Shown here: positions 1 through 64,000 of the stretch, piece after piece | Layout of the letters: each line of letters opens with the position of its first letter | Position numbering within the stretch: the stretch's first letter is position 1 | Assembly: GCF_014698235.1 (NCBI RefSeq) | Contig: NZ_JACJSP010000013.1 | Coordinates: 1 to 64,000 of the forward strand | Source: Limnothrix sp. FACHB-406 | GTDB taxonomy: Bacteria; Cyanobacteriota; Cyanobacteriia; CACIAM-69d | Direction of reading: 5' to 3' | DNA length: 64,000 nucleotides | The notes under the pieces: generated by a model | What the model was told of the DNA's origin: nothing | Database searches by the model: none | The model's input: the letters and a program-made list of their open reading frames with translations, nothing else | Made by a program: the position numbers and the translations under genes

Positions 1-660
1 CAGGAGCGCTTTTTGATCAGGGTTTAGGAAGATTCGGATCTTCCTGGATCGCCTTGCGGTAGCTTCTGAGTCCGGGCATTCGACGAGAGAAGAGGTGAAG
101 GATGGCGAGAAGATCGGCTGTGAGTTCTGATTCTGGGCAGTGAACAGATTGGTCGAGAACCACGAGTTCGCCACCGTTTTGTTGAACCATGAACTCGAAC
201 AGCTCGAATCCGAATCGGCAGAGTCGGTCTCGACAGGCAACCACAACTTGGAGCTGATCGCCGCGCATGAGTCTGACCAGTAGGGATTGCAATCCTTTCC
301 GCTTGAAGTTGAGACCTGATCCGATGTCTTGGATGATTTCGGCATCGGGGTAGCGATCGCGCATGAACTGGACTTGTCTTGCGAGATCGTCCCGCTGCTT
401 GGCAGAACTGACGCGGCAGTAGCAAACAACGATAGATCGAGTTGCTTTGCGTCCATATGACTCGACGTTATAAAGCCGCTGTCCCGCTTCATTGCGGATG
501 GTTTCGATCTTCCCTTCATCTGCGTACTTCCTTAGCGTGTTTGGATGCAATCCCAGAAATTCGACCGCTTTTCTGAGAGGAATGTATGCCATATCTAAAT
601 ATTGGCATACGTTAGCGAATGTTAGTAAATTAATTACTGTTGATCAACCCCACTGCCCAA
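1..660 (-). mobile_element. IS607-like element, only its tnpA end inside the window
   Basis: The recombinase gene at 17-592 belongs to the type that starts IS607 elements. In that family tnpA is followed by tnpB, which here would lie to the left of position 1 and cannot be seen. The right border is not resolved; the AT-rich stretch 593-650 with a repeated gttag motif just upstream of tnpA is the likely end. IS607 elements have no terminal inverted repeats and make no target duplication, so the edge cannot be fixed by eye. Confidence 0.45.
17..592 (-). CDS. IS607-family serine recombinase (TnpA)
   Basis: Transposase of the serine resolvase type. Residues 1-45 form a MerR-like helix-turn-helix (HPNTLRKYADEGKIE) that binds element ends. 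The catalytic domain follows, with YCRVSS giving the nucleophilic serine near residue 62 and an arginine-bearing DRLCRFGFE motif near 122. The C-terminal helix is intact, and 191 residues is the normal length for IS607 TnpA, so the gene looks complete. It reads toward the left edge of the window, where a tnpB partner would lie if present. Domain order and motifs are seen directly; mobility is inferred. Confidence 0.88.
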   Translation of the reverse strand: MAYIPLRKAVEFLGLHPNTLRKYADEGKIETIRNEAGQRLYNVESYGRKATRSIVVCYCRVSSAKQRDDLARQVQFMRDRYPDAEIIQDIGSGLNFKRKGLQSLLVRLMRGDQLQVVVACRDRLCRFGFELFEFMVQQNGGELVVLDQSVHCPESELTADLLAILHLFSRRMPGLRSYRKAIQEDPNLPKP

Positions 661-685
661 CCCCCAAACCGCCGCCATCCGCCCT

Positions 686-985
686 ATGGAGATCTCTGTT
701 ACCTTTTTGCCCGATCAAGTTACCGTCTCAGCCCAACCGGGCGAGATGCTGTTAACCGTGGCCGATCGCGCCGGGGTTGCCATTCCCACGGGTTGCCTGA
801 TGGGGTCTTGCCATGCCTGCGAAGTGGATTGGGCAGCGCAACCATTACCCAGCCCCGATCGCCCCGATCCGTCAGCGGCCCCCGACAGTGCCGAAGACCC
901 CCAAACCGTTTGTGCTTGCATCAGTGCCGTACCCACCGGAATCTCAGCACTGACGGTCAATTTGGGCATTGATCCCACGTGGTAA
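686..985 (+). CDS. 2Fe-2S ferredoxin-like protein
   Basis: A 99-residue plant-type ferredoxin domain. Cysteines 37, 42 and 45 form the CX4CX2C cluster loop (GCLMGSCHAC) and C76 or C78 (VCAC) gives the fourth ligand, so a [2Fe-2S] cluster is expected. The protein is shorter than photosynthetic ferredoxin and has a proline/aspartate-rich linker at residues 52-72 between the loop and the last ligand. It lies 34 bases upstream of the FAD-dependent oxidoreductase on the same strand, so it may be the electron partner of that enzyme; this link is an inference from position. Confidence 0.85.
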   Translation: MEISVTFLPDQVTVSAQPGEMLLTVADRAGVAIPTGCLMGSCHACEVDWAAQPLPSPDRPDPSAAPDSAEDPQTVCACISAVPTGISALTVNLGIDPTW

Positions 986-1019
986 GGTTGGGCAGTTGAT
1001 CTGCTCGGAGTAATGCTCG

Positions 1020-2885
1020 GTGACCACGGAACACTTCCCTCAGACAGCGATTGAGGGTTTTGCTCTCCCCTTGGGGGCGGTGTCCCCGACCCCTGATCCG
1101 CTGCCCCTGGACAGCCCCATTCTGGACAACCCGATCGCGGAAGCCGATGTTTTGGTGGTGGGTGGCGGCACTGGGGGAACGGCGGCGGCCATCCAAGCGG
1201 CCCGCTGTGGGGTGCGGGTGCTGTTGGCCACGGAGTTTTCCTGGTTGGGCGGAATGTTGACGGCAGCGGGGGTCTGTGCGCCGGATGGCAATGAATTGAC
1301 GGCCTTGCAAACGGGTCTCTGGGGGGCATTTTTGCAGGAGTTGGCCCAGCGTCAACCCCAGGGGCTGGATTGGGGTTGGGTCAGCTTTTTCACCTATGAA
1401 CCGGCGATCGGGGCGCAGATTTTTGCTGATTGGGTGGCGGCCCTGCCCAATTTGCGTTGGGTTTCCGGAGTGCGGCCGGTGTCGGTGCAGCGATCGGGCG
1501 ATCGAGTCACTGGGGTTACCTTTGACTCGGGGTTACAGGTGACCGCCCAGATCACGATCGACGGCACGGAATTGGGAGATCTGCTGGCCCTGGGAGAGGT
1601 TCCCTATCGCTGGGGTTGGGAGTGGCAAGACCAATGGCAAGAACCCACGGCCCCGGCGGGGCCCACGGCCTTGACCGAACGATTTCCGGTGCAGGCTCCC
1701 ACTTGGGTTTTTTATCTTCAGGATTTTGGCCCCGAAGCGATCGCCCCGGAAATTCCCTGCCCCGCTGACTATGACCCCACCCGCTACCAAGCGGCCTTTG
1801 CGGGCTATGCCAGTGCCCAGCGCGTGTTGGACTATGGGCAGATTGCGGGCGATCGGTTCATGATCAACTGGCCCCAGGCCGGCAATGACTATGGGGATGA
1901 CCTCGATCGCCTGGTGGGGACAGCGGCTGATCGAGCAGCGGCCCTACAGGCTGCCTACGATCGTAGTTTGGGATTTGCCCATTGGTTACAACAAACCCTC
2001 GGACGGCGCTATGGCTTGGCCGATCATCTCTTTCCCGACACCGGAGCCTTTGCCCTATATCCCTACTTTCGGGAAAGCCGCCGCCTTCAGGGATTGGCAA
2101 CGGTGACGGAAAACCAGATCTTGCCAGTGGTCGGAGGCTGGGGAGCGGCCCTGCCCCGAGATCCCCACAGTGGAGCCAGCAGCGCGATCGCCTATGGCAA
2201 CTATCCCAATGATCACCACTACCCCGGGGAGGTCTTTCCCCTAGCGCCCAAATCACTTCGATGGGGTGGTCGTTGGACGGGGACGGCCTTTGCGCTGCCC
2301 TATGGCTGCCTGGTGCCGCAACGGGTCGATGGGCTGTTGGTTTGCGACAAAAATATTTCCGTGTCCCACATGGCCAACGGAGCCACGCGCCTCCAACCGG
2401 TGGTGTTGGGGCTGGGTCAAGCGGCGGGGGCGGCGGCGGCCCTTTGCGTTCAGCAGCATTGCCAACCCCGATCGCTGCCGGTGGCCGCTGTGCAAACGGC
2501 CTTGCTCCATGACCCACAGGCTCCGGCGGCGGTGATTCCCTGTTTTGGCCTCACGCCCGATCGCGATGATTGGCGATCGCAGCAGCAGCACTGGATTGCC
2601 CATCCCCAAGCCTACGAGCAACTGCTCACCCAGGAGCATCCCCTGAATCTGATTCCACCGCCGGAACCTTCAGCCACCTTGGGGTTCACCGGTCAGTTTC
2701 AGCGGCGCGGCCCCCAGGACTATGCCCTAGAAACGGCCTTGACCCCGGAGCCAATTTCTCTGGTGGCGCTCCATCCTTGGGTGAATTACCACCTTGGCCA
2801 ACTGGAATCCGGTAGCTCGATCGTTCTGCGAGGGCGCTATAACCCCTCTGGCCCTTGGATCATTGTGGAGGATCTGCCGGATTAG
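1020..2885 (+). CDS. FAD-dependent oxidoreductase (FAD_oxidored family)
   Basis: A 621-residue flavoprotein. The dinucleotide-binding motif VLVVGGGTGGTAAAIQAA lies at about residues 44-61, followed by a segment typical of the FAD-dependent oxidoreductase family (FSWLGGMLTAAGV). A second conserved FAD-contact region occurs late in the protein (PYGCLVPQRVDGLLVCDKN). No signal peptide is visible. The start is a GTG at 1020; an ATG seven bases upstream is out of frame. The substrate cannot be told from sequence. Close spacing behind the ferredoxin-like gene suggests one transcript. Confidence 0.85.
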   Translation: MTTEHFPQTAIEGFALPLGAVSPTPDPLPLDSPILDNPIAEADVLVVGGGTGGTAAAIQAARCGVRVLLATEFSWLGGMLTAAGVCAPDGNELTALQTGLWGAFLQELAQRQPQGLDWGWVSFFTYEPAIGAQIFADWVAALPNLRWVSGVRPVSVQRSGDRVTGVTFDSGLQVTAQITIDGTELGDLLALGEVPYRWGWEWQDQWQEPTAPAGPTALTERFPVQAPTWVFYLQDFGPEAIAPEIPCPADYDPTRYQAAFAGYASAQRVLDYGQIAGDRFMINWPQAGNDYGDDLDRLVGTAADRAAALQAAYDRSLGFAHWLQQTLGRRYGLADHLFPDTGAFALYPYFRESRRLQGLATVTENQILPVVGGWGAALPRDPHSGASSAIAYGNYPNDHHYPGEVFPLAPKSLRWGGRWTGTAFALPYGCLVPQRVDGLLVCDKNISVSHMANGATRLQPVVLGLGQAAGAAAALCVQQHCQPRSLPVAAVQTALLHDPQAPAAVIPCFGLTPDRDDWRSQQQHWIAHPQAYEQLLTQEHPLNLIPPPEPSATLGFTGQFQRRGPQDYALETALTPEPISLVALHPWVNYHLGQLESGSSIVLRGRYNPSGPWIIVEDLPD

Positions 2886-2988
2886 GGCCGGGAGCAATGG
2901 CGGGACTTTGCGATCTGCGATCGTTGGGTCGTCGATCGGCGGATACCAGCCACCGAACCCAGTTCATACCCTCAAGATTTTTCGGGCC

Positions 2989-3927
2989 TCAAGGTTTTGC
3001 GGGGTTTGGCCCTGGCTCCAGGGGATGGCTTTCCCAGGGGCCGCCACCGCTGGGTTTTCCCGATCGCAGCAGTTCCCCCAAGGTCACCAGGCGATAGCCC
3101 CGAGCCTGGAGGGTTGGAATAATTTCACCCAGCGCCGCCACGGTGCGATCGCGGGGCTGACGGGTCTTGAAGCTACCGTCATGGAACAGCACAATGGAGC
3201 CAGGCCGCACCCGCTGCAACACGCCTTGCACCAAATCCGCCACTGAATTGGCCGGGTCATAGTCACCGGAATCCACTTCCCACATGGCCAAGGTGCGCCC
3301 TGATCGCCATAGCCAGTAGGGCAAACCAAACCACCGCTTACCCAAGGGCGGCCGCAGGGCGATCGGCCCCTCAGCCCCCGCCGCCCGCAGTCGTTGATCG
3401 GTTTCGAGGATTTCAGCGGCAATTTCCCCCGGCCAACGCAGGATCAAATTCCGGTGTGAGTAGGAATGATTGCCCAACTCATGGCCCCGTTGCACCACCG
3501 ATCGGGCTAAGGCCGGCTCCCGATCGATCTGCTGACCAATTTCAAAGAAAGTGGCCTTCACCCCAAAGCGATCCAACACCTGCAAGACCTGCTCCGTGTA
3601 GGGCGCTTGGGGCCCATCATCAAAGGTCAGGGCCACCAGCGGCTCCGTGGTGAGCACCCGCCGCACCCCAAACAAAGGAAAACTATGGGCCACCGGCAGC
3701 ACTGCCCCATACCAAAGCCCATGGGCCACCAACAGCAACAGCGCCACCATCACGCACAGGGATTGAACCCAGGATGTCCAGTGGGATCGGCAATTTTGCC
3801 GCCTGCGCCCATGGTCAACCCCCTGCCCGATCGATGCCGGTTTGTTTGTCCCGGATTTCAGAGGAGTCCCCTGCTCCGATGGTTCAGACCAACCGGCAGG
3901 CTGATTGGGCTGCTGCTCCGTCTTCAC
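2989..3927 (-). CDS. Polysaccharide deacetylase (NodB-type), membrane anchored
   Basis: Carbohydrate esterase family 4 enzyme expected to remove acetyl groups from peptidoglycan or another N-acetylated polysaccharide outside the cytoplasm. All family motifs are present in order: TFDDGP (catalytic Asp and metal Asp), NHSYSHRN (HxxxH metal ligands), RPP, DSGDY and LFHDG. A single hydrophobic segment (VMVALLLLVAHGLWYGAVLP, near residues 60-80) precedes the catalytic domain and acts as an anchor or uncleaved signal. I chose the GTG at 3927 because GGAG stands about 10 bases before it; a TTG at 3960 is an alternative without such a site. Confidence 0.88.
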   Translation of the reverse strand: MKTEQQPNQPAGWSEPSEQGTPLKSGTNKPASIGQGVDHGRRRQNCRSHWTSWVQSLCVMVALLLLVAHGLWYGAVLPVAHSFPLFGVRRVLTTEPLVALTFDDGPQAPYTEQVLQVLDRFGVKATFFEIGQQIDREPALARSVVQRGHELGNHSYSHRNLILRWPGEIAAEILETDQRLRAAGAEGPIALRPPLGKRWFGLPYWLWRSGRTLAMWEVDSGDYDPANSVADLVQGVLQRVRPGSIVLFHDGSFKTRQPRDRTVAALGEIIPTLQARGYRLVTLGELLRSGKPSGGGPWESHPLEPGPNPAKP

Positions 3928-3982
3928 GGGATGGGCGCTCCACAGACTTGAGGGGGGCAATCAAGAAATTCGGCAGCCAGGC

Positions 3983-5131
3983 CTACAGTAGGTAAACCTG
4001 CCCATCGATTAACAGGTGAGTGATGCCCTTGGCCTGGAGATAGGGGCCTGTTTTCTGGAACAGGTCGTTGGCATCGGGCACTTTAATGATGCGCTGATTG
4101 CGAGCTGAAAATCGCCGCGCCACGCGATGGTTGTCAAAGACCGGTAGGGTGCGGCTGGCGGCTTCCTGGGGTGGAATTTGCCCCAATTCTCTAAAATCTT
4201 CTAAGGGACGGGCCACTAACTCCGCTGCTCGATCGATCACGAGATAGCAGGGGTTGGGGATCCGTGAGGTTTCCAGGGGCATGATTTCGATCGGTTGATC
4301 CGGATTGGCTCCGCGCCCAAACATGGCGGCAATGCCCGCTTCACCGTCATCATCCCCAAATTCAAAATCATCTTCGTCTAGATCCAGATCGTCATCATCT
4401 AGATCTAAGTCGGCTCCCAGATCCGCATCGTCGGCTTCTTCTGCGCTGGCTTCGTTGATCTCGGCTACGACGGGGCCGCTACCTTTGCGCCGCCGATTCG
4501 ATCGCCCCCCTTTGCCATTGGTGCTGGTGGTCGCTTCTGCCTGCTTTTTCACCGGCCGGCCCACCCGCGACGATCGCACCTCTTCCTTGGCCTCAGCTTC
4601 CAACTCCGCAACAACCTCGGTCAAGGGTTCCGCCGCAGCGGTGGCAAAGGCGGTTTCAAACAGCGGCAGGGTTTCCATAGCGGGGAGTTCCATGGGCTTG
4701 GCCGGCGTTGGCTCCGGGGCGGCGACGGACTCCGGCAGCGCAGATTCCGACAACTCCGAGGCTCCACTGCGCGATCGACGGCGCACCCGTCTTGTGCCCG
4801 TTGTGCCGTCGGTCGGTTCCGCTGATTGGTTGGAGATCGATCGCCCGCCCGATCGGCCGCCGGAGTCCACCATGGGATCCACCTGGGGCGGCTGGGGATC
4901 CAATTCCAGCATCGGAGCTTCCGGTGCGGCAGTGACCACAGGCGGGGCGATCGGGGCCGGGGCTGAAACCGGCGCAGGAACTGGCTCTTCGGCCGCCAAC
5001 TTCAAAATTCGGCCCACGGTTGAAGTGCTGACTCCATAGCGCTGCCCCAGGGTGGCCATGGTGTGGCCGCCCTGGCGATAGAGCGTAATCAGTTCGTATT
5101 TTTCGGAATCCGATAACTTGGGAGGAGTCAT
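3983..5131 (-). CDS. Cyanobacterial HTH protein with acidic linker
   Basis: About 382 residues in three parts. The N-terminus (KYELITLYRQGGHTMATLGQ and the following GVSTSTVGRILK) is a transposase/resolvase-like helix-turn-helix, so DNA binding is likely. The middle, about residues 50-270, is low complexity: Pro/Ala-rich, then basic (RRVRRRSRSG, SNRRRKGSG), then strongly acidic with runs of D and E. The C-terminal 110 residues are well folded in appearance and contain PLETSRIPNPCYLVIDRAAEL. I know this architecture from cyanobacterial genomes as a conserved protein of unknown function. The ATG at 5131 is preferred to a TTG at 5155 because the HTH begins immediately after it. Confidence 0.75.
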   Translation of the reverse strand: MTPPKLSDSEKYELITLYRQGGHTMATLGQRYGVSTSTVGRILKLAAEEPVPAPVSAPAPIAPPVVTAAPEAPMLELDPQPPQVDPMVDSGGRSGGRSISNQSAEPTDGTTGTRRVRRRSRSGASELSESALPESVAAPEPTPAKPMELPAMETLPLFETAFATAAAEPLTEVVAELEAEAKEEVRSSRVGRPVKKQAEATTSTNGKGGRSNRRRKGSGPVVAEINEASAEEADDADLGADLDLDDDDLDLDEDDFEFGDDDGEAGIAAMFGRGANPDQPIEIMPLETSRIPNPCYLVIDRAAELVARPLEDFRELGQIPPQEAASRTLPVFDNHRVARRFSARNQRIIKVPDANDLFQKTGPYLQAKGITHLLIDGQVYLL

Positions 5132-5224
5132 GCCCAAACCTGGGGAATTGTGCAAATGCCTGCGGACAGTTCAGGGCTCCAAAGGATGGTCGCCACCGCC
5201 CGGGGCCAGCGACAACCTTGAACC

Positions 5225-6136
5225 CTAGTTAGCCGCTCCCGATGAGCGCCGACGGGCACTACGGCGCGATCGCGTCGAAAGATCGTACTCCAACACGGCA
5301 CCGATGCCAAACAGCACGCCGCTGAAGATCCAGAACACTTCCAGCAGGCTACCGCTTTCATAGTTGCAAATGTTGGCCGTGGCGTACTTGAACCACATAT
5401 CCGCAATGTAAAGCGAAATGGAGGCCGCCGCAATCATCCGCCAAGATTGGGCCGATCGCCCGCCCCAAAAGGCCAACAGCAGCGCCGAAGCCAACACCAG
5501 CAGCACAATATCGCCAACGGTATAAACCGGCAAAATATAGTCTGCAATCGGCGAGAGGGCCCCTTGGATCTGCTCAGCCCAGGCCGGCACATTGGCCACG
5601 GACTCGGCGGTGCGTTCCGGGCAAGCGGCCTCGCCCAAAACCAACGGCGAGAAGGCGAAGGCAGTCCCCGCCAGACCAATTCCCCCGATCGTCAGCCACT
5701 GCCACAGTTCCAAATTCAAACGCCGGGGCAACACCGCCAACAACAGCCCGATCGCCAGGGAAGCATAGGTGACGATGTAGAACAGGTCACCGGGACTCAC
5801 ATCCGGCTCAATCCCCAGACCAATTTCCCAATAGCTGAACAGTAAGTTGCCCAAACCATAGCAAAGCATTCCCAACCCAATCAGTAACCAAACCGTCCGG
5901 CCACTGAGGATTTGGTTGCTGCGCCAGTTCCGAAAGCACACCAGCGCCGCCCACAGATAGGACGTTGTTTCCAACACTGAAGTGGCAATGCTGTACCACT
6001 GGGGCAGGGTTTCCCCCGACGGAGTCACACTGAAAAACAGAAACACCGCCAAGGCAACCAGAGACCAAGAAACAGCCCCGATAATTAGGTTGCGCGATGA
6101 AAACAGTTTTGGCGATTCGCTCGCAGTCTTAGTCAT
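5225..6136 (-). CDS. Multi-pass membrane protein, conserved in cyanobacteria
   Basis: About 303 residues with seven or eight hydrophobic segments, for example IIGAVSWSLVALAVFLFFSV near the start, VWLLIGLGMLCYGLGNLLFS and IVLLVLASALLLAF. A short soluble loop with two Cys (GEAACPERTAES) lies between segments. The C-terminus is Arg/Ser rich. I recognise no enzymatic motif; the fold resembles N-terminal sensory membrane domains but has no output domain. It lies 93 bases downstream of nothing obvious and is transcribed in the same direction as the HTH gene. The ATG at 6136 was preferred to a TTG at 6151. Function unknown. Confidence 0.72.
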   Translation of the reverse strand: MTKTASESPKLFSSRNLIIGAVSWSLVALAVFLFFSVTPSGETLPQWYSIATSVLETTSYLWAALVCFRNWRSNQILSGRTVWLLIGLGMLCYGLGNLLFSYWEIGLGIEPDVSPGDLFYIVTYASLAIGLLLAVLPRRLNLELWQWLTIGGIGLAGTAFAFSPLVLGEAACPERTAESVANVPAWAEQIQGALSPIADYILPVYTVGDIVLLVLASALLLAFWGGRSAQSWRMIAAASISLYIADMWFKYATANICNYESGSLLEVFWIFSGVLFGIGAVLEYDLSTRSRRSARRRSSGAAN

Positions 6137-6320
6137 AGGGGTTGGCTTCAAAAGGTTCTAAAAACCAGGAGGTGACGATCTCATGAGGGACACAGACCAC
6201 CGCAGACCGGGGATGGATCGCCCAACATCCCTGAGCCTGGAGCCGTCGATTGCAGTTGGGCATTCGATCGCCCCCATTGCCCCAGACGGCCATGGCCATT
6301 CGGTTTAGCGCCGCCTAAGG

Positions 6321-6989
6321 CTAGCGCCAGAGCTTGGCCGCAGGCGATCGCCCCAGCCAGTCCATGAATTCCGAACGCTCGCCCGCATCCATCTCCTGCA
6401 ACGCATCAAACGCTCGGCTGGTGAAATTGGTATTGCCAAAATAGCCTTTACCCAGCGTGTGCAGTTCCTGTAGCAACCCCACGATTTGCAATTCTTGCCA
6501 GGGCGGCAAGGCCGTTTCAAAGGGGTTCACTTCCAAAATGTTGCTCACGGCCGCCTGGTTGTCCAGCCCTGGAAACTGGAGCCGCTTGAACACCTCGCCA
6601 ATTTCCTGGCGAAACTTCGCGCCCTGGCGTTCTCCCAGCAAATCTTCAATGTCGAAGTACACCGCCTGGAGCAGCAGCATCCCCGCCAGCACATAGGACG
6701 ACTTCGCCGCCCCGCTGTCGCCTGCGCCAGCATCCGCGACTCCCAGGCGATCGAGCCGCACCTTGCCCCACACACTGAACCGATCCGGCTCTTCCAGCAG
6801 GACGCAAGCTTTCCCTCGGTTATCCGTCAGATCTCGCCACAAGGCCCGCGCCTCTTCCGCCTGATTTGCGCTAAAAACATTCAGCAACGTGAATGTTTGA
6901 CCCTGATAGCTCAGGATCGGAATTTGCTGATCTTTTTCGGGATGCCGGACGTTGGAAATATCCACGTCTTGCCGCTTCAGAATAAACAT
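6321..6989 (-). CDS. Conserved cyanobacterial protein, possibly Npun_F0813 family
   Basis: A 222-residue soluble protein beginning MFILKRQDVDISNVRHPEKD. The segment with RALWRDLTDNRGKACVLLEEPDRFSVWGKVRL matches my memory of a cyanobacteria-specific family named after Npun_F0813; that name is from memory and not verified. No catalytic motif, membrane segment or signal peptide is visible. It stands alone between a membrane protein gene and the tRNA-Arg region. Function unknown. Confidence 0.75.
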   Translation of the reverse strand: MFILKRQDVDISNVRHPEKDQQIPILSYQGQTFTLLNVFSANQAEEARALWRDLTDNRGKACVLLEEPDRFSVWGKVRLDRLGVADAGAGDSGAAKSSYVLAGMLLLQAVYFDIEDLLGERQGAKFRQEIGEVFKRLQFPGLDNQAAVSNILEVNPFETALPPWQELQIVGLLQELHTLGKGYFGNTNFTSRAFDALQEMDAGERSEFMDWLGRSPAAKLWR

Positions 6990-7595
6990 GCGTTATTCAA
7001 AGAACTCATGCTTGGAGCTACGCCATCCAAACCAGAGGCCACAGGGCTGATCTAGCTTGAACTCATGCAGTCGGTCAACCAGAGCTGCTCCAGAAGCTAG
7101 CCCCAGCAAGGTCGTGAGGGCTGCATAGACAGCTTCCCAACCGGTGAACTGAGCCTGCGCTGGGCATCATTCTAGCCCAGGGCCCTTAGCGTAGAGCTAT
7201 TGGGGGATCTAGGGTCGAAAATCAACTTTGGTCTCTCAAGTGTACCCCGCGACCTTCTAAAAACTGGCTCTTGGCGGAATTGCCTCTGAATGGATGTTCT
7301 GAGGGTGGGTTGATCACTCCCATCAACCTCCTCAACGGCCTTGCTTGGGGTTAGGTTAACTCGATACAATTCGTAAACCTTGAAAGGCGGCCAGTCCGGG
7401 CGTGTCATCCTGAATCGCGGATGAAACCCACGCCGCCGCGATCGAGCCGGAAGCGCCCTAATGACAGCATTCGTTGGCGAACTGTTGCAATCAGGAGAAG
7501 CAATGGTTTTTTCAAGGCCCTGGGAACTTCCGCCGATGAATTTTCCCCGGATTGTGTGTGGGAATTTTCACGGAAATCTCTACAGATCTCAGTCT
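6990..7595. other. Intergenic stretch before tRNA-Arg
   Basis: About 600 bases between the gene ending its 5' side at 6989 and the tRNA. Open frames exist here (for example 7172-7408 on the minus strand) but none has a ribosome site, a recognisable domain or the codon pattern of its neighbours. The part just before the tRNA should hold its promoter; I see no unmistakable -35/-10 pair. Confidence 0.4.
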
Positions 7596-7668
7596 GGGTG
7601 CGTAGCTCAGTGGATAGAGCAGCCGCCTTCTAAGCGGCCGGTCGCAGGTTCGAATCCTGCCGCACCCG
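7596..7668 (+). tRNA. tRNA-Arg (anticodon TCT)
   Basis: A 73-base cloverleaf. Acceptor stem GGGTGCG (7596-7602) pairs with CGCACCC (7661-7667), discriminator G at 7668. The D arm GCTC...GAGC, the anticodon stem GCCGC/GCGGC around the loop CTTCTAA, and the T arm GCAGG-TTCGAAT-CCTGC are all intact. The anticodon TCT (7629-7631) reads AGA and AGG arginine codons. CCA is not encoded. Confidence 0.97.
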
Positions 7669-7894
7669 TCCTCTGTTCGAGTCTTTAACTTGTGTAGCAA
7701 GAGCTTGCTGAGCAAGGGGTTAATCAACGGCGAAATAGCAATCCGGCAAAAGTCAGGAAAGCAGCACAAAGACGGCAATAACAGAACAGAAGCGCAGCGG
7801 GAACCCGGCGAAAACCCACCGGAAACTCGGCACAAATTCGGCACAAATCCAGCGAAAAACAGTCACCGGCACAGCAACCACACCAACAATCAAT

Positions 7895-7975
7895 ACAGAC
7901 AACACAGACAACACAGACAACACAGACAACACAGACAACACAGACAACACAGACAACACAGACAACACAGACAAC
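7895..7975 (+). repeat. Nine exact copies of a 9-base tandem repeat
   Basis: The unit acagacaac is repeated nine times without error, ending seven bases before the ATG of the EndoU gene. In the frame of that gene the unit reads Thr-Asp-Asn and the frame stays open upstream, but no start codon occurs there, so the repeat is probably untranslated leader. The uniformity of the copies points to recent slippage or active length variation. The rest of 7669-7894 shows no gene. Confidence 0.95.
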
Positions 7976-7981
7976 ACCAAC

Positions 7982-8722
7982 ATGACTCAGCCGTTGAATC
8001 AGCCAACGATCGGGAAAACTGCCTCCTCCTCGGCTTACCGCAAAGGGCGATCGCGCTGGAGTCTGGTGCTGGCGGGAATTGTGGCCCTGGTGCTGGCGGT
8101 TCCCGAGGGCCAAACCGCGGCCCCCAAGCTGGTGAACTGCGATCGCCTGCCCCACTGGAGCAACTTTGCCAGCAGCCCCCAGGTGAACCAACCCCATATT
8201 TTTTGTGGTGAATTTAGCAACGGTCGGCCCAAGGGGTTCCATTCCCGACCGGGCGGCACTAATCCCCGCACGGTGGCCCGGTTTCAAGTGACCCAACCAC
8301 CCAACCGGCGAGGGATCTATGGGGTGCGCTGGAGCCATGGGGCCGATCCCAGTCGGGAAAAGTTTTCCACGATGTTTCCCGATCGCTGCTCCCAAGCGCA
8401 GGTGTTGGAATCGATCCGCTATGCGGCTCGCAATCAAATTAGTTGCCCAGGGGGCGCGCCCGATTGGGCTTGGTGCGGTTATAACCGGCCTGGCAACCGA
8501 TCGGCCTCGGCCCAAGCAGCGGTTGCGCCGGTTGCTCAACTGATGCCCGCTGCGCCTGGGACAACCGCCTTGGCACTCCCTCAAGATCCTTCGGCGGTGG
8601 AAAATTCCCCGATCGCTCAAGCCAGTCGGTTTTGCGAGGCCAACGATGGGCAGCGGTTTGTGATTGCAGGGGCATTTGTGCGGGGGCGCAATCAAATCAA
8701 TACGGCTTTTCCCCTGCGCTAG
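7982..8722 (+). CDS. EndoU-domain nuclease-like exported protein
   Basis: A 246-residue protein. Residues 25-45 (SLVLAGIVALVLAVPEGQTA) form a signal peptide or membrane anchor. The following domain carries the bacterial EndoU pattern: HIFCGEFSNGRPKGFHSRPGG with the two conserved histidines, GIYGVRW, and KFSTMFPDRCSQ, consistent with an RNase of the XendoU superfamily. A Pro/Ala-rich linker (about 170-205) leads to a short C-terminal part. Most EndoU domains in bacteria are toxins; this single-domain exported form is known in cyanobacteria and its target is unknown. No immunity gene is evident nearby. The start is the first possible one in the frame, directly after the 9-base repeats, with no Shine-Dalgarno site. 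Confidence 0.82.
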   Translation: MTQPLNQPTIGKTASSSAYRKGRSRWSLVLAGIVALVLAVPEGQTAAPKLVNCDRLPHWSNFASSPQVNQPHIFCGEFSNGRPKGFHSRPGGTNPRTVARFQVTQPPNRRGIYGVRWSHGADPSREKFSTMFPDRCSQAQVLESIRYAARNQISCPGGAPDWAWCGYNRPGNRSASAQAAVAPVAQLMPAAPGTTALALPQDPSAVENSPIAQASRFCEANDGQRFVIAGAFVRGRNQINTAFPLR

Positions 8723-8730
8723 GGTACAGG

Positions 8731-8768
8731 CCCGGGCGCATGATGAGTTCCCGGGCGCATGATGATTC
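8731..8768 (+). repeat. Two copies of a 19-base direct repeat
   Basis: The block cccgggcgcatgatga occurs at 8731 and again at 8750 with a period of 19 bases. It sits between the EndoU stop and a second, different tandem repeat. Both copies contain ATGATG, which creates spurious start codons. Confidence 0.85.
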
Positions 8769-8781
8769 GCGGTGCAGATAT

Positions 8782-8865
8782 TTGCCGGGCAGAACTTGCC
8801 GAGCAGAACTTGCCGGGCAAAGTTTCCAGCGCAGAATTTGCAGCGCAGAATTTGCAGCGCAGAAC
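8782..8865 (+). repeat. Six tandem copies of a 14-base unit
   Basis: Units ttgccgggcagaac, ttgccgagcagaac, ttgccgggcaaagt, ttccagcgcagaat, ttgcagcgcagaat and ttgcagcgcagaac follow one another exactly. The period of 14 is not a multiple of three, so the array is unlikely to be coding even though one frame runs open through it. This argues for the downstream start of the methyltransferase gene. Confidence 0.9.
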
Positions 8866-8911
8866 TGCCCTTGCGTTATTTGTGGCTCGCGGTTTTTACG
8901 GATGGTTTTCC

Positions 8912-10363
8912 ATGGCGGATTCTGTTGTTTCTTGCTTTGAGCAGGCCCAAGCGGCGATCGCAGCGGGCCAGGTCGATCGCGCCGGTCAGTTATATTTGCA
9001 GGTCACCGACTTCCTAAAACCCCAAGAGCATCGTCGTTGGGGCGAACTGTTCCAACAGGCGGGCCAGTGGGATTGGGCGGAAACCCTGCTGCGTCGCCTC
9101 GCTCGACAGCACCCCACCATGCCCGAGGCCTGGACGGATTTGGGAACCCTGTTGATCAGTCGTGATCAGCTTCCGGAGGCGCAAACCTGCTTTGCCAAGG
9201 CCCATCGCCTGCGGGACTGGCCCGAAAGTGGCGATCGGGGCTATTGGTTTTCCCGAGACTGGTTTTCCAATCAATTGCCCAACTGGGTGAACTGGGTGCA
9301 GCCCTTGGCCGATCGGGGGCCGGTACAGGCTTTGGAAATTGGCAGCTTTGAAGGGATGTCTGCCTGCTGGTTGCTCGATCGCGTCCTGCTGAATCCGGAA
9401 GCAAGGCTCACCTGCATTGAACCGGAAATTCGTCCCACCCTGCGGGACAATCTCGATCGCACCGGTCGGGCCCCGCAGGTCACCCTTCTGTCTCAGCTCT
9501 CTTGGGAAGCCCTGGCCCAGCTACCGGTTGATCACTACGACCTGGCCTACATTGACGGTTGCCATGCACCTTGGGTGGCCTTCCGCGATGCCGTCATGAC
9601 CTGGCCCCTGGTGAAGGTGGGTGGGCTGGTGGTGATTGATGACTATCGTTATGTGGGTTTGCCGGAGGATTGCCCACAATTCGGTGTGGATTTGTTTATG
9701 TTGCTGTTTACCCACTGTTTTGAGGTGGTTTTCAGCGGCTATCAGCTTTTTTTGCGCAAAGTTCGCGATTGGCAACCCCTCACAGCTCCCTGGCAACGGG
9801 CGGCCGAGGCCACAACGGATCCGCTGCTCTTGGATGCTCTGGCTTGGGCCTTGGCGCGATCGCACCAGTGGGATGCGGCTCAACAACTCTGTGAACGGGC
9901 GATCGGGCTGGCTCCCCAAGTGGCGGCTCCCCATCTCACCCTGGCGGAAATTTGGGCCCAACGCCAGCCGGAGTTTAGTGATCAAGACCTGGGGCACTAC
10001 GGGCCCTTGACCCGATTGCTGGTACAGGCCTTTGGCCACAGTTCCCCTGGCTTTGCCCTCAAAACCTTGCCCGTCGGCACTGGCTACGATTTGGAACCCC
10101 TGGTGGCCTATCTGCAAGCCCTGGAAAAGGATACCTATTGGCATGACCCCATTGCGAATCTCTTGACAGTTTTGGAGCGACAGGGGAAACAACAGGGAAT
10201 GCCGCAAGCCATGGCTGCTTGGCTCGATCGGCTGCATCATCCCCCGGCGGGCGGCTTGGCCTTGCCCCACCGCCCCGATCTTTGGCGCTTGATTGGTGAC
10301 CTGGCGATCGGCTCCAACAATGCCACCGCCGCCGCATTGGCCTATCGGTGCGCTCTTCATTAG
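8912..10363 (+). CDS. TPR-containing SAM-dependent methyltransferase
   Basis: About 483 residues. The first 110 residues contain two TPR-like helical hairpins (FEQAQAAIAAGQVDRAGQLY; AWTDLGTLLISRDQLPEAQ). The middle is a class I methyltransferase fold: QALEIGSFEGMSACWLLDRV is the SAM-binding motif I, LTCIEPE motif II, DLAYIDGCHAPWVAFRDA and VKVGGLVVIDDYRYVG the later motifs. The C-terminal 190 residues are again helical and TPR-like. The substrate is unknown. The start at 8912 (ATGGCGGATTCT) was chosen over a more upstream ATG at 8759 because the intervening DNA is a 14-base tandem array that would be translated in shifting frames. Confidence 0.82.
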   Translation: MADSVVSCFEQAQAAIAAGQVDRAGQLYLQVTDFLKPQEHRRWGELFQQAGQWDWAETLLRRLARQHPTMPEAWTDLGTLLISRDQLPEAQTCFAKAHRLRDWPESGDRGYWFSRDWFSNQLPNWVNWVQPLADRGPVQALEIGSFEGMSACWLLDRVLLNPEARLTCIEPEIRPTLRDNLDRTGRAPQVTLLSQLSWEALAQLPVDHYDLAYIDGCHAPWVAFRDAVMTWPLVKVGGLVVIDDYRYVGLPEDCPQFGVDLFMLLFTHCFEVVFSGYQLFLRKVRDWQPLTAPWQRAAEATTDPLLLDALAWALARSHQWDAAQQLCERAIGLAPQVAAPHLTLAEIWAQRQPEFSDQDLGHYGPLTRLLVQAFGHSSPGFALKTLPVGTGYDLEPLVAYLQALEKDTYWHDPIANLLTVLERQGKQQGMPQAMAAWLDRLHHPPAGGLALPHRPDLWRLIGDLAIGSNNATAAALAYRCALH

Positions 10364-11382
10364 CCCCCAACCCCGGCCTGGAGCCGCCAAAACCGCCAGC
10401 CCTTGCCAATCCACGGCGACGGCTAGCCATTGCTCCCCATGCGCCAAGCCCGAAGTGATGTTTAGGCGATCGCCCCACCCAGGTCTCCATTCACCCGGCC
10501 CAGCCAGACCCAGCCAGACCAAACCCGCCAAAAAGTGATGATCACCACACCCAAATCCGGAAACGGGTCGCTAAACTGAGATCCGACGATTGCGCTCGAT
10601 TGCTACCATTTCCATGGCGACCCGATTGAGTTGCGCTGCCCAAAGAACTTTTTCCGAAGAAACTTTTTGGGAAGACAGTTCGTCAGGGTTCAGCAAATTT
10701 GGCAAAAAATTTGAGGAATTTGCCTAAATCGCCTTGAAAAACGGCTGATTGCTGTTTTTTTCACTTTCCTCAGCCTTGAGCACTCTCCCTTACCTTGCCA
10801 CTGCTCAATCTACGCTTAGCTTCTACGCATCTCAATTAGGTTCTCCTTAGTCTCCCTGCGTCGTTTTCTTTCCTGTTTTCGTCCGTAATTGTGACCGGTT
10901 GCGCAAGTTGGGCGGAGCAAAAGCTTCGCTCCGGAACCTGAGCCGTTGTTGAAACCAGGCTGCGATCGCGATCGACCCTCTGGCCCTCGGAATGGGAATC
11001 AAGGCTCATGGCTGCGGTCAGGAGCGCACTCAGCCATGGGCCTTAGATGCACGCTCGCTCAATCACTCCACGAACCAGCAACCCAGCATCAGTCTTGGTT
11101 GTGGGCTTTGGTCTCGATGGATCTCAACTGGATCTCGATCGGCCGTGACTGAATTCCAGCCTGGCTGAATTCAAGGGCTGGTCAGTCCATTGGGGGAGGG
11201 GGTTTCACCCTGTGACGGCGATCGCACCCAAGCCCTGTTTTGATCTCAGGGGATGACGCTCAAGATCCATGCGGGGTCAGCGATCGGTCACTTCGCTGAT
11301 TAGACTTTCCCCCGATACTAAAAACTGTGGCAACCGGAAACTTCCCAGATCCTTGCAGTCGTTGAGTAGGTCTCAAAGCAAC
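10364..11382. other. Long intergenic region without a recognisable gene
   Basis: About 1 kb. 10540-10900 is AT-rich and carries homopolymer T runs; 10910-10935 holds a short hairpin (GGAGC...GCTCC). Open frames at 10293-10538 and 10946-11152 lack a ribosome site and resemble translated non-coding DNA. An unannotated small RNA is possible but I see no family signature. Confidence 0.35.
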
Positions 11383-11649
11383 ATGACTTCCATTCGCGAG
11401 ATTGTGTCCGAAGCGTTAGCTCATCAATACCTGTCGATCGAGGCAGAGGAATCCCTGCGCCAACTCATGCGCGGGAAATATGGCCCCGATGACTTCGAAG
11501 CGTTTATGGCCCTTCAGCGGGCGTTTTTGTCAGGAAGCTTGCGCCAAGAGTCCCGTGAACGGTTATTGGGTCAGCAAAATTTCACGATCGCGGCGGTGGC
11601 TGACTCGATCGCCCCGGCCTGCACCGCCCGCGATTTATCCTACGCCTAG
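11383..11649 (+). CDS. Small conserved protein of unknown function
   Basis: An 88-residue, helix-rich soluble protein starting MTSIREIVSEALAHQYLSIE. It contains a regular pattern of charged and aliphatic residues (EAEESLRQLMRGKYGPDDFE) and no catalytic motif, signal or membrane segment. I recognise it as the kind of short protein conserved in cyanobacteria but cannot name it. The frame extends upstream to 11269, but the protein-like part begins at 11383. It is convergent with recA. Confidence 0.7.
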   Translation: MTSIREIVSEALAHQYLSIEAEESLRQLMRGKYGPDDFEAFMALQRAFLSGSLRQESRERLLGQQNFTIAAVADSIAPACTARDLSYA

Positions 11650-11735
11650 ACTCTCGGTTTCAGTTCAGGGATTCAATCCCCGGGATTTCGTTCCCCCAGG
11701 CCCTCAACCCAGCCGCTAGCCCAAAATGCAAAGCT

Positions 11736-11777
11736 GATCAAAAACAGCCACCTCCCCAACTGAATGAGGGAGCTGGC
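11736..11777 (-). terminator. Rho-independent terminator behind recA
   Basis: On the minus strand GCCAGCTCCC (from 11777) pairs with GGAGGTGGC across an 11-base loop, with one mismatch, and is followed by TGTTTTTGATC. It lies about 120 bases downstream of the recA stop in the recA direction. On the plus strand there is no T run after the hairpin, so it should act on recA transcripts only. Confidence 0.6.
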
Positions 11778-11899
11778 CGCTTAACTAATGATTGGGGTTA
11801 CCGCTGTTTAGGGTTTGGTCTGGTCGGGTTTAACTCAGCTCAGCTTGTCGATTCCGCTCGATCGAGTGTCTCAAAATTTTGAGTGTTCCGAGATTTGTC

Positions 11900-13255
11900 C
11901 TAGAACGCTTCGCTCAGATCTGCTTCATCTAACTCGTCAGTGGATCCCCCAGTAATTGCCCCCGCTTCCTCCAGCTTTTGGCGCACGGCCAACTCCATTT
12001 CTGCCGCGATCGCCGGATTTTCCTTCAAATATTGAATAGCGTTGTCACGCCCTTGGCTGATGTTTTCGCCCTTGTAGCTATACCAAGCTCCCTTGCGCAC
12101 CAAAATTCCGGTGGATTCAGCCAAGTCCACTAAGCAGCCGATCGAGGAGATGCCTTCGCCAAAGATGATGTCAAATTCTGCGATCCGGAACGGCGGCGCG
12201 ACTTTGTTTTTGGCGACTTTGACCTTGGCCCGAATCCCAAACTCTTCGGTTCCCTTCTTCAGGGTTTGAATGCGGCGAATGTCCAAGCGCACCGACGCAT
12301 AGAACTTGAGGGCATTTCCGCCCGTGGTGGTTTCCGGGCTGCCGTAGGTGACTCCAATTTTTTGGCGCAATTGGTTGAGGAAAATCACCGTGCAGCCCGA
12401 TTTACCGATGTTGCCGGTAATGCGCCGCAGGGCGTGGCTCATGAGGCGGGCTTGGCTGCCCACTTGGGCCGCGCCCATTTCTCCTTCAATTTCCGATCGG
12501 GGAACCAAGGCGGCCACCGAGTCCACCACCACCAGGTCGATCGCGCCCGATCGCACCAGTTGATCCACCACTTCCAGCCCCATTTCCCCCGTGTCCGGTT
12601 GGGAAACCAGCAGATTATCAATATCCACCCCAAGGGCCTTGGCATAAACCGGATCCAAGGCATGTTCTGCATCCACAAAGGCCGCAATGCCGCCCGATCG
12701 CTGTACCTCCGCGATCGCATGGAGTGCTAGGGTCGTTTTTCCGGAGCTTTCAGGGCCATAAATTTCCACCACACGGCCCTTGGGAATGCCGCCGCCCAGG
12801 GCCAAATCCAAGGTCAAGGCCCCGCTGGGAATGGTTTCCACCCGCATTCGGGCCGCATCTCCCAGCCGGACGATCGCCCCTTTGCCAAAGCTGCGTTCAA
12901 TCTGCTGAACCACCAGCCCCAGGGCTTTTTCCTTTTCCTTGCTAATTTCCTTGGTCGGCCCGTCTTTGGCGGCGCTCTCTTTGGCCGACTCCTTAGCCGC
13001 TTCCTTAGCGTCCTTGGATCCTTTAGCGCTGCTGGCGGATTCCTTGGCGGTGGCCGTCTTCGCCGTGGGGTCAGAATTTGCGGATGCGTTGGAAGCCATA
13101 GTCGCCTGGGGGTCAACGGTGATGGAAGATTTTCTGCCCGATCGCACCGTGGCCGGCTCCGGCAAGCCCTGATCGGCCGGGGTGCCTGCTAGGGGAGCGA
13201 TCGAAGCGGCTTCTATTGTAGGAGGAACTGGAGTCGCAACGGAGGCAGCGGCCAT
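11900..13255 (-). CDS. recA: Recombinase RecA with long N-terminal extension
   Basis: Strand-exchange ATPase for homologous recombination and DNA repair. The core is canonical: Walker A GPESSGKT near residue 167, the L1/L2 region ([34 protein letters not shown]), and an acidic tail [12 protein letters not shown]. Before the core ([16 protein letters not shown]) there are about 110 residues instead of the usual 10-15: first Pro/Ala-rich, then Ala/Lys/Glu/Ser-rich ([20 protein letters not shown]). I place the start at the ATG at 13255 because a promoter lies at 13288-13316 and GAGG stands 9 bases before it. The ATG at 13099 would give 399 residues and still leave about 55 extra residues, but has no visible ribosome site. 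Confidence 0.96.
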
Positions 13256-13287
13256 CCCGAAAACCCTCAAGACGAAAGAGCTTCTCC

Positions 13288-13316
13288 AATTTAGCAAAAA
13301 TCTGTACAAAAATCAA
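13288..13316 (-). promoter_or_regulatory. recA promoter
   Basis: Reading the minus strand, TTGATT (13316-13311), a 17-base spacer, then TAAATT (13293-13288) preceded by TGC, giving an extended -10. Spacing is ideal for the vegetative sigma factor. A GTAC lies in the spacer, but I do not see a complete two-half LexA site, so SOS control is not shown. Confidence 0.6.
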
Positions 13317-13406
13317 ATAATCGCCCAATGGGGCCAGCAGGTTCAACCAAGCATCCCAAACTGGCCCCCCAGGCAAACGGCAATCCCTCAAGCGATCTGG
13401 AACAGG

Positions 13407-15116
13407 CTAGAACAGGAAATATCGCTGGGCCATGGGCAGCACCGCCGCCGGTTCGCAGGTCAGCAGTTGCCCATCGGCAAACACTTCATAGGTTTGCGGA
13501 TCCACCTCGATCGCTGGTTGGGCATCGTTTAGCTTCATGTCGGATTTGCGGATCGATCGAATTCCCGACACGGCCACCACTTGCCGCTGGAGACCGAGTT
13601 TTTCGGGAACCCCAGCCTTCAGAGCCGCTTTAGAAACAAAAGTGAGACTGGTGCTCTGGATTGCTTTGCCGAAGCTGGCAAACATCGGACGGCCATGCAC
13701 CGGTTGCGGCGTGGGAATGCTGGCGTTGGCATCGCCCATTTGGGCCCAGGCGATCGCCCCACCCTTGATCACCAACTCCGGCTTCACCCCAAAGAACGCC
13801 GGTTTCCAGAGGCAGAGATCCGCCAGTTTGCCCGGTTCGATCGACCCCACATGGTTGGCAATCCCGTGGGCGATCGCCGGGTTGATCGTGTATTTGGCGA
13901 TGTAGCGTTTGGCGCGGGTGTTGTCGTGGCGGGCGGGGTCTTGGGGCAGGGAGCCGCGCTGTACCTTCATTTTGTGGGCCGTTTGCCAGGTGCGGATGAT
14001 GCTTTCGCCAATTCGGCCCATGGCTTGGGAGTCCGACGACATCATGGCGATCGCCCCCAGGTCGTGCAGGATGTCTTCGGCGGCGATCGTTTCCCGGCGA
14101 ATCCGCGACTCGGCGAAGGCCACATCTTCGGGAATCGCCCGATCGAGGTGGTGGCAGACCATCAGCATATCGAGGTGCTCCTCGATCGTGTTCACCGTGT
14201 AGGGCCGCGTTGGGTTCGTCGAAGAGGGCAGCACGTTGGGCAAGCCACAGACCTTGATGATGTCCGGGGCATGGCCGCCGCCCGCGCCCTCGGTGTGGAA
14301 GGTGTGGATCGTGCGGCCCTTGAAGGCGGCCACGGTCGCTTCCACAAAGCCCGCCTCGTTCAGGGTGTCCGTGTGGATCGCCACCTGAATGTCGTACTCG
14401 TCGGCGACGCTGAGGCAGGTGTCGATCGCGGCGGGCGTGGTGCCCCAGTCCTCATGCAGCTTCAGGCCGATCACCCCGGCCTTCACCTGTTCAATCAGCC
14501 CCGCCGGTTGGCCGCTGTTGCCCTTGCCCAAAAAGCCCAAATTCATCGGAAAGGCTTCCGCCGCTTCTAGCATCCGCGCCATGTGCCAGGGGCCGGGGGT
14601 ACAGGTGGTGGCGTTGGTGCCGGCGGCGGGGCCCGTGCCGCCGCCAATCATCGTCGTGATCCCAGCGGCCAGGGCCGTTTCGATTTGTTGGGGACAGATG
14701 AAGTGGATGTGGGTGTCGATGCCGCCGGCCGTGACGATCGCCCCTTCGCCCGCAATGATTTCCGTGCCGGGGCCAATGATGATGTCCACGCCCGCTTGGG
14801 TGTAGGGGTTGCCGGCCTTCCCGATCGCCGCGATTTTGCCCTGCTTAATGCCAATGTCGGCTTTAATTACGCCCCACCAATCGAGGATCACGGCATTCGT
14901 AATCACCGTATCCATCGCCCCGTCGCTGTTAGTAATGGGCGATTGACCCATGCCATCCCGAATCGTTTTGCCGCCACCAAATTTCACTTCATCGCCATAA
15001 ATCGTCAAGTCTTGTTCGATTTCAATCAGCAATTCGGTATCGGCCAATCGCAGGCGATCGCCCGTGGTGGGCCCATAGGTTTCAGCGTAGGTGCGGCGAT
15101 CGATTCTGTAGGGCAC
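13407..15116 (-). CDS. ureC: Urease subunit alpha
   Basis: Catalytic subunit hydrolysing urea to ammonia and carbamate at a bi-nickel centre in the cytoplasm. 569 residues, full length. Nickel ligands HIH are at 136-138, the carbamylated lysine is K219 in GLKLHEDWG, and the mobile flap carries VCHHLDR near residue 320. Further conserved blocks are [20 protein letters not shown] and [16 protein letters not shown]-like sequence. The start is GTG at 15116 with GGGAGAG upstream. It is the last gene of the urease run and is separated from ureB by a small membrane ORF. recA follows 150 bases downstream under its own promoter. Confidence 0.98.
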
Positions 15117-15193
15117 GTCTTCTCTCCCAATGGGGTCTTTAGTTTAAAAACAAGGGTTCAATTAATCCGATCCATGGAGCATCATCAGCCAAT

Positions 15194-15421
15194 CTATCGT
15201 CGAACGATCGAAGTAATCAAAATTGTCACTGTGGCGCTAGCAATTAACCCAAAGGCAAGCTGCACAACCCATTGTGTTGCTTTTTGATAAACTTCAAACC
15301 GTTCATCACTGCGATCAAGCCGTGCATTCGTTTCTTCCAACCGAACATTTGTTTTTGTCAATTCATCAGAGAGTGCATCAAGCTTTTCAGCAATACCTTG
15401 CAAACTGGGTTCTGTTGACAT
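15194..15421 (-). CDS. Small coiled-coil membrane protein inside the urease run
   Basis: 75 residues: an N-terminal coiled coil (LSDELTKTNVRLEETNARLD) and one C-terminal membrane helix (VQLAFGLIASATVTILITSI) ending in RR, so a tail-anchored topology is likely. A perfect AGGAGG stands 6 bases before its ATG, so translation is expected. It lies between ureB and ureC, where other cyanobacteria have no gene or only short spacing. No homology to urease accessory proteins is apparent; a role in urease is not supported beyond position. Similar short coiled-coil tail-anchored proteins occur widely as orphans. Confidence 0.72.
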   Translation of the reverse strand: MSTEPSLQGIAEKLDALSDELTKTNVRLEETNARLDRSDERFEVYQKATQWVVQLAFGLIASATVTILITSIVRR

Positions 15422-15616
15422 ATCAACCTCCTACAAATATTGTCAGCTAGGTGATCAGCAGCGCGGTCGTTTTGACTGCTTGATCGGGTTTAATTAATGA
15501 CAGGCTAGAAGTTTACGCTACAGGCTCTAGATCAGAATCAGAATCAGGAGTATCTGAGACCCGCCAACCCTCGATTAGTTACTACATCCAGCTCTGTAAC
15601 CTGTCCCGATCTGACG

Positions 15617-15991
15617 TTATTTTCGGGATTTTTTCTCGGCTTTCTTCTCAGCTTTTTCCTTTGACTTCTTGCTGGGCTGATTGCCCTCCAGCGGCCCTTC
15701 TACCAGTGCATTAAACCCATAGATTTCCCGAGTTCCGGCAAAAGGAACCAGCACCACCGTTTTCTCATCACCCGGTTCAAAACGCACCGCCGTTCCCGAG
15801 GGAATATCCAAATGGGTTCCCCGAGCCGCCGCGCGATCGAACACAAGAGCTTCATTCACTTCAAAAAAATGGAAATGGGAGCCAACTTGAATTGGGCGAT
15901 CGCCTCGGTTTTCCACCGTGATTGTCACGGGCGATCGGCCCACGTTCAATTCAATCTCGCCAGGTTCAACAATTAATTCACCGGGAATCAT
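15617..15991 (-). CDS. ureB: Urease subunit beta
   Basis: Structural subunit of urease. The family core [19 protein letters not shown] to [10 protein letters not shown] covers the first 103 residues and contains the conserved [10 protein letters not shown] segment. The start is the ATG at 15991, with AAGGAA upstream; a TTG at 16021 is rejected. The protein then continues with about 20 residues composed almost wholly of Lys, Glu, Ala and Ser ([17 protein letters not shown]), a basic tail not needed for the fold. ureA ends 81 bases upstream. Confidence 0.96.
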
Positions 15992-16072
15992 GGCGTTTTT
16001 CCTTATCGCAAATGATGACAATCATCCTAGGAGCCGATTGCGAATCGATCCCTACCAAAGCCGCAACCGAAA

Positions 16073-16375
16073 TTAACGAATGGGATCATGCACGGTCACC
16101 AATTTCGTGCCGTCGGGAAACGTCGCCTCCACCTGCACATCGTGGATCATCTCTGCGACCCCTTCCATCACCTCATCTCGGGTGAGCAGCGTTGTCCCCT
16201 CCGCCATCAGTTCCGCCACGGTTTTGCCGTCTCGCGCCCCTTCCAAAATGGCCGCCGTCAGATAGGCCACGGCTTCCGGATAGTTGAGCTTCAGTCCGCG
16301 ATTTTTGCGGCGCTCGGCCAGCAGCGCGGCGGTGAAAATTAGCAGCTTGTCCTTTTCTTGGGGCGTGAGTTGCAT
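16073..16375 (-). CDS. ureA: Urease subunit gamma
   Basis: 100 residues, the standard length. [20 protein letters not shown] at the start, [27 protein letters not shown] and [14 protein letters not shown] are all hallmark segments of the gamma subunit. The frame is open well upstream of 16375 but that part overlaps ureD in another frame and is not UreA-like. It follows ureD with 110 bases between the genes and precedes ureB on the same strand. Confidence 0.97.
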
Positions 16376-16485
16376 AGGGCGATCGCGCAGGTCATCTTGC
16401 CAATACTCTGTTGTTGGTTGTACCGCGATTTGTCTAGCAGGCCACCGATTGATTGCGAAGATTTTGGGTTTCGGGGCGATCGCAG

Positions 16486-17367
16486 CTATAGCGGCCAAAA
16501 CCGGGAGACGATCGCCGGGCGATCGCGCTGGCTGCGGCGCACCAAATCCCACACCTGCCAGAACCAGCGCCGCGCCTCACTGACCGAATGGCCCCGATAG
16601 CGACAAAGCAGTCCCGTTTGCAGCCGCGTGATGCCGCAATCAACCCGATCGCCTGTGGGCAGGTGCGATCGCGCTTCCGTAATCAGCTCTTTCGGGATTT
16701 CCTGGCCAATCCAAGCCAGTGTCCCGACGATCGGGCAACCGGCCAGCCCATGGGAGCCGTCGCGGGTGGCCGGGTCGGTCGCGTCAATTCGTTGGGGATC
16801 GAGCCACACCAACCGATCGCCCTGCCACACTTCCAGGCGCGATCGCCACTCGCCGCAGCCGTAGCGCTCACCCCCGGCCGTGCGCCCCAGCCGGACAATC
16901 TCACTCCCCAGCCAACTGGCTCCGGCCGCCAAGTCAATGCGCGATCGCTGCTCATAGAGCGCGCCATCAAAAATAATCGTCTCTTGCGGCAACCATTCCA
17001 GATGCGCCCCTTCACCTACCCGCACCCGCACCGACTGCTGGGCAAACCGCCCGGCCGGGTCAACCAGCGATCGCCCCCGACTGCCATAGATCTTGGCCGC
17101 CGACACCGTTGTCACCAGGGCCGCCGTTTCCGGTTCCAAGTCCAACGAGATCGATAGGCGATCGCCCCCGACCATCCCCCCCGCCACATGCAACATCGCC
17201 GCGTGGCAAACCGCTGACCCCTCGGGATAAAAGGGCCGCTGAAATTGCAGGGGCGATCGGGTTTTGGCCTGAACCTGGGTGCGATCGCCCGATCGGGCAA
17301 ACCGCAACGCGAACGATCCATGCCAGGTGCGATCGGTTTCGGGCGTTGGCTGGGAAGCGACGATCAC
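16486..17367 (-). CDS. ureD: Urease accessory protein UreD
   Basis: Chaperone that binds apo-urease and recruits UreF/UreG during nickel insertion. About 293 residues. Family segments seen: [44 protein letters not shown] and [11 protein letters not shown]-like sequence. I set the start at the GTG at 17367, because it overlaps the TGA of the upstream Uma2 gene (GTGA) and has GGAG 8 bases before it, a classic arrangement for translational coupling. ureE, ureF and ureG are not in this window. Confidence 0.93.
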
Positions 17368-17942
17368 GATGTTTTCTCCGGTTGCGAACCCACTTTCAGC
17401 CAGCCGAAAATCTGCTCCGCCGTCAGGATCAGGGGCAAGTCCGGCAAGCAAGGCAAGGGAACTGTCCGCCGATGCAGTAACGGTTGGCGATCGGGCAAAA
17501 AGGTGAGGACTGATCGATCCTGAGGATCAACCAACCAAGCCAACTGGCTGCCAAACTGCAAACTGTGCAGCAGCTTATCCATCACTCGATTGGTCGGCTG
17601 TTCGGGCGACAAAATTTCGATGATCCAATCTGGAGCCGCCAAGAACTGATCGATCGGCTCACCCTGATCCGTCAGCGCCACTCGTTCCCAAGCAATCACC
17701 GCCACATCGGGAACGATCGAGTGATCGCCAAAGGTACAGCGCAACTCCGGCATGGCTGTGTAGCGATCGCCCACCGCGTTGATCGCCCGAATCAGGCGTT
17801 TTTGCAATAAAGAATGGCGAAACTTGGGCATGGGTTTTTGGACTGCCCGGCCATCGAGATATTCCCAAGCGGGCGAATCTTCGAGATCGGGGCGATCGAG
17901 AAATTCCGCCAGGGTGGCGATCGGGGTGATCGAAACCGTCAT
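17364..17942 (-). CDS. Uma2-family (DUF820) putative endonuclease
   Basis: 192 residues of the Uma2/PD-(D/E)XK type that is greatly expanded in cyanobacteria. The nuclease motif is visible as SIVPDVAVIAWE (Asp) followed by PDWIIEILSPEQPTN (Glu, with Ser in the usual Lys/Ser place) and the helix NRVMDKLLHSLQFG. Function is not established for the family. The stop overlaps the ureD start by four bases, so the two are co-translated. ATG at 17942 preferred to GTG at 17948. A related gene lies divergently at 18127. Confidence 0.85.
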   Translation of the reverse strand: MTVSITPIATLAEFLDRPDLEDSPAWEYLDGRAVQKPMPKFRHSLLQKRLIRAINAVGDRYTAMPELRCTFGDHSIVPDVAVIAWERVALTDQGEPIDQFLAAPDWIIEILSPEQPTNRVMDKLLHSLQFGSQLAWLVDPQDRSVLTFLPDRQPLLHRRTVPLPCLPDLPLILTAEQIFGWLKVGSQPEKTS

Positions 17943-18126
17943 AGGCACGCAGCCAGCGAACAGCGCCGCGAGATTGGTTCTGTTGATTGGATTCTATTGC
18001 AAATTCTGGAATGGGATTGATGCTGAATGGCTGATTTCCTATGCCCCACCTACCATAAGGCAAGCGGCCGATTCTCCATCATGATTGAGATGTCGCCCCG
18101 ACCCATTGAGCAGTAGCAATTCGATC

Positions 18127-18693
18127 ATGGTTGCCACGATCGCCCCGGGTTTATCGCTTGCGGAATTTTTACAGCAGCCGGACATTGATGACTCGCCGGC
18201 CTGGGAGTTTCACGATCAAGGGCCAATCCAAAAACCGATGCCGGGTGGAAAACATAGCCGTCTGCAAATTCGCTTAGGTGGGGCGATTAACGCTATTAAT
18301 TCACCCTGGGAAGCGCTAACGGAGATGCGCTGCACCTTTGGCGATCGCTCGATCGTGCCTGACCTGATCGTTGTCCGCGAGACCGACGTGCCGATCGATC
18401 AGGCGGGTGAAATTTCGGACTTTGGCATGACGGCGGCTCCTAACTGGGCGATCGAAATCCTGTCGCCAGCCCAGGGTGAAACCCGCGTGGTGCGAAACCT
18501 GTTGCACTGTTTACGCCACGGGAGCCAGTTGGGCTGGTTGGTGATGCCGCGAGATCGGGTGGTGGTGGTGTTTTTGCCCGATGCGTTGCCGCTGGAGTTG
18601 TCGGGGAGCGATCGCCTGCCGGTGTTGCCGGACTTGCCCTTGGCACTCACCGTAGATGAGTTATTTAGCTGGCTCAAGCGCCGGGAACCGTAA
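18127..18693 (+). CDS. Uma2-family (DUF820) putative endonuclease
   Basis: 188 residues, clearly a paralogue of the divergent gene at 17364-17942: DIDDSPAWEFHDQGPIQKPM matches DLEDSPAWEYLDGRAVQKPM, and MRCTFGDRSIVPDLIVVRE carries the same Asp motif, followed by APNWAIEILSPAQGETRV. The C-terminus (PVLPDLPLALTVDELFSWLK) is also shared. The ATG at 18127 starts the conserved part. The two genes form a divergent pair with about 180 bases between their starts. Function unknown. Confidence 0.85.
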   Translation: MVATIAPGLSLAEFLQQPDIDDSPAWEFHDQGPIQKPMPGGKHSRLQIRLGGAINAINSPWEALTEMRCTFGDRSIVPDLIVVRETDVPIDQAGEISDFGMTAAPNWAIEILSPAQGETRVVRNLLHCLRHGSQLGWLVMPRDRVVVVFLPDALPLELSGSDRLPVLPDLPLALTVDELFSWLKRREP

Positions 18694-18703
18694 CCGGTTG
18701 ATC

Positions 18704-18774
18704 GCCCTTATTTCAAATCGGCGATCGCTCCTCGGGCCATTTCGGCGATCGCTCGATCGGTGGGTTTTGGTAAC
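18704..18774 (-). pseudogene. Copy of the last codons of chlD
   Basis: Read on the minus strand this piece gives [22 protein letters not shown]-stop, against [22 protein letters not shown]-stop at the true chlD end (19486-19550). The DNA agrees over the first 58 bases with two differences; further differences are mostly synonymous (TTA/CTG, CCA/CCG). The copy also includes the six bases after the stop. Between the copy and chlD lie a lipoprotein gene and small palindromic repeats. Confidence 0.85.
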
Positions 18775-18869
18775 TGCGGAATTTGTTATGGGAGATTGGT
18801 AATAGGAGATCAACCGGATTTAGGTGGCCGTTTTGGAAGGAATAATCGCAGTCATCCAGCAGCCAAGCC

Positions 18870-19331
18870 ATGATCAGAACATTGTCTAAAACCTACTGCT
18901 TAGTGGGAGTTCTTTTGGTCAGCGCTTCTACAATTCTTCATTCTTGCAGCGCCACAAATAAACCCACAGCTCTTGCTTCACCTTCTCCTAGTTCTAGCCC
19001 CGCTCTTTCGACTCCTAGCCCTAGCCCTAGCCCTAGCCCTAGCCCTAGCCCTAGTCCTTCGATGGAGCCTGGCTATGTAACAGCAGCGGAATTTGGTGAT
19101 AAGTGGCCCGTTGCCAATGCAGAGTCAGCGATCGTGTTTTGTGAAGCGCCAAAAGCGGTTTATATCAAAATCAATGAGGCAACTTATCCACTCAACGGAC
19201 AAGCAATGCAAGGCTCAAAACCGGATTGGAGTTGGCGTAAAAAGATTCCTCTGGAAGGTTTCCCGGGAGAATTCTCATTAGCTGACGTGACTCCTCTCAT
19301 TGAGCGTGGTTTACAACTTTGCGCTGAATAA
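18870..19331 (+). CDS. DUF2511-type lipoprotein with Ser-Pro repeat linker
   Basis: 153 residues. The N-terminal hydrophobic stretch (YCLVGVLLVSASTILHSC) ends in a lipobox-like cysteine near residue 26, so a membrane lipoprotein is likely. A linker of Ser-Pro dipeptides (residues about 38-64) follows, encoded by a hexanucleotide repeat. The C-terminal 85 residues (VTAAEFGDKWPVANAESAIV, YPLNGQAM) resemble the DUF2511/YebY domain with one Cys near each end. Function unknown. It is bracketed by the chlD 3' end and a second copy of that end, so it looks acquired. Confidence 0.75.
   Translation: MIRTLSKTYCLVGVLLVSASTILHSCSATNKPTALASPSPSSSPALSTPSPSPSPSPSPSPSPSMEPGYVTAAEFGDKWPVANAESAIVFCEAPKAVYIKINEATYPLNGQAMQGSKPDWSWRKKIPLEGFPGEFSLADVTPLIERGLQLCAE
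19013..19057 (+). repeat. Hexanucleotide coding repeat (CTAGCC)n
   Basis: About seven near-exact ccctag units inside the lipoprotein gene, each coding Ser-Pro. The unit length keeps the frame, so copy number can vary without breaking the gene. Confidence 0.9.
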
Positions 19332-19352
19332 TTACCAATCAAAACCCAATCA

Positions 19353-19383
19353 TCGTAGGGCGTACGGCGGTACGCCCCTACGA
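19353..19383. repeat. REP-like palindrome
   Basis: TCGTAGGGCGTAC and GTACGCCCCTACGA form an imperfect inverted repeat of the same family as the perfect one at 58500-58527. The flanks (accaatcaaaacccaat before, ttttgattgattgggg after) are themselves roughly inverted, so the whole 19335-19402 may be one small folded element. A second palindrome-like piece (taggggcgcaacg, ttgcgccctc) follows at 19402-19426. Confidence 0.75.
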
Positions 19384-19485
19384 AATTTTGATTGATTGGG
19401 GTAGGGGCGCAACGCTTTGCGCCCTCTGACGATGTGATTTTGAAACCGATCGCTGGGTGTGCTGCGGTACGAGCAACAATTGCCC

Positions 19486-21531
19486 TTATTTCAAATCGGC
19501 GATCGCCCCTCGGGCCATTTCGGCGATCGCCCGATCGGTCGCTTTCGGCAGGTGGTAATACTTGCCGCCCGCCGTTTCCGCCAGCTCCTTGGCGAAACCG
19601 GTGGAAACGAATTTGCTTTGGGTGTCAATTACCAGCAGCTTGATGTTCAGGGCGCGGATTTTGCCGGAAATATCCAGCAGCTCTTGCTTCACATCCGGTT
19701 TCTCATCCGGTTCCATCGGCTGGCCGAGCGATCGCGCTAGGGGCACATTCCCCCGACCGTCCGTAATCGCCACGATCACCACTTGCCCCACATCCCCCGA
19801 CTGGCGGGCGTTGGTTCCCACGCGCACCGCCTGGGTCAAGCCATGGGCCAAGGGCGAGCCGCCGCCACAGGGCATGGTTTCCAGCCGTCGCTTGGCCGCC
19901 GAGATCGATCGCGTGGGGGGCAACAGCACCTCTGCTTGCTCACCCCGGAACGGAATCAGCGACACCTGATCGCGGTTTTGGTAAGCCTCCGTCAGCAACC
20001 GCAATACCGCGCCCTTGGCCGACTGCATCCGGTTCAGGGCCATCGACCCCGACGCATCCACCACAAACACCACCAAGGCTCCGGCCTTCCGGGCCAGGCG
20101 CTTGGCCCGCACGTCGCTTTCTTCGACGAATACGCGGCGACCCGTTTCGCCCGCAGCGGCGGCTCGGGTGCGGCGGGCTTTTTGGTAGGGCGCGGCCGAT
20201 CGCAGGGTGGCATCGACGGCAATTCGGCGCACGGGGCCACGCGGCAAGACGGGTTTGATGTAGCGCCCCCGATCGTCCGAGAAGATGATCGATCGGCTGC
20301 CGGAGCTACCGCCCGATCGCTGGGCCGTGGTTTGGGCAAACAACAGCACCGACGGATCCATCACCACCCCTTCCGGGTCGAACACGAATTCCTCGGGGAT
20401 GGCGGGCGGCTCGTCCGGTTGATCCTCGTCTTCGTTTTCGTCTTGATCTTCGTTTTCGTTGTCGGTTTCGTCGTCTTGCTCTTGTTCCGCTTCCGGCTGC
20501 TGTTGCGGCGGCGGGGGCGGCGGCGGCTGTTGCTCGTCCGGCGGCGTTTCAATCACCGTGGCCCGGGGCACAATCACCAACTCCACCGCCACCCGCAGGT
20601 CGTCGGCATTCACCGCCGTTCGCCCATCGAGGGCCGCGTGAGCCTTGGCAACCCGCACCGCAAACAGTTCCGCCCGATGACCCTGCACCCGGCCGCGCAC
20701 CGCTTCTTGCACCAAATATTCCAACTGCTCGCGGCTGATGGTCACGTCCTTCAGCCATTCGCGCGCCAGCAGGATTTGGGTTTTCAGACCGTCCAGTTCT
20801 TCGGCATATTGCCCCAGGAAATCTTGGGGCGATCGGGCATAGCCCACGGCCCGATCGACCACTTCCACCCGCTGATCTAACCCCAAAGCCCCATCGGCGG
20901 ACAGGGCGATCGCAATTCGATCGAGCAAATGCTCCCGCAGCGGCCCCTCTTCCGGGTTGTAGGTGGCGATCAACAGGGCTTGGCAGGGGTGGGCAAAGCT
21001 GATCCCTTCCCGCTCAATTTGGTTGCGCCCTTCCCCGATCGCCCCCAACAGCAGGTTGGCGATTTGGTCATCGAGCAAGTTCAGCTCATCGACATACATC
21101 ACGCCCCGGTTCGCCTCCGCCAGCAAGCCGGGCTGAAACACCGTTTCACCGCGCTTCACGGACTGGCCCACATCCACCGAACCCAGCAGCCGATCTTCGG
21201 TCACGCCCAGGGGAATTTGCACAAAGGGCGCGGGAATCACTTTCCGGGGCACTTCGCCGGTAAATTGCAAGCCGTCTTCCCAGCGATCGGGCGCGTCCGG
21301 GTCGCAATTGCTGAGGGAGCCGTCCACCACCTCGATCGGGGGCAGCAGGGCATGGATCGCCCGGGCCATCACCGATTTGGCCGTGCCGCGCCGACCGGCG
21401 ATCGCCACGCCCCCCAGGCCCGGATCGATCGCCGCCAACAGCAAAGCCATTTTGATCGACTCTTGGCCGATCACCGCCGTCAGCGGAAAGGCGATCGGGT
21501 CTCGGGTTTGGAGCGGCGCAGTAACGGACAT
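19486..21531 (-). CDS. chlD: Magnesium chelatase subunit D
   Basis: AAA+ subunit of the enzyme inserting Mg into protoporphyrin IX, the first committed step to chlorophyll. 681 residues. Walker A-like GRRGTAKS at 46-53, a Walker B region [14 protein letters not shown], then a Pro/Gln run and a strongly acidic linker (about residues 345-390), then an integrin-like I domain with the MIDAS motif DASGSM at 492 and [10 protein letters not shown]. Order and length match cyanobacterial ChlD. The ATG at 21531 starts the conserved [12 protein letters not shown]. The last 23 codons are duplicated at 18704-18774. Confidence 0.96.
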
Positions 21532-21731
21532 GGCGGGCGAAAAAGGGAAGTTCTTATGATTAGTCTTGATGCTTTTCAGGATATCAGCGCAACGGGACAG
21601 CCGGGCCGGTTCGGGCGGCTGGAGGTTGCATCTGAATGGAACCCAGCTCGCTGAATCTTGCACAATGGTGTTAGTGACCATTGGCAAAATTCCGGGTCAT
21701 CAATGGTCAAGGCGCTGAGGAGTTTGAGCTA

Positions 21732-22190
21732 ATGACTTCCAAAATGATCGCCCCGATCACCTACGACAGCGACTATTACGGCTGGGTACAACAACAGGCC
21801 GAATTGTTGCGATCGGGGCAGTTTGATCAATTGGATTTGGAGAATTTGTTAGAAGAGGTTGAAAGCTTGGGGCGATCGGAAAAGCGAGCTTTAACCAGTC
21901 AGATTATCCGGCTCTATTGGCATCTGCTGAAATGGCAATACCAACCCCAAAAGCGATCGAACTCTTGGGCATTTTCCATTGAAGATGCGCGGGATGAAAT
22001 CTTGGAATTACTCGACGAAAATCCCAGCTTTCGGCGTGATCTTGCGGATTGGATCGTCAAGAGCTATGAGCAGGCCCGCAAAAAAGCCGCCCGAGAAACG
22101 GGATTACCAATTGATACGTTCCCGATCGAGCCGCCGTTTACTTGGGAATTGGCGATGACCCTGCCGATCGAATATGTTGCTCGGGATTAG
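21732..22190 (+). CDS. DUF29-family protein, copy 1
   Basis: 152 residues, mostly helical. The DUF29 signature is seen in YDSDYYGWVQQQAELLRSGQ, LDLENLLEEVESLGRSEKRA and LYWHLLKWQYQP. The C-terminal part ends FPIEPPFTWELAMTLPIEYV. DUF29 proteins are small, helical, of unknown function and multiply in cyanobacteria. This gene and the next are tandem paralogues, with only 11 bases between them. The ATG at 21732 was chosen as the start of the conserved part; the frame is open from 21681. Confidence 0.85.
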   Translation: MTSKMIAPITYDSDYYGWVQQQAELLRSGQFDQLDLENLLEEVESLGRSEKRALTSQIIRLYWHLLKWQYQPQKRSNSWAFSIEDARDEILELLDENPSFRRDLADWIVKSYEQARKKAARETGLPIDTFPIEPPFTWELAMTLPIEYVARD

Positions 22191-22201
22191 GATGCCACCG
22201 C

Positions 22202-22708
22202 ATGGAAATACAGACGACTATCGAGTCGATCGCCCCGATCACCTACGACAGCGACTATTACGGCTGGGTGCAGCAGCAGTCCGAACTGTTGCGATCGGGG
22301 CAGTTTGATCAATTGGATTTGGAGAATTTGTTAGAAGAGGTTGAAAGCTTGGGGCGATCGGAAAAGCGAGCCTTAGCCAGTCAAATTACCCGGCTCTATC
22401 TGCATTTACTGAAATGGCGGTTTCAACCCGATCGCCGATCAAATTCTTGGGTGTTTAGCATTCGTTCCGCCCGCCGTGAAATTCAACAGTTACTCACCGA
22501 CAATCCGAGTTTGAAACCCTGGCTTCCCAGTGCGATCGAGCAGGCCTATCCCCAAGCCCGCGAGCAAGCTTTTGTGGAAACAAAATTGCCCTTGAAGACG
22601 TTCCCGATCGAGCCGCCGTTTACCTGGAAATTGGCGCTCACGATGTCAATCGAGTATACCGATCAAGATGCTGATCAAGATATGGATCAAGATCAAAAAT
22701 TGAGTTGA
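22202..22708 (+). CDS. DUF29-family protein, copy 2
   Basis: 168 residues, same family and architecture as the preceding gene. The N-terminal 55 residues are almost identical in protein and DNA to copy 1, whereas the C-terminal half has diverged (RRSNSWVFSIRSARREIQQL against KRSNSWAFSIEDARDEILEL). The end carries extra acidic DQD repeats (DQDADQDMDQDQ). Probably co-transcribed with copy 1 and convergent with the asparaginase gene. Confidence 0.85.
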   Translation: MEIQTTIESIAPITYDSDYYGWVQQQSELLRSGQFDQLDLENLLEEVESLGRSEKRALASQITRLYLHLLKWRFQPDRRSNSWVFSIRSARREIQQLLTDNPSLKPWLPSAIEQAYPQAREQAFVETKLPLKTFPIEPPFTWKLALTMSIEYTDQDADQDMDQDQKLS

Positions 22709-22734
22709 TTTTGGTCTGCTCAACCGATCGAAAT

Positions 22735-23688
22735 CTAGGCGATTTTTAGCTCCCCGATCGCCTCCAACCGCTTAAAGGCATTGAGCTGCACATATTTTTC
22801 TTCCAGCGCTTCCGACACATCGGGCCCAATCCAGCCCAGTTGTTTCAGGATGTGGATCGCAGCGGCATATTTGGCCCGCTTGGCCCCGTCTGTCACCTTG
22901 ATGGCAATGCCCAGCCGCTCGCCCACGCGGCCCATACACTGCATCCCTTCGGCTCCCGCTTTGCTGACAATTTCGCCCCCCGTCAGCCGCATCAGATCTG
23001 TGTCAAAGCCACCATGGCCGGAAATCAGCTCCGGATAGCCGGTCATGGCCCGCACGATGCGCTCCAATTGCAGATTGTCGCCGGATGTGAGCTTGGCAAA
23101 CAGGGTGGCCAACTCCTGAAGGGGCATCAGATAGGTGGGCGCGCCGCAATCGTCGCGGGCTACGACAAATTCTTGGGCAGGAATCCCGAGCAGCTCGCCA
23201 ATGACACTGGAAACGGCTTGCTGGGCGGGGTGGGAATATTGCAGATAGTCCCCGATCGACCAATTGCCGTGGCGACACATGGCCAACATCCCCGCATGTT
23301 TGCCAGAGCAGTTGTGCTGAAGTGCGCTGGATTTGCCCTGGGGAATCGGGCATTGGAGGGCGCTGGGTTCAATGCCGCAATGCCAAAGGATGTTGAACAC
23401 TTGACGGGCTTGGGCAATGTCTCCCTGATGGGAACTGCACATAATCGCCAGGTCGCGATTGCTGAGACCAAAGTGATCCAAGGTTCCAGAGGCAACCACG
23501 GCCAGGGCCTGGAAGGGTTTCAGAGCCGATCGCGCAAAGCTGGAGATGCCGGAATCGCCCGCCAACATCAACAAGCGCCCCCGATCATCGCAGGCCACTG
23601 CTTGCACCATGTGGGTGGACTCCACCAACCCTTCCCGCAGCAAGCGAATTTCAATATCGGCCGCGCGCGTTAATTTGCCCCGAGTCAT
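22735..23688 (-). CDS. Asparaginase (type II, Rhizobium-like family)
   Basis: 317 residues of the Asparaginase_II family, which hydrolyses asparagine to aspartate and ammonia and is unrelated to the E. coli enzymes. Conserved Ser/Lys-bearing blocks are SFARSALKPFQALAVVASG, IMCSSHQGD and LQHNCSGKHAGMLAMC, together with the CGAPTYLMPLQ segment. No signal peptide. It follows CGLD27 and rsfS in the same direction; I recall the same order in other cyanobacteria, which suggests a conserved neighbourhood rather than a shared pathway. Confidence 0.9.
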   Translation of the reverse strand: MTRGKLTRAADIEIRLLREGLVESTHMVQAVACDDRGRLLMLAGDSGISSFARSALKPFQALAVVASGTLDHFGLSNRDLAIMCSSHQGDIAQARQVFNILWHCGIEPSALQCPIPQGKSSALQHNCSGKHAGMLAMCRHGNWSIGDYLQYSHPAQQAVSSVIGELLGIPAQEFVVARDDCGAPTYLMPLQELATLFAKLTSGDNLQLERIVRAMTGYPELISGHGGFDTDLMRLTGGEIVSKAGAEGMQCMGRVGERLGIAIKVTDGAKRAKYAAAIHILKQLGWIGPDVSEALEEKYVQLNAFKRLEAIGELKIA

Positions 23689-23893
23689 AAAAACTGGTTT
23701 GAAACTTGTTTAGTTAGACATTAATTCCGCCAAAAACTGCGATTGTTCATCGCAATTTAAGATCAGCTTCGGCAATCAGCCCATTTTTTCGGTGTTTTCC
23801 ATTCTTCAACGGATCTTGCGCGGATCGGGGCCTTGCGATCGAGCGAGTGCGATCGCGCCCACCATTCCCCATCCAGGTTAACCGAACCGGCCC

Positions 23894-24394
23894 CTAGACC
23901 AGGCCCCAAACGGCCGCCCCCGCCAGCAAGGTTCCTGCCAAAATCAGCACCAACCGCCGGAGCCGATCGAGCGTGGGCTTCACCTCATAGGAAACCACTA
24001 GCCGATCTTGGGCCAACATTTCCGGAGCCTTTTCCCAAACTTGGCCGTCATACCAGCCGGATTCTTCATAGATAATTTTTTCGCTGAACAGGCGACGGCC
24101 CACATAGCTCCAGGCCGAATAGATCCGCGCCAACACCAGCAACACGGGCAACACCGCCCCGCCACCGGCCCCCAACAGAAAGTGGGCCAGGTCTTTTTTG
24201 AGGGGGAAGCTGGCGGCGGCCACGGGCCCCACCACCAACCAGCTCCAGGCCCAAATCCACAGCAGCTTGATCACCAACCCTCGGCCCGGCAGGGTGGGCC
24301 AAGACAACAGCCAGGCCTCCTTCAACTCGGAAAACTCGTTGAGGGGTTGTTGTTCTTCGGGAACGGGGCAAACCGAACGGGGCGATCGCGTCAT
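23894..24394 (-). CDS. CGLD27-type membrane protein (DUF1230)
   Basis: About 166 residues, a family conserved in cyanobacteria, algae and plants. Two central hydrophobic segments (LLWIWAWSWLVVGPVAAASF, LGAGGGAVLPVLLVLARIY) and one C-terminal (LVLILAGTLLAGAAVWGLV) suggest a thylakoid or plasma membrane protein. The conserved soluble loop is RRLFSEKIIYEESGWYDGQV-like with DRLVVSYEVKPTL. Plant homologues have been linked to iron or photosynthetic function, but no biochemical role is settled. Starts at ATG 24394; 73 bases downstream of rsfS. Confidence 0.82.
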   Translation of the reverse strand: MTRSPRSVCPVPEEQQPLNEFSELKEAWLLSWPTLPGRGLVIKLLWIWAWSWLVVGPVAAASFPLKKDLAHFLLGAGGGAVLPVLLVLARIYSAWSYVGRRLFSEKIIYEESGWYDGQVWEKAPEMLAQDRLVVSYEVKPTLDRLRRLVLILAGTLLAGAAVWGLV

Positions 24395-24466
24395 AAACAA
24401 GGGATGAATCAGCTCTGTTGCGCCGCTCAGGCATGGATGATCAACGGGGGGATCGAATCGAGATCC

Positions 24467-24988
24467 CTAGCCAGCCGTGTTGGACGATTCAGTGGCGGGC
24501 AGGGGCCGAAACTCCAGCCGTCTGCTGTGGCCCCAAAAGGCTTCCAAGTTGTAGTATTCGCGCTCCGTGGGCATCATCACATGCACCACCACATCGCCGT
24601 AGTCATGCAAAACCCAGCCGCCATCACCATAGCCAGCGGTGTTTTGGGGCCGGCGATCGAACTCGGTTTTCAGCTTCATCTCGATCGCGTCGGCAATGGC
24701 GCGAATTTGGGCCCGCGAAAACCCGGTCACAATCAGGAAATAGTCCGCCAGGTAGGAAACCTCCGTCACCTCCAGCAGCGCAATGTCTTCCCCTTTGCGA
24801 TCGTCCGCCGCGTTGGCCGCCGCGATCGCCACTTCATAGCTGGAACCACGCCCCAGTTGATAGACCGCCCCCTTGGCCACAGGCGGCGCAAACTCCACTA
24901 CCGTCTCATCGTCCCCTTCGTCTTCAATGCCCTCAGCCGTCAACAGGGCCAGCTCTTGCGCGTTCAACTTCAAATCCGGATCACTCAT
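24467..24988 (-). CDS. rsfS: Ribosome silencing factor RsfS
   Basis: Iojap/RsfS protein that binds ribosomal protein L14 and blocks subunit joining under starvation. 173 residues. The core is seen from AIAAANAADDRKGEDIALLE through YLADYFLIVTGFSRAQIRAI to GGWVLHDYGDVVVHVMMPTE and REYYNLEAFWG. An acidic N-terminal extension of about 50 residues (GIEDEGDDETVVEFAPP) precedes the core, longer than in E. coli. The ATG at 24988 is chosen; the frame continues upstream to 25135 but without RsfS-like sequence. Confidence 0.92.
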   Translation of the reverse strand: MSDPDLKLNAQELALLTAEGIEDEGDDETVVEFAPPVAKGAVYQLGRGSSYEVAIAAANAADDRKGEDIALLEVTEVSYLADYFLIVTGFSRAQIRAIADAIEMKLKTEFDRRPQNTAGYGDGGWVLHDYGDVVVHVMMPTEREYYNLEAFWGHSRRLEFRPLPATESSNTAG

Positions 24989-25423
24989 CAAAATTACGTC
25001 GCCGCGATCGGCTGGCGAGGTGAGTTCTACACAATGGCGCAACACAGTGGCACAAAACAGTGGCACAACGCAGGAACCCGAAACCAAAACGCTGATGAAC
25101 GGTCGATCGATCAACCCAGCCTCCACCCCAAGCAAAACTTAAACGGTGGCAACAAACTGGGGCGATCGGGTCATGAAGATGAGAGCGCAGCCCTCCGGTT
25201 CACGGGTCACTGTTTTGAGTCACGCGCCATTGAACCTTCAGTCTAGCAAAAGCCGTTGTTCTGCGAATCGATCCCCTGAATTACCATCCCCAAAAGCATC
25301 CTTCCGCCAATCCTGGCCTGAATTTGCACCCGCCAGCTCACCTCATTTTTAAATTCTTGGGCCGCAACGCCAGCCTCCAAGTCTCTGTTAAAATGGCGGC
25401 GTTGTTATTGCCCCGTAGCACCC
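24989..25423. other. Divergent intergenic region rsfS / 25424 gene
   Basis: About 430 bases between two divergently read genes, so it should hold both promoters. No recognisable gene, hairpin with T run or riboswitch motif is visible. A TTAAAATGG stretch at 25388-25396 lies about 30 bases upstream of the next gene and could be its -10 region. Confidence 0.35.
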
Positions 25424-25927
25424 TTGAGTCCGTCTCTCGATCTTCCCAAGGTTGACGATTTTTTGCAGGAACTCGCTGCAATCCAGCAAACCGGCTCCAA
25501 GCGGATCGCCATCCTGGGTTCGCGCCACGTGCCGATTACGCATCAACAATTGATTGAAACCCTCAGCTATGCATTGGTGCTGGCCGGGAATCAAATTATT
25601 ACTTCGGGTGCTACGGGAACCAACGCCGCTGCCATTCGCGGAGCCATGCGCGCCGATGCCAATTTGTTGACCGTGATTTTGCCCCAAAGTTTGGAGCGGC
25701 AACCGCGCGAATCTCGCGATCAATTGGAATCGGTGATTCATTTGGTTGAAAAACCAGAAAATGACCAGCTTTCTTTGGCGGAAGCCAGCTCCCTGTGCAA
25801 CCACGAAATTATTTCCCGTTGCCAGCAGTTAATTTGCTTTGCCTTCCATGACAGTGTGACCCTGCTGCAAACCTGCCGGGAAGCTGAAGAACAGCGCCGG
25901 GTGGTCACGCTGTTCTATTTCGACTAG
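25424..25927 (+). CDS. Rossmann-fold protein, DprA/LOG-like (cyanobacterial)
   Basis: 167 residues starting at a TTG (MSPSLDLPKVDDFLQELAAI); no nearer ATG gives the conserved N-terminus. IAILGSRHVPITHQQLIE and IITSGATGTNAAAIRGAMRA form a nucleotide-binding Rossmann half like that of DprA or LOG proteins, and the C-terminus ends CREAEEQRRVVTLFYFD. Homologues are often called DNA recombination-mediator protein A, but the DprA DNA-binding parts are absent, so a role in recombination is unproven. The next two genes follow in the same direction. Confidence 0.8.
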   Translation: MSPSLDLPKVDDFLQELAAIQQTGSKRIAILGSRHVPITHQQLIETLSYALVLAGNQIITSGATGTNAAAIRGAMRADANLLTVILPQSLERQPRESRDQLESVIHLVEKPENDQLSLAEASSLCNHEIISRCQQLICFAFHDSVTLLQTCREAEEQRRVVTLFYFD

Positions 25928-25965
25928 TTGATTCGACTTCCTGAAATTCGACTAGGTGAAAACGC

Positions 25966-26379
25966 ATGATTTTGGGTTTTAGCATTCCCACTTTGCTGCT
26001 GGGTTCGATTTTTGTGGCGAGCTTTTTGGTCTATTTCCCTTACTTGGCGGTGGCCTATGCCCGGTTCCAGGTGGGGATGGATTTGGGCGCGCCCCGGGCC
26101 ATGTTCGATCGCCTGCCGGACTATGGTAAGCGAGCCACTTGGGCCCACCAAAACAGCATTGAAACCTTTGCTCCCTATGCCGCTGCGGCCCTGGCGGCCT
26201 ATGCCACCGGGGTCAACACCCCTGCGGCCGGTTGGGCAGCGGTGGCCTTTGTGGGAGCACGGGCGCTGTTTTCGGTGGCCTATTTGGCCAACATTCCTCC
26301 CCTGCGATCGCTGATGTTTGGCATTGGGCAAATTGCAATGATTTCGCTGTTTGTGCAAGCGCTCCAGCAAATTGCCTAG
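25966..26379 (+). CDS. MAPEG-family membrane protein
   Basis: 137 residues with four hydrophobic helices, characteristic of MAPEG proteins (eicosanoid and glutathione-linked enzymes in eukaryotes). Diagnostic are RLPDYGKRATWAHQNSIETF, with the conserved Glu, Asn and Ala pattern, and VGARALFSVAYLANIPPLRS near the C-terminus. The bacterial substrate is unknown. It lies 38 bases after the Rossmann-fold gene on the same strand. Confidence 0.85.
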   Translation: MILGFSIPTLLLGSIFVASFLVYFPYLAVAYARFQVGMDLGAPRAMFDRLPDYGKRATWAHQNSIETFAPYAAAALAAYATGVNTPAAGWAAVAFVGARALFSVAYLANIPPLRSLMFGIGQIAMISLFVQALQQIA

Positions 26380-26504
26380 GGGGGCTGAATCCACGGCTGC
26401 ATCAGTCACCATTGGCTAGTCTGGTTCATGGAAACTTGATCGTGAAGATTGATCACGAATTGGGCGATTCATTTTGTATTGGTTTGGATTGAAAAATTAG
26501 GGTT

Positions 26505-26996
26505 ATGGCTGCGACGTTTTCCTTTGATGTGGTGAGTGAGTTCGATCGACAGGAGTTGGTCAACGCGATCGACCAATTGCAGCGAGATTTGAAATCCCGC
26601 TACGACCTGAAAGACACCAACACGATCGTTGAGCTGGGCGAAACCGATCTCACGATCGAAACCGCCAGCGAAATGACCCTTGAAGCTGTCACGGCCGTTT
26701 TGCGCGAGAAAGCCGCCAAACGAAAACTAGATCTGAAAATCTTTGACTTTGGCGACATTGAATCCGCGAGTGGCAACCGTGTTCGCCAAAAGGTGAAGTT
26801 GCAAAAGGGCATTCCCCAAGACATCGCCAAGCAAATCAGCAAATTGATTCGCGATGAGTTCAAAAAAGCCCAAGCCCAAATTCAAGGCGACGCAGTGCGC
26901 GTTTCTGCCAAATCCAAAGACGATCTGCAACTGGTGATCCAGCGCCTGAAGCAGGAAGATCTGCCCGTGGCGCTGCAATTCACTAACTATCGTTAG
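26505..26996 (+). CDS. YajQ-family nucleotide-binding protein
   Basis: 163 residues covering the whole YajQ family: [20 protein letters not shown] at the start, [34 protein letters not shown], and the C-terminal [20 protein letters not shown] ending VALQFTNYR. Homologues bind cyclic di-GMP or RNA; which ligand applies here cannot be told from sequence. A hairpin follows the stop at once. Confidence 0.95.
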
Positions 26997-27001
26997 TCTC
27001 A

Positions 27002-27025
27002 CCGGCTCCCCAATCCAGGAGCCGG
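27002..27025 (+). terminator. Strong hairpin after the YajQ gene
   Basis: CCGGCTCC and GGAGCCGG form a perfect 8-base GC-rich stem with an 8-base loop, beginning six bases after the stop. No T run follows, so it may stabilise the 3' end rather than terminate on its own. Confidence 0.5.
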
Positions 27026-27228
27026 CCCTGGCAACCCAAAACATTTTCAAGCACTTTGCCGTTGTGGCAAGGTGCTTCATCTTGGCAATGGGATACTGCC
27101 GCACAACCACGGCCAGATGCAGCGCGATCGCCCCGGTGGAATGGCCGGACTCGATCGTTATTGCAGCCACAACGGGTTGGCAAATGTCCAGAGACCACGA
27201 TGTTGCTGGCTTGCTCAAGGACAAATTC

Positions 27229-27249
27229 TAATGCAACAATTTCGCATTA
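27229..27249. promoter_or_regulatory. Candidate operator upstream of the AraC regulator
   Basis: TAATGC, nine bases, GCATTA: a 6-base inverted repeat 34 bases before the AraC start. Outer halves attcta and tagaat are also inverted but offset by four bases. It could bind the AraC protein itself or Fur; it does not match a Fur box well enough to decide. Confidence 0.4.
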
Positions 27250-27283
27250 ATTAGAATCTCTCTGTTGAGCCAGCGCGATCGCC

Positions 27284-28315
27284 ATGACCATCACCACTTC
27301 TGAACAAGCCGCCGTTGAGCTTTATCAAGAGACGGCTGCCCAAGCCCGACACCCAGACGCAACCGATCCGCACGATCGCCTGTTGGTTTACCCTGCTTGG
27401 CTCTGGGACGGCTACATCCGAGAAGTGGAACTCCGGGAAGGCTTTGAAATCCAAGTCCATCACTACCGGCTGCGCGATCGCTGGGATGCGGCCCTGGCCG
27501 AGCGTGCCGAGTGGCTGTCGTTTCATTTCCACCTCTCCGGGCAGCACCAAGACAGTTACACCGAAGTCCACAACCTGGAATATGCCCTCTACGGCAGTGG
27601 TCTGGCCCCCAAGGATTGGATCATCGGCACAGACCGGAACCCGATCCTAGAAGTCCACATTTGGCTGTCGCCGCAGGTGTTTCAGTCCTTTGCGGGTCAA
27701 GACGGGGAACTCCCTCCGGCCTTGCGCCACCTTGTGCGGCCAGCCGACCAGCTCTACTACACCCGTGTGGGCAAAGTCTCAAGAGCCATGCAGCGGGTGC
27801 TGTGGCAAATCATTCGCTGTCCCTATCAGGGCATTACCAAGCGGATGTTTCTAGAGAGCAAGGCCCTGGAGGCGGTGATGCTGGTGCTGGCCGATGAGCT
27901 GAAAATTCAGCAGGAACAGCCATCAACCCATGAATCACCAAAGACTTGGGAAGGCGGCGCGGCGCTGGCGAACCTGAAGCCCGATGATATCGATCGCCTG
28001 CACCAGGCGCGATCAATCTTGCTGAAACACCTAGAGCAGCCCCCCTCATTGATGACTCTGGCGCAACAGGTGGGTCTGAACAGTCGGGCGTTAAAAGAAG
28101 GCTTTCGGCAGGTGTTTGGTCAGCCACCTTTTACCTATTTACATGACCATCGCCTAGAGCAAGCCAGACAGTTGCTCGAAACCGGCGAGCTAAAAGTGTC
28201 CGAAGTCGCGGCTGCTGTGGGCTTTGGCGATCGCAGTCACTTCGCCAAGCAGTTCAGAACCAAGTTCGGCATCAATCCCAAGCTCTATCAGGCCCAGCGC
28301 AAAAAGTTCTGCTAG
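27284..28315 (+). CDS. AraC-family regulator (PchR-like)
   Basis: 343 residues. The C-terminal 100 residues carry two helix-turn-helix motifs (PSLMTLAQQVGLNSRALKEG; VSEVAAAVGFGDRSHFAKQF) with the usual FGINPKLYQAQRKK ending. The N-terminal part resembles PchR and related ferric-siderophore sensors. It directly precedes a TonB-dependent receptor and a PepSY membrane protein in the same direction, which supports a role as siderophore-dependent activator of that unit. The inducer is unknown. Confidence 0.87.
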   Translation: MTITTSEQAAVELYQETAAQARHPDATDPHDRLLVYPAWLWDGYIREVELREGFEIQVHHYRLRDRWDAALAERAEWLSFHFHLSGQHQDSYTEVHNLEYALYGSGLAPKDWIIGTDRNPILEVHIWLSPQVFQSFAGQDGELPPALRHLVRPADQLYYTRVGKVSRAMQRVLWQIIRCPYQGITKRMFLESKALEAVMLVLADELKIQQEQPSTHESPKTWEGGAALANLKPDDIDRLHQARSILLKHLEQPPSLMTLAQQVGLNSRALKEGFRQVFGQPPFTYLHDHRLEQARQLLETGELKVSEVAAAVGFGDRSHFAKQFRTKFGINPKLYQAQRKKFC

Positions 28316-28412
28316 CCCCCAAAAAAAGTACCGCGACTCACCAAAACGGCTTTGTTTTGCTGTTAGCCCTTGCTAGGCTCCTGAAAGTCTTTCTCAACTG
28401 CGGTGTGGGGTC

Positions 28413-30899
28413 ATGGTGAATCGGTTGTCGGGTCTGGTTGTGGCGAGCGTGCTGTCGGTGGCAGGGCCGCAGGCCGTTTGGGCCGAAGACAACCCCATTC
28501 CTCGCGTCCAAGACCTTGGCCATCCTGCAACCAACCTACGGGAATGGCGAGCGCAAATTGAACGGGCCACCGTGCAAGTAACCGGCGTGCAACTGAACCG
28601 CACTGATACGGAACTTGAAATCGTCCTAGAAAGCGCCGAAGATCAGCCCCTGGAAATTGATGCGACTCAGTTCCGTACTGAGGGCAATAGCCTCGTTGCC
28701 GAGATTCCGAATGCCGTGCTGGCACTACCCGCAGGACAAGCCTTTGTGGCGGAGAACCCGATCGCTGACATCGCCACAGTGCAGGTGACGCAGCAAGACA
28801 GCAACACGATCCGGGTCAGCGTCACCGGAACCAACGCCCTGCCCACCACCGAAGTGACCCTGACCACCGCCGGCCTGGCCTATAGCCTCAACCCTGCCGG
28901 GGAGGAGCCAGACGAAGAACTCGTGGTTACCGGAGCAGGGCAACGGGGCTATCGCGTACCAAACTCCGCCGCCGCAACGCGAACAGATACGCCCTTACGC
29001 GATATTCCCCAATCGATTCAGATCATTCCCCAAGAACTGCTGCAAGACCAACGGGCTGACGTGACCAGCGCCTTGCTGAATGCGCCTAGTGTGCGGGTTG
29101 GCTCGCCGTCTAACTTTGACGCGGTGCGGGCCCAGGTGCGAGGCTTTTTCACCTCGCCCACCGTCGATGGCATAGTCGCACGGGATTTTAATGGGGTCTC
29201 TGCCAATATTGGCCCTGACCTCACGGGGATTGAGCAAATTGAAGTGCTCCAAGGGCCCAACTCCATTTTGTTTGGCTCATCCTCTCCGGGAGGAACGATC
29301 AACTTTGTCACAAAGCGCCCTTTGAGCGATCCCTATTACTTTGTGGAAGCGAGCGCGGGCAGCTTCGATTTTTACCGGGGCGAAGTGGATCTGTCTGGCC
29401 CCCTCGATCGCGACAAAAACATTCTTTATCGACTGAATTCTTCCTATCGCGACCAAGAGCTTTTCACGGATTCCAGCCGAACTAGAAACTTCGTGATTGC
29501 GCCAGTTCTGAGTTTTGCCTTGGGTGAAGACACCACACTCAGCGTTGAAGGCACTTACAAACATTTGTCCCGTGATAACGCCACCCACGGACTGCCGATT
29601 GTGGGCACAATTTTGGATAACCCCCTGGGGGATGTGCCGCGCAACCGCAACCTGACGGAAAGTGATGCTGAAGTTCGACAAACCCGAATTGGCTACAAGC
29701 TGGAGCATCAATTTAATGAAAATTGGTCATTAAATCATGCGTTTCGATATGGGTGGATGGAGTTTGACACCTTTGGCCGATTTCCGGGAGCGCTGGGTGC
29801 TGACAATCGAACTTTATCAACCAGCTTTTCTGACATTTCCGATCAGTATTTTGACTATCGGATGACTACGAATGTGGTGGGTAAGTTTGCGACTGGCTCC
29901 ATTCAGCATCAATTATTATTTGGGGTTGATTTAGGGCGATCGGATATTGAGCTGAAGTTCACGGGGCTAGAAGGCCCGCCCATTGATTTGTTTGATCCCG
30001 CCTTTGGGGCATCGCCTGGCGCGGTGACCTTTAGCAGTGAAGACAGCATTGTGACCGATGAGCTGGGGATTTTGCTGCAAGATCAAATCACCCTAGCAGA
30101 TAACTTGAAGGTGCTGATCGGTGGTCGGTTTGACATGTTTAGACAGACTGGCGATTTCGGCAATCCCGATCTGGTTCAGACGGGCGAGGCCTTTAGTCCT
30201 CGGCTAGGGATTGTTTATCAACCGATCGAACCGATTTCTCTGTATGCCAACTACAGTCGATCGTTTGAACCAACTATTGGTCGTTCTCGCGACGACAGTA
30301 CTTTTGAGCCTACCCGAGGAACCCAGTTTGAAATTGGGGTGAAAGCCGATTTAAGCGATCGGCTTTCGGCAACTTTAGCGTGGTACAACATCACCCAAAA
30401 AAATGTGCTAACCACCGATCCCGTTGATGACAACTTCTCAGTGCAAACGGGAGAGCAGCGGAGTCGGGGTGTTGAACTCAGCGTGGCAGGGGAGATTTTG
30501 CCAGGGTGGAATATTTTTGCCAGCTATGCTTACAACGACGCAAGAATCACCGAGGACAATAACTCGGATCTGGTGAATAACCGTGTCCAACGCACTGCGC
30601 CCCATGCAGCAAGTTTGTGGACAACCTACGAAATTCAGGAAGGCGATTTTCAAGGGTTGGGATTTGGCGTGGGCTTGTTTTATGTGGGCGATCGCGCAGG
30701 TGACAACGCCAATACGTTTGAGTTGCCGAGCTACCTGACAACTGATGCCGCAATTTTTTATAAACGGAACGGATTCCGCGCGGCAATCAACATCAAAAAC
30801 CTCTTTGATGTGGAGTACTTTGAAGGGTCTTTCAACCGCAACCGCATCTTTTATGGCGCACCGTTGACCGTGCAAGCCAGTTTTTCTTGGACGTTTTAA
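28413..30899 (+). CDS. TonB-dependent siderophore receptor with AMIN domain
   Basis: 828 residues, outer membrane. A signal peptide (LVVASVLSVAGPQAVWAED) is followed by an AMIN domain (about residues 45-150), then the TonB box region EELVVTGAG. The plug domain has TPLRDIPQSIQIIPQELLQD and IEQIEVLQGPNSILFGSSSP with GGTINFVTKRPL. A 22-strand barrel follows, ending INIKNLFDVEYFEGSFNRNR and the terminal Phe of the last strand (SFSWTF). The fused AMIN domain is typical of cyanobacterial receptors. Gene order suggests iron-siderophore uptake; TonB, ExbB and ExbD are not in the window. Confidence 0.94.
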   Translation: MVNRLSGLVVASVLSVAGPQAVWAEDNPIPRVQDLGHPATNLREWRAQIERATVQVTGVQLNRTDTELEIVLESAEDQPLEIDATQFRTEGNSLVAEIPNAVLALPAGQAFVAENPIADIATVQVTQQDSNTIRVSVTGTNALPTTEVTLTTAGLAYSLNPAGEEPDEELVVTGAGQRGYRVPNSAAATRTDTPLRDIPQSIQIIPQELLQDQRADVTSALLNAPSVRVGSPSNFDAVRAQVRGFFTSPTVDGIVARDFNGVSANIGPDLTGIEQIEVLQGPNSILFGSSSPGGTINFVTKRPLSDPYYFVEASAGSFDFYRGEVDLSGPLDRDKNILYRLNSSYRDQELFTDSSRTRNFVIAPVLSFALGEDTTLSVEGTYKHLSRDNATHGLPIVGTILDNPLGDVPRNRNLTESDAEVRQTRIGYKLEHQFNENWSLNHAFRYGWMEFDTFGRFPGALGADNRTLSTSFSDISDQYFDYRMTTNVVGKFATGSIQHQLLFGVDLGRSDIELKFTGLEGPPIDLFDPAFGASPGAVTFSSEDSIVTDELGILLQDQITLADNLKVLIGGRFDMFRQTGDFGNPDLVQTGEAFSPRLGIVYQPIEPISLYANYSRSFEPTIGRSRDDSTFEPTRGTQFEIGVKADLSDRLSATLAWYNITQKNVLTTDPVDDNFSVQTGEQRSRGVELSVAGEILPGWNIFASYAYNDARITEDNNSDLVNNRVQRTAPHAASLWTTYEIQEGDFQGLGFGVGLFYVGDRAGDNANTFELPSYLTTDAAIFYKRNGFRAAINIKNLFDVEYFEGSFNRNRIFYGAPLTVQASFSWTF

Positions 30900-30948
30900 C
30901 CCAGCGATCGGCGATCGCCCAGTATTCATCAGCCGGGGTAAGCATGAA

Positions 30949-32106
30949 ATGGAATCACCACAAAAGCCTTTACCAAAATCACTCACTCGCCTGCTTTCTG
31001 CCAAACTCAGAACGATTTCTTTCTTCATTCATCGCTGGTTAGGTTTGGCGATCGGGATTTTGTTGTGCATTGCGGGTTTGACTGGCAGCGTTCTCGTTTT
31101 TTGGCACGAAATTGATCATTGGGTGCTGGTTCAGCGGCTGGGAACCGTTGTGCCTGCCGGGACAATAGTGCCCGTTGCTGCCATCATCGAATCGATCAAA
31201 ACGGCCTATGGGAAAAAGCAATGGAACCTCAGCACGGTTGCGCCACCCCAATCAGCCCAGGAACCCTATCAAGCCTGGTTGGAAACCCCAGCGCATCACC
31301 ATTGGCAGGTGTTTGTGCATCCCTACACGGGGCAAATTATGGGCGATCGGGAATGGGAAACCAGTTGGGTTGGCCTAATTTATGACCTCCATTACAAACT
31401 GCTGGCAGGGGAAACAGGAACCCTAATTATGGGCATTGTTGCGTTGCTGACGCTGATCTTGGGCCTCACTGGCATTGTGTTGTGGCCGGGCTGGCGCAAC
31501 TTCATGGCTGGATTCAAAATCAAGTGGAAAAATGCCCATATCAAACGAACCAACTTTGATATTCATAAAGTTTCAGGCATTATTACTGCAATCTTTTTGG
31601 GCTTGATTGGGTTCACTGGATTTGCCTGGAATGTGCCTCAAGCCAAGGTGAATGAGGCGATTTATGCTGTTACTTTCACGCCCAAGCCAGCCCCGCCAGT
31701 TTCCAAGCCTATTCCAGGTCAGCAGCCTTTATCCATTGCTGAGTTGATCCAGCGAGCTGAAGCGGTGATTCCCGATGCGACGATGACCTATATCGTGCTC
31801 CCTAAAAAGCCGGAATCTCCATTGATTGTGAGCAAGCGGCAAACCCAAGAAAGCTCGCAATGGGGCAATACTAGAGTGGCGATCGATCAGTTTACCGGTG
31901 AGTTAATTCAACTGACTGATGGGCTGAAGCCGACTCGGGCGGAGGCGATTATGAGTCAATTTGATGCGGTTCACTTTGGGACTTTTGGCGGTCTGGCAAC
32001 TCGAATTCTTTACGTTTTCGTTGGGTTGGCTCCCCTAGCGCTATTAATCACTGGTTTCGTGATGTGGAAGCATCGGCGCAGGGTTCCCAAGCCGGGCCAT
32101 TCCTAA
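30949..32106 (+). CDS. PepSY-associated membrane protein (iron uptake)
   Basis: 385 residues with four membrane segments: LAIGILLCIAGLTGSVLVFW, LIMGIVALLTLILGLTGIVL, GIITAIFLGLIGFTGFAWNV and LYVFVGLAPLALLITGFVMW. The large periplasmic loops carry PepSY-like sequence. IHRWLGLAIG and FDIHKVSGIITA provide conserved histidines that may bind haem or metal. Such proteins usually accompany TonB receptors and are proposed ferric-siderophore reductases. It lies 49 bases after the receptor gene. Confidence 0.88.
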   Translation: MESPQKPLPKSLTRLLSAKLRTISFFIHRWLGLAIGILLCIAGLTGSVLVFWHEIDHWVLVQRLGTVVPAGTIVPVAAIIESIKTAYGKKQWNLSTVAPPQSAQEPYQAWLETPAHHHWQVFVHPYTGQIMGDREWETSWVGLIYDLHYKLLAGETGTLIMGIVALLTLILGLTGIVLWPGWRNFMAGFKIKWKNAHIKRTNFDIHKVSGIITAIFLGLIGFTGFAWNVPQAKVNEAIYAVTFTPKPAPPVSKPIPGQQPLSIAELIQRAEAVIPDATMTYIVLPKKPESPLIVSKRQTQESSQWGNTRVAIDQFTGELIQLTDGLKPTRAEAIMSQFDAVHFGTFGGLATRILYVFVGLAPLALLITGFVMWKHRRRVPKPGHS

Positions 32107-32273
32107 GTCAATGAATTTATTAGTTGCACTACGGATCTTGATTTGGAGGCGATCGCCCAACTCAGGACTGATGACCTGCTGAACCCCTAAAACCAATACA
32201 GCTTTTACCGAAAACGATTAGTACGCTATATCGAAGATGCTATGAGGCAGTTAGTAGCTGTGCAGTGCCCATC
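32107..32273. other. Junction between core genome and AT-rich island
   Basis: Just after the PepSY gene the base composition shifts. A frame running through 32196-32300 (FYRKRLVRYIEDAMRQLV) is uninterrupted but has no start and may be a gene remnant. A palindrome fragment (gcccatcctacggg) at 32265-32281 belongs to the same repeat family as 33654-33798. Confidence 0.35.
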
Positions 32274-33581
32274 CTACGGGCCACTATCTCCCGCACCAAT
32301 ACCAAGCTTGCGGAGTATTTCCCAAACTGGTAGGAATGATCTAAATGTATGATAAGAGTATTTTGGTATATTATCAGCGTAGTACAAATTATCAAAATTC
32401 ACCAAATAGATATACTCAATATATCTCAAGTATATCTTCCGAAGTAGACCGGTTTCATATATGTCTAGATTGTGCGTAAATACAGAACTAATGACGCTTG
32501 TTTTTACGCCATACCAGTCAGGAAGTGAAATTTCGGATTCTATTTTCTTATGATCTGTTGTTAGAAAGCATCGATCAAATTCACTTTTTACTATTTGAAT
32601 TGCAAGTCCATGAAAGTTATATTCCAATTCTGAAAACCAATATTTTCTTGAATCTTCATCAAGTTGATCGTAAATAGATTGTATTTCTGAAGATCGTCCC
32701 TTAGCAGTCTCACCATAAACGACATCATTATCGCAAGAGTTTCTAAACGAGGCGAAAGGGTTTATGAAAACTGCATATATTACATTGGGGTGAGGGAGAA
32801 TGTCTGCAATTTCTCCCCAATTTTGAGTAGCGTAGACAATCGCATGAAAGCCTTCTGCTTCAAGTCGATGAGATATTGAGCTTGAAATTGTATTTAAAGC
32901 CTTTCTAGAATAATCAGGGATTATTTGTTTATTATCTTTGTCTGTATCTATCCAGCCGCTTAGTTCTTCAAATTCTATGGCAACAGTGTACATTGATCTA
33001 TCGTCGAGTAAATTATTTTCAAACCATTGGTAGTATGATGAATCTGGGTAGTAAACAGTTAGTATTATTTCGCCGTTATCCTGTTCTGATGGAATAAAAG
33101 CAGCAGAAGAGTGGTTATTCCATAACACTTCTTGTACAAAAGCATCTCTGACTGTTCTTGTTTCCATTGGTGCGATCAATATGGTATTTACACCTTGTTC
33201 TGCTAAACCAGGGAATATTGAGTAGAAATGATTTGCATAAGCTAAAAGTTCAGTAAAGGCTTGTCGCTCTGTCTGCTTTGATTTTTTTAGCTCAATAATC
33301 GTTAAGCCTATACATTCAGAATTGCCAAATAAGTCAATTCGTGTGGTTGAGTTGCCTTGCTTTTCTAGTCGTAACTCTTTTGCAGAAAGAATAAGTGACT
33401 CAAGACCATCAATAATCCGGTTGATTTTTTCTTCAACAATTTGTTGAAGCAATATACTTATTGGGGGAAAACCATCTCCATTCCAAACAATTGGATCACG
33501 TCGCCCTTTAATAATTTTGAACAAAGATTCTTTATGTTTTTCATAAATCAGATCCCTCAACTGATTTTCGCTTAATTTCAT
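32274..33581 (-). CDS. PD-(D/E)XK nuclease-like protein of unknown function
   Basis: 435 residues in an AT-rich gene without GCGATCGC sites, preceded by GGAAGG. The N-terminal 125 residues look like a PD-(D/E)XK nuclease core of the RecB kind: helical lead-in with Glu (EEKINRIIDGL), TTRIDLFG with Asp83, IGLTIIELKKSKQ with Glu97 and Lys99, and RQAFTELLAYANHF, which fits the QxxxY helix. The remaining 300 residues are not recognised and contain no ATPase, HTH or membrane segment. Single proteins with this architecture occur in defence-rich islands, but no known system is identified. Composition and position indicate acquisition by transfer. Confidence 0.7.
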   Translation of the reverse strand: MKLSENQLRDLIYEKHKESLFKIIKGRRDPIVWNGDGFPPISILLQQIVEEKINRIIDGLESLILSAKELRLEKQGNSTTRIDLFGNSECIGLTIIELKKSKQTERQAFTELLAYANHFYSIFPGLAEQGVNTILIAPMETRTVRDAFVQEVLWNNHSSAAFIPSEQDNGEIILTVYYPDSSYYQWFENNLLDDRSMYTVAIEFEELSGWIDTDKDNKQIIPDYSRKALNTISSSISHRLEAEGFHAIVYATQNWGEIADILPHPNVIYAVFINPFASFRNSCDNDVVYGETAKGRSSEIQSIYDQLDEDSRKYWFSELEYNFHGLAIQIVKSEFDRCFLTTDHKKIESEISLPDWYGVKTSVISSVFTHNLDIYETGLLRKIYLRYIEYIYLVNFDNLYYADNIPKYSYHTFRSFLPVWEILRKLGIGAGDSGP

Positions 33582-33653
33582 TTAAAGCCTTCCACAAATT
33601 TAGATACAAGATAACTCGTCTCGATAAAATATCGTCGAACAACTCCAGACCTA

Positions 33654-33798
33654 CCAGCTAGTAGGGTGGGCATTGCGATCTAGCCAAAATGGTATCTATC
33701 CTTAAAACAGGAATTGCCTCTCCCCGGAGTTTGATTGGATAGCTTTCACTATGGACTATGGGTATAGGTGGACATTGCCCACCCTACTGGCTGGCTAG
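33654..33798. repeat. MITE-like element with inverted ends
   Basis: agtagggtgggcattg (33660-33675) and its inverse cattgcccaccctact (33773-33788) agree at 15 of 16 positions and enclose about 97 bases. Flanks ccagct and ggctggctag extend the similarity loosely. No coding capacity. A short form of the same palindrome occurs at 34639-34660. Confidence 0.65.
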
Positions 33799-33803
33799 TA
33801 TAG

Positions 33804-34073
33804 CTACTCATCCTGTTTGAGGCTTTCGATAGCTGATACTACGTCCTGGAGAATTTCCCCAAACCCACTTAGTTGCTCATCAAATGCATCACCGTTAGCG
33901 GCGTAGAGTGAGTTTTGTCTCTCCATTTCCAACGCCTTTTTTGCTTGAATGACATCGGAAACAGAGATGTTGAACTCCTTGGCTAGGTGCGTTGCACTCT
34001 CCAAGAATGATCTCAAATCGCCTGAAGAAATGAGACGGTAGTTCCGTGGTTCCTGCTCGAATAATGTGCCCAT
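33804..34073 (-). CDS. Small helical protein of unknown function
   Basis: 89 residues. GAGGAG stands 7 bases before the ATG at 34073, so expression is credible. The N-terminus is soluble; LAKEFNISVSDVIQAKKALE could be a short helix-turn-helix but is too brief to call. The rest is an acidic helix ending AIESLKQDE. It reads in the same direction as the nuclease-like gene 220 bases downstream, from which it is separated by the MITE-like element. Confidence 0.6.
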   Translation of the reverse strand: MGTLFEQEPRNYRLISSGDLRSFLESATHLAKEFNISVSDVIQAKKALEMERQNSLYAANGDAFDEQLSGFGEILQDVVSAIESLKQDE

Positions 34074-34196
34074 AGTAATCTCCTCTATCAATCAGTTTCA
34101 CACTGTCATTTTGGTTAAAGTTTAATACTTAGACTTTAACAACAGGATGACACCCTCATCTTCCGATCGTAGCTTCTGGCATTGTCAGGATCTATC

Positions 34197-34242
34197 AATT
34201 CGGCAAGACGATCGCCCGTGGAACCCAGCCTGCCCGATCGCC
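34197..34242 (-). pseudogene. Copy of the last codons of the M14 peptidase
   Basis: Read on the minus strand it encodes GDRAGWVPRAIVLPN-stop, against GDRAGWVQRAIVLPNS-stop at the true end of the peptidase gene (35466-35516). 41 of 46 bases agree and most differences are synonymous. No upstream part of the peptidase is present here. The antitoxin and EF-G domain IV genes lie between the two copies. Confidence 0.8.
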
Positions 34243-34261
34243 CACCAGAACCAACGCAGTG

Positions 34262-34552
34262 TTAGGCAATGGGCACAACATGGAGACGTAACCCAAGCAC
34301 CTGTAAAACCTTGAGAACCGTAGCAAACTCTGGATTACCTTCGATTGACAAAGCCTTGTAGAGACTTTCACGCCCCAACCCTGTTTCACGGGCAATCTGG
34401 GTCATCCCTTTAGAACGGGCAACATCTCCCAACGCTGCTACGACTAGGCTCGGATCACCCTCTTCAAGAGCAGCTTCCAGATAAGCAGCGATATCTTCCT
34501 TGGTTTCCAGATGATCTGCTGCATCCCAAGAATGAGTTTGAACGATCGCCAT
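34262..34552 (-). CDS. Antitoxin of the HigA-like addiction-module family, without toxin
   Basis: 96 residues with an XRE-type helix-turn-helix: GMTQIARETGLGRESLYKAL, and the family ending FATVLKVLQVLGLRLHVVPI. The N-terminal YLEAALEEGDPSLVVAALGD is diagnostic for the addiction-module antidote group whose toxin is a RelE/HigB-like killer encoded just upstream. Here the upstream 110 bases hold only a REP-like palindrome and no toxin gene, so it is an orphan. GGGAG precedes the ATG. It may regulate its own promoter or protect against an incoming toxin. Confidence 0.85.
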   Translation of the reverse strand: MAIVQTHSWDAADHLETKEDIAAYLEAALEEGDPSLVVAALGDVARSKGMTQIARETGLGRESLYKALSIEGNPEFATVLKVLQVLGLRLHVVPIA

Positions 34553-34638
34553 AGAAACTCCCTATAGGTCGTTTGCTGAATCTAAGGCTGTTTAAATATC
34601 TCTTTCCTGAGTGCGTTGATTTTCTCCTGAAATAAGGA

Positions 34639-34660
34639 TAGGTGGGCAATGCCCACCCTA
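34639..34660. repeat. REP-like palindrome
   Basis: TAGGTGGGCA and TGCCCACCCTA face each other with almost no loop. It lies between the antitoxin gene and the EF-G-like gene and is related to the ends of the element at 33654-33798. Confidence 0.75.
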
Positions 34661-34664
34661 CTGG

Positions 34665-35171
34665 CTAAGTTGGAGAAATAGGGATAATTGCATTCTCTAT
34701 CGGATCGATCAAATATAATGCCTTTTGATACATTAGTTGTTTCATAACATCAACGAACCATTTGCGAGCGCAAATTTCAAAAGCTATAATGCTTGAATCC
34801 ACATCATGGTAAGCACCGTCTACAAGTTCAACTTCTATGTTCATAATAGGATATCTGTCAAAAATTTCTGATTCAATCGCTTCAGATAAGCCTCTTTGAA
34901 TTCCAGGAATACATTCAGAAGGAATTTCAATCCCTAACTCAATTGCTCCAGATAAGCCTCTTTGAATTCCAGGAATATATTCAGAAGGAATTGCTCCTCC
35001 TCTTATACGATCAATAAAAGTAAATCCAGCGCCAGATTGATTTGAACGTAATCTAGCTACTATTTTGGCGTATTGCCTGGCACTACCGCTTGACTTTTGA
35101 TGCGTGAACTCATGTTCCACATCTACATCATCGGCAATTTGTACGTAATAAGCCACATCTATTTCGCTCAT
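34665..35171 (-). CDS. Stand-alone elongation factor G domain IV-like protein
   Basis: 168 residues that match EF-G domain IV and nothing else of EF-G: VDVEHEFTHQKSSGSARQYA (loop at the start of the domain), GFTFIDRIRGGAIPSEYIPG, IMNIEVELVDGAYHDVDSSI and AFEICARKWFVDVMKQ. The tip histidine of the YHDVDSS loop is kept. There is no GTPase domain, so it cannot be a translocase on its own. Residues IPSEYIPGIQRGLSGAIELG are repeated as IPSECIPGIQRGLSEAIESE, a duplicated helix. AGGAAG precedes the ATG. Similar short proteins exist in cyanobacteria as far as I recall; function unknown, binding to ribosomes or tRNA mimicry is a guess. Confidence 0.82.
   Translation of the reverse strand: MSEIDVAYYVQIADDVDVEHEFTHQKSSGSARQYAKIVARLRSNQSGAGFTFIDRIRGGAIPSEYIPGIQRGLSGAIELGIEIPSECIPGIQRGLSEAIESEIFDRYPIMNIEVELVDGAYHDVDSSIIAFEICARKWFVDVMKQLMYQKALYLIDPIENAIIPISPT
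34884..34992 (-). repeat. 66-base in-frame duplication inside the EF-G-like gene
   Basis: Two near-identical 43-base blocks begin at 34884 and 34950, period 66 bases or 22 codons. They differ by one base in the part compared (Cys/Tyr codon). The duplication adds one extra helix to the domain. Confidence 0.88.
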
Positions 35172-35465
35172 ATATTTCTTCCTCAGGAGCGTTTTTGCAA
35201 ATAAGGCGGAATGTCAAGGGTGCGCTGAACTTTAATCTGTAGCGTGACTCATAAACTGGTCAACTTTTTTGCGTCGGCTCCAACGTTCTTGTTATTTCAA
35301 CAGAGTCCCCCAAGATATGGGCGTGCCAGAAGCCTGAGCTTATCCATCACTATATTGCCGCCTCTAGCAACTCATGTCCTCAATCACGGTGGTCGAAGCG
35401 ATCGCAACTCCTCAAATAACCCTGTCTAGCTGTTAGCCTGTCGTGGTTTCTGAGATTGTAAAAAT
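35172..35465. other. Intergenic end of the island behind the M14 peptidase
   Basis: 294 bases between the start of the EF-G-like gene and the stop of the peptidase. It should contain the promoter of the island genes. No gene, terminator with T run, or tRNA is seen. Confidence 0.35.
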
Positions 35466-37160
35466 TTACGAATTTGGCAAGACGATCGCCCGTTGTACCC
35501 AACCAGCCCGATCGCCCCGGGCCGTGAGATCCACCACCATTCCTGGTTCGCCACGCACCAGCCAAACCACCCGCGATCGATCGTCCGTCGGATCCATGTG
35601 GTCGTAATAGGGCGTAGTCGGTTGGTGCGATCGCCCCGCCAGATGACCCAAACTCACTTCCGGTTGACCGCTGATCAGCTCCGCACCCGGCGGTAGGGCG
35701 ATCGCCGCGCGACAGGGTTGCACCGCCCCCTTTTCGATCGCCTTTTGCGTGCCATTGGTCGGCAGCCAGCCCGTGTTTTGCACCACCCACTCCACTTGGA
35801 ACAGCCGATCGCCCAAGGATTGCGCCGTGGCCTTCACCGGTTCCAGGCGCGGCGAAATCAGCAATTGCCACAGCAGCCAGCGGGGAAACCGTTCGATTTC
35901 TCGTTCCAACAGGTGAGCCGGTGGGTTGCGCCAGGTGCAAATTTGGTTCCAGCCGCCCAGTTCCACCTTGCCCAGTTGCGGATGCTCCCAGGCGTACCAA
36001 TCCACATAGCCGCGCCCGTCCAGCACCTCATCGTTCCACTTCAGCAGCGCCAAATCTTCCTCGATCGGGTGGTCGTCCAGCCATTCCAGCAGTTTCGGCG
36101 TTTTCACCCCCGCCGCTTGGGGCAAGTTCCACAGCTCCACCGTCCAGGCAAATAGCCCCCGCTCCTCATAGCACCAATCGTCAAAGGCTCCGGTCATCAC
36201 GTTTTTCGGATGGTCGCAGTAGCCCTCAAACACGCTGGTGGCGGGGTAGTCCGTCAGTTCCGTGCCCTTTTGCCCGATCGCCCGGTAATTCAGCCAATCC
36301 GCTTGGGGCAATTCCATATCGGTGGCGTGGCTGTAGGGACGCAACAGCAGGCCGCCAAAGGTGTGAAAGGCCACGGCGGCGTTCAGGTTGGGGTGATGGG
36401 CAATGAAGTCCGCGATCGCCCGCGTTTCCGGCTCCGAGGTGGGATAGTTGCCTGCGCCGGTCTGTTCCGGTTCCGGTCGCCACTGCATCGGGAAATTGCG
36501 GTTTAGATCCAACCCTTCGATCGGGCGTGGCGTGGTGATCGTCGCGCCGTCGTAGCGATCAATCCGGCCCTCCGGCAGCAGTCGATAGTAAGTGCCGCCG
36601 GTTTCGATCGGGTCGCGCCGCACCAGCAACCGGGGATCGCGATCGGACACTTTCCAGGCCCCATTCGGATCGGGCACACGCATCCAAAGGATCCGCCCGT
36701 CCCCATCGATATCTTCCATTTGCAGTTCGCTGGGGCCGCCCGCCAACCGATCGCCCGGATAGGGTCGAGTGCTCGATCGCACAAATTTGGGGCGATCGGC
36801 CAGGGCCAGCTCGGCTCCGTCGGGATTCACGCGAGGGCAAATATAAAACGTCCGCGAATCCAGACAGCGGGTAACGTCCGGATCGCTGCCGTAGTGCTTT
36901 GTCAAAAAGTCGAGGAGATAGAGGCAGGCCGTGGAAGGCGCAAGTTCCGTGGCGTGGATATTGCCATCCACCCAGAGGGCTGGCTTGTGGCGATCGGGCC
37001 CCGTCTCGCTATTGGTGATGGTTAGTAACCAAATATCCCGGCCCTCGTAGCTGCGGCCAATCGATGCCAATTGGACAAGCTGCGGAAATGCGGCCGCGTA
37101 GCTCTGCAAAATCTCCGACAGTTCCGCATAGCGGTAGAGACGATCAAAAGAAACCTGACC
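35466..37160 (-). CDS. M14-family zinc carboxypeptidase
   Basis: About 564 residues. Zinc ligands are visible as GNIHATELAPST (His and Glu of HxxE) and, 180 residues later, AAVAFHTFGG (third His). The catalytic Glu is in LFAWTVELWNLP. Between them lie the substrate-binding Arg/Asn block PIEGLDLNRNFPMQW and CPRVNPDGAE. The C-terminal 150 residues form an extra beta-rich domain (LFQVEWVVQNTGWLPTN). No signal peptide is evident. The ATG at 37160 begins MGQVSFDRLYRYAELSEI; an ATG at 37205 is possible. Its final codons are duplicated at 34197-34242. Confidence 0.92.
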   Translation of the reverse strand, partial: GQVSFDRLYRYAELSEILQSYAAAFPQLVQLASIGRSYEGRDIWLLTITNSETGPDRHKPALWVDGNIHATELAPSTACLYLLDFLTKHYGSDPDVTRCLDSRTFYICPRVNPDGAELALADRPKFVRSSTRPYPGDRLAGGPSELQMEDIDGDGRILWMRVPDPNGAWKVSDRDPRLLVRRDPIETGGTYYRLLPEGRIDRYDGATITTPRPIEGLDLNRNFPMQWRPEPEQTGAGNYPTSEPETRAIADFIAHHPNLNAAVAFHTFGGLLLRPYSHATDMELPQADWLNYRAIGQKGTELTDYPATSVFEGYCDHPKNVMTGAFDDWCYEERGLFAWTVELWNLPQAAGVKTPKLLEWLDDHPIEEDLALLKWNDEVLDGRGYVDWYAWEHPQLGKVELGGWNQICTWRNPPAHLLEREIERFPRWLLWQLLISPRLEPVKATAQSLGDRLFQVEWVVQNTGWLPTNGTQKAIEKGAVQPCRAAIALPPGAELISGQPEVSLGHLAGRSHQPTTPYYDHMDPTDDRSRVVWLVRGEPGMVVDLTARGDRAGWVQRAIVLPNS

Positions 37161-37890
37161 CATGGGTGTTCTGTGTTCTTGGCCCAGCCCGACCAGAGGA
37201 TGCATCGTGAATCACCATACCCGCCCATGCGGGGCTTGATCGGGATGCCGATTGACGTGAATTGACGTAAATCGACATGAAGACGTAAATCAAAAACGAC
37301 TAACGCGAGATCTATGCCTGATCAAAACCCAATCAAAACCCAATCATGACCAAACCAAGGCTCATGCCGCCGGTTTGGGGCCGGTTGGGGGGAAATCAAA
37401 CCCGGCCGGATTGTTCACCAACCAGGGCGATCGTGGCTCAGGAAGGGATGCCAGCCTTTGGATTCCAGCACTTTAACACCTCTATGAGGGGTCTTGCCCC
37501 CCATTGCCTCCACCCTTGTCGCAATTCCCGTACCCGCGCGATCGCGCCAGGCTATACAGAATCCTTTAGATTAGTTTTAAGGTTGTAAACATTTATTCAC
37601 AGTTTCCCACCCCCTAGCTCAAAACATCGGTACTGATTTGGGGCTAAGGAGCCGCTGTGAGCCTGTTGCTAGCCCATTGTTGGGCTGTTGACTTGGTTGA
37701 TGACGAATCCCCGGGATCTGTCCATGGATCCATTTATCTGGCTTATTTGGATCCCTTGGTCTGTTCATTTGGTCTGTTCATTTGGTCTGCTCACTGCAAT
37801 CTGCCCATGATGACCTTTGGTGATTGCTCCGCCACCACGAGCCAACCCCGTCCAACTGCGTAATCTTGCCCTCTTGCCCCTCTCTGCACC
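37161..37890. other. Intergenic region upstream of clpC
   Basis: 730 bases between two divergently read genes. It contains a direct repeat atcaaaacccaatc (37323 and 37335) and three near-copies of the 13-base unit ggtctgttcattt at 37758-37796. The AT-rich part 37555-37600 is the best place for the clpC promoter. No gene is recognised. Confidence 0.4.
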
Positions 37891-40380
<2,490 letters not shown>

Positions 40381-40420
40381 GGAAGTTCGATCGGGGAGAT
40401 CGCACCGTTTCAGATATTTG

Positions 40421-40450
40421 CGGGCAGCTCCCAGCTTGTGGGGCTGCCCG
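40421..40450 (+). terminator. Hairpin behind clpC
   Basis: CGGGCAGC and GCTGCCCG pair perfectly over eight bases with a 14-base loop, 40 bases after the clpC stop. No T run follows, so termination is only probable. Confidence 0.45.
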
Positions 40451-40561
40451 TCATGCTGTTCGATCGGTTGGCTACTGCATGCGCGTCAAATTGGGGCCGC
40501 CTTCGATAGGAGCTGTCGCACCAGGTGACGTAGCGGATGGGCGTTTGATCGTAATCTCACA

Positions 40562-41107
40562 TCATTCCAGCTTCGATCGCAGAGATTCAATTTTTCTGGC
40601 GCGTGTTTCGGCTTTTTTGCAATTCAAAAGCTGCTCTAGGAAGCCCCGTTTAAACGATCGAGATAGGGCGTGCCATGTTTCTAGATATTGATTTTGCTGG
40701 AGGAAGGATTCTAGATCAGGCGGCAGGGTCAGATTTTCAACTTCATCAAGGGCACTCCAAGCACCACTGGCTTGGGCAATTTCCACGATTCTTAAGCCGT
40801 TTGGGTGCATTTGGTTTTGCTCAATCAGCTTGCTAATTTTTTCTTTATTCACTCGGCTCCAGTAGCTCTTGGGATTGCGGGGGGAAATTCGCAATTTGGT
40901 TCGTTCGGAGTCAACTTTGTTGGGCAGGCTGTCAATCCAGCCATAGCAAAGCAAAACATCAACGATGTCTGAATAGGTGAAATCTGCTTTGTTGGACGAT
41001 TTTTTATAAAAGACTAGCCAAACTGAGTTTTTTTGGTGCCAGTTTTGGTCTAGCCATCTGTTTAAATCTTGCAGGCGATCGATAGAAATTGACTGAATTT
41101 CGGTCAT
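40562..41107 (-). CDS. YdeI/OmpD-associated family protein
   Basis: 181 residues. The family hallmarks are the N-terminal LQDLNRWLDQNWHQKNSVWL and VFYKK, then DVLLCYGWIDSLPNKVDSER, RISPRNPKSYWSRVNKEKIS and the C-terminal FKRGFLEQLLNCKKAETRAR and KIES. Members are soluble and have been tied to bacteriocin or peptide tolerance, but the mechanism is unknown. Single gene, convergent with clpC and divergent from the M50 gene. Confidence 0.88.
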   Translation of the reverse strand: MTEIQSISIDRLQDLNRWLDQNWHQKNSVWLVFYKKSSNKADFTYSDIVDVLLCYGWIDSLPNKVDSERTKLRISPRNPKSYWSRVNKEKISKLIEQNQMHPNGLRIVEIAQASGAWSALDEVENLTLPPDLESFLQQNQYLETWHALSRSFKRGFLEQLLNCKKAETRARKIESLRSKLE

Positions 41108-41323
41108 GACATTGCTGCCAAAGTTTCATGATTTGTCAAACATCACGGTTGATCTAAACCAACTGTCATGGGATGCAGCGTGCTTGGAACTACGGGCCCA
41201 CTTGGATTGTGGGAGCGATCGCATCACTTCATCGATCTTGGGGGATGAGGCGCGATCGCTACAATGGGAAAACGCCAGCCCGATCGCGACCAGCGTTCAA
41301 CAGTTCTCACTCATCCCCAGCCT

Positions 41324-42085
41324 ATGTCGGATCCTAAACGCCCCATCCCGAATCATGATGCTGGCTTTCCCTGGGTGCGATCGCCCCAACACCTGTGGCT
41401 GATCGGAGCGGCAATCTCGACGGTGATCCTGTGGCAACTGCCGTGGGGTCACCAAATTTTGTACCCCTTTTCGATTCTGGCGACTTGGTTCCACGAAATG
41501 GGTCATGGGGTTGCTGCGATGCTGCTGGGCGGGCGGTTTGAGACGCTGTTACTCCATCCCAGTGGTGGCGGAGTGGCCCAACACAGCGGCCAGCTTTGGT
41601 TGGGGCCGATCGGGCGGGCCTTGGTGTCGGCTGGTGGGCCCTTGGGTGCGCCTTTGGCTGGCTACGGACTGTTGCGCCTTTCCCAAAAGCGCTTGCCTCG
41701 GGTGCAGTTGGGGCTGTTTTTGTTGGGTTGTGCGCTGTTGCTGTCGGTGTTGTTGTGGGTGCGCACGTTGTTTGGGGTGTTGGCGATCGGGGCTTTGGGC
41801 ATTGCGATCGCGTTGATTCCGCTCTATGGATCCCCTTGGGTGCAATATTTTGCACTGCAATTTTTGAGTGTGCAGGCTTGCCTCAGTACCTTTTCCCGGC
41901 TGGACTATTTGTTCACTGAAAACTGCACAATTCAGGGTGTGGCGATGGTCTCGGATACGGGACAAATGGCCAAGCAGCTTTGGTTGCCCTATTGGTTTTG
42001 GGGAGCGCTGTTGGCGGCGATTTCGCTTTATTGTTTGGGGTCAGGTCTTTGGCGCTTGGTGCGATCGCGTCCCGATGGGTTTTGA
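41324..42085 (+). CDS. M50B-type metalloprotease, integral membrane
   Basis: 253 residues with about six membrane segments. The zinc motif WFHEMGHG (HExxH) lies near residue 55 at the end of a helix, and SRLDYLFTE near residue 200 supplies the Asp ligand of the LDxxF motif. GGRFETLLLHPSGGGVAQ and VSAGGPLGAPLAGYGLL are typical of the family that includes site-2-like proteases. The substrate is unknown. The ATG at 41324 begins the conserved part. Confidence 0.86.
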   Translation: MSDPKRPIPNHDAGFPWVRSPQHLWLIGAAISTVILWQLPWGHQILYPFSILATWFHEMGHGVAAMLLGGRFETLLLHPSGGGVAQHSGQLWLGPIGRALVSAGGPLGAPLAGYGLLRLSQKRLPRVQLGLFLLGCALLLSVLLWVRTLFGVLAIGALGIAIALIPLYGSPWVQYFALQFLSVQACLSTFSRLDYLFTENCTIQGVAMVSDTGQMAKQLWLPYWFWGALLAAISLYCLGSGLWRLVRSRPDGF

Positions 42086-42118
42086 GGTTGATTAAAGGGC
42101 GATCTCCGTCGGCTCGGA

Positions 42119-42385
42119 ATGGTGTTCGACTCTAGCGGTGGCTTTATTTTGCCGAACAGCGATCTGACCGCTCCAGATGTGTCCCATGTTTCTCGGGCCA
42201 GAATGCCCCGCAGTGTTCAATGCTTTGCGGAGGTTGTGCCCAACTTGGTGGTGGAAATTAAATCCCAGAGCGATCGGGTGGTGAAGTTGCGCGACAAACT
42301 CACCATGTATTTAGAGCAGGGCGCTGAGGTGGCCCTGCTGGTGGATCCCGATCGGGAAATCGTGGAACTTTATCGGCTTTTGTAG
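42119..42385 (+). pseudogene. Fragment of a Uma2-family gene
   Basis: 88 residues with the middle and end of a Uma2 nuclease: NSDLTAPDVSHVSRARMP (Asp), PNLVVEIKSQSDRVVKLRDK (Glu, Lys) and YLEQGAEVALLVDPDREIVE. The N-terminal third found in complete members (150-200 residues) is missing and the C-terminus stops early. It is a truncated copy, probably without function; a minimal active domain cannot be fully excluded. Confidence 0.75.
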
Positions 42386-42399
42386 ATAGCAACTAACCC

Positions 42400-42885
42400 A
42401 TGCAACCCCAAGGCATATTGATCTTTTTTTGTGGAAAGATGGGGGCGGGAAAATCCACCCAATCACGCCAAATTGCCCAAACGTTAAACGCAATTTTGAT
42501 TTCAGAAGATGACTGGCTCAGTCAGCTTTATCCCCAGGAAATCCAAGGATTGGCAGACTATATCCAGTATTCTCGCCGCTTGAAAGGTTTACTTAAACAG
42601 CACTTGGCAACGTTGCTGAAGGCGGGACTCTCAGTTGTGATGGACTTTCCCGCTAATACAAAAACCCAGCGGGCTTGGTTCCAAGAGCTGATCCGCGAGC
42701 ATGATTTAGCTTATCGGTTCATCTATTTGGATGTGGACGATCAAACCTGTCTAGACCGCATTGCCCAGCGCCGCCAAGAGCAACCCGATCGCGCCCAATT
42801 TGACACGGAGGCGATGTTTCACGAAGTCACGCGCTTCTTTGAGCCGCCCACGGCTGAGGAGGGCTGGGTCATCGAGGTGATTTAA
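42400..42885 (+). CDS. P-loop ATPase/kinase, zeta-toxin-like fold
   Basis: 161 residues. Walker A is GKMGAGKST near residue 12, followed by a base-recognition segment ILISEDDWLSQLYPQ, and VVMDFPANTKTQRAWFQELI as Walker B/lid region. RFIYLDVDDQTCLDRIAQRR is the typical lid arginine stretch of small-molecule kinases. It resembles the AAA/zeta-toxin group, but there is no antitoxin partner and the gene may be an ordinary nucleotide or metabolite kinase. It starts 14 bases after the Uma2 fragment. Confidence 0.8.
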   Translation: MQPQGILIFFCGKMGAGKSTQSRQIAQTLNAILISEDDWLSQLYPQEIQGLADYIQYSRRLKGLLKQHLATLLKAGLSVVMDFPANTKTQRAWFQELIREHDLAYRFIYLDVDDQTCLDRIAQRRQEQPDRAQFDTEAMFHEVTRFFEPPTAEEGWVIEVI

Positions 42886-43076
42886 CCGGTTGCCGCCGAT
42901 CGCTCGGCCCGGTCAGGAAGCGCGATCGCCCCCAGGCCAGCGGCAACGCCGAAGCCACATCGGGGCAAGACGGGATAAGAAGTAGTAGGATTACGGTGTA
43001 AATTTGCCCCCTCTGGGCGATCGCCCGCTTCTTGCCCGGCCGGCAAGCCATCACCGATGTTGTTGTCTCGTCCCGT

Positions 43077-44411
43077 ATGAGTTCTGCCCTTACCGAACTG
43101 GCGATCGTTGCGGCCTTGACGGTTGCGAACGGGATTTTTTCAATGTCGGAAATGGCGATCGTCTCGTCCCGCAAGACGCGCCTGCAAAACCGAGCGGAAC
43201 GGGGCGATCGAGCGGCTCGCGCAGCCCTGGCCCTGGCGGAATCGCCCAACCAGTTTTTATCCACCATCCAGATTGGCATCACCCTGATCGGCATCCTCAC
43301 GGGGACTTTTGGGGGTGCTTCTTTGTCGGCGGAGTTGCGGCCAATCCTGGAAGCCGTGCCACCATTAGCCCCCATGAGCGGGGCCCTGTCGGTGGTGATC
43401 ACCGTGGCGGGCATTACTTATCTTTCGTTGGTGGTGGGCGAGCTGGTTCCCAAGCGGTTGGCCCTGGGCAATCCAGAACAGATTGCGGCCAATGTGGCGC
43501 TACCGATGCGGTGGTTGTCGCGGATTACGGCTCCGGTGGTCTATTTGTTGAGCCATTCCACGGATCTGATTGTGCGATCGCTTGGAACCACGGTTTCCAG
43601 CGAGCCGCAGGTGACGGAAGAAGAAATTAAGCTGCTGTTGCAACAGGGCACGGAAGCGGGCACGGTCGAAGAAGCCGAGCAGGAGATTGTAGAGCGGGTG
43701 TTGTCGCTGGGCGATCGGCCCGTCAGCTCCGTGATGACTTCCCGCCGAGAGGTGGTGTGGCTGGATTTGGATGCGCCTTTGCACGAGACGATCGAGCAAA
43801 TCATCAACAGCCACCACCAGCGATTCCCCGTCTGTCGCGACAGTTTGGATGAAGTCGTTGGGTTCATTCAGGTGAACGACCTGTTGGCCCAAACCCTGAT
43901 GAATCAGACCCTAAATTTAACGGACTGCCTGCGTCAGCCGTTGATTGTGCCGGAAACCACGGGCACGTTGCGGATTTTGGAGATGTTCCGCGAAACGGGT
44001 CTGCATATTGCATTGGTGGTGGATGAATACGGCGTGGTGCAAGGGTTGGTGACGATCAACGACATGCTCGAAGCGATCGTGGGCGACCTGACCGATGTGG
44101 ATGAGGAAGACACGCCCAAGGTGGTACAGCGGGAGGATGGTTCCTGGCTGGTGGATGGGATGTTGGCGATCGAGCGGATGCGCGATGAATTGGATATGGC
44201 TGAACTGCCCGGTGAGCGGGAAGGACGCTACCAAACCGTGGCGGGCTTCGTGATTGCTTCGTTGGGCCACATTCCCAAGGCCACGGACACGTTTCACTGG
44301 AATGGCTTCCGGTTTGAGGTGGTGGATATGGATGGCAACCGGGTTGATAAAATCCTGGTTTCCAAACCCAGCACGGCTCCGAGCGCTTCAGAGCCGCCCA
44401 CGGCTGATTAA
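43077..44411 (+). CDS. CNNM/CBS/CorC membrane protein (hemolysin-C-like)
   Basis: About 444 residues. The N-terminal CNNM domain has four hydrophobic segments (IVAALTVANGIFSMSEMAIV; IQIGITLIGILTGTFGG; VVITVAGITYLSLVVGEL; ANVALPMRWLSRITAPVVYL). Two CBS domains follow (RPVSSVMTSRREVVWLDLDA; LRQPLIVPETTGTLRILEMF) and a CorC/HlyC transporter-associated domain closes the protein. Such proteins are Mg/Co efflux or Mg-sensing transporters; the old name hemolysin is misleading. The ATG at 43077 was preferred to a TTG at 43032. Confidence 0.9.
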   Translation: MSSALTELAIVAALTVANGIFSMSEMAIVSSRKTRLQNRAERGDRAARAALALAESPNQFLSTIQIGITLIGILTGTFGGASLSAELRPILEAVPPLAPMSGALSVVITVAGITYLSLVVGELVPKRLALGNPEQIAANVALPMRWLSRITAPVVYLLSHSTDLIVRSLGTTVSSEPQVTEEEIKLLLQQGTEAGTVEEAEQEIVERVLSLGDRPVSSVMTSRREVVWLDLDAPLHETIEQIINSHHQRFPVCRDSLDEVVGFIQVNDLLAQTLMNQTLNLTDCLRQPLIVPETTGTLRILEMFRETGLHIALVVDEYGVVQGLVTINDMLEAIVGDLTDVDEEDTPKVVQREDGSWLVDGMLAIERMRDELDMAELPGEREGRYQTVAGFVIASLGHIPKATDTFHWNGFRFEVVDMDGNRVDKILVSKPSTAPSASEPPTAD

Positions 44412-44839
44412 GGGCAGCGCGACCTCAGGATCACGCTTAAATCACTTAAATTCCTTGGGGCCGAGGGCGATCGCGCTGGGCAACTGTCACAGTGTCTTGA
44501 TGGGATGAGCGATGGGAATGGGCGGTGTGGTTGGGGTCGATCCAGGTGTATTGGCCAGGTTCATTGCGTTGACCAGTTGGTCAGCGGGTTGATGAACGGA
44601 TTGATCACGAACCGATCATCCCAACCGTGATCGCCTCCGAGATTTTTTGATTAATTTCGATCGACCCATTTCCCGATCGACCCACTTCCCGATCGGGCAA
44701 CTTTTGCAGTCAATTAATGTACGATATTCAAAATACGCTCTGACAGATTTTGGATCAATTATTCAAAACCCAATTTAGGCTACCCATCAATTGTGGGCAA
44801 ATTGCAAAATTCAAAACTTCTAATCTTATAACAAATTGT
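44412..44839. other. Region left of the origin
   Basis: No gene. 44600-44700 holds repeated cgatcgacccacttcccgat-type sequence (gatcgacccatttcccgatc and gatcgacccacttcccgatc in tandem at about 44659-44695). 44700-44839 is markedly AT-rich and could be a DNA unwinding region. Confidence 0.4.
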
Positions 44840-45160
44840 GCTTTGTCAGGTAAGGGGTGATCACCTGACCCCCTTGTGGAAAACTGCCCGATCGGGGCAA
44901 AATCTGTGGAAAACCTGTGGAAAAGTACCCCTATTCTGTGGAAAACCTGTGGAAAAATACCCCTCTTTCTGTGGAAAAAAAAAAGTGTCTGTGGAAAACT
45001 TGACTAAGTATAAATACCCTGTGGAAAAATACCCCCCCTTTTTCCACAGGGTTTTCCACAGGGTGTGATCGCTGAAAGGTTCATGAAATAAGGATTTTTT
45101 TGAGTTTTCCACATTTCCACAGGGCCCTACTACTACTATCTATTTAAAAAATAAGAAAGA
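44840..45160. other. Candidate chromosomal replication origin (oriC)
   Basis: Eleven exact DnaA boxes TTTTCCACA. Eight read on the minus strand, at 44875, 44905, 44916, 44937, 44948, 44970, 44990 and 45020. Three read on the plus strand, at 45040, 45052 and 45105, followed by a one-mismatch box ATTTCCACA at 45113-45121. AT-rich DNA lies on both sides (44700-44840 and 45139-45175). After the last box come GGGCCC and four CTA triplets (45127-45138), the layout of a DnaA-trio element. dnaN begins 560 bases to the right, as at the known origin of Synechococcus elongatus. Confidence 0.9.
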
Positions 45161-45684
45161 GAAGAAGAGATAGATAGTCCAGCCCAAAAATTTTCTTGGA
45201 AACGGCCAAAATTCTTCGGGGAGACGGTCTGTTTCTCTCGAACTCAGGATCCAGTTTTTAGCCTAGTCGATCGAGCCGGAATCGCAACCGACCAGTGAGG
45301 CAGTGGCCGCTAGGGGCTGGAGACGACAGGGTTCGAGCTGGGCTGAGTTTGAAACCCAGCGGTTGACGGATCCGAAAACGGCTAAAACCCAGACAGAATC
45401 AGGATCTGAGCGCTCAAAGTTCGCTGCGCTTGAGGCCGAGCCGATCGGCAAGTCTGAGGGCGATCGAACCCTTTGAAAACGGCTAAAACCCAAGCCAGGC
45501 TTTGATTGTTGCGATCGCGCTTCGACTTTCCAGCAGGCGATCGGGCTGCAAAGTCACGGGTTACTCCCGATGGCCAAAACGGCGATTTTGGGTTAAACTC
45601 AGGGCTGCTCATCGGGGCCAAATTTCCCCCGGCGGCGGTCGCCGTTTTCCACAGAACAGCCCCGAAACCCAAGCCCCAGAAGCC
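45161..45684. other. Leader region of dnaN
   Basis: No gene. The 18-base sequence starting gaaaacggctaaaaccc occurs exactly at 45374 and 45476. The promoter of dnaN should lie here; the second half is GC-richer and includes gcgatcgc at 45511. Confidence 0.4.
45645..45653 (+). promoter_or_regulatory. DnaA box in the dnaN leader
   Basis: Exact TTTTCCACA, 31 bases before the dnaN start and 530 bases from the main cluster. Its place fits autoregulation of dnaN by DnaA, which is known in other bacteria but not shown here. Confidence 0.6.
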
Positions 45685-46833
45685 ATGAAGCTGCTTTGCG
45701 CCCAAAGCGACCTGAGTGCCAACCTGTCCCTGGTCAGCCGTGCCGTCCCGTCACGGCCGACGCACCCGGTTTTGGGCAATGTGCTGCTGACCTGCGATGC
45801 GGGCACTCAGCGCGTGAGTTTGACCGCCTTTGACCTCAGCTTGGGCATCCAGACCAGCTTCCCGGCGGAAGTGGAAGATTCTGGGGAAATCACGTTGCCG
45901 GCCAAGCTTTTCGCGGACATTGTGGGCAAGCTGCCCAACGGCACGGTGTCGCTGGATGCGAACGAGGACTGCTCAGCGGCAATTTCCGCCCAGTCCAGCC
46001 GCTACCAGATTCAGGGCATGAGCGCCGAAGAATTCACAACCCTGCCGGTGGTGGAAACGGGCGAAGCGGTTTACCTGCCGGTGGCGGCGCTGTTGGAGGG
46101 GATGCGCGGTTCCCTGTTCGCCGCCAGCAACGACGAAACGAAGCAGATTTTGACCGGGGTTCACCTGTCGGTGGAGACCGATTCCCTGGAGTTTGCGGCG
46201 ACCGATGGCCACCGGCTGGCGGTGGTGCGGGCGGCAATGGTGGAGGACGAAGAGACGGAAACGGGTACGGTGGAACCCTTTGCGGTGACGGTTCCGGGTC
46301 GGACGCTGCGGGAGCTGGAGCGGATTTTGGCGGCGCAGCAGTCGAGCGAACCGGTGGCCCTGTACTGCGATCGGGGGCAGTTGGCCTTGCAGTGGGGAGA
46401 TTATTACCTCACCAGCCGCACCCTGGAAGGGCAATACCCGGCTTATAACCAGCTCATTCCCCGCCAGTTCGATCGCCAGGTGACCGTGGAGCGGAAGTTG
46501 TTGCTGGGGGCGCTCGATCGAATCTCGGTGATTGCTGACCAAAAGAGCAACCACATCGTCAAGTTCTCGATCGACGCAACGAACCAAAGTCTAGGCATTT
46601 CCGCCGATGCACAAGATGCGGGCAGCGGTCGCGAAACGATCGAATCGGCCCAAATTTCCGGTGAGGACATCGACATCGCCTTCAACGTCAAGTACTTGAT
46701 GGAATCGCTGAAAAACCTGACCACAACAGAGATTCAGCTTCAAATGAACACGCCCACCAGCCCGGTGGTGATCACGCCTTTGGGTGGCGCAAAGGCAACC
46801 CATTTGGTGATGCCGGTGCAGGTGCGGAGCTAG
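45685..46833 (+). CDS. dnaN: DNA polymerase III subunit beta (sliding clamp)
   Basis: 382 residues, complete. MKLLCAQSDLSANLSLVSRA at the start; three repeated clamp folds; the hallmark FAATDGHRLAVVRA near residue 170 and the C-terminal GGAKATHLVMPVQV with the conserved MPV/MRL-type end. It forms the ring that tethers the polymerase and recruits repair and initiation-control proteins. The frame is open for 61 codons upstream of 45685, but that DNA contains a DnaA box and no clamp-like sequence, so the ATG at 45685 is taken. Confidence 0.98.
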   Translation: MKLLCAQSDLSANLSLVSRAVPSRPTHPVLGNVLLTCDAGTQRVSLTAFDLSLGIQTSFPAEVEDSGEITLPAKLFADIVGKLPNGTVSLDANEDCSAAISAQSSRYQIQGMSAEEFTTLPVVETGEAVYLPVAALLEGMRGSLFAASNDETKQILTGVHLSVETDSLEFAATDGHRLAVVRAAMVEDEETETGTVEPFAVTVPGRTLRELERILAAQQSSEPVALYCDRGQLALQWGDYYLTSRTLEGQYPAYNQLIPRQFDRQVTVERKLLLGALDRISVIADQKSNHIVKFSIDATNQSLGISADAQDAGSGRETIESAQISGEDIDIAFNVKYLMESLKNLTTTEIQLQMNTPTSPVVITPLGGAKATHLVMPVQVRS

Positions 46834-46995
46834 GTTCAGGTTGACCGCAGGCGTTAATCGCTTGATGTTGTTGGTGTTAACTGCTAGTTCAGTTGCCCTT
46901 GCTTTTACCCTTGCTTTGGAATTTCCTAGCGTGGGCTAAATATTTTAAAGATTATGCCCGTTGCGGTTTCTAGCAGCCCCAGGAAGCCCAGTGAA

Positions 46996-48117
46996 ATGCA
47001 ACTGACAAGGGATGGCTCGAATTTCCAAAATCAGCGGCTTTTGCGGCAGTTTTTGCCTCCGTTGGGCCAATGGCTGGGGATTGTGGGGGCCATCGCCTGC
47101 TGCTGGGCCGCTCCTGTTTGGGCAGAATCAGCCCCGATACCAGCCCCGATGGGGGTGTCGCCGTCCATGACTGACCCCAGCACTTTGGCGAGTGCTCCGG
47201 TCAGCGCCCCGATCGCCATTCCTGCCACGCCTAACCCACAACTGGCACAAGACCTCTTAATCAATCCGGGTGATCCGGGGGTTTTTGATCGGTTCTGGGC
47301 CGACCTGGCTGGATCGCAAGTGATTTATCTGGGGGAAGTTCACGACCGATCCGCCGATGTGCCGATCAAATTGGAGGTTATCCACAGGACTTTTCAACAG
47401 GTGGAAAACTTTTCGCGCCAGGGTCAGCCCGGCCGGCTGGTCATTGCGCTGGAAATGTTTCAACAACCGTTCCAGTCGGCCTTGGATGACTACTTGGCGG
47501 GGCGGATTGACGAAGCCACCCTGCGCGATCGCACGGAATTTGACCAACGCTGGGGATTCGACTGGGAAATTATTGCGCCGATTTTGCGGTGGGCACGCGA
47601 TCGGGGTGTGGCCGTGGTGGCCTTGAACCTGCCCGTGGAAGTGACTCGCCAAATTGGTCGCCAGGGCTGGGATGCGCTCCCCGCCGAGGCTTGGCAATGG
47701 TTGCCCCCGCCCAATGAATTGCAACTGGGGTCTGCGGGTTACCGGGCCTGGTTGCGAGAAATTTATGACGAAATTCATCAACAGCACGGAGCCAGCGCCC
47801 AAAGTAGCGCCCAGAGTTCTGGGAGTGCCGATCGCACGGAACGCTTTAACCGATTTTTGGCCGCTCAGGCCGCTTGGGACGAAACCATGGCGGCGGGCAT
47901 TGCTCGGTTGCTGCAACGGCCGGGCGATCGGGTGGTGACCATTTTGGGTCGTGGCCACATGGTCTATGGGTGGGGCGTGCCCGATCGGCTGGCCCGGCGC
48001 AAACCCGATGTGGTGCAGCGATCGATCCTGTTGGGCCCCCTGGAAGCCCCCGAAATTTACCGCGATGGACGATCGATCAGTCACTACTGGTGGCCCAGTG
48101 CCCGATCGGCCCCGTGA
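46996..48117 (+). CDS. ChaN-family haem-binding-like lipoprotein/exported protein
   Basis: About 373 residues. A hydrophobic segment (WLGIVGAIACCWAAPVWAES) gives export. The ChaN/Tiki-like fold shows SQVIYLGEVHDRSADVPIKL (metal-type EVHD), LVIALEMFQQPFQSALDDYL, GFDWEIIAPILRWARDRG and VVTILGRGHMVYGWGVPDRL. Members bind haem or act in iron uptake in some bacteria. AGGAAG stands 9 bases before the ATG at 46996; an ATG at 46954 would add 14 residues. Three hundred residues after the signal match the family in order. Confidence 0.85.
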   Translation: MQLTRDGSNFQNQRLLRQFLPPLGQWLGIVGAIACCWAAPVWAESAPIPAPMGVSPSMTDPSTLASAPVSAPIAIPATPNPQLAQDLLINPGDPGVFDRFWADLAGSQVIYLGEVHDRSADVPIKLEVIHRTFQQVENFSRQGQPGRLVIALEMFQQPFQSALDDYLAGRIDEATLRDRTEFDQRWGFDWEIIAPILRWARDRGVAVVALNLPVEVTRQIGRQGWDALPAEAWQWLPPPNELQLGSAGYRAWLREIYDEIHQQHGASAQSSAQSSGSADRTERFNRFLAAQAAWDETMAAGIARLLQRPGDRVVTILGRGHMVYGWGVPDRLARRKPDVVQRSILLGPLEAPEIYRDGRSISHYWWPSARSAP

Positions 48118-48237
48118 AATTACTGATTAATCCAAGGGTTGATTAGTAATATTATGAGTCAGCATTATGAGTAAACGAGACCAACTCATGCTTAACAGCA
48201 TTGCTTAGGGTTTGTCATCGTCTTTGGGAGAAGTGAG

Positions 48238-49731
48238 TTGAGCTTTGCTTCAGTTTCGGATGCTCCGACGTTTCAGGAGCGAGTTGCGCATCTGACCGAA
48301 CAGCTTGAGCGATTTGCTCAAAAAGATCTTGATCCAACGGTTCGTGATGAATTAGCACTCGACATTCTGTGCGATCGAGATACCTTGCAAGCCATCCTCA
48401 AGGACTTGGCAAAGCATCAGCAACTGGAAGCCGCCACCGTTTCAGAAATCGACGCGCTCGATCGTCGCCTGGCAACCCTGGACTCAAAATTTCTGGCCAT
48501 TGCAGCCTTGCCCCGTTGGCGAGATACCTTTGATCCTGGCCCTAACGCCTGGTGGTGGTTTCCCGAAGCCGAAGGCTCCAAGCCCAAAATTGCAACCCGA
48601 CGACGGGAAATTTTCTGGCGGGGGGTGTCCGTTGTGTCCCTCCTGGCCACTGCCAGTGCCGCCAGCACCATCCTGCCGGTTTTCTCGATCGGGGGATTTG
48701 GCTTAGGAGAAGCCCTGGCCAGCGCCGGCCAGGTGACCGGGCTGGCCGTGTTGGGGCGTGGCGTGCTCACCCCCGAAGGAACCAAGGCCCTCAAACAGTT
48801 TTGCGCGAGGTTTTCGATTCCCGGCCAGTGGTATAGCGAGGCGATCGCCGCCTTTTCCATCACCCTTGGCGCTTTGTCCATGTGGGCCGCCCAAGACGGT
48901 CTGCCCCGGTGGTTTAACTATGCCGCCAATCAGCACTATCAACAGGGCGAGCTAGAGGAAGCCCGTGTAAATTATCAAAAAACGCTTTCTCTGATGCCCA
49001 ACAATGACGAAGCCTCATTGGGGCTGGGATTGGTTTATGAATCCCTGGGGCAACTCAAAGAAGCTGGCGATTCTTATCGGCAAGTGGCTGACCAAGGCGA
49101 CCCGATCGCCCTCAGTCGATTGGCACGAGTTCAGTTCTCTTTGTTGCTGAAAACCAAGCGATCCGACACGTTACTTCGCAATCAACAAACCTCGGAAGTC
49201 GAAGCCCTTTTAAAACTGGCACTGCACCGCATTGACATGAGGGGTCTATCAACCATTGATGCCGCTAACCAGCGCTATCAAATCTACCGAAATTTGGGGT
49301 GGTTGCGTTGGTGGCAACGGGATTATATCGGTGCGGAATCTGTCTTGAAACGTGCCATTAGAGAAGATGAATCTTTTCCCGAAAAACAGCTTGGCACAGG
49401 TCTTTCCCATTGCTTGCTGGCTCAAATTTATCGTGAAGAACAACGGGAGACGGAAGCCACTGCGGAATACAACATCTGTGTGCAAAAATCGCGGCCGGAA
49501 ACCCTCACAGAATATGAATGGTTCTTCCAAGTGGGGCAAGGACGGATGGCGACCTGTGTTGATACCAGCGCTGTGATGCGCGGCACAAGCCGAGAGATTA
49601 TCCGAAAACTACCCCTTTGTACGGAAGACGATCCAGGGCGCAAGAATTCTGTTGCGCCGGATCCCACTCAACCGGTCATTCAGTCATCGCCCAGCTCGAT
49701 GACCGGAACCGTTGCACCACCTAGCCCTTAA
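48238..49731 (+). CDS. TPR-repeat membrane protein
   Basis: 497 residues, starting at a TTG with GGGAG 9 bases before it. The N-terminal 110 residues are helical and charged. Hydrophobic segments lie near 130-165 (VSVVSLLATASAASTILPVF, LGEALASAGQVTGLAVLG) and 200-225 (AIAAFSITLGALSMWAA). From residue 230 on there are TPR-like hairpins (YQQGELEEARVNYQKTLSLM, ASLGLGLVYESLGQLKEAGD, GWLRWWQRDYIGAESVLKRA). The end is Ser/Pro-rich. The architecture suggests a membrane-anchored scaffold; no specific function is recognised. Its 3' end overlaps the kinase gene by four bases, tail to tail. Confidence 0.78.
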   Translation: MSFASVSDAPTFQERVAHLTEQLERFAQKDLDPTVRDELALDILCDRDTLQAILKDLAKHQQLEAATVSEIDALDRRLATLDSKFLAIAALPRWRDTFDPGPNAWWWFPEAEGSKPKIATRRREIFWRGVSVVSLLATASAASTILPVFSIGGFGLGEALASAGQVTGLAVLGRGVLTPEGTKALKQFCARFSIPGQWYSEAIAAFSITLGALSMWAAQDGLPRWFNYAANQHYQQGELEEARVNYQKTLSLMPNNDEASLGLGLVYESLGQLKEAGDSYRQVADQGDPIALSRLARVQFSLLLKTKRSDTLLRNQQTSEVEALLKLALHRIDMRGLSTIDAANQRYQIYRNLGWLRWWQRDYIGAESVLKRAIREDESFPEKQLGTGLSHCLLAQIYREEQRETEATAEYNICVQKSRPETLTEYEWFFQVGQGRMATCVDTSAVMRGTSREIIRKLPLCTEDDPGRKNSVAPDPTQPVIQSSPSSMTGTVAPPSP

Positions 49732-52700
49732 CCCAGGAAAGAGATTGAAGAGGAAGAGGGTTCCCGATCGCCCGTTGCGCCACTCGATCGACTATCCAAA
49801 ACCGATTGGGTCAGTTGGACAATTTCCGGAAACGCAAAGTTTTCCGTTAAGTGGGTCAGGGTTTGAAAGAGGTCGTAATAAGGGCTAGGAATCTGTTGCA
49901 AGAGTTGAGTAATGGTTTGATCAGAACAGGTAAGGGCCGCATGGTGTAAAGCGGCAATCCAAGCCTGGGGCATCACCGATAAATCCACGGTGGGTGGCTG
50001 GTTGATCGCGCCTAGGGAGCTGACAGAGCGATCGGGCACATCGGTTCTGAGTTCTGCATAACGGTACTTTAAGGGCAAATATTTTGCCATCATCTGAAAG
50101 GGTTCATCGAGGGCAAAAGGCTTGCTCATATAGTCATTACAACCGGCTGCGATCGCCAGCGAAGGATCATCGGCAGACCCCTGGGCCGTAATGGCAATGA
50201 TCGTGGTTAAGGAAAAGGGTGCTTGATGCTGACTTTCCCAACGCCGTTGCTCCAGAGTGCGAATTTTTCGCGTTGTGGCATAACCATCTAATCCTGGCAT
50301 TCGCAAATCCATCCAAATCAGATGGGGCTGCCAATCTTGCCATTGGGCGATCGCTTCTAAACCGTTTCTTGCTTCATGAATTTGCAAACCCAAACAGGAC
50401 AGTAGCCGCACCAAAAGCTGGCGATTTTCTGTTTGATCATCCACCACCAAAATCCGATAGTCCGTGCGATCGCTCGCTAACCCCACAATTTGGGGAATCG
50501 GCGTATTGGTTTGCGATATCGCCTGATGAGTCACCAAAACAGGGAGATAAAAGCGGAAAAGGCTGCCTTGGCCCAGTTGGCTTTCAGCGGTAATTTCTCC
50601 ACCCATTAACTCCACCAGTTGGCGACTAATGGCTAAACCCAAGCCGGTTCCACTATGGGCATCTTGGTGATCCATTGCCTGCACAAAATCATCAAAAATG
50701 GTTTCCAAATGTTCAGGAGCAATGCCAATTCCACTATCTTGAACCTCAAACAGTAAGGTGGTTTGGGTGGGCGTAGAGGGCGATCGCTCCGTTGATGCGC
50801 CATTCGTAGCAACCGAATTAGGAATAGGTGTTATCTCTGAGGAAACTGCCTCAAAATCAGGAATATTTGGGGGTGAAGTTTCCGTAACAGGGGGTAACTG
50901 GTTTGGGCTGCTGTTGTGGGAACGTAGCCGCACTCGAATAAAGCCTGTTTGCGTAAACTTCAGGGCGTTGCTAATCAAATTAATCAAAACTTGCTCTAGC
51001 TTTCGGCCATCAACCAGGGCATGGGTGGGTAATAATTCGGCCAGTTGTAAATCTAGCTGTAGTCCCTTATGTTGGGCTTGCAACAAAAATAGATCGGCCA
51101 CACTTTGCATTAATTCCCGCAGGTTAATGACCTGAGGCGCGAGGGTTAATTTACCGGCTTCTATTTTAGATAGATCTAAGATCTCGTTGATGAGTTTTAA
51201 AAGATGCTCACCACTGCGATAAATTCGCTGTAAGTCGTCCCGCTGGGTGGGTGACAAAACCGCTTCTCGCTGCAAAATATTGGTAAATCCAAGAATAATG
51301 TTGAGAGGGGTTCGGAGTTCATGGCTCATTTTGGCCAGGAAGGTACTTTTCGCACGGTTAGCCACTTCTGCGGCCTCTTTGGCTTGATGTAACTCCCGTT
51401 CCACTTGTTTTCGATCGCTGATGTCACTGAGGATGCCAATCAGGCAATCTTGACCTTCCAAATAGCTGATGGTGGCTGAGAGCAGAACCGTTTTAATTTC
51501 ACCAGATTTGGTGCAAAATTCCGTTTCAAATTCGCGAATCCATCCCTGCTCTTTCACGATATTTCGAAACTCAATCAAATCATTGGGATCTTTCCAAAGC
51601 TGCATTTCAGTGCAGGTTTTGCCCACCATTTCCATGTGAGAATAGCCCAAAATTCGTGTGAAATTATCATTAATATTCAAGCAATAACCATCATTGACTT
51701 TGGCAATCCAGGCGGCTTCTGGGCCGGCTTGAAAGATGGTGGCGAATTTTAATTCTGATTGACGCAGGGCCAGTTCCATCCGTTTTTGATCGGTGATGTT
51801 GGTGATGGTTCCCACCAGTTTCACCACTCGACCCTGTTGATCAAAAATCGGCTCGCCGCGACTGATCAGATAGATGATTGATCCGTCGCGCCGTTGGATG
51901 CCATGTTCGATCGTGTAGGGAATTCCTTGCTCGATCGCCTCCGTGACCGTGGCCACAAATCGCGGGCGATCGGCCTCGGGGAGCAAATCAAAAAGGTCAG
52001 GATGGCCCGGTTCTTGGGCATCGGGTTCCAATCCCAAAATGCGAAACTGTTCCGCAGACCAAGTGCTTGTGCCCGTCGCCACATCAAATTCCCAACTGCC
52101 CACCTGGGCAATCCGTTGGGCTTCCGTGAGGGCCGCCGTTTTCTGGGCCACCTGTTGCTCCAGGTCACGGGCATAGGTGTGGCGGAGTTGGTCGGCCGCT
52201 TGCAAGGCTCCCACCATTTGCTGAAAGGCTTGGGTTAAGCGATTCACTTCCGCCACCCGCGTTTTGGGCAGGGGGTTGGCATGTTGGCCGGCGGCGATCG
52301 CCCGGGTTGCTTCTGTCAAATTTCGCAGCGATCGGCTCAAGCGTTTGGCCGTCCAAGTGCCCGTTCCCAAGGATCCTGCCAAGGCCAACAAACAAAACCA
52401 AAGATTTTGGCGATGATTAGCCTCAATCTCACCAATGAAATCGGCTTCCGGAACCGCCGTGACCACAAGCCAATGCAATCCATAGGCATCTTGGTAGGGG
52501 GTGACTTTCGTAAACAACGTGCCATTTTGAAAGGCTAATCGCCACCGTTGTTCCGTTTGAATGGCTTGCCATTGGGGATCTTTTTGTTGAAGTTGCTGGG
52601 CAATGGCCCTGGTTTCTGAATTACGACTTTGGGCCAGCGATAATCTTGTGGGATAGGGTTGGTTGGGTTGCTGAATGTAGGGCAATTCCAGGGTTGAAGT

Positions 52701-53600
52701 GGCCACCAAATTGCCCGATCGATCCACAATAAACGCCTGACCTCGGGGCGAAATCTGCAACTGATTGAGGAAGGTATTCAACCCCGACAATAAAACCGTG
52801 CGGCTTAAAACGCCGCGAAAATTGCGATTGCCATCATAAATTGGCAACAATGCATCAATGCCCAACATTGGAATCACGCGATGGGTGTAAACCGGTGACC
52901 AAGTGGGCTGGCGACTATTTTGGGCCCGTTGAAACCAGGCCGTTTGTCGCACATCATCGGTAATTTGATAGGCGGCTTCCAAGGGTTGCCCTTGGTCATT
53001 CACACGCGAATAGAGGCGCTGGTTGGGCAGGTTGGGGCTGGCCTCTGCCAGGAACTGTGTACCTACGGGATAGGATTTGCCCGTCAACTGCTCAATTTGT
53101 TGGCGCAACTCCAAATTGACCGATCGCACATAGCCCACCAGCAAGCCCCGATCGTTGGCAAACATGGTCGCCACCAGACTGGGATCCGTGGCCATCTGTT
53201 GCCACAGATAATCGCGCCAAGGGGTGGAGTCATCCAACGGCAGCTTGCCCCCTTGGATCGCTCGGCCATTGGCGGCCAAGGTGTGTTGTTGCTTGCTGAG
53301 CAGACTATCCACATGATCACGCACCCGGTGATCCACGGCATCCAGCAGGCGATTGGCCAAATTTTCTACGGAGGTTTGGCCGCTGCGGTAGGACCAATAG
53401 CCGACCAAGCTCACCGCCCCCACCACCTGCACCACAAAGGGAACCGTCAACACCCAAAACAGGCTGATGGCCGCAGAGCGATTGGCCACAGATCGATCGG
53501 GCTGATTTTGGCCATGCCGCAACAGCGAAATCCGTTGCCAAAGGCCTTGGATCCGACGAGGGAGCCGCATTTTTCGCCAGCGTGGCTGTTGAAGATTCAT
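49728..53600 (-). CDS. Hybrid sensor histidine kinase (Cache-HAMP-PAS-PAS-HK-REC)
   Basis: 1290 residues. Two membrane helices (about 44-70 and 398-415) enclose a periplasmic double-Cache sensor. A HAMP domain (416-470), two PAS/PAC domains (495-610 and 615-735) and HisKA with H760 (FLAKMSHELRTPL) follow. The ATPase domain has NLISNALKF (N box), DSGIGI and GTGLGLAIS, with a 55-residue low-complexity insertion (892-946). A receiver domain with D1098 (LIWMDLRMPGLDG) closes the signalling part; the last 120 residues are not recognised. No DNA-binding output, so a separate phosphotransfer partner is expected. Signal unknown. Start ATG at 53600. Confidence 0.95.
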   Translation of the reverse strand: MNLQQPRWRKMRLPRRIQGLWQRISLLRHGQNQPDRSVANRSAAISLFWVLTVPFVVQVVGAVSLVGYWSYRSGQTSVENLANRLLDAVDHRVRDHVDSLLSKQQHTLAANGRAIQGGKLPLDDSTPWRDYLWQQMATDPSLVATMFANDRGLLVGYVRSVNLELRQQIEQLTGKSYPVGTQFLAEASPNLPNQRLYSRVNDQGQPLEAAYQITDDVRQTAWFQRAQNSRQPTWSPVYTHRVIPMLGIDALLPIYDGNRNFRGVLSRTVLLSGLNTFLNQLQISPRGQAFIVDRSGNLVATSTLELPYIQQPNQPYPTRLSLAQSRNSETRAIAQQLQQKDPQWQAIQTEQRWRLAFQNGTLFTKVTPYQDAYGLHWLVVTAVPEADFIGEIEANHRQNLWFCLLALAGSLGTGTWTAKRLSRSLRNLTEATRAIAAGQHANPLPKTRVAEVNRLTQAFQQMVGALQAADQLRHTYARDLEQQVAQKTAALTEAQRIAQVGSWEFDVATGTSTWSAEQFRILGLEPDAQEPGHPDLFDLLPEADRPRFVATVTEAIEQGIPYTIEHGIQRRDGSIIYLISRGEPIFDQQGRVVKLVGTITNITDQKRMELALRQSELKFATIFQAGPEAAWIAKVNDGYCLNINDNFTRILGYSHMEMVGKTCTEMQLWKDPNDLIEFRNIVKEQGWIREFETEFCTKSGEIKTVLLSATISYLEGQDCLIGILSDISDRKQVERELHQAKEAAEVANRAKSTFLAKMSHELRTPLNIILGFTNILQREAVLSPTQRDDLQRIYRSGEHLLKLINEILDLSKIEAGKLTLAPQVINLRELMQSVADLFLLQAQHKGLQLDLQLAELLPTHALVDGRKLEQVLINLISNALKFTQTGFIRVRLRSHNSSPNQLPPVTETSPPNIPDFEAVSSEITPIPNSVATNGASTERSPSTPTQTTLLFEVQDSGIGIAPEHLETIFDDFVQAMDHQDAHSGTGLGLAISRQLVELMGGEITAESQLGQGSLFRFYLPVLVTHQAISQTNTPIPQIVGLASDRTDYRILVVDDQTENRQLLVRLLSCLGLQIHEARNGLEAIAQWQDWQPHLIWMDLRMPGLDGYATTRKIRTLEQRRWESQHQAPFSLTTIIAITAQGSADDPSLAIAAGCNDYMSKPFALDEPFQMMAKYLPLKYRYAELRTDVPDRSVSSLGAINQPPTVDLSVMPQAWIAALHHAALTCSDQTITQLLQQIPSPYYDLFQTLTHLTENFAFPEIVQLTQSVLDSRSSGATGDREPSSSSISFLG

Positions 53601-54658
53601 AGGCTCATGCGGGACTGACGGGGCAATTCAGGCGCGTTCAGGGGCCCTTGTCCTAGCGGTTTGGGAAATGACGGGGAGACTGGAGGCAGCGGCTTGGGTC
53701 GGAAATAGTCGGTTTGATTTGGGGCATGGGTGGGTAGTGGCATCCCAATCGCTCAGCGGTGGATGACCTGACTGCAATGGTGCGATCGACCGGTTTGCAA
53801 TCCTCGACTGCGATCACAATCGGGGCCCGATCGCAGTTCGATCGCGCTGTTGCCTAACCAATCGCTTACAACTGGTATTAACACTATCAGCGACTGATGA
53901 TCTGTAACGCTATCTACCTACTAATCGAGTAGATCTACTGAAGTGTTAGAAATATCACAGTGTTCTTTGCTCGATCGCTTGAACTCATATTGATAATTCT
54001 ATTGATATCAACTTATGGAACTGAGGTTTTATAAGTTTTGTAAGTGTGCTGATCTGGCAAGAAATTGCCCTTGATGGCTCAGATTAGTTGAAAGTTTGAT
54101 TCACCTAGTCAACCGCTGAAAAATTACCTTAAATGACTATACCAACCCATGAGAAAGAATTTTGGCTTGCTGGAAATTACGGCGAGTTAGTCCACCAGAG
54201 ATCACAAGAATCCCAGGATGACAACAATACGAGTCCCTTGATTTTGAAAAGGGTAAATTGTGCAAGATTTGATCTGGGCTTAAGGATACTTAAAATTCCA
54301 GCAGAAACCAGATTGGGAATCGGCTATTCTGGACTAGGCCTTAACCTATGATTCGGGTTTTTGATTCCGCAAAAGTTAGGATAGTCAGTGTTAGAAAAAT
54401 AACCCAATTGTCTTGGGCAGGGTGGCAAATTAGGTCACCTCATCAATGCACCCAAAATACTCCTGTTTTCCCCAAGGGTGATTGCTAAAGTTTTGTTCTG
54501 GAACTGACGCTTGGCAACCTGAGCCATCGCGGCGGTTGGCTGGGATGCCAGGGGCTCGGGTGAAAGTGCAACCGTGTTGATCAGGAATTTTTGATCAGAA
54601 ATTGGCGAAGATCATCGGCTAGGATCGACGCAACTTTCAGGCCGTTTGGATAACTCCC
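53601..54658. other. Long intergenic region, AT-rich centre
   Basis: About 1060 bases between divergent genes. 53860-54130 is AT-rich. A 72-codon frame at 54133-54351 (MTIPTHEKEFWLAGNYGELV) has no strong ribosome site and no known domain, so it is not called a gene. No hairpin with T run or RNA family is seen. Confidence 0.35.
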
Positions 54659-55588
54659 ATGTCTGCGACAGCATCGTTTATTCGCCAAAGCCAACTGCTG
54701 GGCCGCTTGGTGCTCGATCGCGCCACTACGGAAACTCTGGGCCATGTGGCCGCCCTGTGGGTGGATCCGCGAGCAGCCCGGGTGTTGGGGATTGTGATTC
54801 GATCGGGGCCGTTGCCGCTGAATTTGTCCTTGAAGTTGCCGCTGGGTGGCCCGTTGCGAGCCTGTGCCTGGGGTCAGGTGGTGGCGATCGGGGCGGATAG
54901 CGTGTTGGTGGATCTGGGAACCCAAGGGGAGAGCCTGCAACAGCCGGAGGGAGCCTTTGACCTTGTGGGTCACGAGGTTTGGACTGACGGAGGCAATCGA
55001 ATTGGCACGGTGGCGGATCTGGAGTTGGATCCAGCCGTGGGCCGGGTCGATCGCTACCTCTTCCGGCGCGAAGGCGTGGCGGATGTGGCCTATAGCTTGC
55101 CGGCCGGAGCGGCCATCAGCGGCGGGCCCAAGCGGCTGTTGGTGGTGACCCAGGCGGCCGAGGCGGCCGAGGCGGTTCCTTTGACGGCCGCTTGGGATCA
55201 GGCTTTGGATTCGGTGCAAACTTCGGTGCAAACCACCCTGCGCCAAGTGCAGGAAAAGACAAAGCCGATCGCCGAAACGGCCCGCAGTCGGTTTGCGGAT
55301 TTGGCCCGGGAAGCCCGCGATCGGGCCAAGTCTTTGGCGGACACAGCCCGCACCCGCGCCACGGAGCTGACAGAAACCATGCGCGATCGCGCCGATCGCC
55401 TGACCCAGGAAAGTCAGTCACCCCAGCGCGATCGCCCCGCTGGAAATTTGCCCGCCGCCCCAGAGAATGCTGCGACGGATGATGATGATCCGATCGACCT
55501 GTGGGATGAAGATTCCCCCGCGATCGACACGCCCGCAAGCCCGATCGAAACCGATTCCCACCAGCCACCTCAGCCACCTAACGCCTAG
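54659..55588 (+). CDS. PRC-barrel domain protein
   Basis: 309 residues. Two PRC-barrel units: FIRQSQLLGRLVLDRATTET and LGHVAALWVDPRAARVLGI, then DLVGHEVWTDGGNRIGTVAD and LELDPAVGRVDRYLFR. From residue 190 an amphipathic helix repeats TRSRFADLAREARDRAKSLA-like and DTARTRATELTETMRDRADR, which could bind a partner or coat a membrane. The C-terminal 60 residues are Pro/Asp-rich and disordered. PRC-barrels occur in RNA-processing and photosynthetic assembly factors. Function here unknown. Confidence 0.82.
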   Translation: MSATASFIRQSQLLGRLVLDRATTETLGHVAALWVDPRAARVLGIVIRSGPLPLNLSLKLPLGGPLRACAWGQVVAIGADSVLVDLGTQGESLQQPEGAFDLVGHEVWTDGGNRIGTVADLELDPAVGRVDRYLFRREGVADVAYSLPAGAAISGGPKRLLVVTQAAEAAEAVPLTAAWDQALDSVQTSVQTTLRQVQEKTKPIAETARSRFADLAREARDRAKSLADTARTRATELTETMRDRADRLTQESQSPQRDRPAGNLPAAPENAATDDDDPIDLWDEDSPAIDTPASPIETDSHQPPQPPNA

Positions 55589-55607
55589 GAAGCGCCTCAA
55601 GGCTGAA

Positions 55608-56099
55608 TCATGCGTCTTCGCCATTGGCTGACTGTAATGAATCCTGGGCAGAAGGGCGATCGGGCGGCTGCACTGGCAACAAGTTCTGTTCTTTCAGATA
55701 GCCCAACAGCCAATTCACCGCCGTTGCCCGTCGGGTTTTGCGGGGCACTAATTCCCCCACCTTGTAGCCCTTGAAGCCCAAATATTCCTTCAGCAATTGC
55801 TTATTCTCGGCGGGAATCGATCGAGTCAGCTTCACCGTGGCTGGGCGGCTTTCAATAAAGTTCGGCGGTTCTGGATAATCCCCTTGCCAGTCCGCCGGAG
55901 CCAACCAAGCTTGGGTGTTTGGATCCCATTGGTAACCCAACCCATGCCACAGCAGTTGATTTACCCGGTCATCCTCTAGTTGATCGTCTAAAATGTCCCA
56001 CAGCAGCTCGATCGTGAGACTGGGCAAGCGATCGGGGAATCCGTCCGGTAACGCCACCGTTGAGCGTTCCGTGCAGTTTGGCTCCTGACAACTACTCAT
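55608..56099 (-). CDS. DUF1823-family protein
   Basis: 163 residues, a family I know from cyanobacteria and chloroplast-bearing organisms. Signature: LTIELLWDILDDQLEDDRVN, QLLWHGLGYQWDPNTQAWL, DYPEPPNFIESRPATVKLTR and the following PAENKQLLKEYLGFKGYKVG plus PRKTRRATAVNWLLGYL. Soluble, no motif for catalysis. Convergent with the PRC-barrel gene, separated from it by 19 bases. Function unknown. Confidence 0.87.
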   Translation of the reverse strand: MSSCQEPNCTERSTVALPDGFPDRLPSLTIELLWDILDDQLEDDRVNQLLWHGLGYQWDPNTQAWLAPADWQGDYPEPPNFIESRPATVKLTRSIPAENKQLLKEYLGFKGYKVGELVPRKTRRATAVNWLLGYLKEQNLLPVQPPDRPSAQDSLQSANGEDA

Positions 56100-56634
56100 G
56101 AAAGACCTCTTTTCAGAACCGCAATTAACTTATGAGTCTTGTCAATTTATTACATCAAAAAATGGCATCAAATTGTAATGAAGTCTAATCAATGATATTC
56201 AATCAATCAAGTTAAATTTATTCTATCTTGATATTCATTCCTGTAATTCCTTGACTCGATCAACACTCAGTTTTCTCTAAATCTTCTATCTTGACTGTCC
56301 TCTTGCATTCACCCTGGAATGATTCAGCATTGGTCTAGTCCGCACTTGATTGCAAAATCATTCCTTGCTCTAGCAGCCTGAACCAAAACCTAACCATTGG
56401 GATGCATGAAAAACACAACTCTCGATCGCTCGATTTTGGAGTCCCATTGCATTTGCTTCTTCATCCAATCCTTAATTTAAGTAATCATCAACCAATCTTT
56501 GCTGAATCTTTAAAAATTCCCCTTGATTCCGCCAAATCTTAAAGCTAAGTTAGATTCCATAAGGGGTCATAAAAGCGACGCGGAATGCCACGCGGTCGAA
56601 CTTTGCTCTCAATACCCATCCTCTTGTGGAAGAT
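56100..56634. other. AT-rich leader before the PEP-CTERM gene
   Basis: 535 bases, strongly AT-rich, no HIP1 octamer. The promoters of the DUF1823 gene (left) and of the PEP-CTERM gene (right) should be here. No gene is recognised. Confidence 0.35.
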
Positions 56635-57432
56635 ATGAAATCTTGGTTTGCCCCCAGCGTTGCACTTGCAACCATTTCGCTGAGTTCCATCGCAGCTCCC
56701 GCCCTTGCCCTCAGCATCAGCTACTCCGATGCCTACGTGCCGGATGCCAGCACGGTTACGACCCTGAATGCTATTGATGCATTTACGGGCGGCCTCACAG
56801 ACGCAGAAGCCCGAAATGGCCTTTATGGTTTCACGGATATTGAAGAAGTCCTGTCGATTCAGAAGTTCGATCCTAGCCTTGGAACTCTGAAATCAGCCAA
56901 GTTGACCTTTGATACGGGACTTTGGCAAAAGGCTTACTACGAGCACCTCGGTCGTTTGCGCCCCGGCAACGCAGCAGCCATCAAATTTGATTTTGAGGCT
57001 AATTTAAACCTGACATCCAGCGGCGGCACGTCAGTTTTTGATATTCCCCTCACGGGTGCTCATGATTTTACGGCATCCTCATTTGATGGAACCCAAGACT
57101 TTGCTGGCACTTCGGGCCGGAAGTTTGCTACTTCTTTGAACGGTCAATATCAACAAACCAAAACCATCACTGATGCCGCAGCTTTGGCTGGCTTCATCGG
57201 TGCTGGTTCGATCGACTACACCTTCTCCGCTTCGGCTCTGTTCAGTGTCTTTGGCCCTGGTAACTTGAGTGCCGGTGTGCTGACCCTGGCTAAAGGTGCG
57301 CTGCGGGTTGAGTACGAATACGAAAAAGAATCCACCTCAGTGCCAGAACCCACCGCGCTGTTGGGTCTTGGTTTGGTGGCTGGTGGGGCAATGGTTCAGC
57401 GTCGTCTGCGGGCTGCAGCACCCCGAAACTAG
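56635..57432 (+). CDS. PEP-CTERM exported protein
   Basis: 265 residues. N-terminal signal peptide SWFAPSVALATISLSSIAAP and ALA cleavage site. The middle is a beta-rich domain of the choice-of-anchor type (ISYSDAYVPDASTVTTLNAI; TSGRKFATSLNGQYQQTKT). The C-terminus has the sorting signal VPEPTALLGLGLVAGGAMVQ and RRLR, i.e. PEP motif, hydrophobic helix and basic tail, recognised by an exosortase. The exosortase gene is not in this window. The ATG at 56635 is preferred to a GTG nine bases upstream. A clear terminator follows at 57592. Confidence 0.9.
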   Translation: MKSWFAPSVALATISLSSIAAPALALSISYSDAYVPDASTVTTLNAIDAFTGGLTDAEARNGLYGFTDIEEVLSIQKFDPSLGTLKSAKLTFDTGLWQKAYYEHLGRLRPGNAAAIKFDFEANLNLTSSGGTSVFDIPLTGAHDFTASSFDGTQDFAGTSGRKFATSLNGQYQQTKTITDAAALAGFIGAGSIDYTFSASALFSVFGPGNLSAGVLTLAKGALRVEYEYEKESTSVPEPTALLGLGLVAGGAMVQRRLRAAAPRN

Positions 57433-57591
57433 GTTGCAATGCCTGTCAATGGCAGCTTGGAACTAGCTCGCCAGTCGATCGAACCCTAGCCAATTTAGGG
57501 ATGAGGCTGGGGGACTGAAAAGATAGCCCGAGCTGTTCTTGACTGCGCTCCTGTGGACTGCACAACTGAATTGCACAAGTTGGTACTGTTG

Positions 57592-57629
57592 AGATTGGGT
57601 TTGGCGATCGCTGAACCCAATCTTTTTTT
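57592..57629 (+). terminator. Rho-independent terminator
   Basis: AGATTGGGTT (57592-57601) pairs perfectly with AACCCAATCT (57614-57623); the 12-base loop contains GGCGATCGC and a run of seven T follows. It lies 160 bases after the PEP-CTERM stop. Confidence 0.85.
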
Positions 57630-57717
57630 GCATAATATTGATGCTGATCGAAGTATTTTGAGGATTCTATTAACGATTCGGCGGCTAGGATTGCTTGTTT
57701 TGAATATGCCTTAGGCG

Positions 57718-58473
57718 CTATAGGTCATCAGGATTCAAGCCTAATTCCCGCAGCTTGGCTGCCAGGCGATCGGCTCGCTGCTTGGCTGTCTGAGCTTGTT
57801 CTTCGAGGGTTTGAGTTTCGGCTGCAAGGGTCTTGGCTTGGGCCTGAAACAGTGCCGATCGCTCCTCGGGAGTCAGGTAGCGATCGCCCGCTTCGTTGAA
57901 CCAATAGAGCCATTCGCGATCGATCGCTTGGAACGAGCCAAATTGCCGGCCAATCCCCAATTCCAATTCCGGCATCCAGAACGGTTCACCGCTTTGCCGC
58001 TGATAAACCCCATCAATCAGCTTGTAAATCTCAAAGGGATCGTGGCGATCGCGCTGATAGTGATCGGGGTTATAGATGCAGTAATACAACACTCCTAAAT
58101 CGGCGTAGCGCAGCAGTTTTTGATCGTATTCGCCGCCCTTGGTTTTCGAGACAATTTCTAATACGAAAATGGGCGGAATTTCATCCTCCATCCACATCGC
58201 ATAGCTCAGTCGCAACTGCTCACCCCGCTGCCTGGGAACCCCCACACTCAAAAACCCATCGGGACAGAGGGCGGGCTGGAGCTGGCCATTTCGATAATAG
58301 AAAATGCCCATGTCCACATTCCAAGTCCAATCGGCGCGATCGCTCCAGAGCCAAGCCAGGATCGAGAGCAAAAGATTGGGCAACAAATTCTGAATTTCGT
58401 GATCCACAGGCTCGTCATCGGAGTCCGGTAAGTTGAGGTATTCGGCGTAACCGGGCTTGTGGATCTCCAACAT
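57718..58473 (-). CDS. Uma2-family (DUF820) putative endonuclease with coiled-coil tail
   Basis: 251 residues, a longer subtype of Uma2. PALCPDGFLSVGVPRQ carries the Asp position and IPPIFVLEIVSKTKGGEYDQ the Glu and Lys of the nuclease core, then KLLRYADLGVLYYCIYNPD. The C-terminus from residue 205 is a coiled coil (LFQAQAKTLAAETQTLEEQA, QTAKQRADRLAAKLRELGL). Cyanobacterial genomes hold many such genes; their role is not known. This is the fourth Uma2 locus in the window. Confidence 0.86.
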   Translation of the reverse strand: MLEIHKPGYAEYLNLPDSDDEPVDHEIQNLLPNLLLSILAWLWSDRADWTWNVDMGIFYYRNGQLQPALCPDGFLSVGVPRQRGEQLRLSYAMWMEDEIPPIFVLEIVSKTKGGEYDQKLLRYADLGVLYYCIYNPDHYQRDRHDPFEIYKLIDGVYQRQSGEPFWMPELELGIGRQFGSFQAIDREWLYWFNEAGDRYLTPEERSALFQAQAKTLAAETQTLEEQAQTAKQRADRLAAKLRELGLNPDDL

Positions 58474-58499
58474 GGTTCACGCTCCTGAAAGTCAACCCC

Positions 58500-58527
58500 G
58501 TAGGGGCGTACGGCCGTACGCCCCTAC
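58500..58527. repeat. Perfect 28-base palindrome
   Basis: GTAGGGGCGTACGG followed at once by its exact inverse CCGTACGCCCCTAC. Same family as the imperfect palindrome at 19353-19383. It stands upstream of the Uma2 gene. REP-like elements of this kind are scattered through cyanobacterial genomes. Confidence 0.9.
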
Positions 58528-58691
58528 CCGAATTGGCCTTGATCATTTTGGCTCGCCTGCATCCGACGGATTAGACGAATTGACCTGGAATTGATGCTGC
58601 AAAAAACAATCCCATGGCCATTTTAGTCATCGCCATCGGGTAAGTAGGCAAAACCTAAACTAATAGTCGCTGGTAACCTAGCCTGTAGACT

Positions 58692-59633
58692 CTAGCCAAG
58701 AGGATCTGCATAGAAGCCAATACCCTCATCACGATACCCAGGCAAGCTACTCCGCACAAAGCTTGCTTCGGATGAGTTAGGAGTGAAGAAATGACGGCCT
58801 GTGACTGTATTGAAGAAGCGATAAACAGGAACTAGTCCCGGTGCATTGCCAATCGATGCATTGAATCCACCGCTGGGAACTTCTCGATAGCCTTGGTTGG
58901 CTTTGACACTGGCTTTCTCAGCATCGGAAATCGTGTAAAAGAAAGCGCCAGTGACAGTGTTTAGAAAACGGCTGACCTGATTTGCTCCAGACGAATCAAA
59001 AGTATTGCCTTCGTCGCGATAACGATTTGTATCGGCTGTGATTCGAGCTACCTCATCCACATCGGTTGTGTAGACGTGACTACCAGTTAAGATATCGTAG
59101 ACTCGGCGGACAGATACTACATTTACAGGAGGCCCACCTGTAGGATCTTGTTCCTCTCCAAACCAGACGACAGCATATCCCTTGTATATGCCAATTCCCA
59201 TGGCATTCCAAGGACGCTTTGTCCAAACATCCCGATTGAGGATGACATTGTTATGCCCTGGACTGCCCTGCCAACCTTTTAATGCCGATTCTGCGTTAGC
59301 AATAGATGTGCTTGTGCTGGCATCTCTCGGGCCAAAGGCAATTTCATATCCATTGCCTGGATAACCAGTGTTAAAACGCTGAGGCGCTCTCCACATAGAT
59401 GGCCAGGTACTGGAATTACCTCCGTCATATGCAGCATCACTCCAAGCATGTGTCACAGTTTTGACGTTTTCAGCCAAGTCAATAACATGGCGGTTGGCAA
59501 CCAGAGTGAGTCCCTTAGACAAAGGAATAGCTGGCAAGCCATTCTGAGCACGATACTCAGTAATCAAGCGATAGAGTTTTTCCTCTTCAGGTTCTAGACC
59601 ATCAAGTGACGATGCGCTGTAAATGTTGGCCAT
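58692..59633 (-). CDS. CAP-domain protein with tandem DUF5648-like repeats
   Basis: 313 residues. Residues 15-165 form a CAP/SCP domain: [32 protein letters not shown] with the conserved His, [10 protein letters not shown] with the second His, and [19 protein letters not shown]. Then about 140 residues of three repeats with [34 protein letters not shown] and [20 protein letters not shown], often seen at the C-terminus of secreted bacterial proteins. No signal peptide is visible, so export, if any, would need another route. The start at 59633 overlaps the 3' end of trmFO by 32 bases. The gene is more AT-rich than trmFO. Confidence 0.83.
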
Positions 59634-61023
59634 AGGAGATGAATTCACTATGTAAGTGATCACCATAATAGGAGAGATTTTGTGTTGTTTGCCAGCGATC
59701 GAGTTCGCCCAGGGCGCGATCGCGGTATTGGCCGTAGCGTTCCTGTTTGTTGCGGATCTTCGTCGGCAGCTCCGGCAGGATGCCAAAGTTCGGCGGCATC
59801 GGCTGGAAATGCTTGGGCGAGGCGGAACTGATGAACTCGAACAGTGCGCCGCTCATGGTTACGGGGGGCAGGGCGATCGGCTCCAGGCCGCGAGCAATCC
59901 GGGCCGCGTTGGTTCCCGCCAGCCAGCCGCCGGCCGTGGCCGCCGTGTAACCCTCCGTGCCGATCAGTTGGCCCGCCGCCAGCAGGGTGGCGCGACCCTT
60001 GAACTGCAACGTGGCGCTCAACAATTCCGGCGCGTTGATGAAGGTGTTGCGGTGCATCACGCCCATCCGCACAAATTCGGCATTTTCCAAGCCGGGAATC
60101 ATCCGAAACACGCGCTGTTGCTCGCCCCAACGTAGGTTGGTTTGGAATCCGACCATGTTCCACAGTTGCCCCGCCTTGTCCTCTTGGCGCAGTTGCACCA
60201 CAGCGTAGGGGCGTTTGTCGCGGTTGGCGGGGTCGCGCCCGTCGCCCAACCGGGAATCGAACAGGCCCACGGGTTTCAGGGGGCCGTAGCGCATGGTGTC
60301 TTCGCCGCGCTGGGCAAGTTCTTCGATCGGCAGGCAACCCTCAAAGAATTTGGCACTTTCGCGATCGAAATCCTTCAGGGGCGCTTGTTCCGCCGCGCAG
60401 AGGGCTTGATAGAACTGCAAATATTGCTCCCGGTTCATGGGGCAGTTCAAATAGGCCGCCTCGCCCTTGTCGTAGCGGGAAGCCATGAAAGCCACGTCGC
60501 GATCGATCGACTCGCCCACCACGATCGGGCTAGCCGCATCAAAAAAGCTCATGTAGTCCCGACCCGTGAACTGTCGCAGATCATCGGTCAAGTCCGGGCT
60601 GGTCAGGGGCCCCGTGGCCAACACCACCACGCCATCTGTGGGAATTTGCCGCACTTCCTCGCGCCGGAAGTCCACCAGCGGATGTTGGGCCAGGGTTTCG
60701 GTCAGGTCGCGGCTAAACTCGGCGCGATCGACCGCCAACGCACCCCCGGCCGGCACAGCATGGTGATCCGCCTTGCCAATCACGATCGACCCGAGCCTCC
60801 GCAATTCCTCATGCAGCAAGCCAGCCGCGCGATCGGCGGACATCGCCCCAAAGGAGTTGCTACAAACCAATTCCGCCAAATGTTCCGTGTGGTGGGCGGG
60901 GCTGAGGCGTTCGGGCCGCATTTCATAGAACACCACCGGCACGCCCGATCGCGCCACCTGCCAGGCCGCTTCAGTGCCGGCCAGCCCACCGCCAATCACA
61001 TACACCGGCTGTAAATTCGACAT
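59602..61023 (-). CDS. trmFO: Folate/FAD-dependent tRNA (uracil-54-C5) methyltransferase
   Basis: Makes ribothymidine at tRNA position 54 using methylenetetrahydrofolate. 473 residues. FAD-binding [19 protein letters not shown] at the N-terminus, [40 protein letters not shown] and [20 protein letters not shown] are diagnostic. The C-terminus ([20 protein letters not shown]) is close to the family end. The next gene starts inside its last codons, so the two may be co-translated. Confidence 0.96.
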
Positions 61024-61110
61024 GGCTTACCTCAGCGATCGCCCAAACTTGCAGGAACCAAGATGAATAGCTTATAGCAATTTGATTAGGGCGATCGGCG
61101 TTTACGAAAT

Positions 61111-61458
61111 TCAACTGTCTGAATCATCGAAGGCTGCAAGGGCTATTTTGAGACAACTTTGAACACCTTCCCAATCGCGTTCTGATAGCTGCCCAATGCG
61201 AGCTAAGTTTGCTGAAGGAGGCAATGTCACAATGAAGCTGCGGAAAATCGATTCAACTCGTAAACCGGCTGATTTCCAATCTTGGAGTTTATAGTCTGTG
61301 ATGCCCAAAGCTTTTGTTTGAGTTGTAATCAGTCCCACAATGACATCAGGACGATGGACATGATAAATAGATGAAGACAAAACAACCGCAGGACGGCGCT
61401 TGATGCCCGTGACACCAGGAAAGTCCACGGTGACGACATCACCTGGCTGGAAGATCAC
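61111..61458 (-). CDS. PemK/MazF-type toxin
   Basis: 115 residues of the PemK/MazF endoribonuclease fold: FQPGDVVTVDFPGVTGIKRR, PAVVLSS, IVGLITTQTK and the C-terminal LARIGQLSERDWEGVQSCL. It begins with a GTG whose first base is the last base of the antitoxin stop TAG (TAGTG), so the pair is coupled. The canonical RRPAVVLS loop is intact, so activity is plausible. Not certain whether it cleaves mRNA; some members of this branch lack activity. Confidence 0.86.
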   Translation of the reverse strand: MIFQPGDVVTVDFPGVTGIKRRPAVVLSSSIYHVHRPDVIVGLITTQTKALGITDYKLQDWKSAGLRVESIFRSFIVTLPPSANLARIGQLSERDWEGVQSCLKIALAAFDDSDS

Positions 61459-61691
61459 TAAGCTATCTCCTCATCATTATCAAAATCTGTGTTGAAATGC
61501 TGGAAAGAAAAGGCTGCTAAGTCTAACTGATCCTGTTCTGTCCAAGTGTCGCTATCATCTAGCACTGCCTGATTTTGCTGAGTCAAGCCATTCAGAATCA
61601 AAGCTGCTAACTGTAATAAAGCAGTTGGTGGAAAGATGCGAGTGATATATGCATACACATCTTGAATGGTTGGGCTAGGAATAGACATCAT
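61458..61691 (-). CDS. Antitoxin partner of the PemK-type toxin
   Basis: 77 residues. The N-terminus SPTIQDVYAYITRIFPPTAL and LQLAALILNGL is hydrophobic-helical, the C-terminus acidic (FNTDFDNDEEIA), as expected of an antitoxin that wraps a toxin. I recognise no standard DNA-binding domain (AbrB, MetJ or RHH), so the type is unusual. The assignment rests on the direct overlap with the toxin start and on size. Start at ATG 61691, next ATG at 61688. Confidence 0.7.
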   Translation of the reverse strand: MMSIPSPTIQDVYAYITRIFPPTALLQLAALILNGLTQQNQAVLDDSDTWTEQDQLDLAAFSFQHFNTDFDNDEEIA

Positions 61692-62031
61692 CGTAGTTAC
61701 ACTTAGGCTTTCTTCAAAGTTTAGCAAAGATGCATCGGATGAATAATGCCTTGCAAACACCAATGAATAGTAATGAATAGTGCTGCAATTCAGTCATGAT
61801 CAGCTAGTGAAAGTCTTTCAGCGGAAGCGATCAGTTACCAAAAATTGTCACCTCGCAGGTGCTATCAGGACTATTTGTGGGTTCCCGCCTTTCTCCATAT
61901 TCACAATACTCACAGCAATATTCAGTTGGCGATGTGGGGCGATCGCTCGCTACCTTCAACAGTGCTGATTTCAACCCTGTGCCAGTATTGCTGGTCGCGA
62001 GCAACTGCCCAGACTGATAGAAACCGAATAG
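61692..62031. other. Intergenic region upstream of the toxin-antitoxin pair
   Basis: 340 bases. It should contain the promoter of the pair. An open frame at 61780-61968 has no homology signal. One HIP1 site occurs at 61940. No operator palindrome is obvious. Confidence 0.35.
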
Positions 62032-63129
62032 TTAGCTAGCCCAACCGTAGCTGCGGAGATGTTTGCCACAGTAGCCGATCGCCACTTTTTCGGTTTCAAA
62101 GTCCAGCTCAAAATAAATTTGCAAGTTGTGGACTGCGTTGTTTTTGCCCAAGGTGAGATGTTTAAACATCCGCTGTTTGCGGCCCCCATGGCGAAAGTCC
62201 CGATCGCTCCCGTATCGAGAACCGGTGACTTGGTGTTCCGTGGGCTTAAAGTCCAAACCATAGGCGCGGAAACCCTCCCGCCAACCGCCCATCGATCGCC
62301 CTTCCCGTTTCGCCAACAGGGAGGCGCGGCCAATTTCCGCGATCGCCCGTAAAGCTTGATAAACCTCACTGGGGCGACCAAATTGGGACTCGGCCGCAGC
62401 CGATCGGGCAGAATCCCAAATTTCCAACACATCCCCAAACTGTTGTTCCGCCGTTTCCACCGCCGCCAACACCGTTTCAAAGGCCCCTGCACAGACTAAC
62501 TCGTCCGTTTCCGAGTTGTTCTCTCCCGCCTCGGCCGGTTTGGGTTGATATTGCAACAGGCTGGCCAAGTTGCTTTGGCTTGTGTTTAGCTCCGCTTCCA
62601 ACTCCGCCACGTAATCCCGTAAATGGGATAGCTCCCCTTGGAGGGCGGCTTGCTCATCCCAGGTTTGTTCCACATCGGTGCGAATGGCTTCCAGGTCAGT
62701 CCGCTCCTTTTGCAGCAGCCGATCACGCTCTTGGAGTTGGGTTTTCAGCGCCTCGATCGTCCGTTGGTGGTTGGTGGCCTGCTCTTCCAAGGTTTCCAGT
62801 TGCAGTTGTAGTGATCGCTGGCTGGTTTCCAGGGTTTGGCGTTCGTGGCTTTCGTGATCCAAATCTCGCTGCAACCGCTCCAACCGTTGTTGATAGCGCC
62901 AGCGATCGAGCACCCGCATGGACACCACCCCGATCGTCAGTCCCCCCAAGGCTTGGGCCGCATTTTGCCACAGGGCCCCTTGGCCCCAGGCGGAGTCTGT
63001 CACCTCCACGCTGGCCAGCCCCAGGGTGGATCCGTGGCTAACCACACTGCCCACGCCCACCACTGTGCAAAATGCCACCACGCTCAACCCCAAGAGCGCC
63101 AATAACCGCATTCGATCGCCTGTTTCCAT
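62032..63129 (-). CDS. Membrane-anchored coiled-coil protein with conserved C-terminal domain
   Basis: About 365 residues. Two hydrophobic segments near the start (LLALLGLSVVAFCTVVGVGS, QNAAQALGGLTIGVVSMRVL) are followed by a coiled coil of about 140 residues (LERLQRDLDHESHERQTLET onwards to ELEAELNTSQSNLASLL). The C-terminus (FKPTEHQVTGSRYGSDRDF, HLTLGKNNAVHNLQIYFEL, VAIGYCGKHLRSYG) looks like a domain found at the end of several bacterial defence and nuclease proteins, from memory. No catalytic residues are clear. ATG at 63129 chosen before the first helix; 63186 is possible. Confidence 0.72.
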   Translation of the reverse strand: METGDRMRLLALLGLSVVAFCTVVGVGSVVSHGSTLGLASVEVTDSAWGQGALWQNAAQALGGLTIGVVSMRVLDRWRYQQRLERLQRDLDHESHERQTLETSQRSLQLQLETLEEQATNHQRTIEALKTQLQERDRLLQKERTDLEAIRTDVEQTWDEQAALQGELSHLRDYVAELEAELNTSQSNLASLLQYQPKPAEAGENNSETDELVCAGAFETVLAAVETAEQQFGDVLEIWDSARSAAAESQFGRPSEVYQALRAIAEIGRASLLAKREGRSMGGWREGFRAYGLDFKPTEHQVTGSRYGSDRDFRHGGRKQRMFKHLTLGKNNAVHNLQIYFELDFETEKVAIGYCGKHLRSYGWAS

Positions 63130-63379
63130 ACCCGAATTAAGACCGCCGACCTGTGTGAGAAGCTTCCTCGATTGTAGACGCGCCACTCTGGATTGTGTGG
63201 CCCCTACCCGTCATGATTTCCAAAGCGAGGGATTATCAATCCCTATTGTTTTGGGAGTTTAAACTAATGTTAAAAAATGATTGTGAAAGCAACGGTTTAA
63301 AACGAAGATTTTAAGCCAAGGTTTAAAGCCAATTCTAAGGTTGCCCTCTGTTTGTGATTGAGGGACAGTTGAGCGGCCT

Positions 63380-63560
63380 TCATGCTTGATCAATCTTGAT
63401 TTGGTCTTGATTTGATCTTGATTGTGCTTTAATTCGCTTGAATTTGACCTTAGTTTGACTTTGGTTTGACCGTGCTTCAACTTGAATTGGGTTTAAATTG
63501 AGCTTTAGTTGAATTTTGATTGAATTTGGATTGAGTTTGGACGAAACCTGAATTGAACTG
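63380..63560. repeat. Degenerate TTGATTTGG-like tandem sequence
   Basis: A 180-base stretch built of variants of cttgatttg, ttgaatttg, ttagtttgac and ttgattgaat with a spacing near 10-11 bases. It gives open frames on both strands rich in Lys, Gln, Asn, Ile and Ser that do not look like proteins. AT-rich, between the coiled-coil gene and hsp20. Confidence 0.65.
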
Positions 63561-63563
63561 GAA

Positions 63564-63590
63564 TTAAAAAACCGGGAGAACCCGTTCAGG
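63564..63590 (-). terminator. Possible terminator of the hsp20 gene
   Basis: On the minus strand CGGG-TTCT-CCCG is followed within two bases by TTTTTT. The stem is only four GC pairs plus two AT pairs around a bulge. It lies about 145 bases downstream of the hsp20 stop. Confidence 0.4.
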
Positions 63591-63731
63591 ATTCCCCCGA
63601 ATCTGCATTCATTCATCCTTCTAGGTCAGCAATTGCACTGAAACGGGAGTGCAACATCATCGCTCAAGATCAAAGTTCAAAGCCAAAGTGAAAAACCGCA
63701 ATGCAACGCTTTCAACCATGGGCCAGTTACC

Positions 63732-64000
63732 CTAGCCGATCGACAGCTTCACAACCTTGTTCTTTTCTTCTTCCACCTTGGGCAACCGCAGTTCCAAAAT
63801 GCCATTTTGATAGTTGGCAGTGGCTTGGGCATTTTGAACGCGGGTAGGCAACGAAATCACTCGTTGAAACTTGCCGTAACGAAATTCGGTGCGGAAAGCG
63901 CTGTCTTCTTGGACGGTTTTCTCGGAGCGTCGCTCACCAGCGATCGAAACCGACTCCGCCGTCACTTCCACATCAACGGTTTTCGGATCAACGCCCGGTA
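63732..64000 (-). CDS. Small heat shock protein Hsp20, 5' part beyond the window
   Basis: The last 89 residues of an alpha-crystallin-type chaperone: PGVDPKTVDVEVTAESVSIA and GERRSE, then FRTEFRYGKFQRVISLPTRV, NYQNGILELRLPKVEE and the KVVKLSIG end. The GxLELRLPK hallmark and the start of the crystallin domain are visible. The gene runs off the right edge of the window; the missing N-terminal part would be about 50-60 residues in a typical 146-residue member. It should be heat-inducible as in other cyanobacteria, but the promoter is outside. Confidence 0.95.
   Translation of the reverse strand, partial: PGVDPKTVDVEVTAESVSIAGERRSEKTVQEDSAFRTEFRYGKFQRVISLPTRVQNAQATANYQNGILELRLPKVEEEKNKVVKLSIG

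Follow-up and report, generated by a model that had tools for sequence, protein, structure and literature searches.

Some integrative elements restore the 3′ end of the gene that they target. Other insertions generate long target duplications: these were described in Helicobacter pylori, where the inserted DNA often includes restriction-modification genes (Nobusato et al. 2000, as relayed in PMC1643837, PMC3031569, and PMC4978471). In a survey of insertion hotspots, Oliveira et al. (2017) reported that mobility genes are missing from many of them and that the flanking core genes show recombination (PMC5635113). And in E. coli, the ends of linear DNA can be ligated, and the resulting circles can enter the chromosome by a single crossover; this combination of partial degradation, ligation, and single crossover was about 10 times more common than homology-facilitated illegitimate recombination (PMC3240628). 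Here we describe an insertion at the 3′ end of chlD, which is essential and serves chlorophyll synthesis, in the cyanobacterium Limnothrix sp. FACHB-406 and compare it with these systems.

A repeated gene end encloses a lipoprotein gene

We analyzed a window of 64,000 nucleotides (contig NZ_JACJSP010000013.1, positions 1 to 64,000). In this window, the last 20 codons of chlD, its stop codon, and the next 7 nucleotides are present twice on the same strand, at 18701–18770 and 19479–19548 (repeat D2). The two copies are 70 nt long, 91.4% identical, and 778 bp apart, and their local alignment has E = 2e-24. An earlier note, made by reading this DNA, had already pointed to a repeated chlD end in the same orientation, and the repeat is real. 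The limits that the note gave for it (23 codons plus 6 nt, 18704–18774) were off by 3–4 nt at the ends. The note was also right that the DNA between the copies holds a DUF2511 lipoprotein gene, on the strand opposite to chlD, and REP-like palindromes. The features of the locus are:

18127–18693, plus strand: Uma2-family gene (PF05685), the old downstream neighbor of chlD; it directly follows chlD in the congener L035
18701–18770, minus strand: copy 1, the relic left by the old 3′ end of chlD; it adjoins the Uma2 gene, as at the empty site of L035 (blastn block and alignment to L035)
18771–18869, no strand: Uma2-proximal part of the insert, about 100 bp, without a match in the congeners
18870–19331, plus strand: cargo, a DUF2511 lipoprotein-like gene of 153 amino acids with a PSPS repeat (PF10709, E = 8e-9)
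19352–19478, no strand: chlD-proximal part of the insert, common to the congener L036; it overlaps the REP-like palindromes at 19339–19443 (blastn, alignment, and inverted repeat I4)
19479–19548, minus strand: copy 2, the present chlD 3′ end (20 codons, stop codon, and 7 nt of repeat D2), identical to L036 at 68 of 70 positions
19486–21687, minus strand: chlD (magnesium chelatase subunit D; Pfam VWA, AAA lid, and Mg_chelatase), intact, with its 3′ end replaced

The DUF2511 gene is the sole gene in the insert, which has no integrase and no restriction-modification cargo. We found no match for the lipoprotein on plasmids or among solved structures, and no RNA families in the insert. The palindromes belong to a REP-like family that is dispersed through the genome. 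The insert has a lower GC content than the DNA on either side of it (0.45–0.52, versus 0.58–0.70 for most of chlD). The insert does not have transposon-type ends, that is, terminal inverted repeats or a short target duplication: its boundary is the 70-nt direct repeat, and its inverted repeats are the internal palindromes. We saw no clear homology between the start of the relic and the end of the insert. Past the relic are two Uma2-family genes and ureD. (On the other side, upstream of chlD, two adjacent and similar genes at 21746–22030 and 22228–22512 are a tandem gene duplication, with 285 bp at 83% identity.)

The DNA sequence of chlD is 91.8% and 90.4% identical to the genes of two congeners, and the closest named chlD is that of Limnothrix sp. 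CACIAM 69d (98% protein identity). When identity to the congeners is followed along the chlD of the window, there is no clear switch, or breakpoint.

The site without the insert

The earlier note had suggested looking for an uninterrupted junction of chlD and the Uma2 gene in related strains, and L035 (Limnothrix sp. CACIAM 69d) has it: there, this Uma2 gene comes immediately after chlD. Positions 15696–18770 of the window form a single blastn block to L035 (9041–5977) that ends inside the chlD tail of L035. Because this block runs into the chlD tail, the copy at 18701 is the former terminus of chlD. On the other side, positions 19352–21625 form a single blastn block to L036, at 92% identity, which spans about 127 bp behind the chlD-side copy. 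Searching the two congeners for the DUF2511 part of the lipoprotein gave no homologue (only proline/serine-rich regions match).

L036 lacks both the lipoprotein gene and the first Uma2 gene. Since the chlD-proximal 127 bp are common to L036, the insertion may be older than the split between L036 and the strain in the window, and the insert may then have been lost in L036. At 12144–12680 of L036, where the first Uma2 gene is absent, the second one is truncated, and several REP-like palindromes are nearby. This state suggests a deletion across the former insert.

We also considered that the insert is old and that it was lost precisely from L035, by recombination between the repeats. Direct repeats permit such a loss, and the chlD-side DNA that L036 has in common with the window fits an old insert. 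We doubt that this happened, and it would shift only the date of the insertion: the relic beside the Uma2 gene would still mark the end of chlD before the insert.

Other gene-end relics in this genome

We scanned 1.26 Mb of this genome (in pieces), with 847 open reading frames of at least 130 amino acids, for repeated gene ends. Six gene tails were repeated downstream and two gene heads were repeated upstream, along with one mid-gene repeat; across the 847 reading frames, no repeats were in the opposite placements or inverted. This orientation control (6 + 2 versus 0) implies that gene-end repeats are not due to chance. Together with the E value of 2e-24, it rules out a chance or HIP1-driven match between the copies of D2. 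(Five of the six tail cases are counted below. The sixth, a DUF262-type gene whose weak copy lies at a distance of 27 bp, could simply be repeated locally.)

At a second site in the window, the 3′ end of a carboxypeptidase-like gene is duplicated around two cargo genes:

34167–34243, minus strand: relic of the 3′ end of the M14-type gene, 1.2 kb downstream (repeat D4)
34262–34552, minus strand: cargo, an addiction-module antidote protein (PF21716, E = 1e-33)
34665–35171, minus strand: cargo, a stand-alone EF-G domain IV protein (PF03764, E = 2.4e-28)
35441–35517, minus strand: present 3′ end of the M14-type gene (repeat D4, 77 nt, 81% identity)
35466–37205, minus strand: carboxypeptidase-like gene of M14 type (typed from its sequence, not by a family scan), with its 3′ end duplicated

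In the congener G002, the end of the M14-type gene has left two relics, one after the other. We found no such relic in the stretch of G001 that was compared, which has a DNA-methylase-like reading frame downstream. (The EF-G domain IV gene also contains an internal tandem repeat of 64–66 bp, at 34863–34992.)

Behind ileS, on contig C1 of this genome (G000; 286000–294300), there is an ORF of 263 amino acids, a predicted cytosine methyltransferase (named from sequence motifs), and a relic of the end of ileS, 41 nt long. In G001, this site is empty: the ileS end and the DNA that follows the relic are contiguous (700 query bases, 95% identity). The last bases of the ileS relic match the empty site, unlike those of the gene itself; the 5′ part of the relic resembles the gene's own copy.

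Further inserts in this genome are at the tail of a TPR gene and at the heads of proS and a hydantoinase-like gene. The proS site (contig C1, 262843–265575) is a mirror image: 110 bp around the start of proS are repeated upstream, at 94.5% identity, and the repeat encloses a nucleotidyltransferase/HEPN-like gene pair.

chlD tails across cyanobacteria

With the last 52 residues of ChlD as the query, we searched 388 genomes from the class and 217 from one family. A short second copy of the chlD tail lies just downstream of the gene in G000 (this genome), G288, G294, G335, G356, G362, G391, G429, G431, and G434. G217 also has one, provided that its contig is circular, and G564 has a weak match at the DNA level only. 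(G397, with two distant weak matches, and G424, with one match on another contig, were left out of the count.) Seven of the chlD cases are in a single genus, of which 17 genomes were searched; its named members are Dolichospermum and Anabaena. As a control, we used the tail of glnA in the same 217 genomes, which gave a clear adjacent case in G517 and a possible one in G490. Among 877 gene ends in 80 chlD loci, one weak relic of a gene other than chlD passed the filters, besides the chlD case at L113; the chlD case at L090 was flagged as a paralogue because of its long repeat. Judging from these searches, relic formation is a general process. Relics of chlD are enriched relative to one control gene (glnA), for the most part within one genus. 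We reject the idea that chlD is the sole target: ileS, the M14-type gene, glnA, and others have the same anatomy.

Besides chlD in the window, four occupied sites have a relative with the empty site: ileS and the chlD sites of G288, G429, and G431. In G288, transaldolase follows the relic, while in PCC 7702 it follows chlD itself. G429 and its empty-site relative G365 have a helicase neighbor in common, and G431 and G135 have another neighbor in common.

The cassettes seem to have moved between strains, with the chlD end as their edge. The chlD genes of G356 and G288 are about 90% identical, while their cargo is mostly 98–100% identical, starting from just past the stop codon, and their downstream neighbors differ. 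G429 and G431 have the joint between insert and relic in common but not the genes behind it. And an AAA gene is 94% identical between G391 and G431, which belong to different genera, while their chlD is 89% identical. The excess of cargo identity over chlD identity, the common joints, and the differing neighbors point to movement between strains; later rearrangement of the downstream DNA is a less simple alternative.

Over the tabulated sites, the cargo is often restriction-modification, toxin-antitoxin, or defence-like (part of it was scanned with family models and the remainder was judged from translated frames). No integrase was recognized in the examined cargo of the related sites. At L113 and L090 (G356 and G335), and in G288 and G362, the chlD-linked cargo includes a pair of GmrSD_N (DUF262) and RiboL-PSP-HEPN genes, with a PADLOC match to NsnA, as well as a protein that matches BnzB; these are candidate defence systems. 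A DUF262-HEPN pair is also directly behind chlD in G423, G564, and G392.

Allele-like divergence of tails and relics

We tabulated 17 cases with a gene tail, an insert, and a tail relic (5 in the 1.26 Mb of this genome, 11 for chlD elsewhere, and 1 for glnA), not all of which are independent, as some have a cassette in common. Comparing each gene's own tail to the relic gives 109 synonymous and 47 nonsynonymous differences, or a synonymous share of 0.70. The expected share is 0.23 for random change and, by our own estimate, about 0.37 for neutral decay of one copy. (In G431, the TPR gene, and ileS, there are too few differences to show a synonymous excess.) The counts of 109 and 47 indicate that the copies were diverged functional alleles before one of them became a relic. 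The earlier note had read the two chlD ends as coming from diverged genomes instead of a fresh duplication. The codons of D2 agree with this (4 synonymous differences versus 1 nonsynonymous), and the 17 cases agree strongly. A fresh tandem duplication is rejected: the copies are 91% identical with a synonymous excess, not near-identical with decay in one of them.

In 11 of the 17 cases, the repeat ends at most 11 nt from the stop codon, which is where alleles with unrelated downstream DNA would cease to match. Measured from the stop codon, the repeats start anywhere between −21 and −266, and no motif or core is common to the relic starts or the junctions of the tabulated cases. Some relics look mosaic. 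In G391, the relic ends like the chlD tail of the sister species G392, including the stop codon and the bases that follow it, while the gene's own tail differs. In G356 and G288, the relics begin with bases that both genomes have in common (cassette-derived) and continue with host-like sequence.

Proposed mechanism

We propose that a donor fragment was captured by its homology to the gene end, in the simplest case after circularization and by a single crossover; this is the best of the mechanisms that we considered and is probably correct. The donor DNA would be a fragment from a diverged relative, with a chlD 3′ end, REP-like DNA, and the lipoprotein gene. It would start inside the conserved gene end and run into unrelated DNA, and it would be captured via the shared end. 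Joining the ends of the fragment would form a circle, and one crossover at the 3′ end of the recipient's chlD would integrate it. chlD would take over the incoming end, so that the gene stays intact, and the recipient's old end would be pushed 0.78 kb downstream, where it would form the 70-nt relic beside the Uma2 gene, starting at the fragment border. The agents would be those of housekeeping recombination, without an integrase. A one-sided homologous event combined with an illegitimate event would be an equivalent route. The earlier note had also proposed that foreign DNA with its own chlD end recombined here. Our proposal retains this, but with the roles of the copies assigned differently: at 18701 is the end that belonged to the recipient and was displaced, and the incoming end is the other copy. 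The sequences show the anatomy, the empty site, the recurrence, the allele-like divergence, and the mosaic tails in relatives; the donor, the route of uptake, and the circular intermediate are our inference, with the mosaic relics as an indirect sign of a circle.

Our proposal predicts that the target gene stays intact, that relics start at random positions and can be mosaic, that the repeats run to the stop codon, that the inserts are small, and that no integrase takes part, and we observed each of these features. However, the homology at the gene ends is 40–230 nt with 5–23% divergence, which is a poor substrate for recombination. Our proposal is also weakened by the relic in the window, which is identical to its own copy, to L035, and to L036 at 64 of 70 positions each; 70 nt are too few for a codon tree or for assigning the copies to lineages. 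Recombination between long identical repeats should remove the insert; this may explain why the survivors are short or diverged.

Homology-facilitated illegitimate recombination is a serious rival, although we think it unlikely. In this scenario, linear DNA would form a homologous joint in chlD and a non-homologous joint in the tail, and the relic would derive wholly from the recipient. The resulting anatomy would be identical, the process is documented in naturally competent bacteria (PMC3240628, PMC2884548), and an illegitimate joint fits relic starts that are varied and motif-free. But the relics of G356, G288, and ileS look mosaic. Also, every relic is shorter than about 360 nt, yet an illegitimate joint could fall anywhere in the gene.

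It is less probable still that the target was truly duplicated upon insertion, as in long target duplication, with both copies coming from the recipient and diverging later. This would fit the repeats of G431, of the TPR gene, and of glnA in G517, which extend far past the stop codon with high identity, and in G356 and G288 both copies are host-like. However, neutral decay should give a synonymous share near our estimate of 0.37 instead of the observed 0.70, most of the repeats end at the stop codon, and in G391 the gene's own tail and the relic belong to different lineages.

Finally, it is very unlikely that a small non-autonomous element integrated site-specifically, using an att site within the 3′ end of chlD and an integrase that acts in trans: classic elements do restore the 3′ end of their target, and chlD was struck repeatedly, but no integrase was recognized in the examined cargo, repeats that start from −21 to −266 have no common core, and ileS, glnA, the M14-type gene, and others show the same arrangement.

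Comparison with known systems

We tentatively suggest that cassettes without an integrase, and with pieces of the target end on both sides, might dock recurrently at the chlD 3′ end in cyanobacteria, with housekeeping recombination moving defence and toxin-antitoxin genes. (In a limited literature search, we came across no account of insertion at chlD, though such accounts may exist.) If so, any strain with chlD could receive these cassettes, whatever lies downstream. Small inserts without an integrase or a transposase are a large share of bacterial gene turnover. The scar at a gene end reveals the place of entry, the order of events, and the distance of the source, and it makes such events countable in any genome. 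Because inserts with defence-like cargo recur at chlD, nature offers a test of whether immunity genes can spread between genera through short homology at a single conserved gene.

As with integrative elements of the kind that rebuild the end of a target gene, the incoming DNA brings a replacement gene end. Unlike those elements, the inserts have no integrase and no common core, and the length of the repeat varies.

Our findings resemble long target duplication in H. pylori, so far as the accounts above describe it, in that an insert found in one strain is bounded by long direct repeats of variable length (here 70 nt) with a single copy at the empty site (here L035), and in that the cargo can resemble restriction-modification genes (here at ileS). 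In contrast to those accounts, the repeats described here are on gene ends and, over the 17 cases, diverge as alleles do instead of being fresh copies. Also in contrast, the cargo includes toxin-antitoxin, defence-like, and lipoprotein genes, and one target gene is used across several genera.

As in the hotspots of Oliveira et al., variable cargo lies beside a core gene, mobility genes are absent, and exchange occurs via the core gene. But those authors proposed a double crossover with core genes on both sides (PMC5635113), whereas here a single core gene is involved, both arms are provided by its end, and the event leaves a relic.

As with homology-facilitated illegitimate recombination, and with circles that enter by a single crossover, one-sided homology captures DNA, and the crossover duplicates the homologous segment (PMC3240628). 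Those systems are known from laboratory constructs, while here we infer the process from natural insertions.

Follow-up and report, generated by a model that had tools for sequence, protein, structure and literature searches.

EF-G contacts the ribosome at several places. Its GTPase domain binds at the sarcin-ricin loop, domains II and III at the 30S and domain V at the L11 stalk, and domain IV extends its loops to the decoding centre and to helix 34; in the E. coli factor, loop 1 (aa 507-514) touches the decoding centre and codon-anticodon, while loop 2 corresponds to aa 582-588 (PMC8668904). EF-G variants deprived of domain IV still bind to ribosomes (PMC4861600). For the EF-G II and EF-G-like paralogues, lateral transfer between cyanobacteria and alphaproteobacteria has been described (PMC3150367). 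On a stand-alone EF-G domain IV, no report was found in the open-access literature. From a 64,000-nt stretch of the Limnothrix sp. FACHB-406 genome (here called the window), a real and unusual frame for precisely such a lone domain IV can be deduced on the minus strand at 34665-35171, where the plus strand is full of stops. The frame, in the following termed the EFG_IV frame, encodes 168 aa, and the same genome additionally possesses two full EF-Gs of 697 aa. Its features and those of the adjoining sequence are as follows.

34262..34552, minus strand: orphan antitoxin of the TIGR02684 / PF21716 family (dN 0.023 and dS 0.355 versus congener)
34563..34640, minus strand: 3' remnant of a toxin gene, 78% identical to the congener, with in-frame stop
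34641..34661, minus strand: palindromic repeat GTAGGGTGGGCATTGCCCACC, just 3' of the EFG_IV stop codon (genome-wide repeat; terminator scan)
34641..35401, no strand assigned: stretch that both congeners lack at the syntenic position, comprising the repeat, the EFG_IV frame and about 230 nt of non-coding sequence
34665..35171, minus strand: ORF for EF-G domain IV only, running on into the first strand of domain V (Pfam EFG_IV; fold match to 2xex)
34791..34811, minus strand: tip loop 2, with the same YHDVDSS as in canonical EF-G (invariant columns H122, V124, D125, S126 and S127)
34863..34926, minus strand: C-terminal copy of the duplication, IPSECIPGIQRGLSEAIESEIF, with Tyr changed to Cys and Gly to Glu
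34929..34992, minus strand: N-terminal copy of the duplication, IPSEYIPGIQRGLSGAIELGIE, with the EF-G-conserved Tyr and Gly kept
35073..35096, minus strand: tip loop 1, reading KSSGSARQ where EF-G has KQSGGxGQ, with three conserved residues replaced
35179..35185, minus strand: ribosome-site-like stretch TGAGGAA, shortly 5' of the ATG

The assignment made in an earlier note on this DNA, a separate EF-G domain IV with intact YHDVDSS motif, is corroborated by the match to Pfam EFG_IV (PF03764; E 2.4e-28, 98.8 bits at a cut-off of 24), which falls into two stretches because a tandem duplication splits the domain. As a full-length EF-G, on the other hand, the frame does not qualify, reaching 102.7 bits versus the cut-off of 659.4 of the TIGR00484 (Elongation factor G) equivalog. 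In line with the earlier note, neither GTPase nor II, III and V domains, nor flanking relics of other EF-G domains, were detected in any frame of positions 34000-36000 when searching with an EF-G profile of 701 positions, built from 104 full EF-Gs, and by tblastn with 13 full EF-Gs; just the first beta-strand of domain V remains at the C-terminus (LYLIDPIENAIIPISPT versus LLEPIMKVEVVTPE). A strong ribosome site had also been claimed. Upstream of the frame (CTCCTGAGGAAGAAATAT-ATG), a plausible, ribosome-site-like GAGGA stretch is positioned 8 nt from the ATG. A promoter scan did not find a sigma-70-like promoter on the minus strand for this frame, Rfam gave no match at the locus and PHROGs nothing relevant.

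The 66-base in-frame duplication proposed previously was likewise recovered. Its two copies, 34929-34992 and 34863-34926, are 89% identical, encode 22 aa each and differ by 3 synonymous and 4 replacement changes, numbers so small that the resulting dN/dS of 0.39 has to be read accordingly. An AlphaFold2 model of the 168-aa protein, run with an EF-G domain IV alignment supplied, shows a mean pLDDT of 80 and a pTM of 0.76 and, in structural comparisons that included Foldseek, aligns with EF-G domain IV (2xex; Z 17.8, rmsd of 1.9 over 132 residues). Hence, the predicted fold is that of EF-G domain IV, as the earlier note would have it, in an agreement which depends on the sequence match and is not independent of it because the supplied alignment was EF-G. 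The duplication region is weak in this model (pLDDT 55-72), with short helices only at residues 81-110 or so, around the second copy. No significant match to the model was obtained from a viral fold library.

Relatives were searched for in partly overlapping draws comprising 116 relatives, 386 genomes of the phylum, 388 of the class, 398 of Pseudomonadota and 385 of Alphaproteobacteria. Among the relatives listed from each genome draw, full-length or otherwise long EF-G frames rank highest, with at most about 48% identity and an alphaproteobacterial EF-G as top match (about 48%). No stand-alone EFG_IV relative was seen in the cyanobacterial and Pseudomonadota draws, in the plasmid, phage and viral contig collections or among the matches listed for genome contigs; the larger draws list matches under a strict E-value only and might thus overlook a distant stand-alone version. 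The 91 frames matched in the genome and viral loci that were fetched all have at least 600 aa, and the best 80 matches listed from the genome contig scan are long frames throughout. Long EF-G frames were also found, where checked, in the plasmid, phage and viral contig collections, the latter scanned with both the single protein and an alignment as queries; the fetched plasmid and phage examples are EF-Gs of 665-773 aa, one of them cut by the record end. A single matched frame of 66 aa belongs to a mycoplasmal record with a broken EF-G reading. Besides, four viral contigs (L041, L043, L190 and L191; 296-359 kb) bear full-length EF-G genes that group together. The EFG_IV frame is moreover absent from both congeners, and its membership in an established stand-alone family finds no backing in these draws and collections.

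With regard to origin, the frame has a GC content of 37% in a window of 55% GC. By codon position it shows 50/37/24%, as expected for AT-rich coding DNA, versus 65/47/71% in the adjoining M14 peptidase gene. Its nearest relatives among EF-Gs are of the alphaproteobacterial HKKQSGGxGQ type, and in a tree of domain IV alone the frame is placed beside alphaproteobacterial EF-G, where its branch, at 2.6-3.25 changes per site, is far longer than those of the full-length EF-Gs in the set. The tree does not reject a placement with the cyanobacterial EF-Gs either (AU p 0.50 and 0.45), so that the donor may have been of either kind. Among 46 positions at least 93% conserved across 104 EF-Gs, 18 are changed in the frame, three of these in loop 1. 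The lack of stand-alone relatives in the searched collections, absence in the congeners, low GC, the 18 changed positions, the long branch, the weak model at the duplication and the missing anchor domains all argue for a fragment of EF-G that is truncated, diverged, foreign in composition and without established function, a reading that we regard as the best explanation and as somewhat better than an even bet. It comes close to what the earlier note had set against its own proposal, namely truncated relics of EF-G paralogues, but deviates from it in one respect, an unbroken frame with replacements that look filtered by selection.

Against the fragment reading, the intact frame, the conservative replacements, the dN/dS between the duplicate copies and a low chance of survival favour selection on the protein. 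Conservative replacements account for 34-51% in comparisons of the frame with EF-Gs and for 32-43% between intact EF-Gs, whereas a neutral simulation gave a mean of 24% and a 97.5th percentile of 34%, a value that the frame mostly exceeds. Neutral runs stayed free of stops in only about 5% of cases. Depending on the assumed indel rate, survival of the open frame by chance amounts to about 5-30% since the duplication and, if EFG_IV arrival was simultaneous with toxin loss, to about 0.1-10% since that loss. A freely decaying pseudogene fragment, left open by chance, would be in line with the foreign composition, the truncation, the lost conserved residues and the four replacements within the duplication; it is nevertheless considered quite improbable, as neutral simulations yield stops and fewer conservative replacements. 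The replacements thus look selection-filtered rather than neutral, although part or all of this pattern may date from the full-length parent, and the data do not separate selection before truncation from selection on the lone domain.

The main rival of the fragment reading assumes a retained small protein, i.e., a free domain IV in the decoding site acting as weak competitor of tRNA or EF-G and modulating translation under some condition. The intact 168-codon frame with codon periodicity and ribosome-site-like stretch, the conservative replacement pattern and the predicted fold are in accordance with such a role, as are the intact loop 2 and the retention of both conserved residues, Tyr and Gly, by the first duplicate copy. 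However, all anchoring domains are missing, three conserved loop 1 residues are lost and neither stand-alone relatives nor a promoter-like site were found; hence, this alternative is a possible but rather unlikely one.

The genomic context was compared with two congeners, whose M14 peptidase genes share 90-93% identity with that of the window. In the first, other genes are found beside the peptidase and homology ends at window position 35402; the syntenic site of congener G001 (L038 4467-6800) harbors an apparent DNA methylase gene split in two frames. In the second, an intact toxin-like gene (L039 9685-9993) is located between peptidase and antitoxin, directly upstream of the latter. Of this toxin gene, solely the last 78 nt are left in the window, with 22% of sites differing from the congener, and a further toxin copy was not found in the same genome. 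The order in the window is antitoxin, toxin remnant, palindromic repeat and EFG_IV frame, with the EFG_IV stop codon at the repeat edge. The repeat GTAGGGTGGGCANTGCCCACC is present at 34641-34661 and 46 other genome sites (47 matches when two mismatches are allowed, none in the control) and also in related cyanobacteria; the copy at 34641..34661 could in addition be a terminator hairpin.

An orphan antitoxin as neighbour, as pointed out in the earlier note, is thus confirmed (TIGR02684), and an intact cognate toxin to complete a pair with it is lacking. Since the congener has the toxin upstream and the window just a 3' remnant, the sequence comparison indicates that the antitoxin was orphaned through loss of its own toxin. 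With its neighbourhood explained in this way, adjacency of EFG_IV frame and antitoxin is probably accidental. A replacement toxin, with the domain taking the toxin's place before the antitoxin and so creating a new toxin-antitoxin pair, would agree with the position of the EFG_IV frame at the congener's toxin site, in the same orientation and upstream of an intact antitoxin with a dN/dS of 0.065 versus the congener. Yet this conservation about equals that of the adjoining peptidase (0.055) and may predate the replacement, much antitoxin divergence being possibly older than toxin loss; moreover, the hairpin-forming repeat and the toxin remnant lie between EFG_IV and antitoxin, and co-occurrence elsewhere was not found. 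This scenario is therefore deemed very unlikely, and scarcely more credit is given to its combination with the decoding-site role, i.e., a free domain IV both kept by selection as a small binder and having taken the toxin's place. As a separate observation, the conserved antitoxin, its toxin being a remnant, maybe protects against toxins of other elements.

The nuclease-like gene also noted as neighbour could be retrieved, albeit weakly. It is an AT-rich gene of 435 aa (window 32274-33581) with a weak HSDR_N-like and a NucS-like stretch, the former scoring 16.9 bits and thus below cut-off, and possibly encodes a PD-(D/E)XK nuclease; a 95-aa frame at 33804-34091 is without family match. The variable locus with this gene is all that speaks for a protein serving as decoy for, or giving immunity to, agents that target EF-G or the ribosome, and with no defence-system match, recurring neighbourhood or stand-alone family such a function is highly improbable. 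Direct support was obtained neither for a toxin role nor for the decoy and immunity roles suggested in the earlier note; among the PADLOC anti-phage defence profiles, none matched the EFG_IV frame with an E-value of 1 or below.

Returning to the fragment reading, the parent would have been the EF-G gene of an AT-rich source, and the fragment, which resembles alphaproteobacterial EF-G most, was presumably acquired horizontally, truncated from full EF-G to domain IV and evolving fast. The fragment might have entered the variable locus downstream of the M14 peptidase gene and come to stand at the former toxin site of a toxin-antitoxin pair. With its intact ORF and ribosome-site-like stretch, the frame is translatable, and the product would adopt the domain IV fold, extended by one additional helix of poor order. 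Free domain IV is expected to bind weakly because domains I, II/III and V anchor EF-G, and would touch the decoding site with probably little effect. As a fragment, the frame illustrates how, at a variable locus, an antitoxin can lose its toxin partner and an unrelated reading frame can come to occupy the vacant place. If functional, it would mean that the decoding-site-probing part of EF-G is able to act on its own, and domain IV's own share in A-site occupancy and translocation would become directly testable.

Compared to known systems, the 168-aa frame shares with domain IV of EF-G I the sequence (up to about 48%, alphaproteobacterial EF-G), the predicted fold and the loop 2 motif, but is devoid of the GTPase, II, III and V domains and differs by a 4-aa C-terminal insertion, the 22-aa helix duplication and the altered loop 1. 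The EF-G II and EF-G-like paralogues are likewise diverged EF-G copies (PMC3150367); these, however, are treated as multi-domain EF-Gs, and a second EF-G of 697 aa is encoded separately in the genome to which the window belongs. Domain IV is also present in ribosomal protection proteins, with weak similarity to the frame (TetQ, E 0.005), but TetQ-type proteins are full-length GTPases, whereas the frame consists of domain IV without the other domains. From TIGR02684-type addiction modules (HI1419/HI1420-like), finally, the window retains the antitoxin and a toxin remnant, while the toxin itself is destroyed and the EFG_IV frame stands in its place.

What the first reader, a model, noticed from the sequence alone, without database searches (positions are those of the whole stretch)
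44840..45160. A compact replication origin with eleven exact DnaA boxes next to dnaN
Seen: eight TGTGGAAAA and three TTTTCCACA within 240 bases, plus one near-match, none broken by a gene. Spacings of 11 bases recur (44905/44916, 44937/44948), and the boxes flip orientation at about 45030. Known: the origin of Synechococcus elongatus lies upstream of dnaN and uses TTTTCCACA boxes, while many other cyanobacteria lost a recognisable origin or DnaA dependence. Inference: this is the functional oriC of this genome.
Basis: partly seen in the sequence, partly recalled or inferred. Interest (0 to 1): 0.82.

Follow-up and report, generated by a model that had tools for sequence, protein, structure and literature searches.

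The report
Cyanobacterial chromosome replication origin beside dnaN
This is the place where a cyanobacterium most likely starts copying its chromosome, an ordinary kind of bacterial origin, but the search around it also turned up two further sets of binding sites for the same starter protein, one of which sits in front of the same small unknown gene across most of the phylum.

Summary
In detail: 11 exact TTTTCCACA boxes lie at 44875-45113 (8 minus, 3 plus), a 12th near-match at 45113, and an exact box at 45645 just before dnaN. It is an oriC of the known cyanobacterial dnaN type. That pattern occurs once in this 4.50-Mb genome, at this spot, and once per genome in most of the 154 of 390 cyanobacteria that have it. 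dnaA is present and intact on another contig. GC skew is inconclusive.

Testing whether other box clusters exist gave the more novel result. The genome has two small phased arrays, 3' of guaA and 5' of a DUF2811 gene. The DUF2811 array is conserved: 113 of 130 loci have at least one exact box within 1 kb upstream, in fixed orientation (263 boxes same-sense, 18 opposite, 3 control), at 21-22 bp pitch, including lineages where DnaA is reported dispensable for replication. I found no paper on it. Whether DnaA binds there, and whether it regulates or titrates, is untested.

The parts
44875..45028 (-). Left array: 8 exact DnaA boxes (44875, 44905, 44916, 44937, 44948, 44970, 44990, 45020), all in one orientation, spacings 30, 11, 21, 11, 22, 20, 30
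   Evidence: helical phasing
45004..45019 (+). Element CTAAGTATAAATACCC, core palindrome GTATAAATAC, abutting the central box; unknown role
   Evidence: element plus box in 10 of 30 cyanobacterial dnaN loci, in none of 269 guaA, trpB and DUF2811 loci
45040..45060 (+). Right boxes 1 and 2 (45040-45048, 45052-45060), opposite orientation, pointing to the unwinding site
   Evidence: same arrangement in relatives
45105..45113 (+). Right box 3 (exact), the stronger box of the tandem pair of the unwinding module; 13 bp before the trio
45113..45121 (+). Near-match box ATTTCCACA, the weaker second box of the pair
45122..45126 (+). GC-rich spacer GGGCC between box and DnaA-trios
   Evidence: alignment
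45127..45138 (-). DnaA-trios: CTACTACTACTA on +, i.e. four 3'-GAT-5' on the minus strand
45139..45180 (.). AT-rich stretch after the trios, probable DNA-unwinding element
   Evidence: 66% A+T over 45122-45180 against 50% in 45180-45300
45645..45653 (+). Single exact DnaA box 32 bp before the dnaN start codon
   Evidence: a box near the dnaN start also in G001 and G002
45685..46833 (+). dnaN, DNA polymerase III beta clamp (the longer ORF from 45502 is a mechanical extension)
43032..44411 (+). CNNM/CBS/CorC_HlyC membrane protein gene, left border of the origin

Best explanation
The region 44872-45180 is the chromosomal replication origin (oriC) of this cyanobacterium. DnaA, made from a separate locus, loads on eight helically phased boxes on the left and on the right-hand boxes that point to the unwinding site. 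From the tandem boxes at 45105 and 45113 a DnaA filament runs over the GGGCC spacer onto the four 3'-GAT-5' trios of the minus strand at 45127-45138, opens the AT-rich DNA behind them, and so lets the replicative helicase load. Shown here: the sites, their order, their phasing, their conservation, the uniqueness of the box-trio module in the genome, and an intact dnaA. Inferred from studied relatives: binding, melting and that replication starts here in a DnaA-dependent way.
For: Eleven exact boxes in 239 bp, 0.81 expected in the whole window; densest cluster of the genome. Pattern TTCCACAN{3,5}CTACTACT occurs once in the genome, at 45115, and almost always once per genome in the 154 of 390 cyanobacterial genomes that have it; the backward control pattern hits only about a dozen genomes. 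In 30 dnaN loci, 28 have exact boxes upstream of dnaN, left boxes in one sense and right boxes in the other, and most end in box-box-GC-CTACTACTA. Distances fit published rules for this module: 13 bp from the stronger box to the first trio, tandem pair with the stronger box upstream (PMC8287927), and the S. elongatus module of this kind was shown to unwind in vitro with its own DnaA (PMC8287927). Boxes are conserved more than spacers among four relatives: 75% against 41% identical columns. dnaA is complete with domains I, III and IV. Of 17 genomes lacking dnaA none has the box-trio pattern, against 154 of 373 with dnaA.
Against: GC skew is not decisive: minimum 7 kb away on the contig, and no switch at dnaN in a same-family genome. 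Several cyanobacteria with dnaA and boxes replicate without DnaA (PMC7198777), so presence of the site does not prove its use. The dnaA association is not corrected for phylogeny. No coverage or marker-frequency data.
Confidence: 0.87

Rival explanations
1. A relict or partly used origin: the site descends from oriC, but this cyanobacterium now starts replication independently of DnaA at this or many sites, as reported for Synechocystis 6803, Nostoc 7120 and Synechococcus 7002.
For: DnaA-oriC independence arose several times in cyanobacteria (PMC7198777); skew here is weak.
Against: The box-trio module is intact and the boxes are better conserved than the spacers in the family; in the Nostoc-type family f32 the exact box-trio pattern is missing from every genome listed, so lineages of that kind do not keep it well.
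Confidence: 0.1
2. A DnaA titration or dnaN-regulating region and not the origin; the origin is elsewhere.
For: Two other box arrays without a trio exist in the genome, so box clusters alone do not make an origin; one box lies 32 bp before dnaN.
Against: Only this cluster has the trio module and the two-sided arrangement.
Confidence: 0.03
3. For the satellite arrays outside the window: they act on transcription, the one 5' of DUF2811 controlling that gene, so that DnaA couples replication to a small protein of unknown function.
For: Fixed orientation and place upstream of DUF2811 in 113 of 130 loci; a conserved TTGACA-N17/18-CACAAT-like promoter between array and gene; the partner gene on the other side (trpB) is shared only within the genus.
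Against: The array lies some 150-250 bp before the -35 element in the loci aligned, far for a simple activator; the guaA array sits between two convergent 3' ends, where no promoter is expected.
Confidence: 0.5
4. For the satellite arrays outside the window: they are DnaA sinks or DnaA-nucleotide switches like datA or DARS of E. coli or the DnaA-box clusters of Bacillus, setting free DnaA and hence the time of initiation.
For: guaA array between convergent genes; 21-22 bp pitch, all boxes in one sense, suited to a cooperative filament; triplets in 126 of 373 genomes with dnaA and 1 of 17 without, the exception a 21-bp tandem repeat on a 26-kb contig.
Against: No IHF-like site or nucleotide effect tested; chromosomal distance to oriC unknown (draft genome).
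Confidence: 0.35

Closest known systems
oriC of Synechococcus elongatus PCC 7942 (dnaN-linked, TTTTCCACA boxes)
   Same: Place upstream of dnaN, box sequence, box plus DnaA-trio module (functional in vitro for S. elongatus, PMC8287927).
   Different: More boxes in the left array than in the small-genome family f12 that I take to be S. elongatus-like from its size (6-7 exact boxes in L026 and L029); the GTATAAATAC element is absent from those two.
Basal unwinding system (BUS) of Bacillus subtilis oriC
   Same: Tandem boxes, GC-rich spacer, trio repeats of 3'-GAT-5', AT-rich DNA behind.
   Different: Box is TTTTCCACA rather than TTATCCACA; a large phased array lies on the other side of the flip.
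oriC of Cyanothece ATCC 51142 (circular chromosome)
   Same: Intergenic before dnaN, TTTTCCACA boxes; DnaA domain IV binding shown by footprint (PMC4674748).
   Different: Three boxes there, eleven here.
datA / DARS of E. coli and DnaA-box clusters of B. subtilis (for the satellites only)
   Same: Small groups of DnaA boxes away from oriC, some between genes.
   Different: Strict 21-22 bp pitch and one sense; linked to guaA/cation efflux or DUF2811; no IHF or Fis site looked for.

Membership tests
Cyanobacterial dnaN-type oriC | Cluster of TTTTCCACA boxes far above chance | tested here: met
Cyanobacterial dnaN-type oriC | Intergenic position upstream of dnaN | tested here: met
Cyanobacterial dnaN-type oriC | Only such cluster in the genome | tested here: met
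   next largest clusters have 4 and 3 boxes and no trio
Cyanobacterial dnaN-type oriC | Complete dnaA in the genome | tested here: met
   485 aa, DnaA_N, Bac_DnaA, Bac_DnaA_C
Cyanobacterial dnaN-type oriC | Switch of cumulative GC skew at the site | tested here: inconclusive
   V shape on the 119-kb contig with minimum 7 kb away; none in G004
Cyanobacterial dnaN-type oriC | Replication starts here, DnaA-dependent | not testable with these tools
   needs read depth and mutants
Basal unwinding system (BUS) | DnaA box within 16 bp of at least three trios with a central A | tested here: met
   four GAT trios, 5 bp from the near box and 13 bp from the exact box
Basal unwinding system (BUS) | Strand opening by DnaA on this sequence | not testable with these tools
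   shown for S. elongatus only (PMC8287927)
datA/DARS-like titration locus (satellites) | Cluster of DnaA boxes outside oriC, conserved in place | tested here: met
datA/DARS-like titration locus (satellites) | DnaA binding with ATP hydrolysis or nucleotide exchange, IHF/Fis dependence | not testable with these tools
   no data; not filed as a member

The most novel reading that the evidence does not exclude
Cyanobacteria carry, besides oriC, a phylum-wide DnaA target: a phased array of DnaA boxes a few hundred bases 5' of a DUF2811 gene (and in many lineages a second array 3' of guaA). It would be an ancestral non-replicative job of DnaA in cyanobacteria and could explain why dnaA is kept where it is dispensable for replication.
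Probability: 0.55. Interest if true: 0.75.

Novelty: new member of a known kind. Interest (0 to 1): 0.5.

Why it matters
The origin itself adds one more well-formed cyanobacterial oriC with a DnaA-trio module, useful as a marker of DnaA dependence: the module was found in none of the 17 genomes that lack dnaA. The satellite arrays matter more. What DnaA does in cyanobacteria that replicate without it was left open by the people who found the effect (PMC7198777). A conserved, oriented box array in front of one small gene of unknown function gives a single locus on which that question can be tested by ChIP and by box mutation.

Tried and rejected
GC skew as proof of origin: tried on the own contig and on 260 kb of G004, inconclusive. 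trpB as the partner of the second cluster: rejected, only the genus has it; the constant neighbour is DUF2811. Known RNA family in the gap between array and DUF2811: none in Rfam at the gathering threshold. Solved-structure relative of DUF2811: no credible match (best E 0.05), so its ribbon-helix-helix look is only an impression from the sequence. Literature on DUF2811, or on DnaA with guaA in cyanobacteria: nothing relevant in the held library. First count of boxes in minus-strand dnaN loci gave false zeros because those loci are not flipped; redone. Structure prediction was not used: the protein of interest lies outside the window.

Full report
Observation. The window holds 11 exact TTTTCCACA boxes between 44875 and 45113, eight on the minus and three on the plus strand, with the near-match ATTTCCACA at 45113-45121. 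The whole window would hold 0.81 by chance; no shuffle of 100 reached 12. The boxes fill part of a 1.27-kb gap between a CNNM/CorC-type gene and dnaN, whose real start is the ATG at 45685. Genome-wide there are 72 exact boxes against 22 for the same word read backwards.

Anatomy. The eight left boxes stand at spacings 30, 11, 21, 11, 22, 20, 30, that is, on one face of the helix (Rayleigh R 0.90 at 10.5 bp; 142 of 20000 random placements as good). After the flip come boxes at 45040, 45052, 45105 and 45113, all pointing right. Directly after the last one the sequence reads GGGCC CTACTACTACTA TCTATTTAAAAAATAAG. This is the box, spacer, DnaA-trio order of the basal unwinding system (BUS). It follows the published rules: at least three trios within 16 bp of a box, tandem boxes with the better one upstream, about 10-13 bp from the better box to the trios; here 13 (PMC8287927). 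The same paper showed unwinding by S. elongatus DnaA on its own module. The pattern TTCCACAN{3,5}CTACTACT occurs once in this genome, at 45115, and in 154 of 390 cyanobacterial genomes, nearly always once.

Conservation. Of 30 dnaN loci (own genome and relatives), 28 have exact boxes upstream with left boxes in one sense and right boxes in the other, and most end in the same box-box-GC-CTACTACTA module. In four genomes of the family 75% of box columns but 41% of other columns are identical. A further element, CTAAGTATAAATACCC at 45004-45019 with the palindrome GTATAAATAC, abuts the central box; with its box it is found in 10 of 30 dnaN loci across families and in none of 269 guaA, trpB and DUF2811 loci. 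I do not know what binds it.

Initiator. dnaA is single and intact (485 aa; DnaA_N, Bac_DnaA, Bac_DnaA_C) on contig C16. In the 390-genome sample 17 genomes lack the DnaA C-terminal domain; none has the box-trio pattern, against 154 of 373 others (Fisher p 2e-4, not corrected for phylogeny).

Skew. Cumulative GC skew on the 119-kb contig has its minimum at 37,970, 7 kb from the cluster; in G004 of the same family there is no switch at dnaN over 260 kb. Irregular skew is usual in cyanobacteria (PMC7198777). This check neither supports nor refutes.

Verdict on the finding. It is oriC, of the known dnaN-linked cyanobacterial kind. Box numbers from 1 to 12 have been reported for the phylum (PMC4674748), so eleven is high but not new. 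That it fires, and depends on DnaA, is inferred; relatives exist in which DnaA is dispensable.

Satellites. There are two. On C2 three boxes (195734-195784, pitch 21, 21) lie between the convergent 3' ends of guaA and a cation-efflux gene. On C10 four boxes (28601-28663, pitch 21, 22, 11) lie between a DUF2811 gene and trpB. The trpB link holds only within the genus. Triplets of this pitch occur in 127 of 390 genomes and the backward control in none. Their neighbours recur: guaA 3' end, cation-efflux 3' end, DUF2811 5' side, and a protoporphyrinogen-oxidase-like gene. Of 31 guaA loci from the genome sample 22 have two or more such boxes downstream; in a named set 16 of 79 do, none of them a Nostoc, Calothrix, Fischerella, Microcoleus, Okeania or Crocosphaera locus.

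DUF2811. In 130 loci, 113 have at least one exact box within 1 kb upstream in the sense of the gene, 83 at least two, 48 at least three: 263 boxes in that sense, 18 in the other, 3 backward controls in 128 kb. The pitch is 21-22 bp in 100 of 128 neighbouring pairs; the guaA arrays and much of the oriC spacing fall on the same helical multiples. Family f32, which groups with Nostoc and Anabaena by guaA similarity, keeps one exact box and one or two one-mismatch boxes at 22 bp in all six loci read, though its genomes lack the exact box-trio pattern; box pairs beside dnaA remain there. Between array and gene lies a conserved sigma-70-like promoter, TTGACA-N17/18-CACAAT or similar. The sample leaves out the marine picocyanobacteria, whose DUF2811-like matches are weak, and contains related species and some paralogues, so the counts are not independent.

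Is the ligand DnaA? The word is the DnaA box and the array spacing matches oriC. Triplets occur in 126 of 373 genomes with dnaA and 1 of 17 without (that one is a 21-bp tandem repeat on a 26-kb contig). Two within-genus contrasts agree: one g145 genome with dnaA has a triplet, two g145 genomes without dnaA have none; likewise one against one in g88. This is suggestive, not proof.

Meaning. The guaA array between convergent genes speaks for a sink or switch; the DUF2811 array with a promoter behind it speaks for regulation. Both could be true. The authors who found DnaA-independent replication wrote that the function of DnaA in those species remains unclear (PMC7198777); the DUF2811 array offers a place to look. 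I found nothing on DUF2811 or DnaA at guaA in the held library, which does not cover most subscription journals.

Noticed in passing
G000:C10:28601-28663 (locus L002 5002-5064), outside the window: Four phased DnaA boxes 5' of a DUF2811 gene (28167-28364, minus); same array in 113 of 130 cyanobacterial DUF2811 loci, orientation fixed.
   Followed up: yes
G000:C2:195734-195784 (locus L003 5035-5085), outside the window: Three phased DnaA boxes between convergent guaA and a cation-efflux gene; conserved in many Leptolyngbya-like lineages, in some (f34) only the efflux-gene side is kept.
   Followed up: yes
window 45004-45019: CTAAGTATAAATACCC with palindromic core GTATAAATAC next to the central DnaA box, conserved in 10 of 30 dnaN loci and not at other box arrays; possible site of another origin-binding protein.
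   Followed up: partly
L209, L222, L233, L266 (G053, G299, G290): Box triplets also recur beside a protoporphyrinogen-oxidase-like gene (four loci, two of them the same place in G299).
   Followed up: no
G163:C1:1013555, C1:3066576, C5:12099, C6:69102: One genome has four identical copies of the box-trio pattern TTCCACAGTCTACTACTACT, two of them on other contigs; perhaps a mobile or plasmid-borne origin.
   Followed up: no
window about 31000-36000: G+C falls to about 0.39-0.49 against 0.55 around it; possibly a foreign segment.
   Followed up: no

Follow-up and report, generated by a model that had tools for sequence, protein, structure and literature searches.

The basal unwinding system (BUS) of Bacillus subtilis consists of two co-oriented DnaA boxes, a GC-rich gap and repeated 3'-GAT-5' triplets (DnaA-trios) on one strand. 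Such a system is recognized by at least one DnaA box no more than 16 bp from the trios, usually as a co-oriented tandem pair, and by at least three 3'-NAN-5' triplets, best 3'-GAT-5', that run away from the box. It is further expected to lie at a chromosome origin, to be conserved in register in relatives, to be served by a cognate DnaA with a pocket for single-stranded DNA and an arginine finger, and to be separated into strands by DnaA only if boxes and trios are both present. In 2021, DnaA of Synechococcus elongatus was shown to unwind its own boxes and trios in vitro (PMC8287927). The hallmarks of cyanobacterial oriC are TTTTCCACA as DnaA box and dnaN as neighbor (PMC6323995, PMC4674748).

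We analyzed a 64-kb stretch of DNA from Limnothrix sp. FACHB-406 (64,000 nucleotides, referred to as the window), the features of which are listed in Table 1. A convergent array of ten DnaA boxes, eight on the minus strand facing two on the plus strand, is followed by a further pair at 45105 and 45113. Array and pair sit between an upstream gene and dnaN, the product of which is 100% identical to DnaN of Limnothrix sp. CACIAM 69d, and the sign of the GC skew flips locally about 8 kb left of the pair. Judged from the convergent array, dnaN and the nearby skew change, all read from the sequence, the site is a typical cyanobacterial chromosome origin.

Table 1. Features of the putative Limnothrix origin, with coordinates in the window.
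Feature	Coordinates	Strand	Basis or remark
Eight perfect DnaA boxes TTTTCCACA, left half of convergent array	44875..45028	-	
Conserved palindrome GTATAAATAC	45008..45017	.	2 bp before minus-strand DnaA box (TGTGGAAAA)
Two distal DnaA boxes, 45040-45048 and 45052-45060	45040..45060	+	box scan
Upstream DnaA box of the module, TTTTCCACA, perfect cyanobacterial consensus	45105..45113	+	read directly; 13 bp from first trio
Second DnaA box of the module, ATTTCCACA, one mismatch	45113..45121	+	read directly; 5 bp from first trio
GC-rich spacer GGGCC, 5 bp	45122..45126	+	read directly
Four DnaA-trios, CTACTACTACTA: CTA x4 on plus strand, 3'-GAT-5' x4 on the strand presumably held by DnaA	45127..45138	-	read directly
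AT-rich stretch, likely first opened region	45139..45154	.	duplex stability
dnaN, usual neighbor of cyanobacterial oriC	45685..46833	+	

A preliminary description of this DNA had listed the two boxes, GGGCCC, four CTA triplets and an AT run, and direct reading showed this to be correct to every base. The two boxes overlap by one base (A45113), GGGCCC occupies 45122-45127, its last C (C45127) also being the first C of CTACTACTACTA, and TCTATTTAAAAAATAA directly follows the four consecutive triplets. The proposed match to the BUS in order and direction holds, and register and spacing agree as well, with tandem co-oriented boxes, a GC-rich spacer and a complement that reads 3'-GAT-5'. Limnothrix also has in common with B. 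subtilis a distal box of the same direction and identical DnaA contact residues. In contrast to B. subtilis, the boxes overlap, oriC adjoins dnaN and is distant from dnaA, and there are only four trios, compared to six in the structure solved for B. subtilis (PMC10721633). The box at 45113 had been called the last DnaA box, which is true of the cluster but not of the intergenic region, where a perfect TTTTCCACA stands isolated at 45645-45653, about 30 bp before dnaN. This box is also present in a relative with 93% identical DnaN, and it may allow DnaA to control dnaN.

The dnaA gene of Limnothrix is found on a different contig from the module. Among solved structures, its product (485 aa) is best matched by a DnaA chain of B. 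subtilis (8btg), and the match covers almost the entire protein. All nine residues compared (E183, N187, I190, I193, R202, K222, E223, E228 and R264, B. subtilis numbering) are identical in the two proteins.

Within the same phylum, the genome G035, which we take to be a close relative of S. elongatus, has the arrangement box-box-4 bp-CTATTACTACT ahead of dnaN, and its distal box lies 53 bp away. It differs from Limnothrix by one C-to-T change in its second triplet, by a spacer of 4 instead of 5 bp and by boxes that abut instead of overlapping. The expectation that a clear trio in Limnothrix would extend the mechanism to cyanobacteria is not supported, this step having been taken in vitro with S. 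elongatus (PMC8287927). A working cyanobacterial BUS is already known, and the distribution of the element and a cytosine variant carry most of the interest.

By chance, the window should contain the motif CTACTACTA 0.01 times; it contains two copies, which overlap at the module. CTACTACTACTA occurs once in the 4.5 Mb Limnothrix genome, at the module, compared to eight occurrences of the same word read backwards. The box-spacer-triplet pattern TCCACAN{3,6}CTAYTAYTA has exactly one match in this genome, and its reversed control gave about 0.1 matches per genome across 388 cyanobacterial genomes.

The alignment with close relatives that the preliminary description had proposed came out in its favor: in relatives with 93% identical DnaN, boxes and triplets are retained, in contrast to the divergent sequence immediately downstream. 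Sequences from three distinct Limnothrix genomes hardly differ between the distal boxes and the end of the CTA run, with one spacer G lacking in the 93%-DnaN relative. Pattern searches of the 388 genomes likewise showed that the CTA register and spacing are conserved across the class. The full 27-base pattern (at most three mismatches) matches 211 of them, and the reversed pattern none. Lineages with overlapping boxes (Limnothrix, Gloeomargaritales, Thermosynechococcus) escape the full pattern and were caught by TCCACAN{3,6}CTAYTAYTA; with both patterns combined, matches were obtained in 37/38 genomes of family f26, 8/8 of f25, 8/8 of f17, 32/36 of f5 and 26/29 of f18. When only the box core was used as anchor and triplets were not required, 49 genomes gave one match each, and in all but Nostocaceae, f6 and f21 the box pair, 4-5 bp and CTA triplets came after the core. 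G394, which we take to be Gloeobacter violaceus PCC 7421, carries TTTTCCCCAGGCCCTACTACTACTA before dnaN. As far as these matches indicate, the element is kept from the deepest cyanobacterial branches to the picocyanobacteria of the ocean. Matches to TCCACAN{3,6}CTAYTAYTA in Nostocaceae, f6, f10, f12 and f13 were rejected as origins; they have a single box only and resemble coding sequence, or a multicopy element in the case of f13.

The spacer measures 4 bp in 83 of 88 loci. Besides Limnothrix, only L117 has a 5-bp spacer, and its boxes likewise overlap by one base, so that in both the extra spacer base is offset and the upstream box lies the usual 13 bp from the first trio. This distance is the commonest in a published survey (PMC8287927). 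The 86 loci with canonical CTA were chosen by a CTA pattern, and therefore the identity of the triplets is partly selected, whereas spacer length and family spread are not. The distal plus-strand box is found 53-55 bp from the module box in 19 of 24 trio-bearing loci, and the outliers (42 and 62-63 bp) are off by one helical turn, which agrees with the finding in B. subtilis that the distal box is helically phased (PMC6669920). In Limnothrix, box 45052 starts 53 bp before box 45105, about five helical turns.

Nearest-neighbor energies identified 45128-45154, that is, trios and AT-rich stretch, as the least stable 27-mer in the 64-kb window, and the AT-rich side left of the box array is more stable than the triplet side. 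We are highly confident that box pair, spacer and trios, with the adjoining AT-rich DNA, form the basal unwinding module of this chromosome origin, although the low number of trios and a spacer one base longer than in nearly all relatives speak against it. By analogy with B. subtilis and S. elongatus, domain IV of DnaA would bind the co-oriented boxes 45105 and 45113, and the left convergent array would feed DnaA to the module, the nearest box of the same direction being five helical turns off. The AAA+ oligomer would then grow rightward from the box anchor over the GC-rich spacer onto the minus strand and capture G and A of every 3'-GAT-5' trio. Opening of 45127-45138 and the adjoining AT-rich DNA would allow loading of the replicative helicase.

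We consider it very unlikely that the triplets are incidental and that the strands first part elsewhere, be it in AT-rich DNA to the left of the array (44700-44840) or at the palindrome 45008-45017. Segments at 44806 and 44710 do belong to the weakest 0.3% of the 64 kb, and the pairing of palindrome and box is conserved from G394 (presumably Gloeobacter) to Nostocaceae and outlasts the trios. However, the trio segment is the weakest of all, its register is conserved across the class beyond mere AT content, and the sequence on the left varies between Limnothrix species outside the boxes. Least probable is a chance microsatellite or another protein's site. Three-base repeats readily arise by slippage, but no result favors this origin, the run occurs once in 4.5 Mb, it lies at a fixed 4 bp from the box pair in more than 200 genomes (reversed pattern, 0), and substitutions in the presumed Cyanobiaceae respect the triplet position.

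Several other features were noted around the basal unwinding module. The palindrome followed by a TGTGGAAAA box was found in 49 of 139 loci, compared to 0.01% in base shuffles; the pairing spans the range given above and persists where trios are lost. The palindrome is a possible promoter -10 element or protein site. Reading this left element as a second, leftward set of 3'-NAN-5' trios works in Limnothrix and Nostocaceae but fails in G394 and f26, where A and T are swapped, and this reading was rejected; the palindrome GTATWWATAC fits better. Mirror-image trios on the far side of the AT stretch (TAGTAG on the plus strand), as a possible loader of the second helicase, are no more than a lead. 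Inverted TAGTAG runs are enriched there, being present in 10 of 86 loci where 1.9 would be expected. However, the enrichment is limited to some lineages, the inspected loci mostly have no right-hand box, and the window has just a 9-bp inverted repeat (45135-45143 / 45170-45178) that does not keep the triplet register. Where such runs occur (L129-L132, L088, L120, L141, L181), they may serve to position a second helicase or fold into a hairpin. Elsewhere in the window, 30000-36000 is low in G+C (0.44 compared to about 0.56), lies just left of the change in GC-skew sign and is possibly an acquired island, and 14675-14961 matches the Rfam family of the 5' ureB small RNA (121 bits).

No true trio match was found in 55 genomes, belonging to eleven families (f6, f7, f10-f13, f16, f20-f22, f24), of which f7 is Nostocaceae. 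The preliminary description had counted boxes conserved without triplets against its own reading. This situation does occur, but only in Nostocaceae and certain further lineages, and many of these have no need for dnaA or lack it. Many Nostocaceae have the box pair and the 53-bp spacing intact and the triplets gone, and the same was seen in f10 and in single genera of the otherwise trio-bearing families f5 and f14. At L227, L231, L237, L242 and the Nostocaceae loci, a perfect box pair stands at the usual place and unrelated sequence replaces the triplets. A DnaA tree of 27 genomes implies at least four changes of trio state, two of them forced by well-supported branches.

Among genomes at least 90% complete, 13 have no real dnaA match, and all of these belong to the eleven trio-less families (13/55 compared to 0/~279 others). 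According to published work, Nostoc PCC 7120, Synechocystis 6803 and Synechococcus 7002 can do without dnaA and some free-living species lack the gene, whereas S. elongatus requires it (PMC7198777). In the sequences compared, trio loss appears linked to DnaA-independence as a correlation over few independent events. Decay of DnaA was rejected as the explanation of trio loss, since 11 of the 12 trio-less genomes that were tested retain all pocket residues; in the other, G459, R202 is changed to H. The mostly intact pocket indicates that DnaA still does something in these genomes.

In family f19, which we take to be Cyanobiaceae, the box-spacer-triplet frame was matched in 37 of 38 origins inspected. 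On the plus strand, 25 distinct triplet strings have T at the triplet center in 61 cases, G in 36, A in 3 and C in none, which corresponds to A 61, C 36, T 3 and G 0 on the strand held by DnaA; the first base (plus strand) is C in 98 of 100. CGA and CGG triplets, with cytosine at the center on the DnaA strand, were seen at the picocyanobacterial loci L271-L300 and L256-L263. A plus-strand change from T to C was never seen at the triplet center, although GC pressure alone would also favor it, and since the best-match search weighted all mismatches equally, it had no bias toward G. The central adenine of B. subtilis trios tolerates exchange for cytosine, since the amine of cytosine still meets Asn187, but not for guanine or thymine (PMC10721633). 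The equivalent of Asn187 is retained in the cytosine-trio genomes tested.

In the open-access papers searched, we found none on trio loss or cytosine-centered trios in cyanobacteria, and within these papers both the distribution of trio loss and the central-cytosine variant look new. We propose, at roughly even odds, that cyanobacteria inherited the module from their common ancestor and that it marks DnaA-dependent replication where present, that lineages becoming or being DnaA-independent lost the trios on several occasions while often retaining boxes and spacing, and that picocyanobacterial DnaA reads cytosine-centered trios as a natural alternative.

These observations bear on the question of which cyanobacteria rely on DnaA and how the others came to differ (PMC7198777). 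A short and highly specific origin signature, present or absent by lineage, would make DnaA dependence testable from genomes and would single out strains for experiments. Cytosine-centered trios in the ocean's most abundant phototrophs would provide natural support for the base-capture model developed in B. subtilis.
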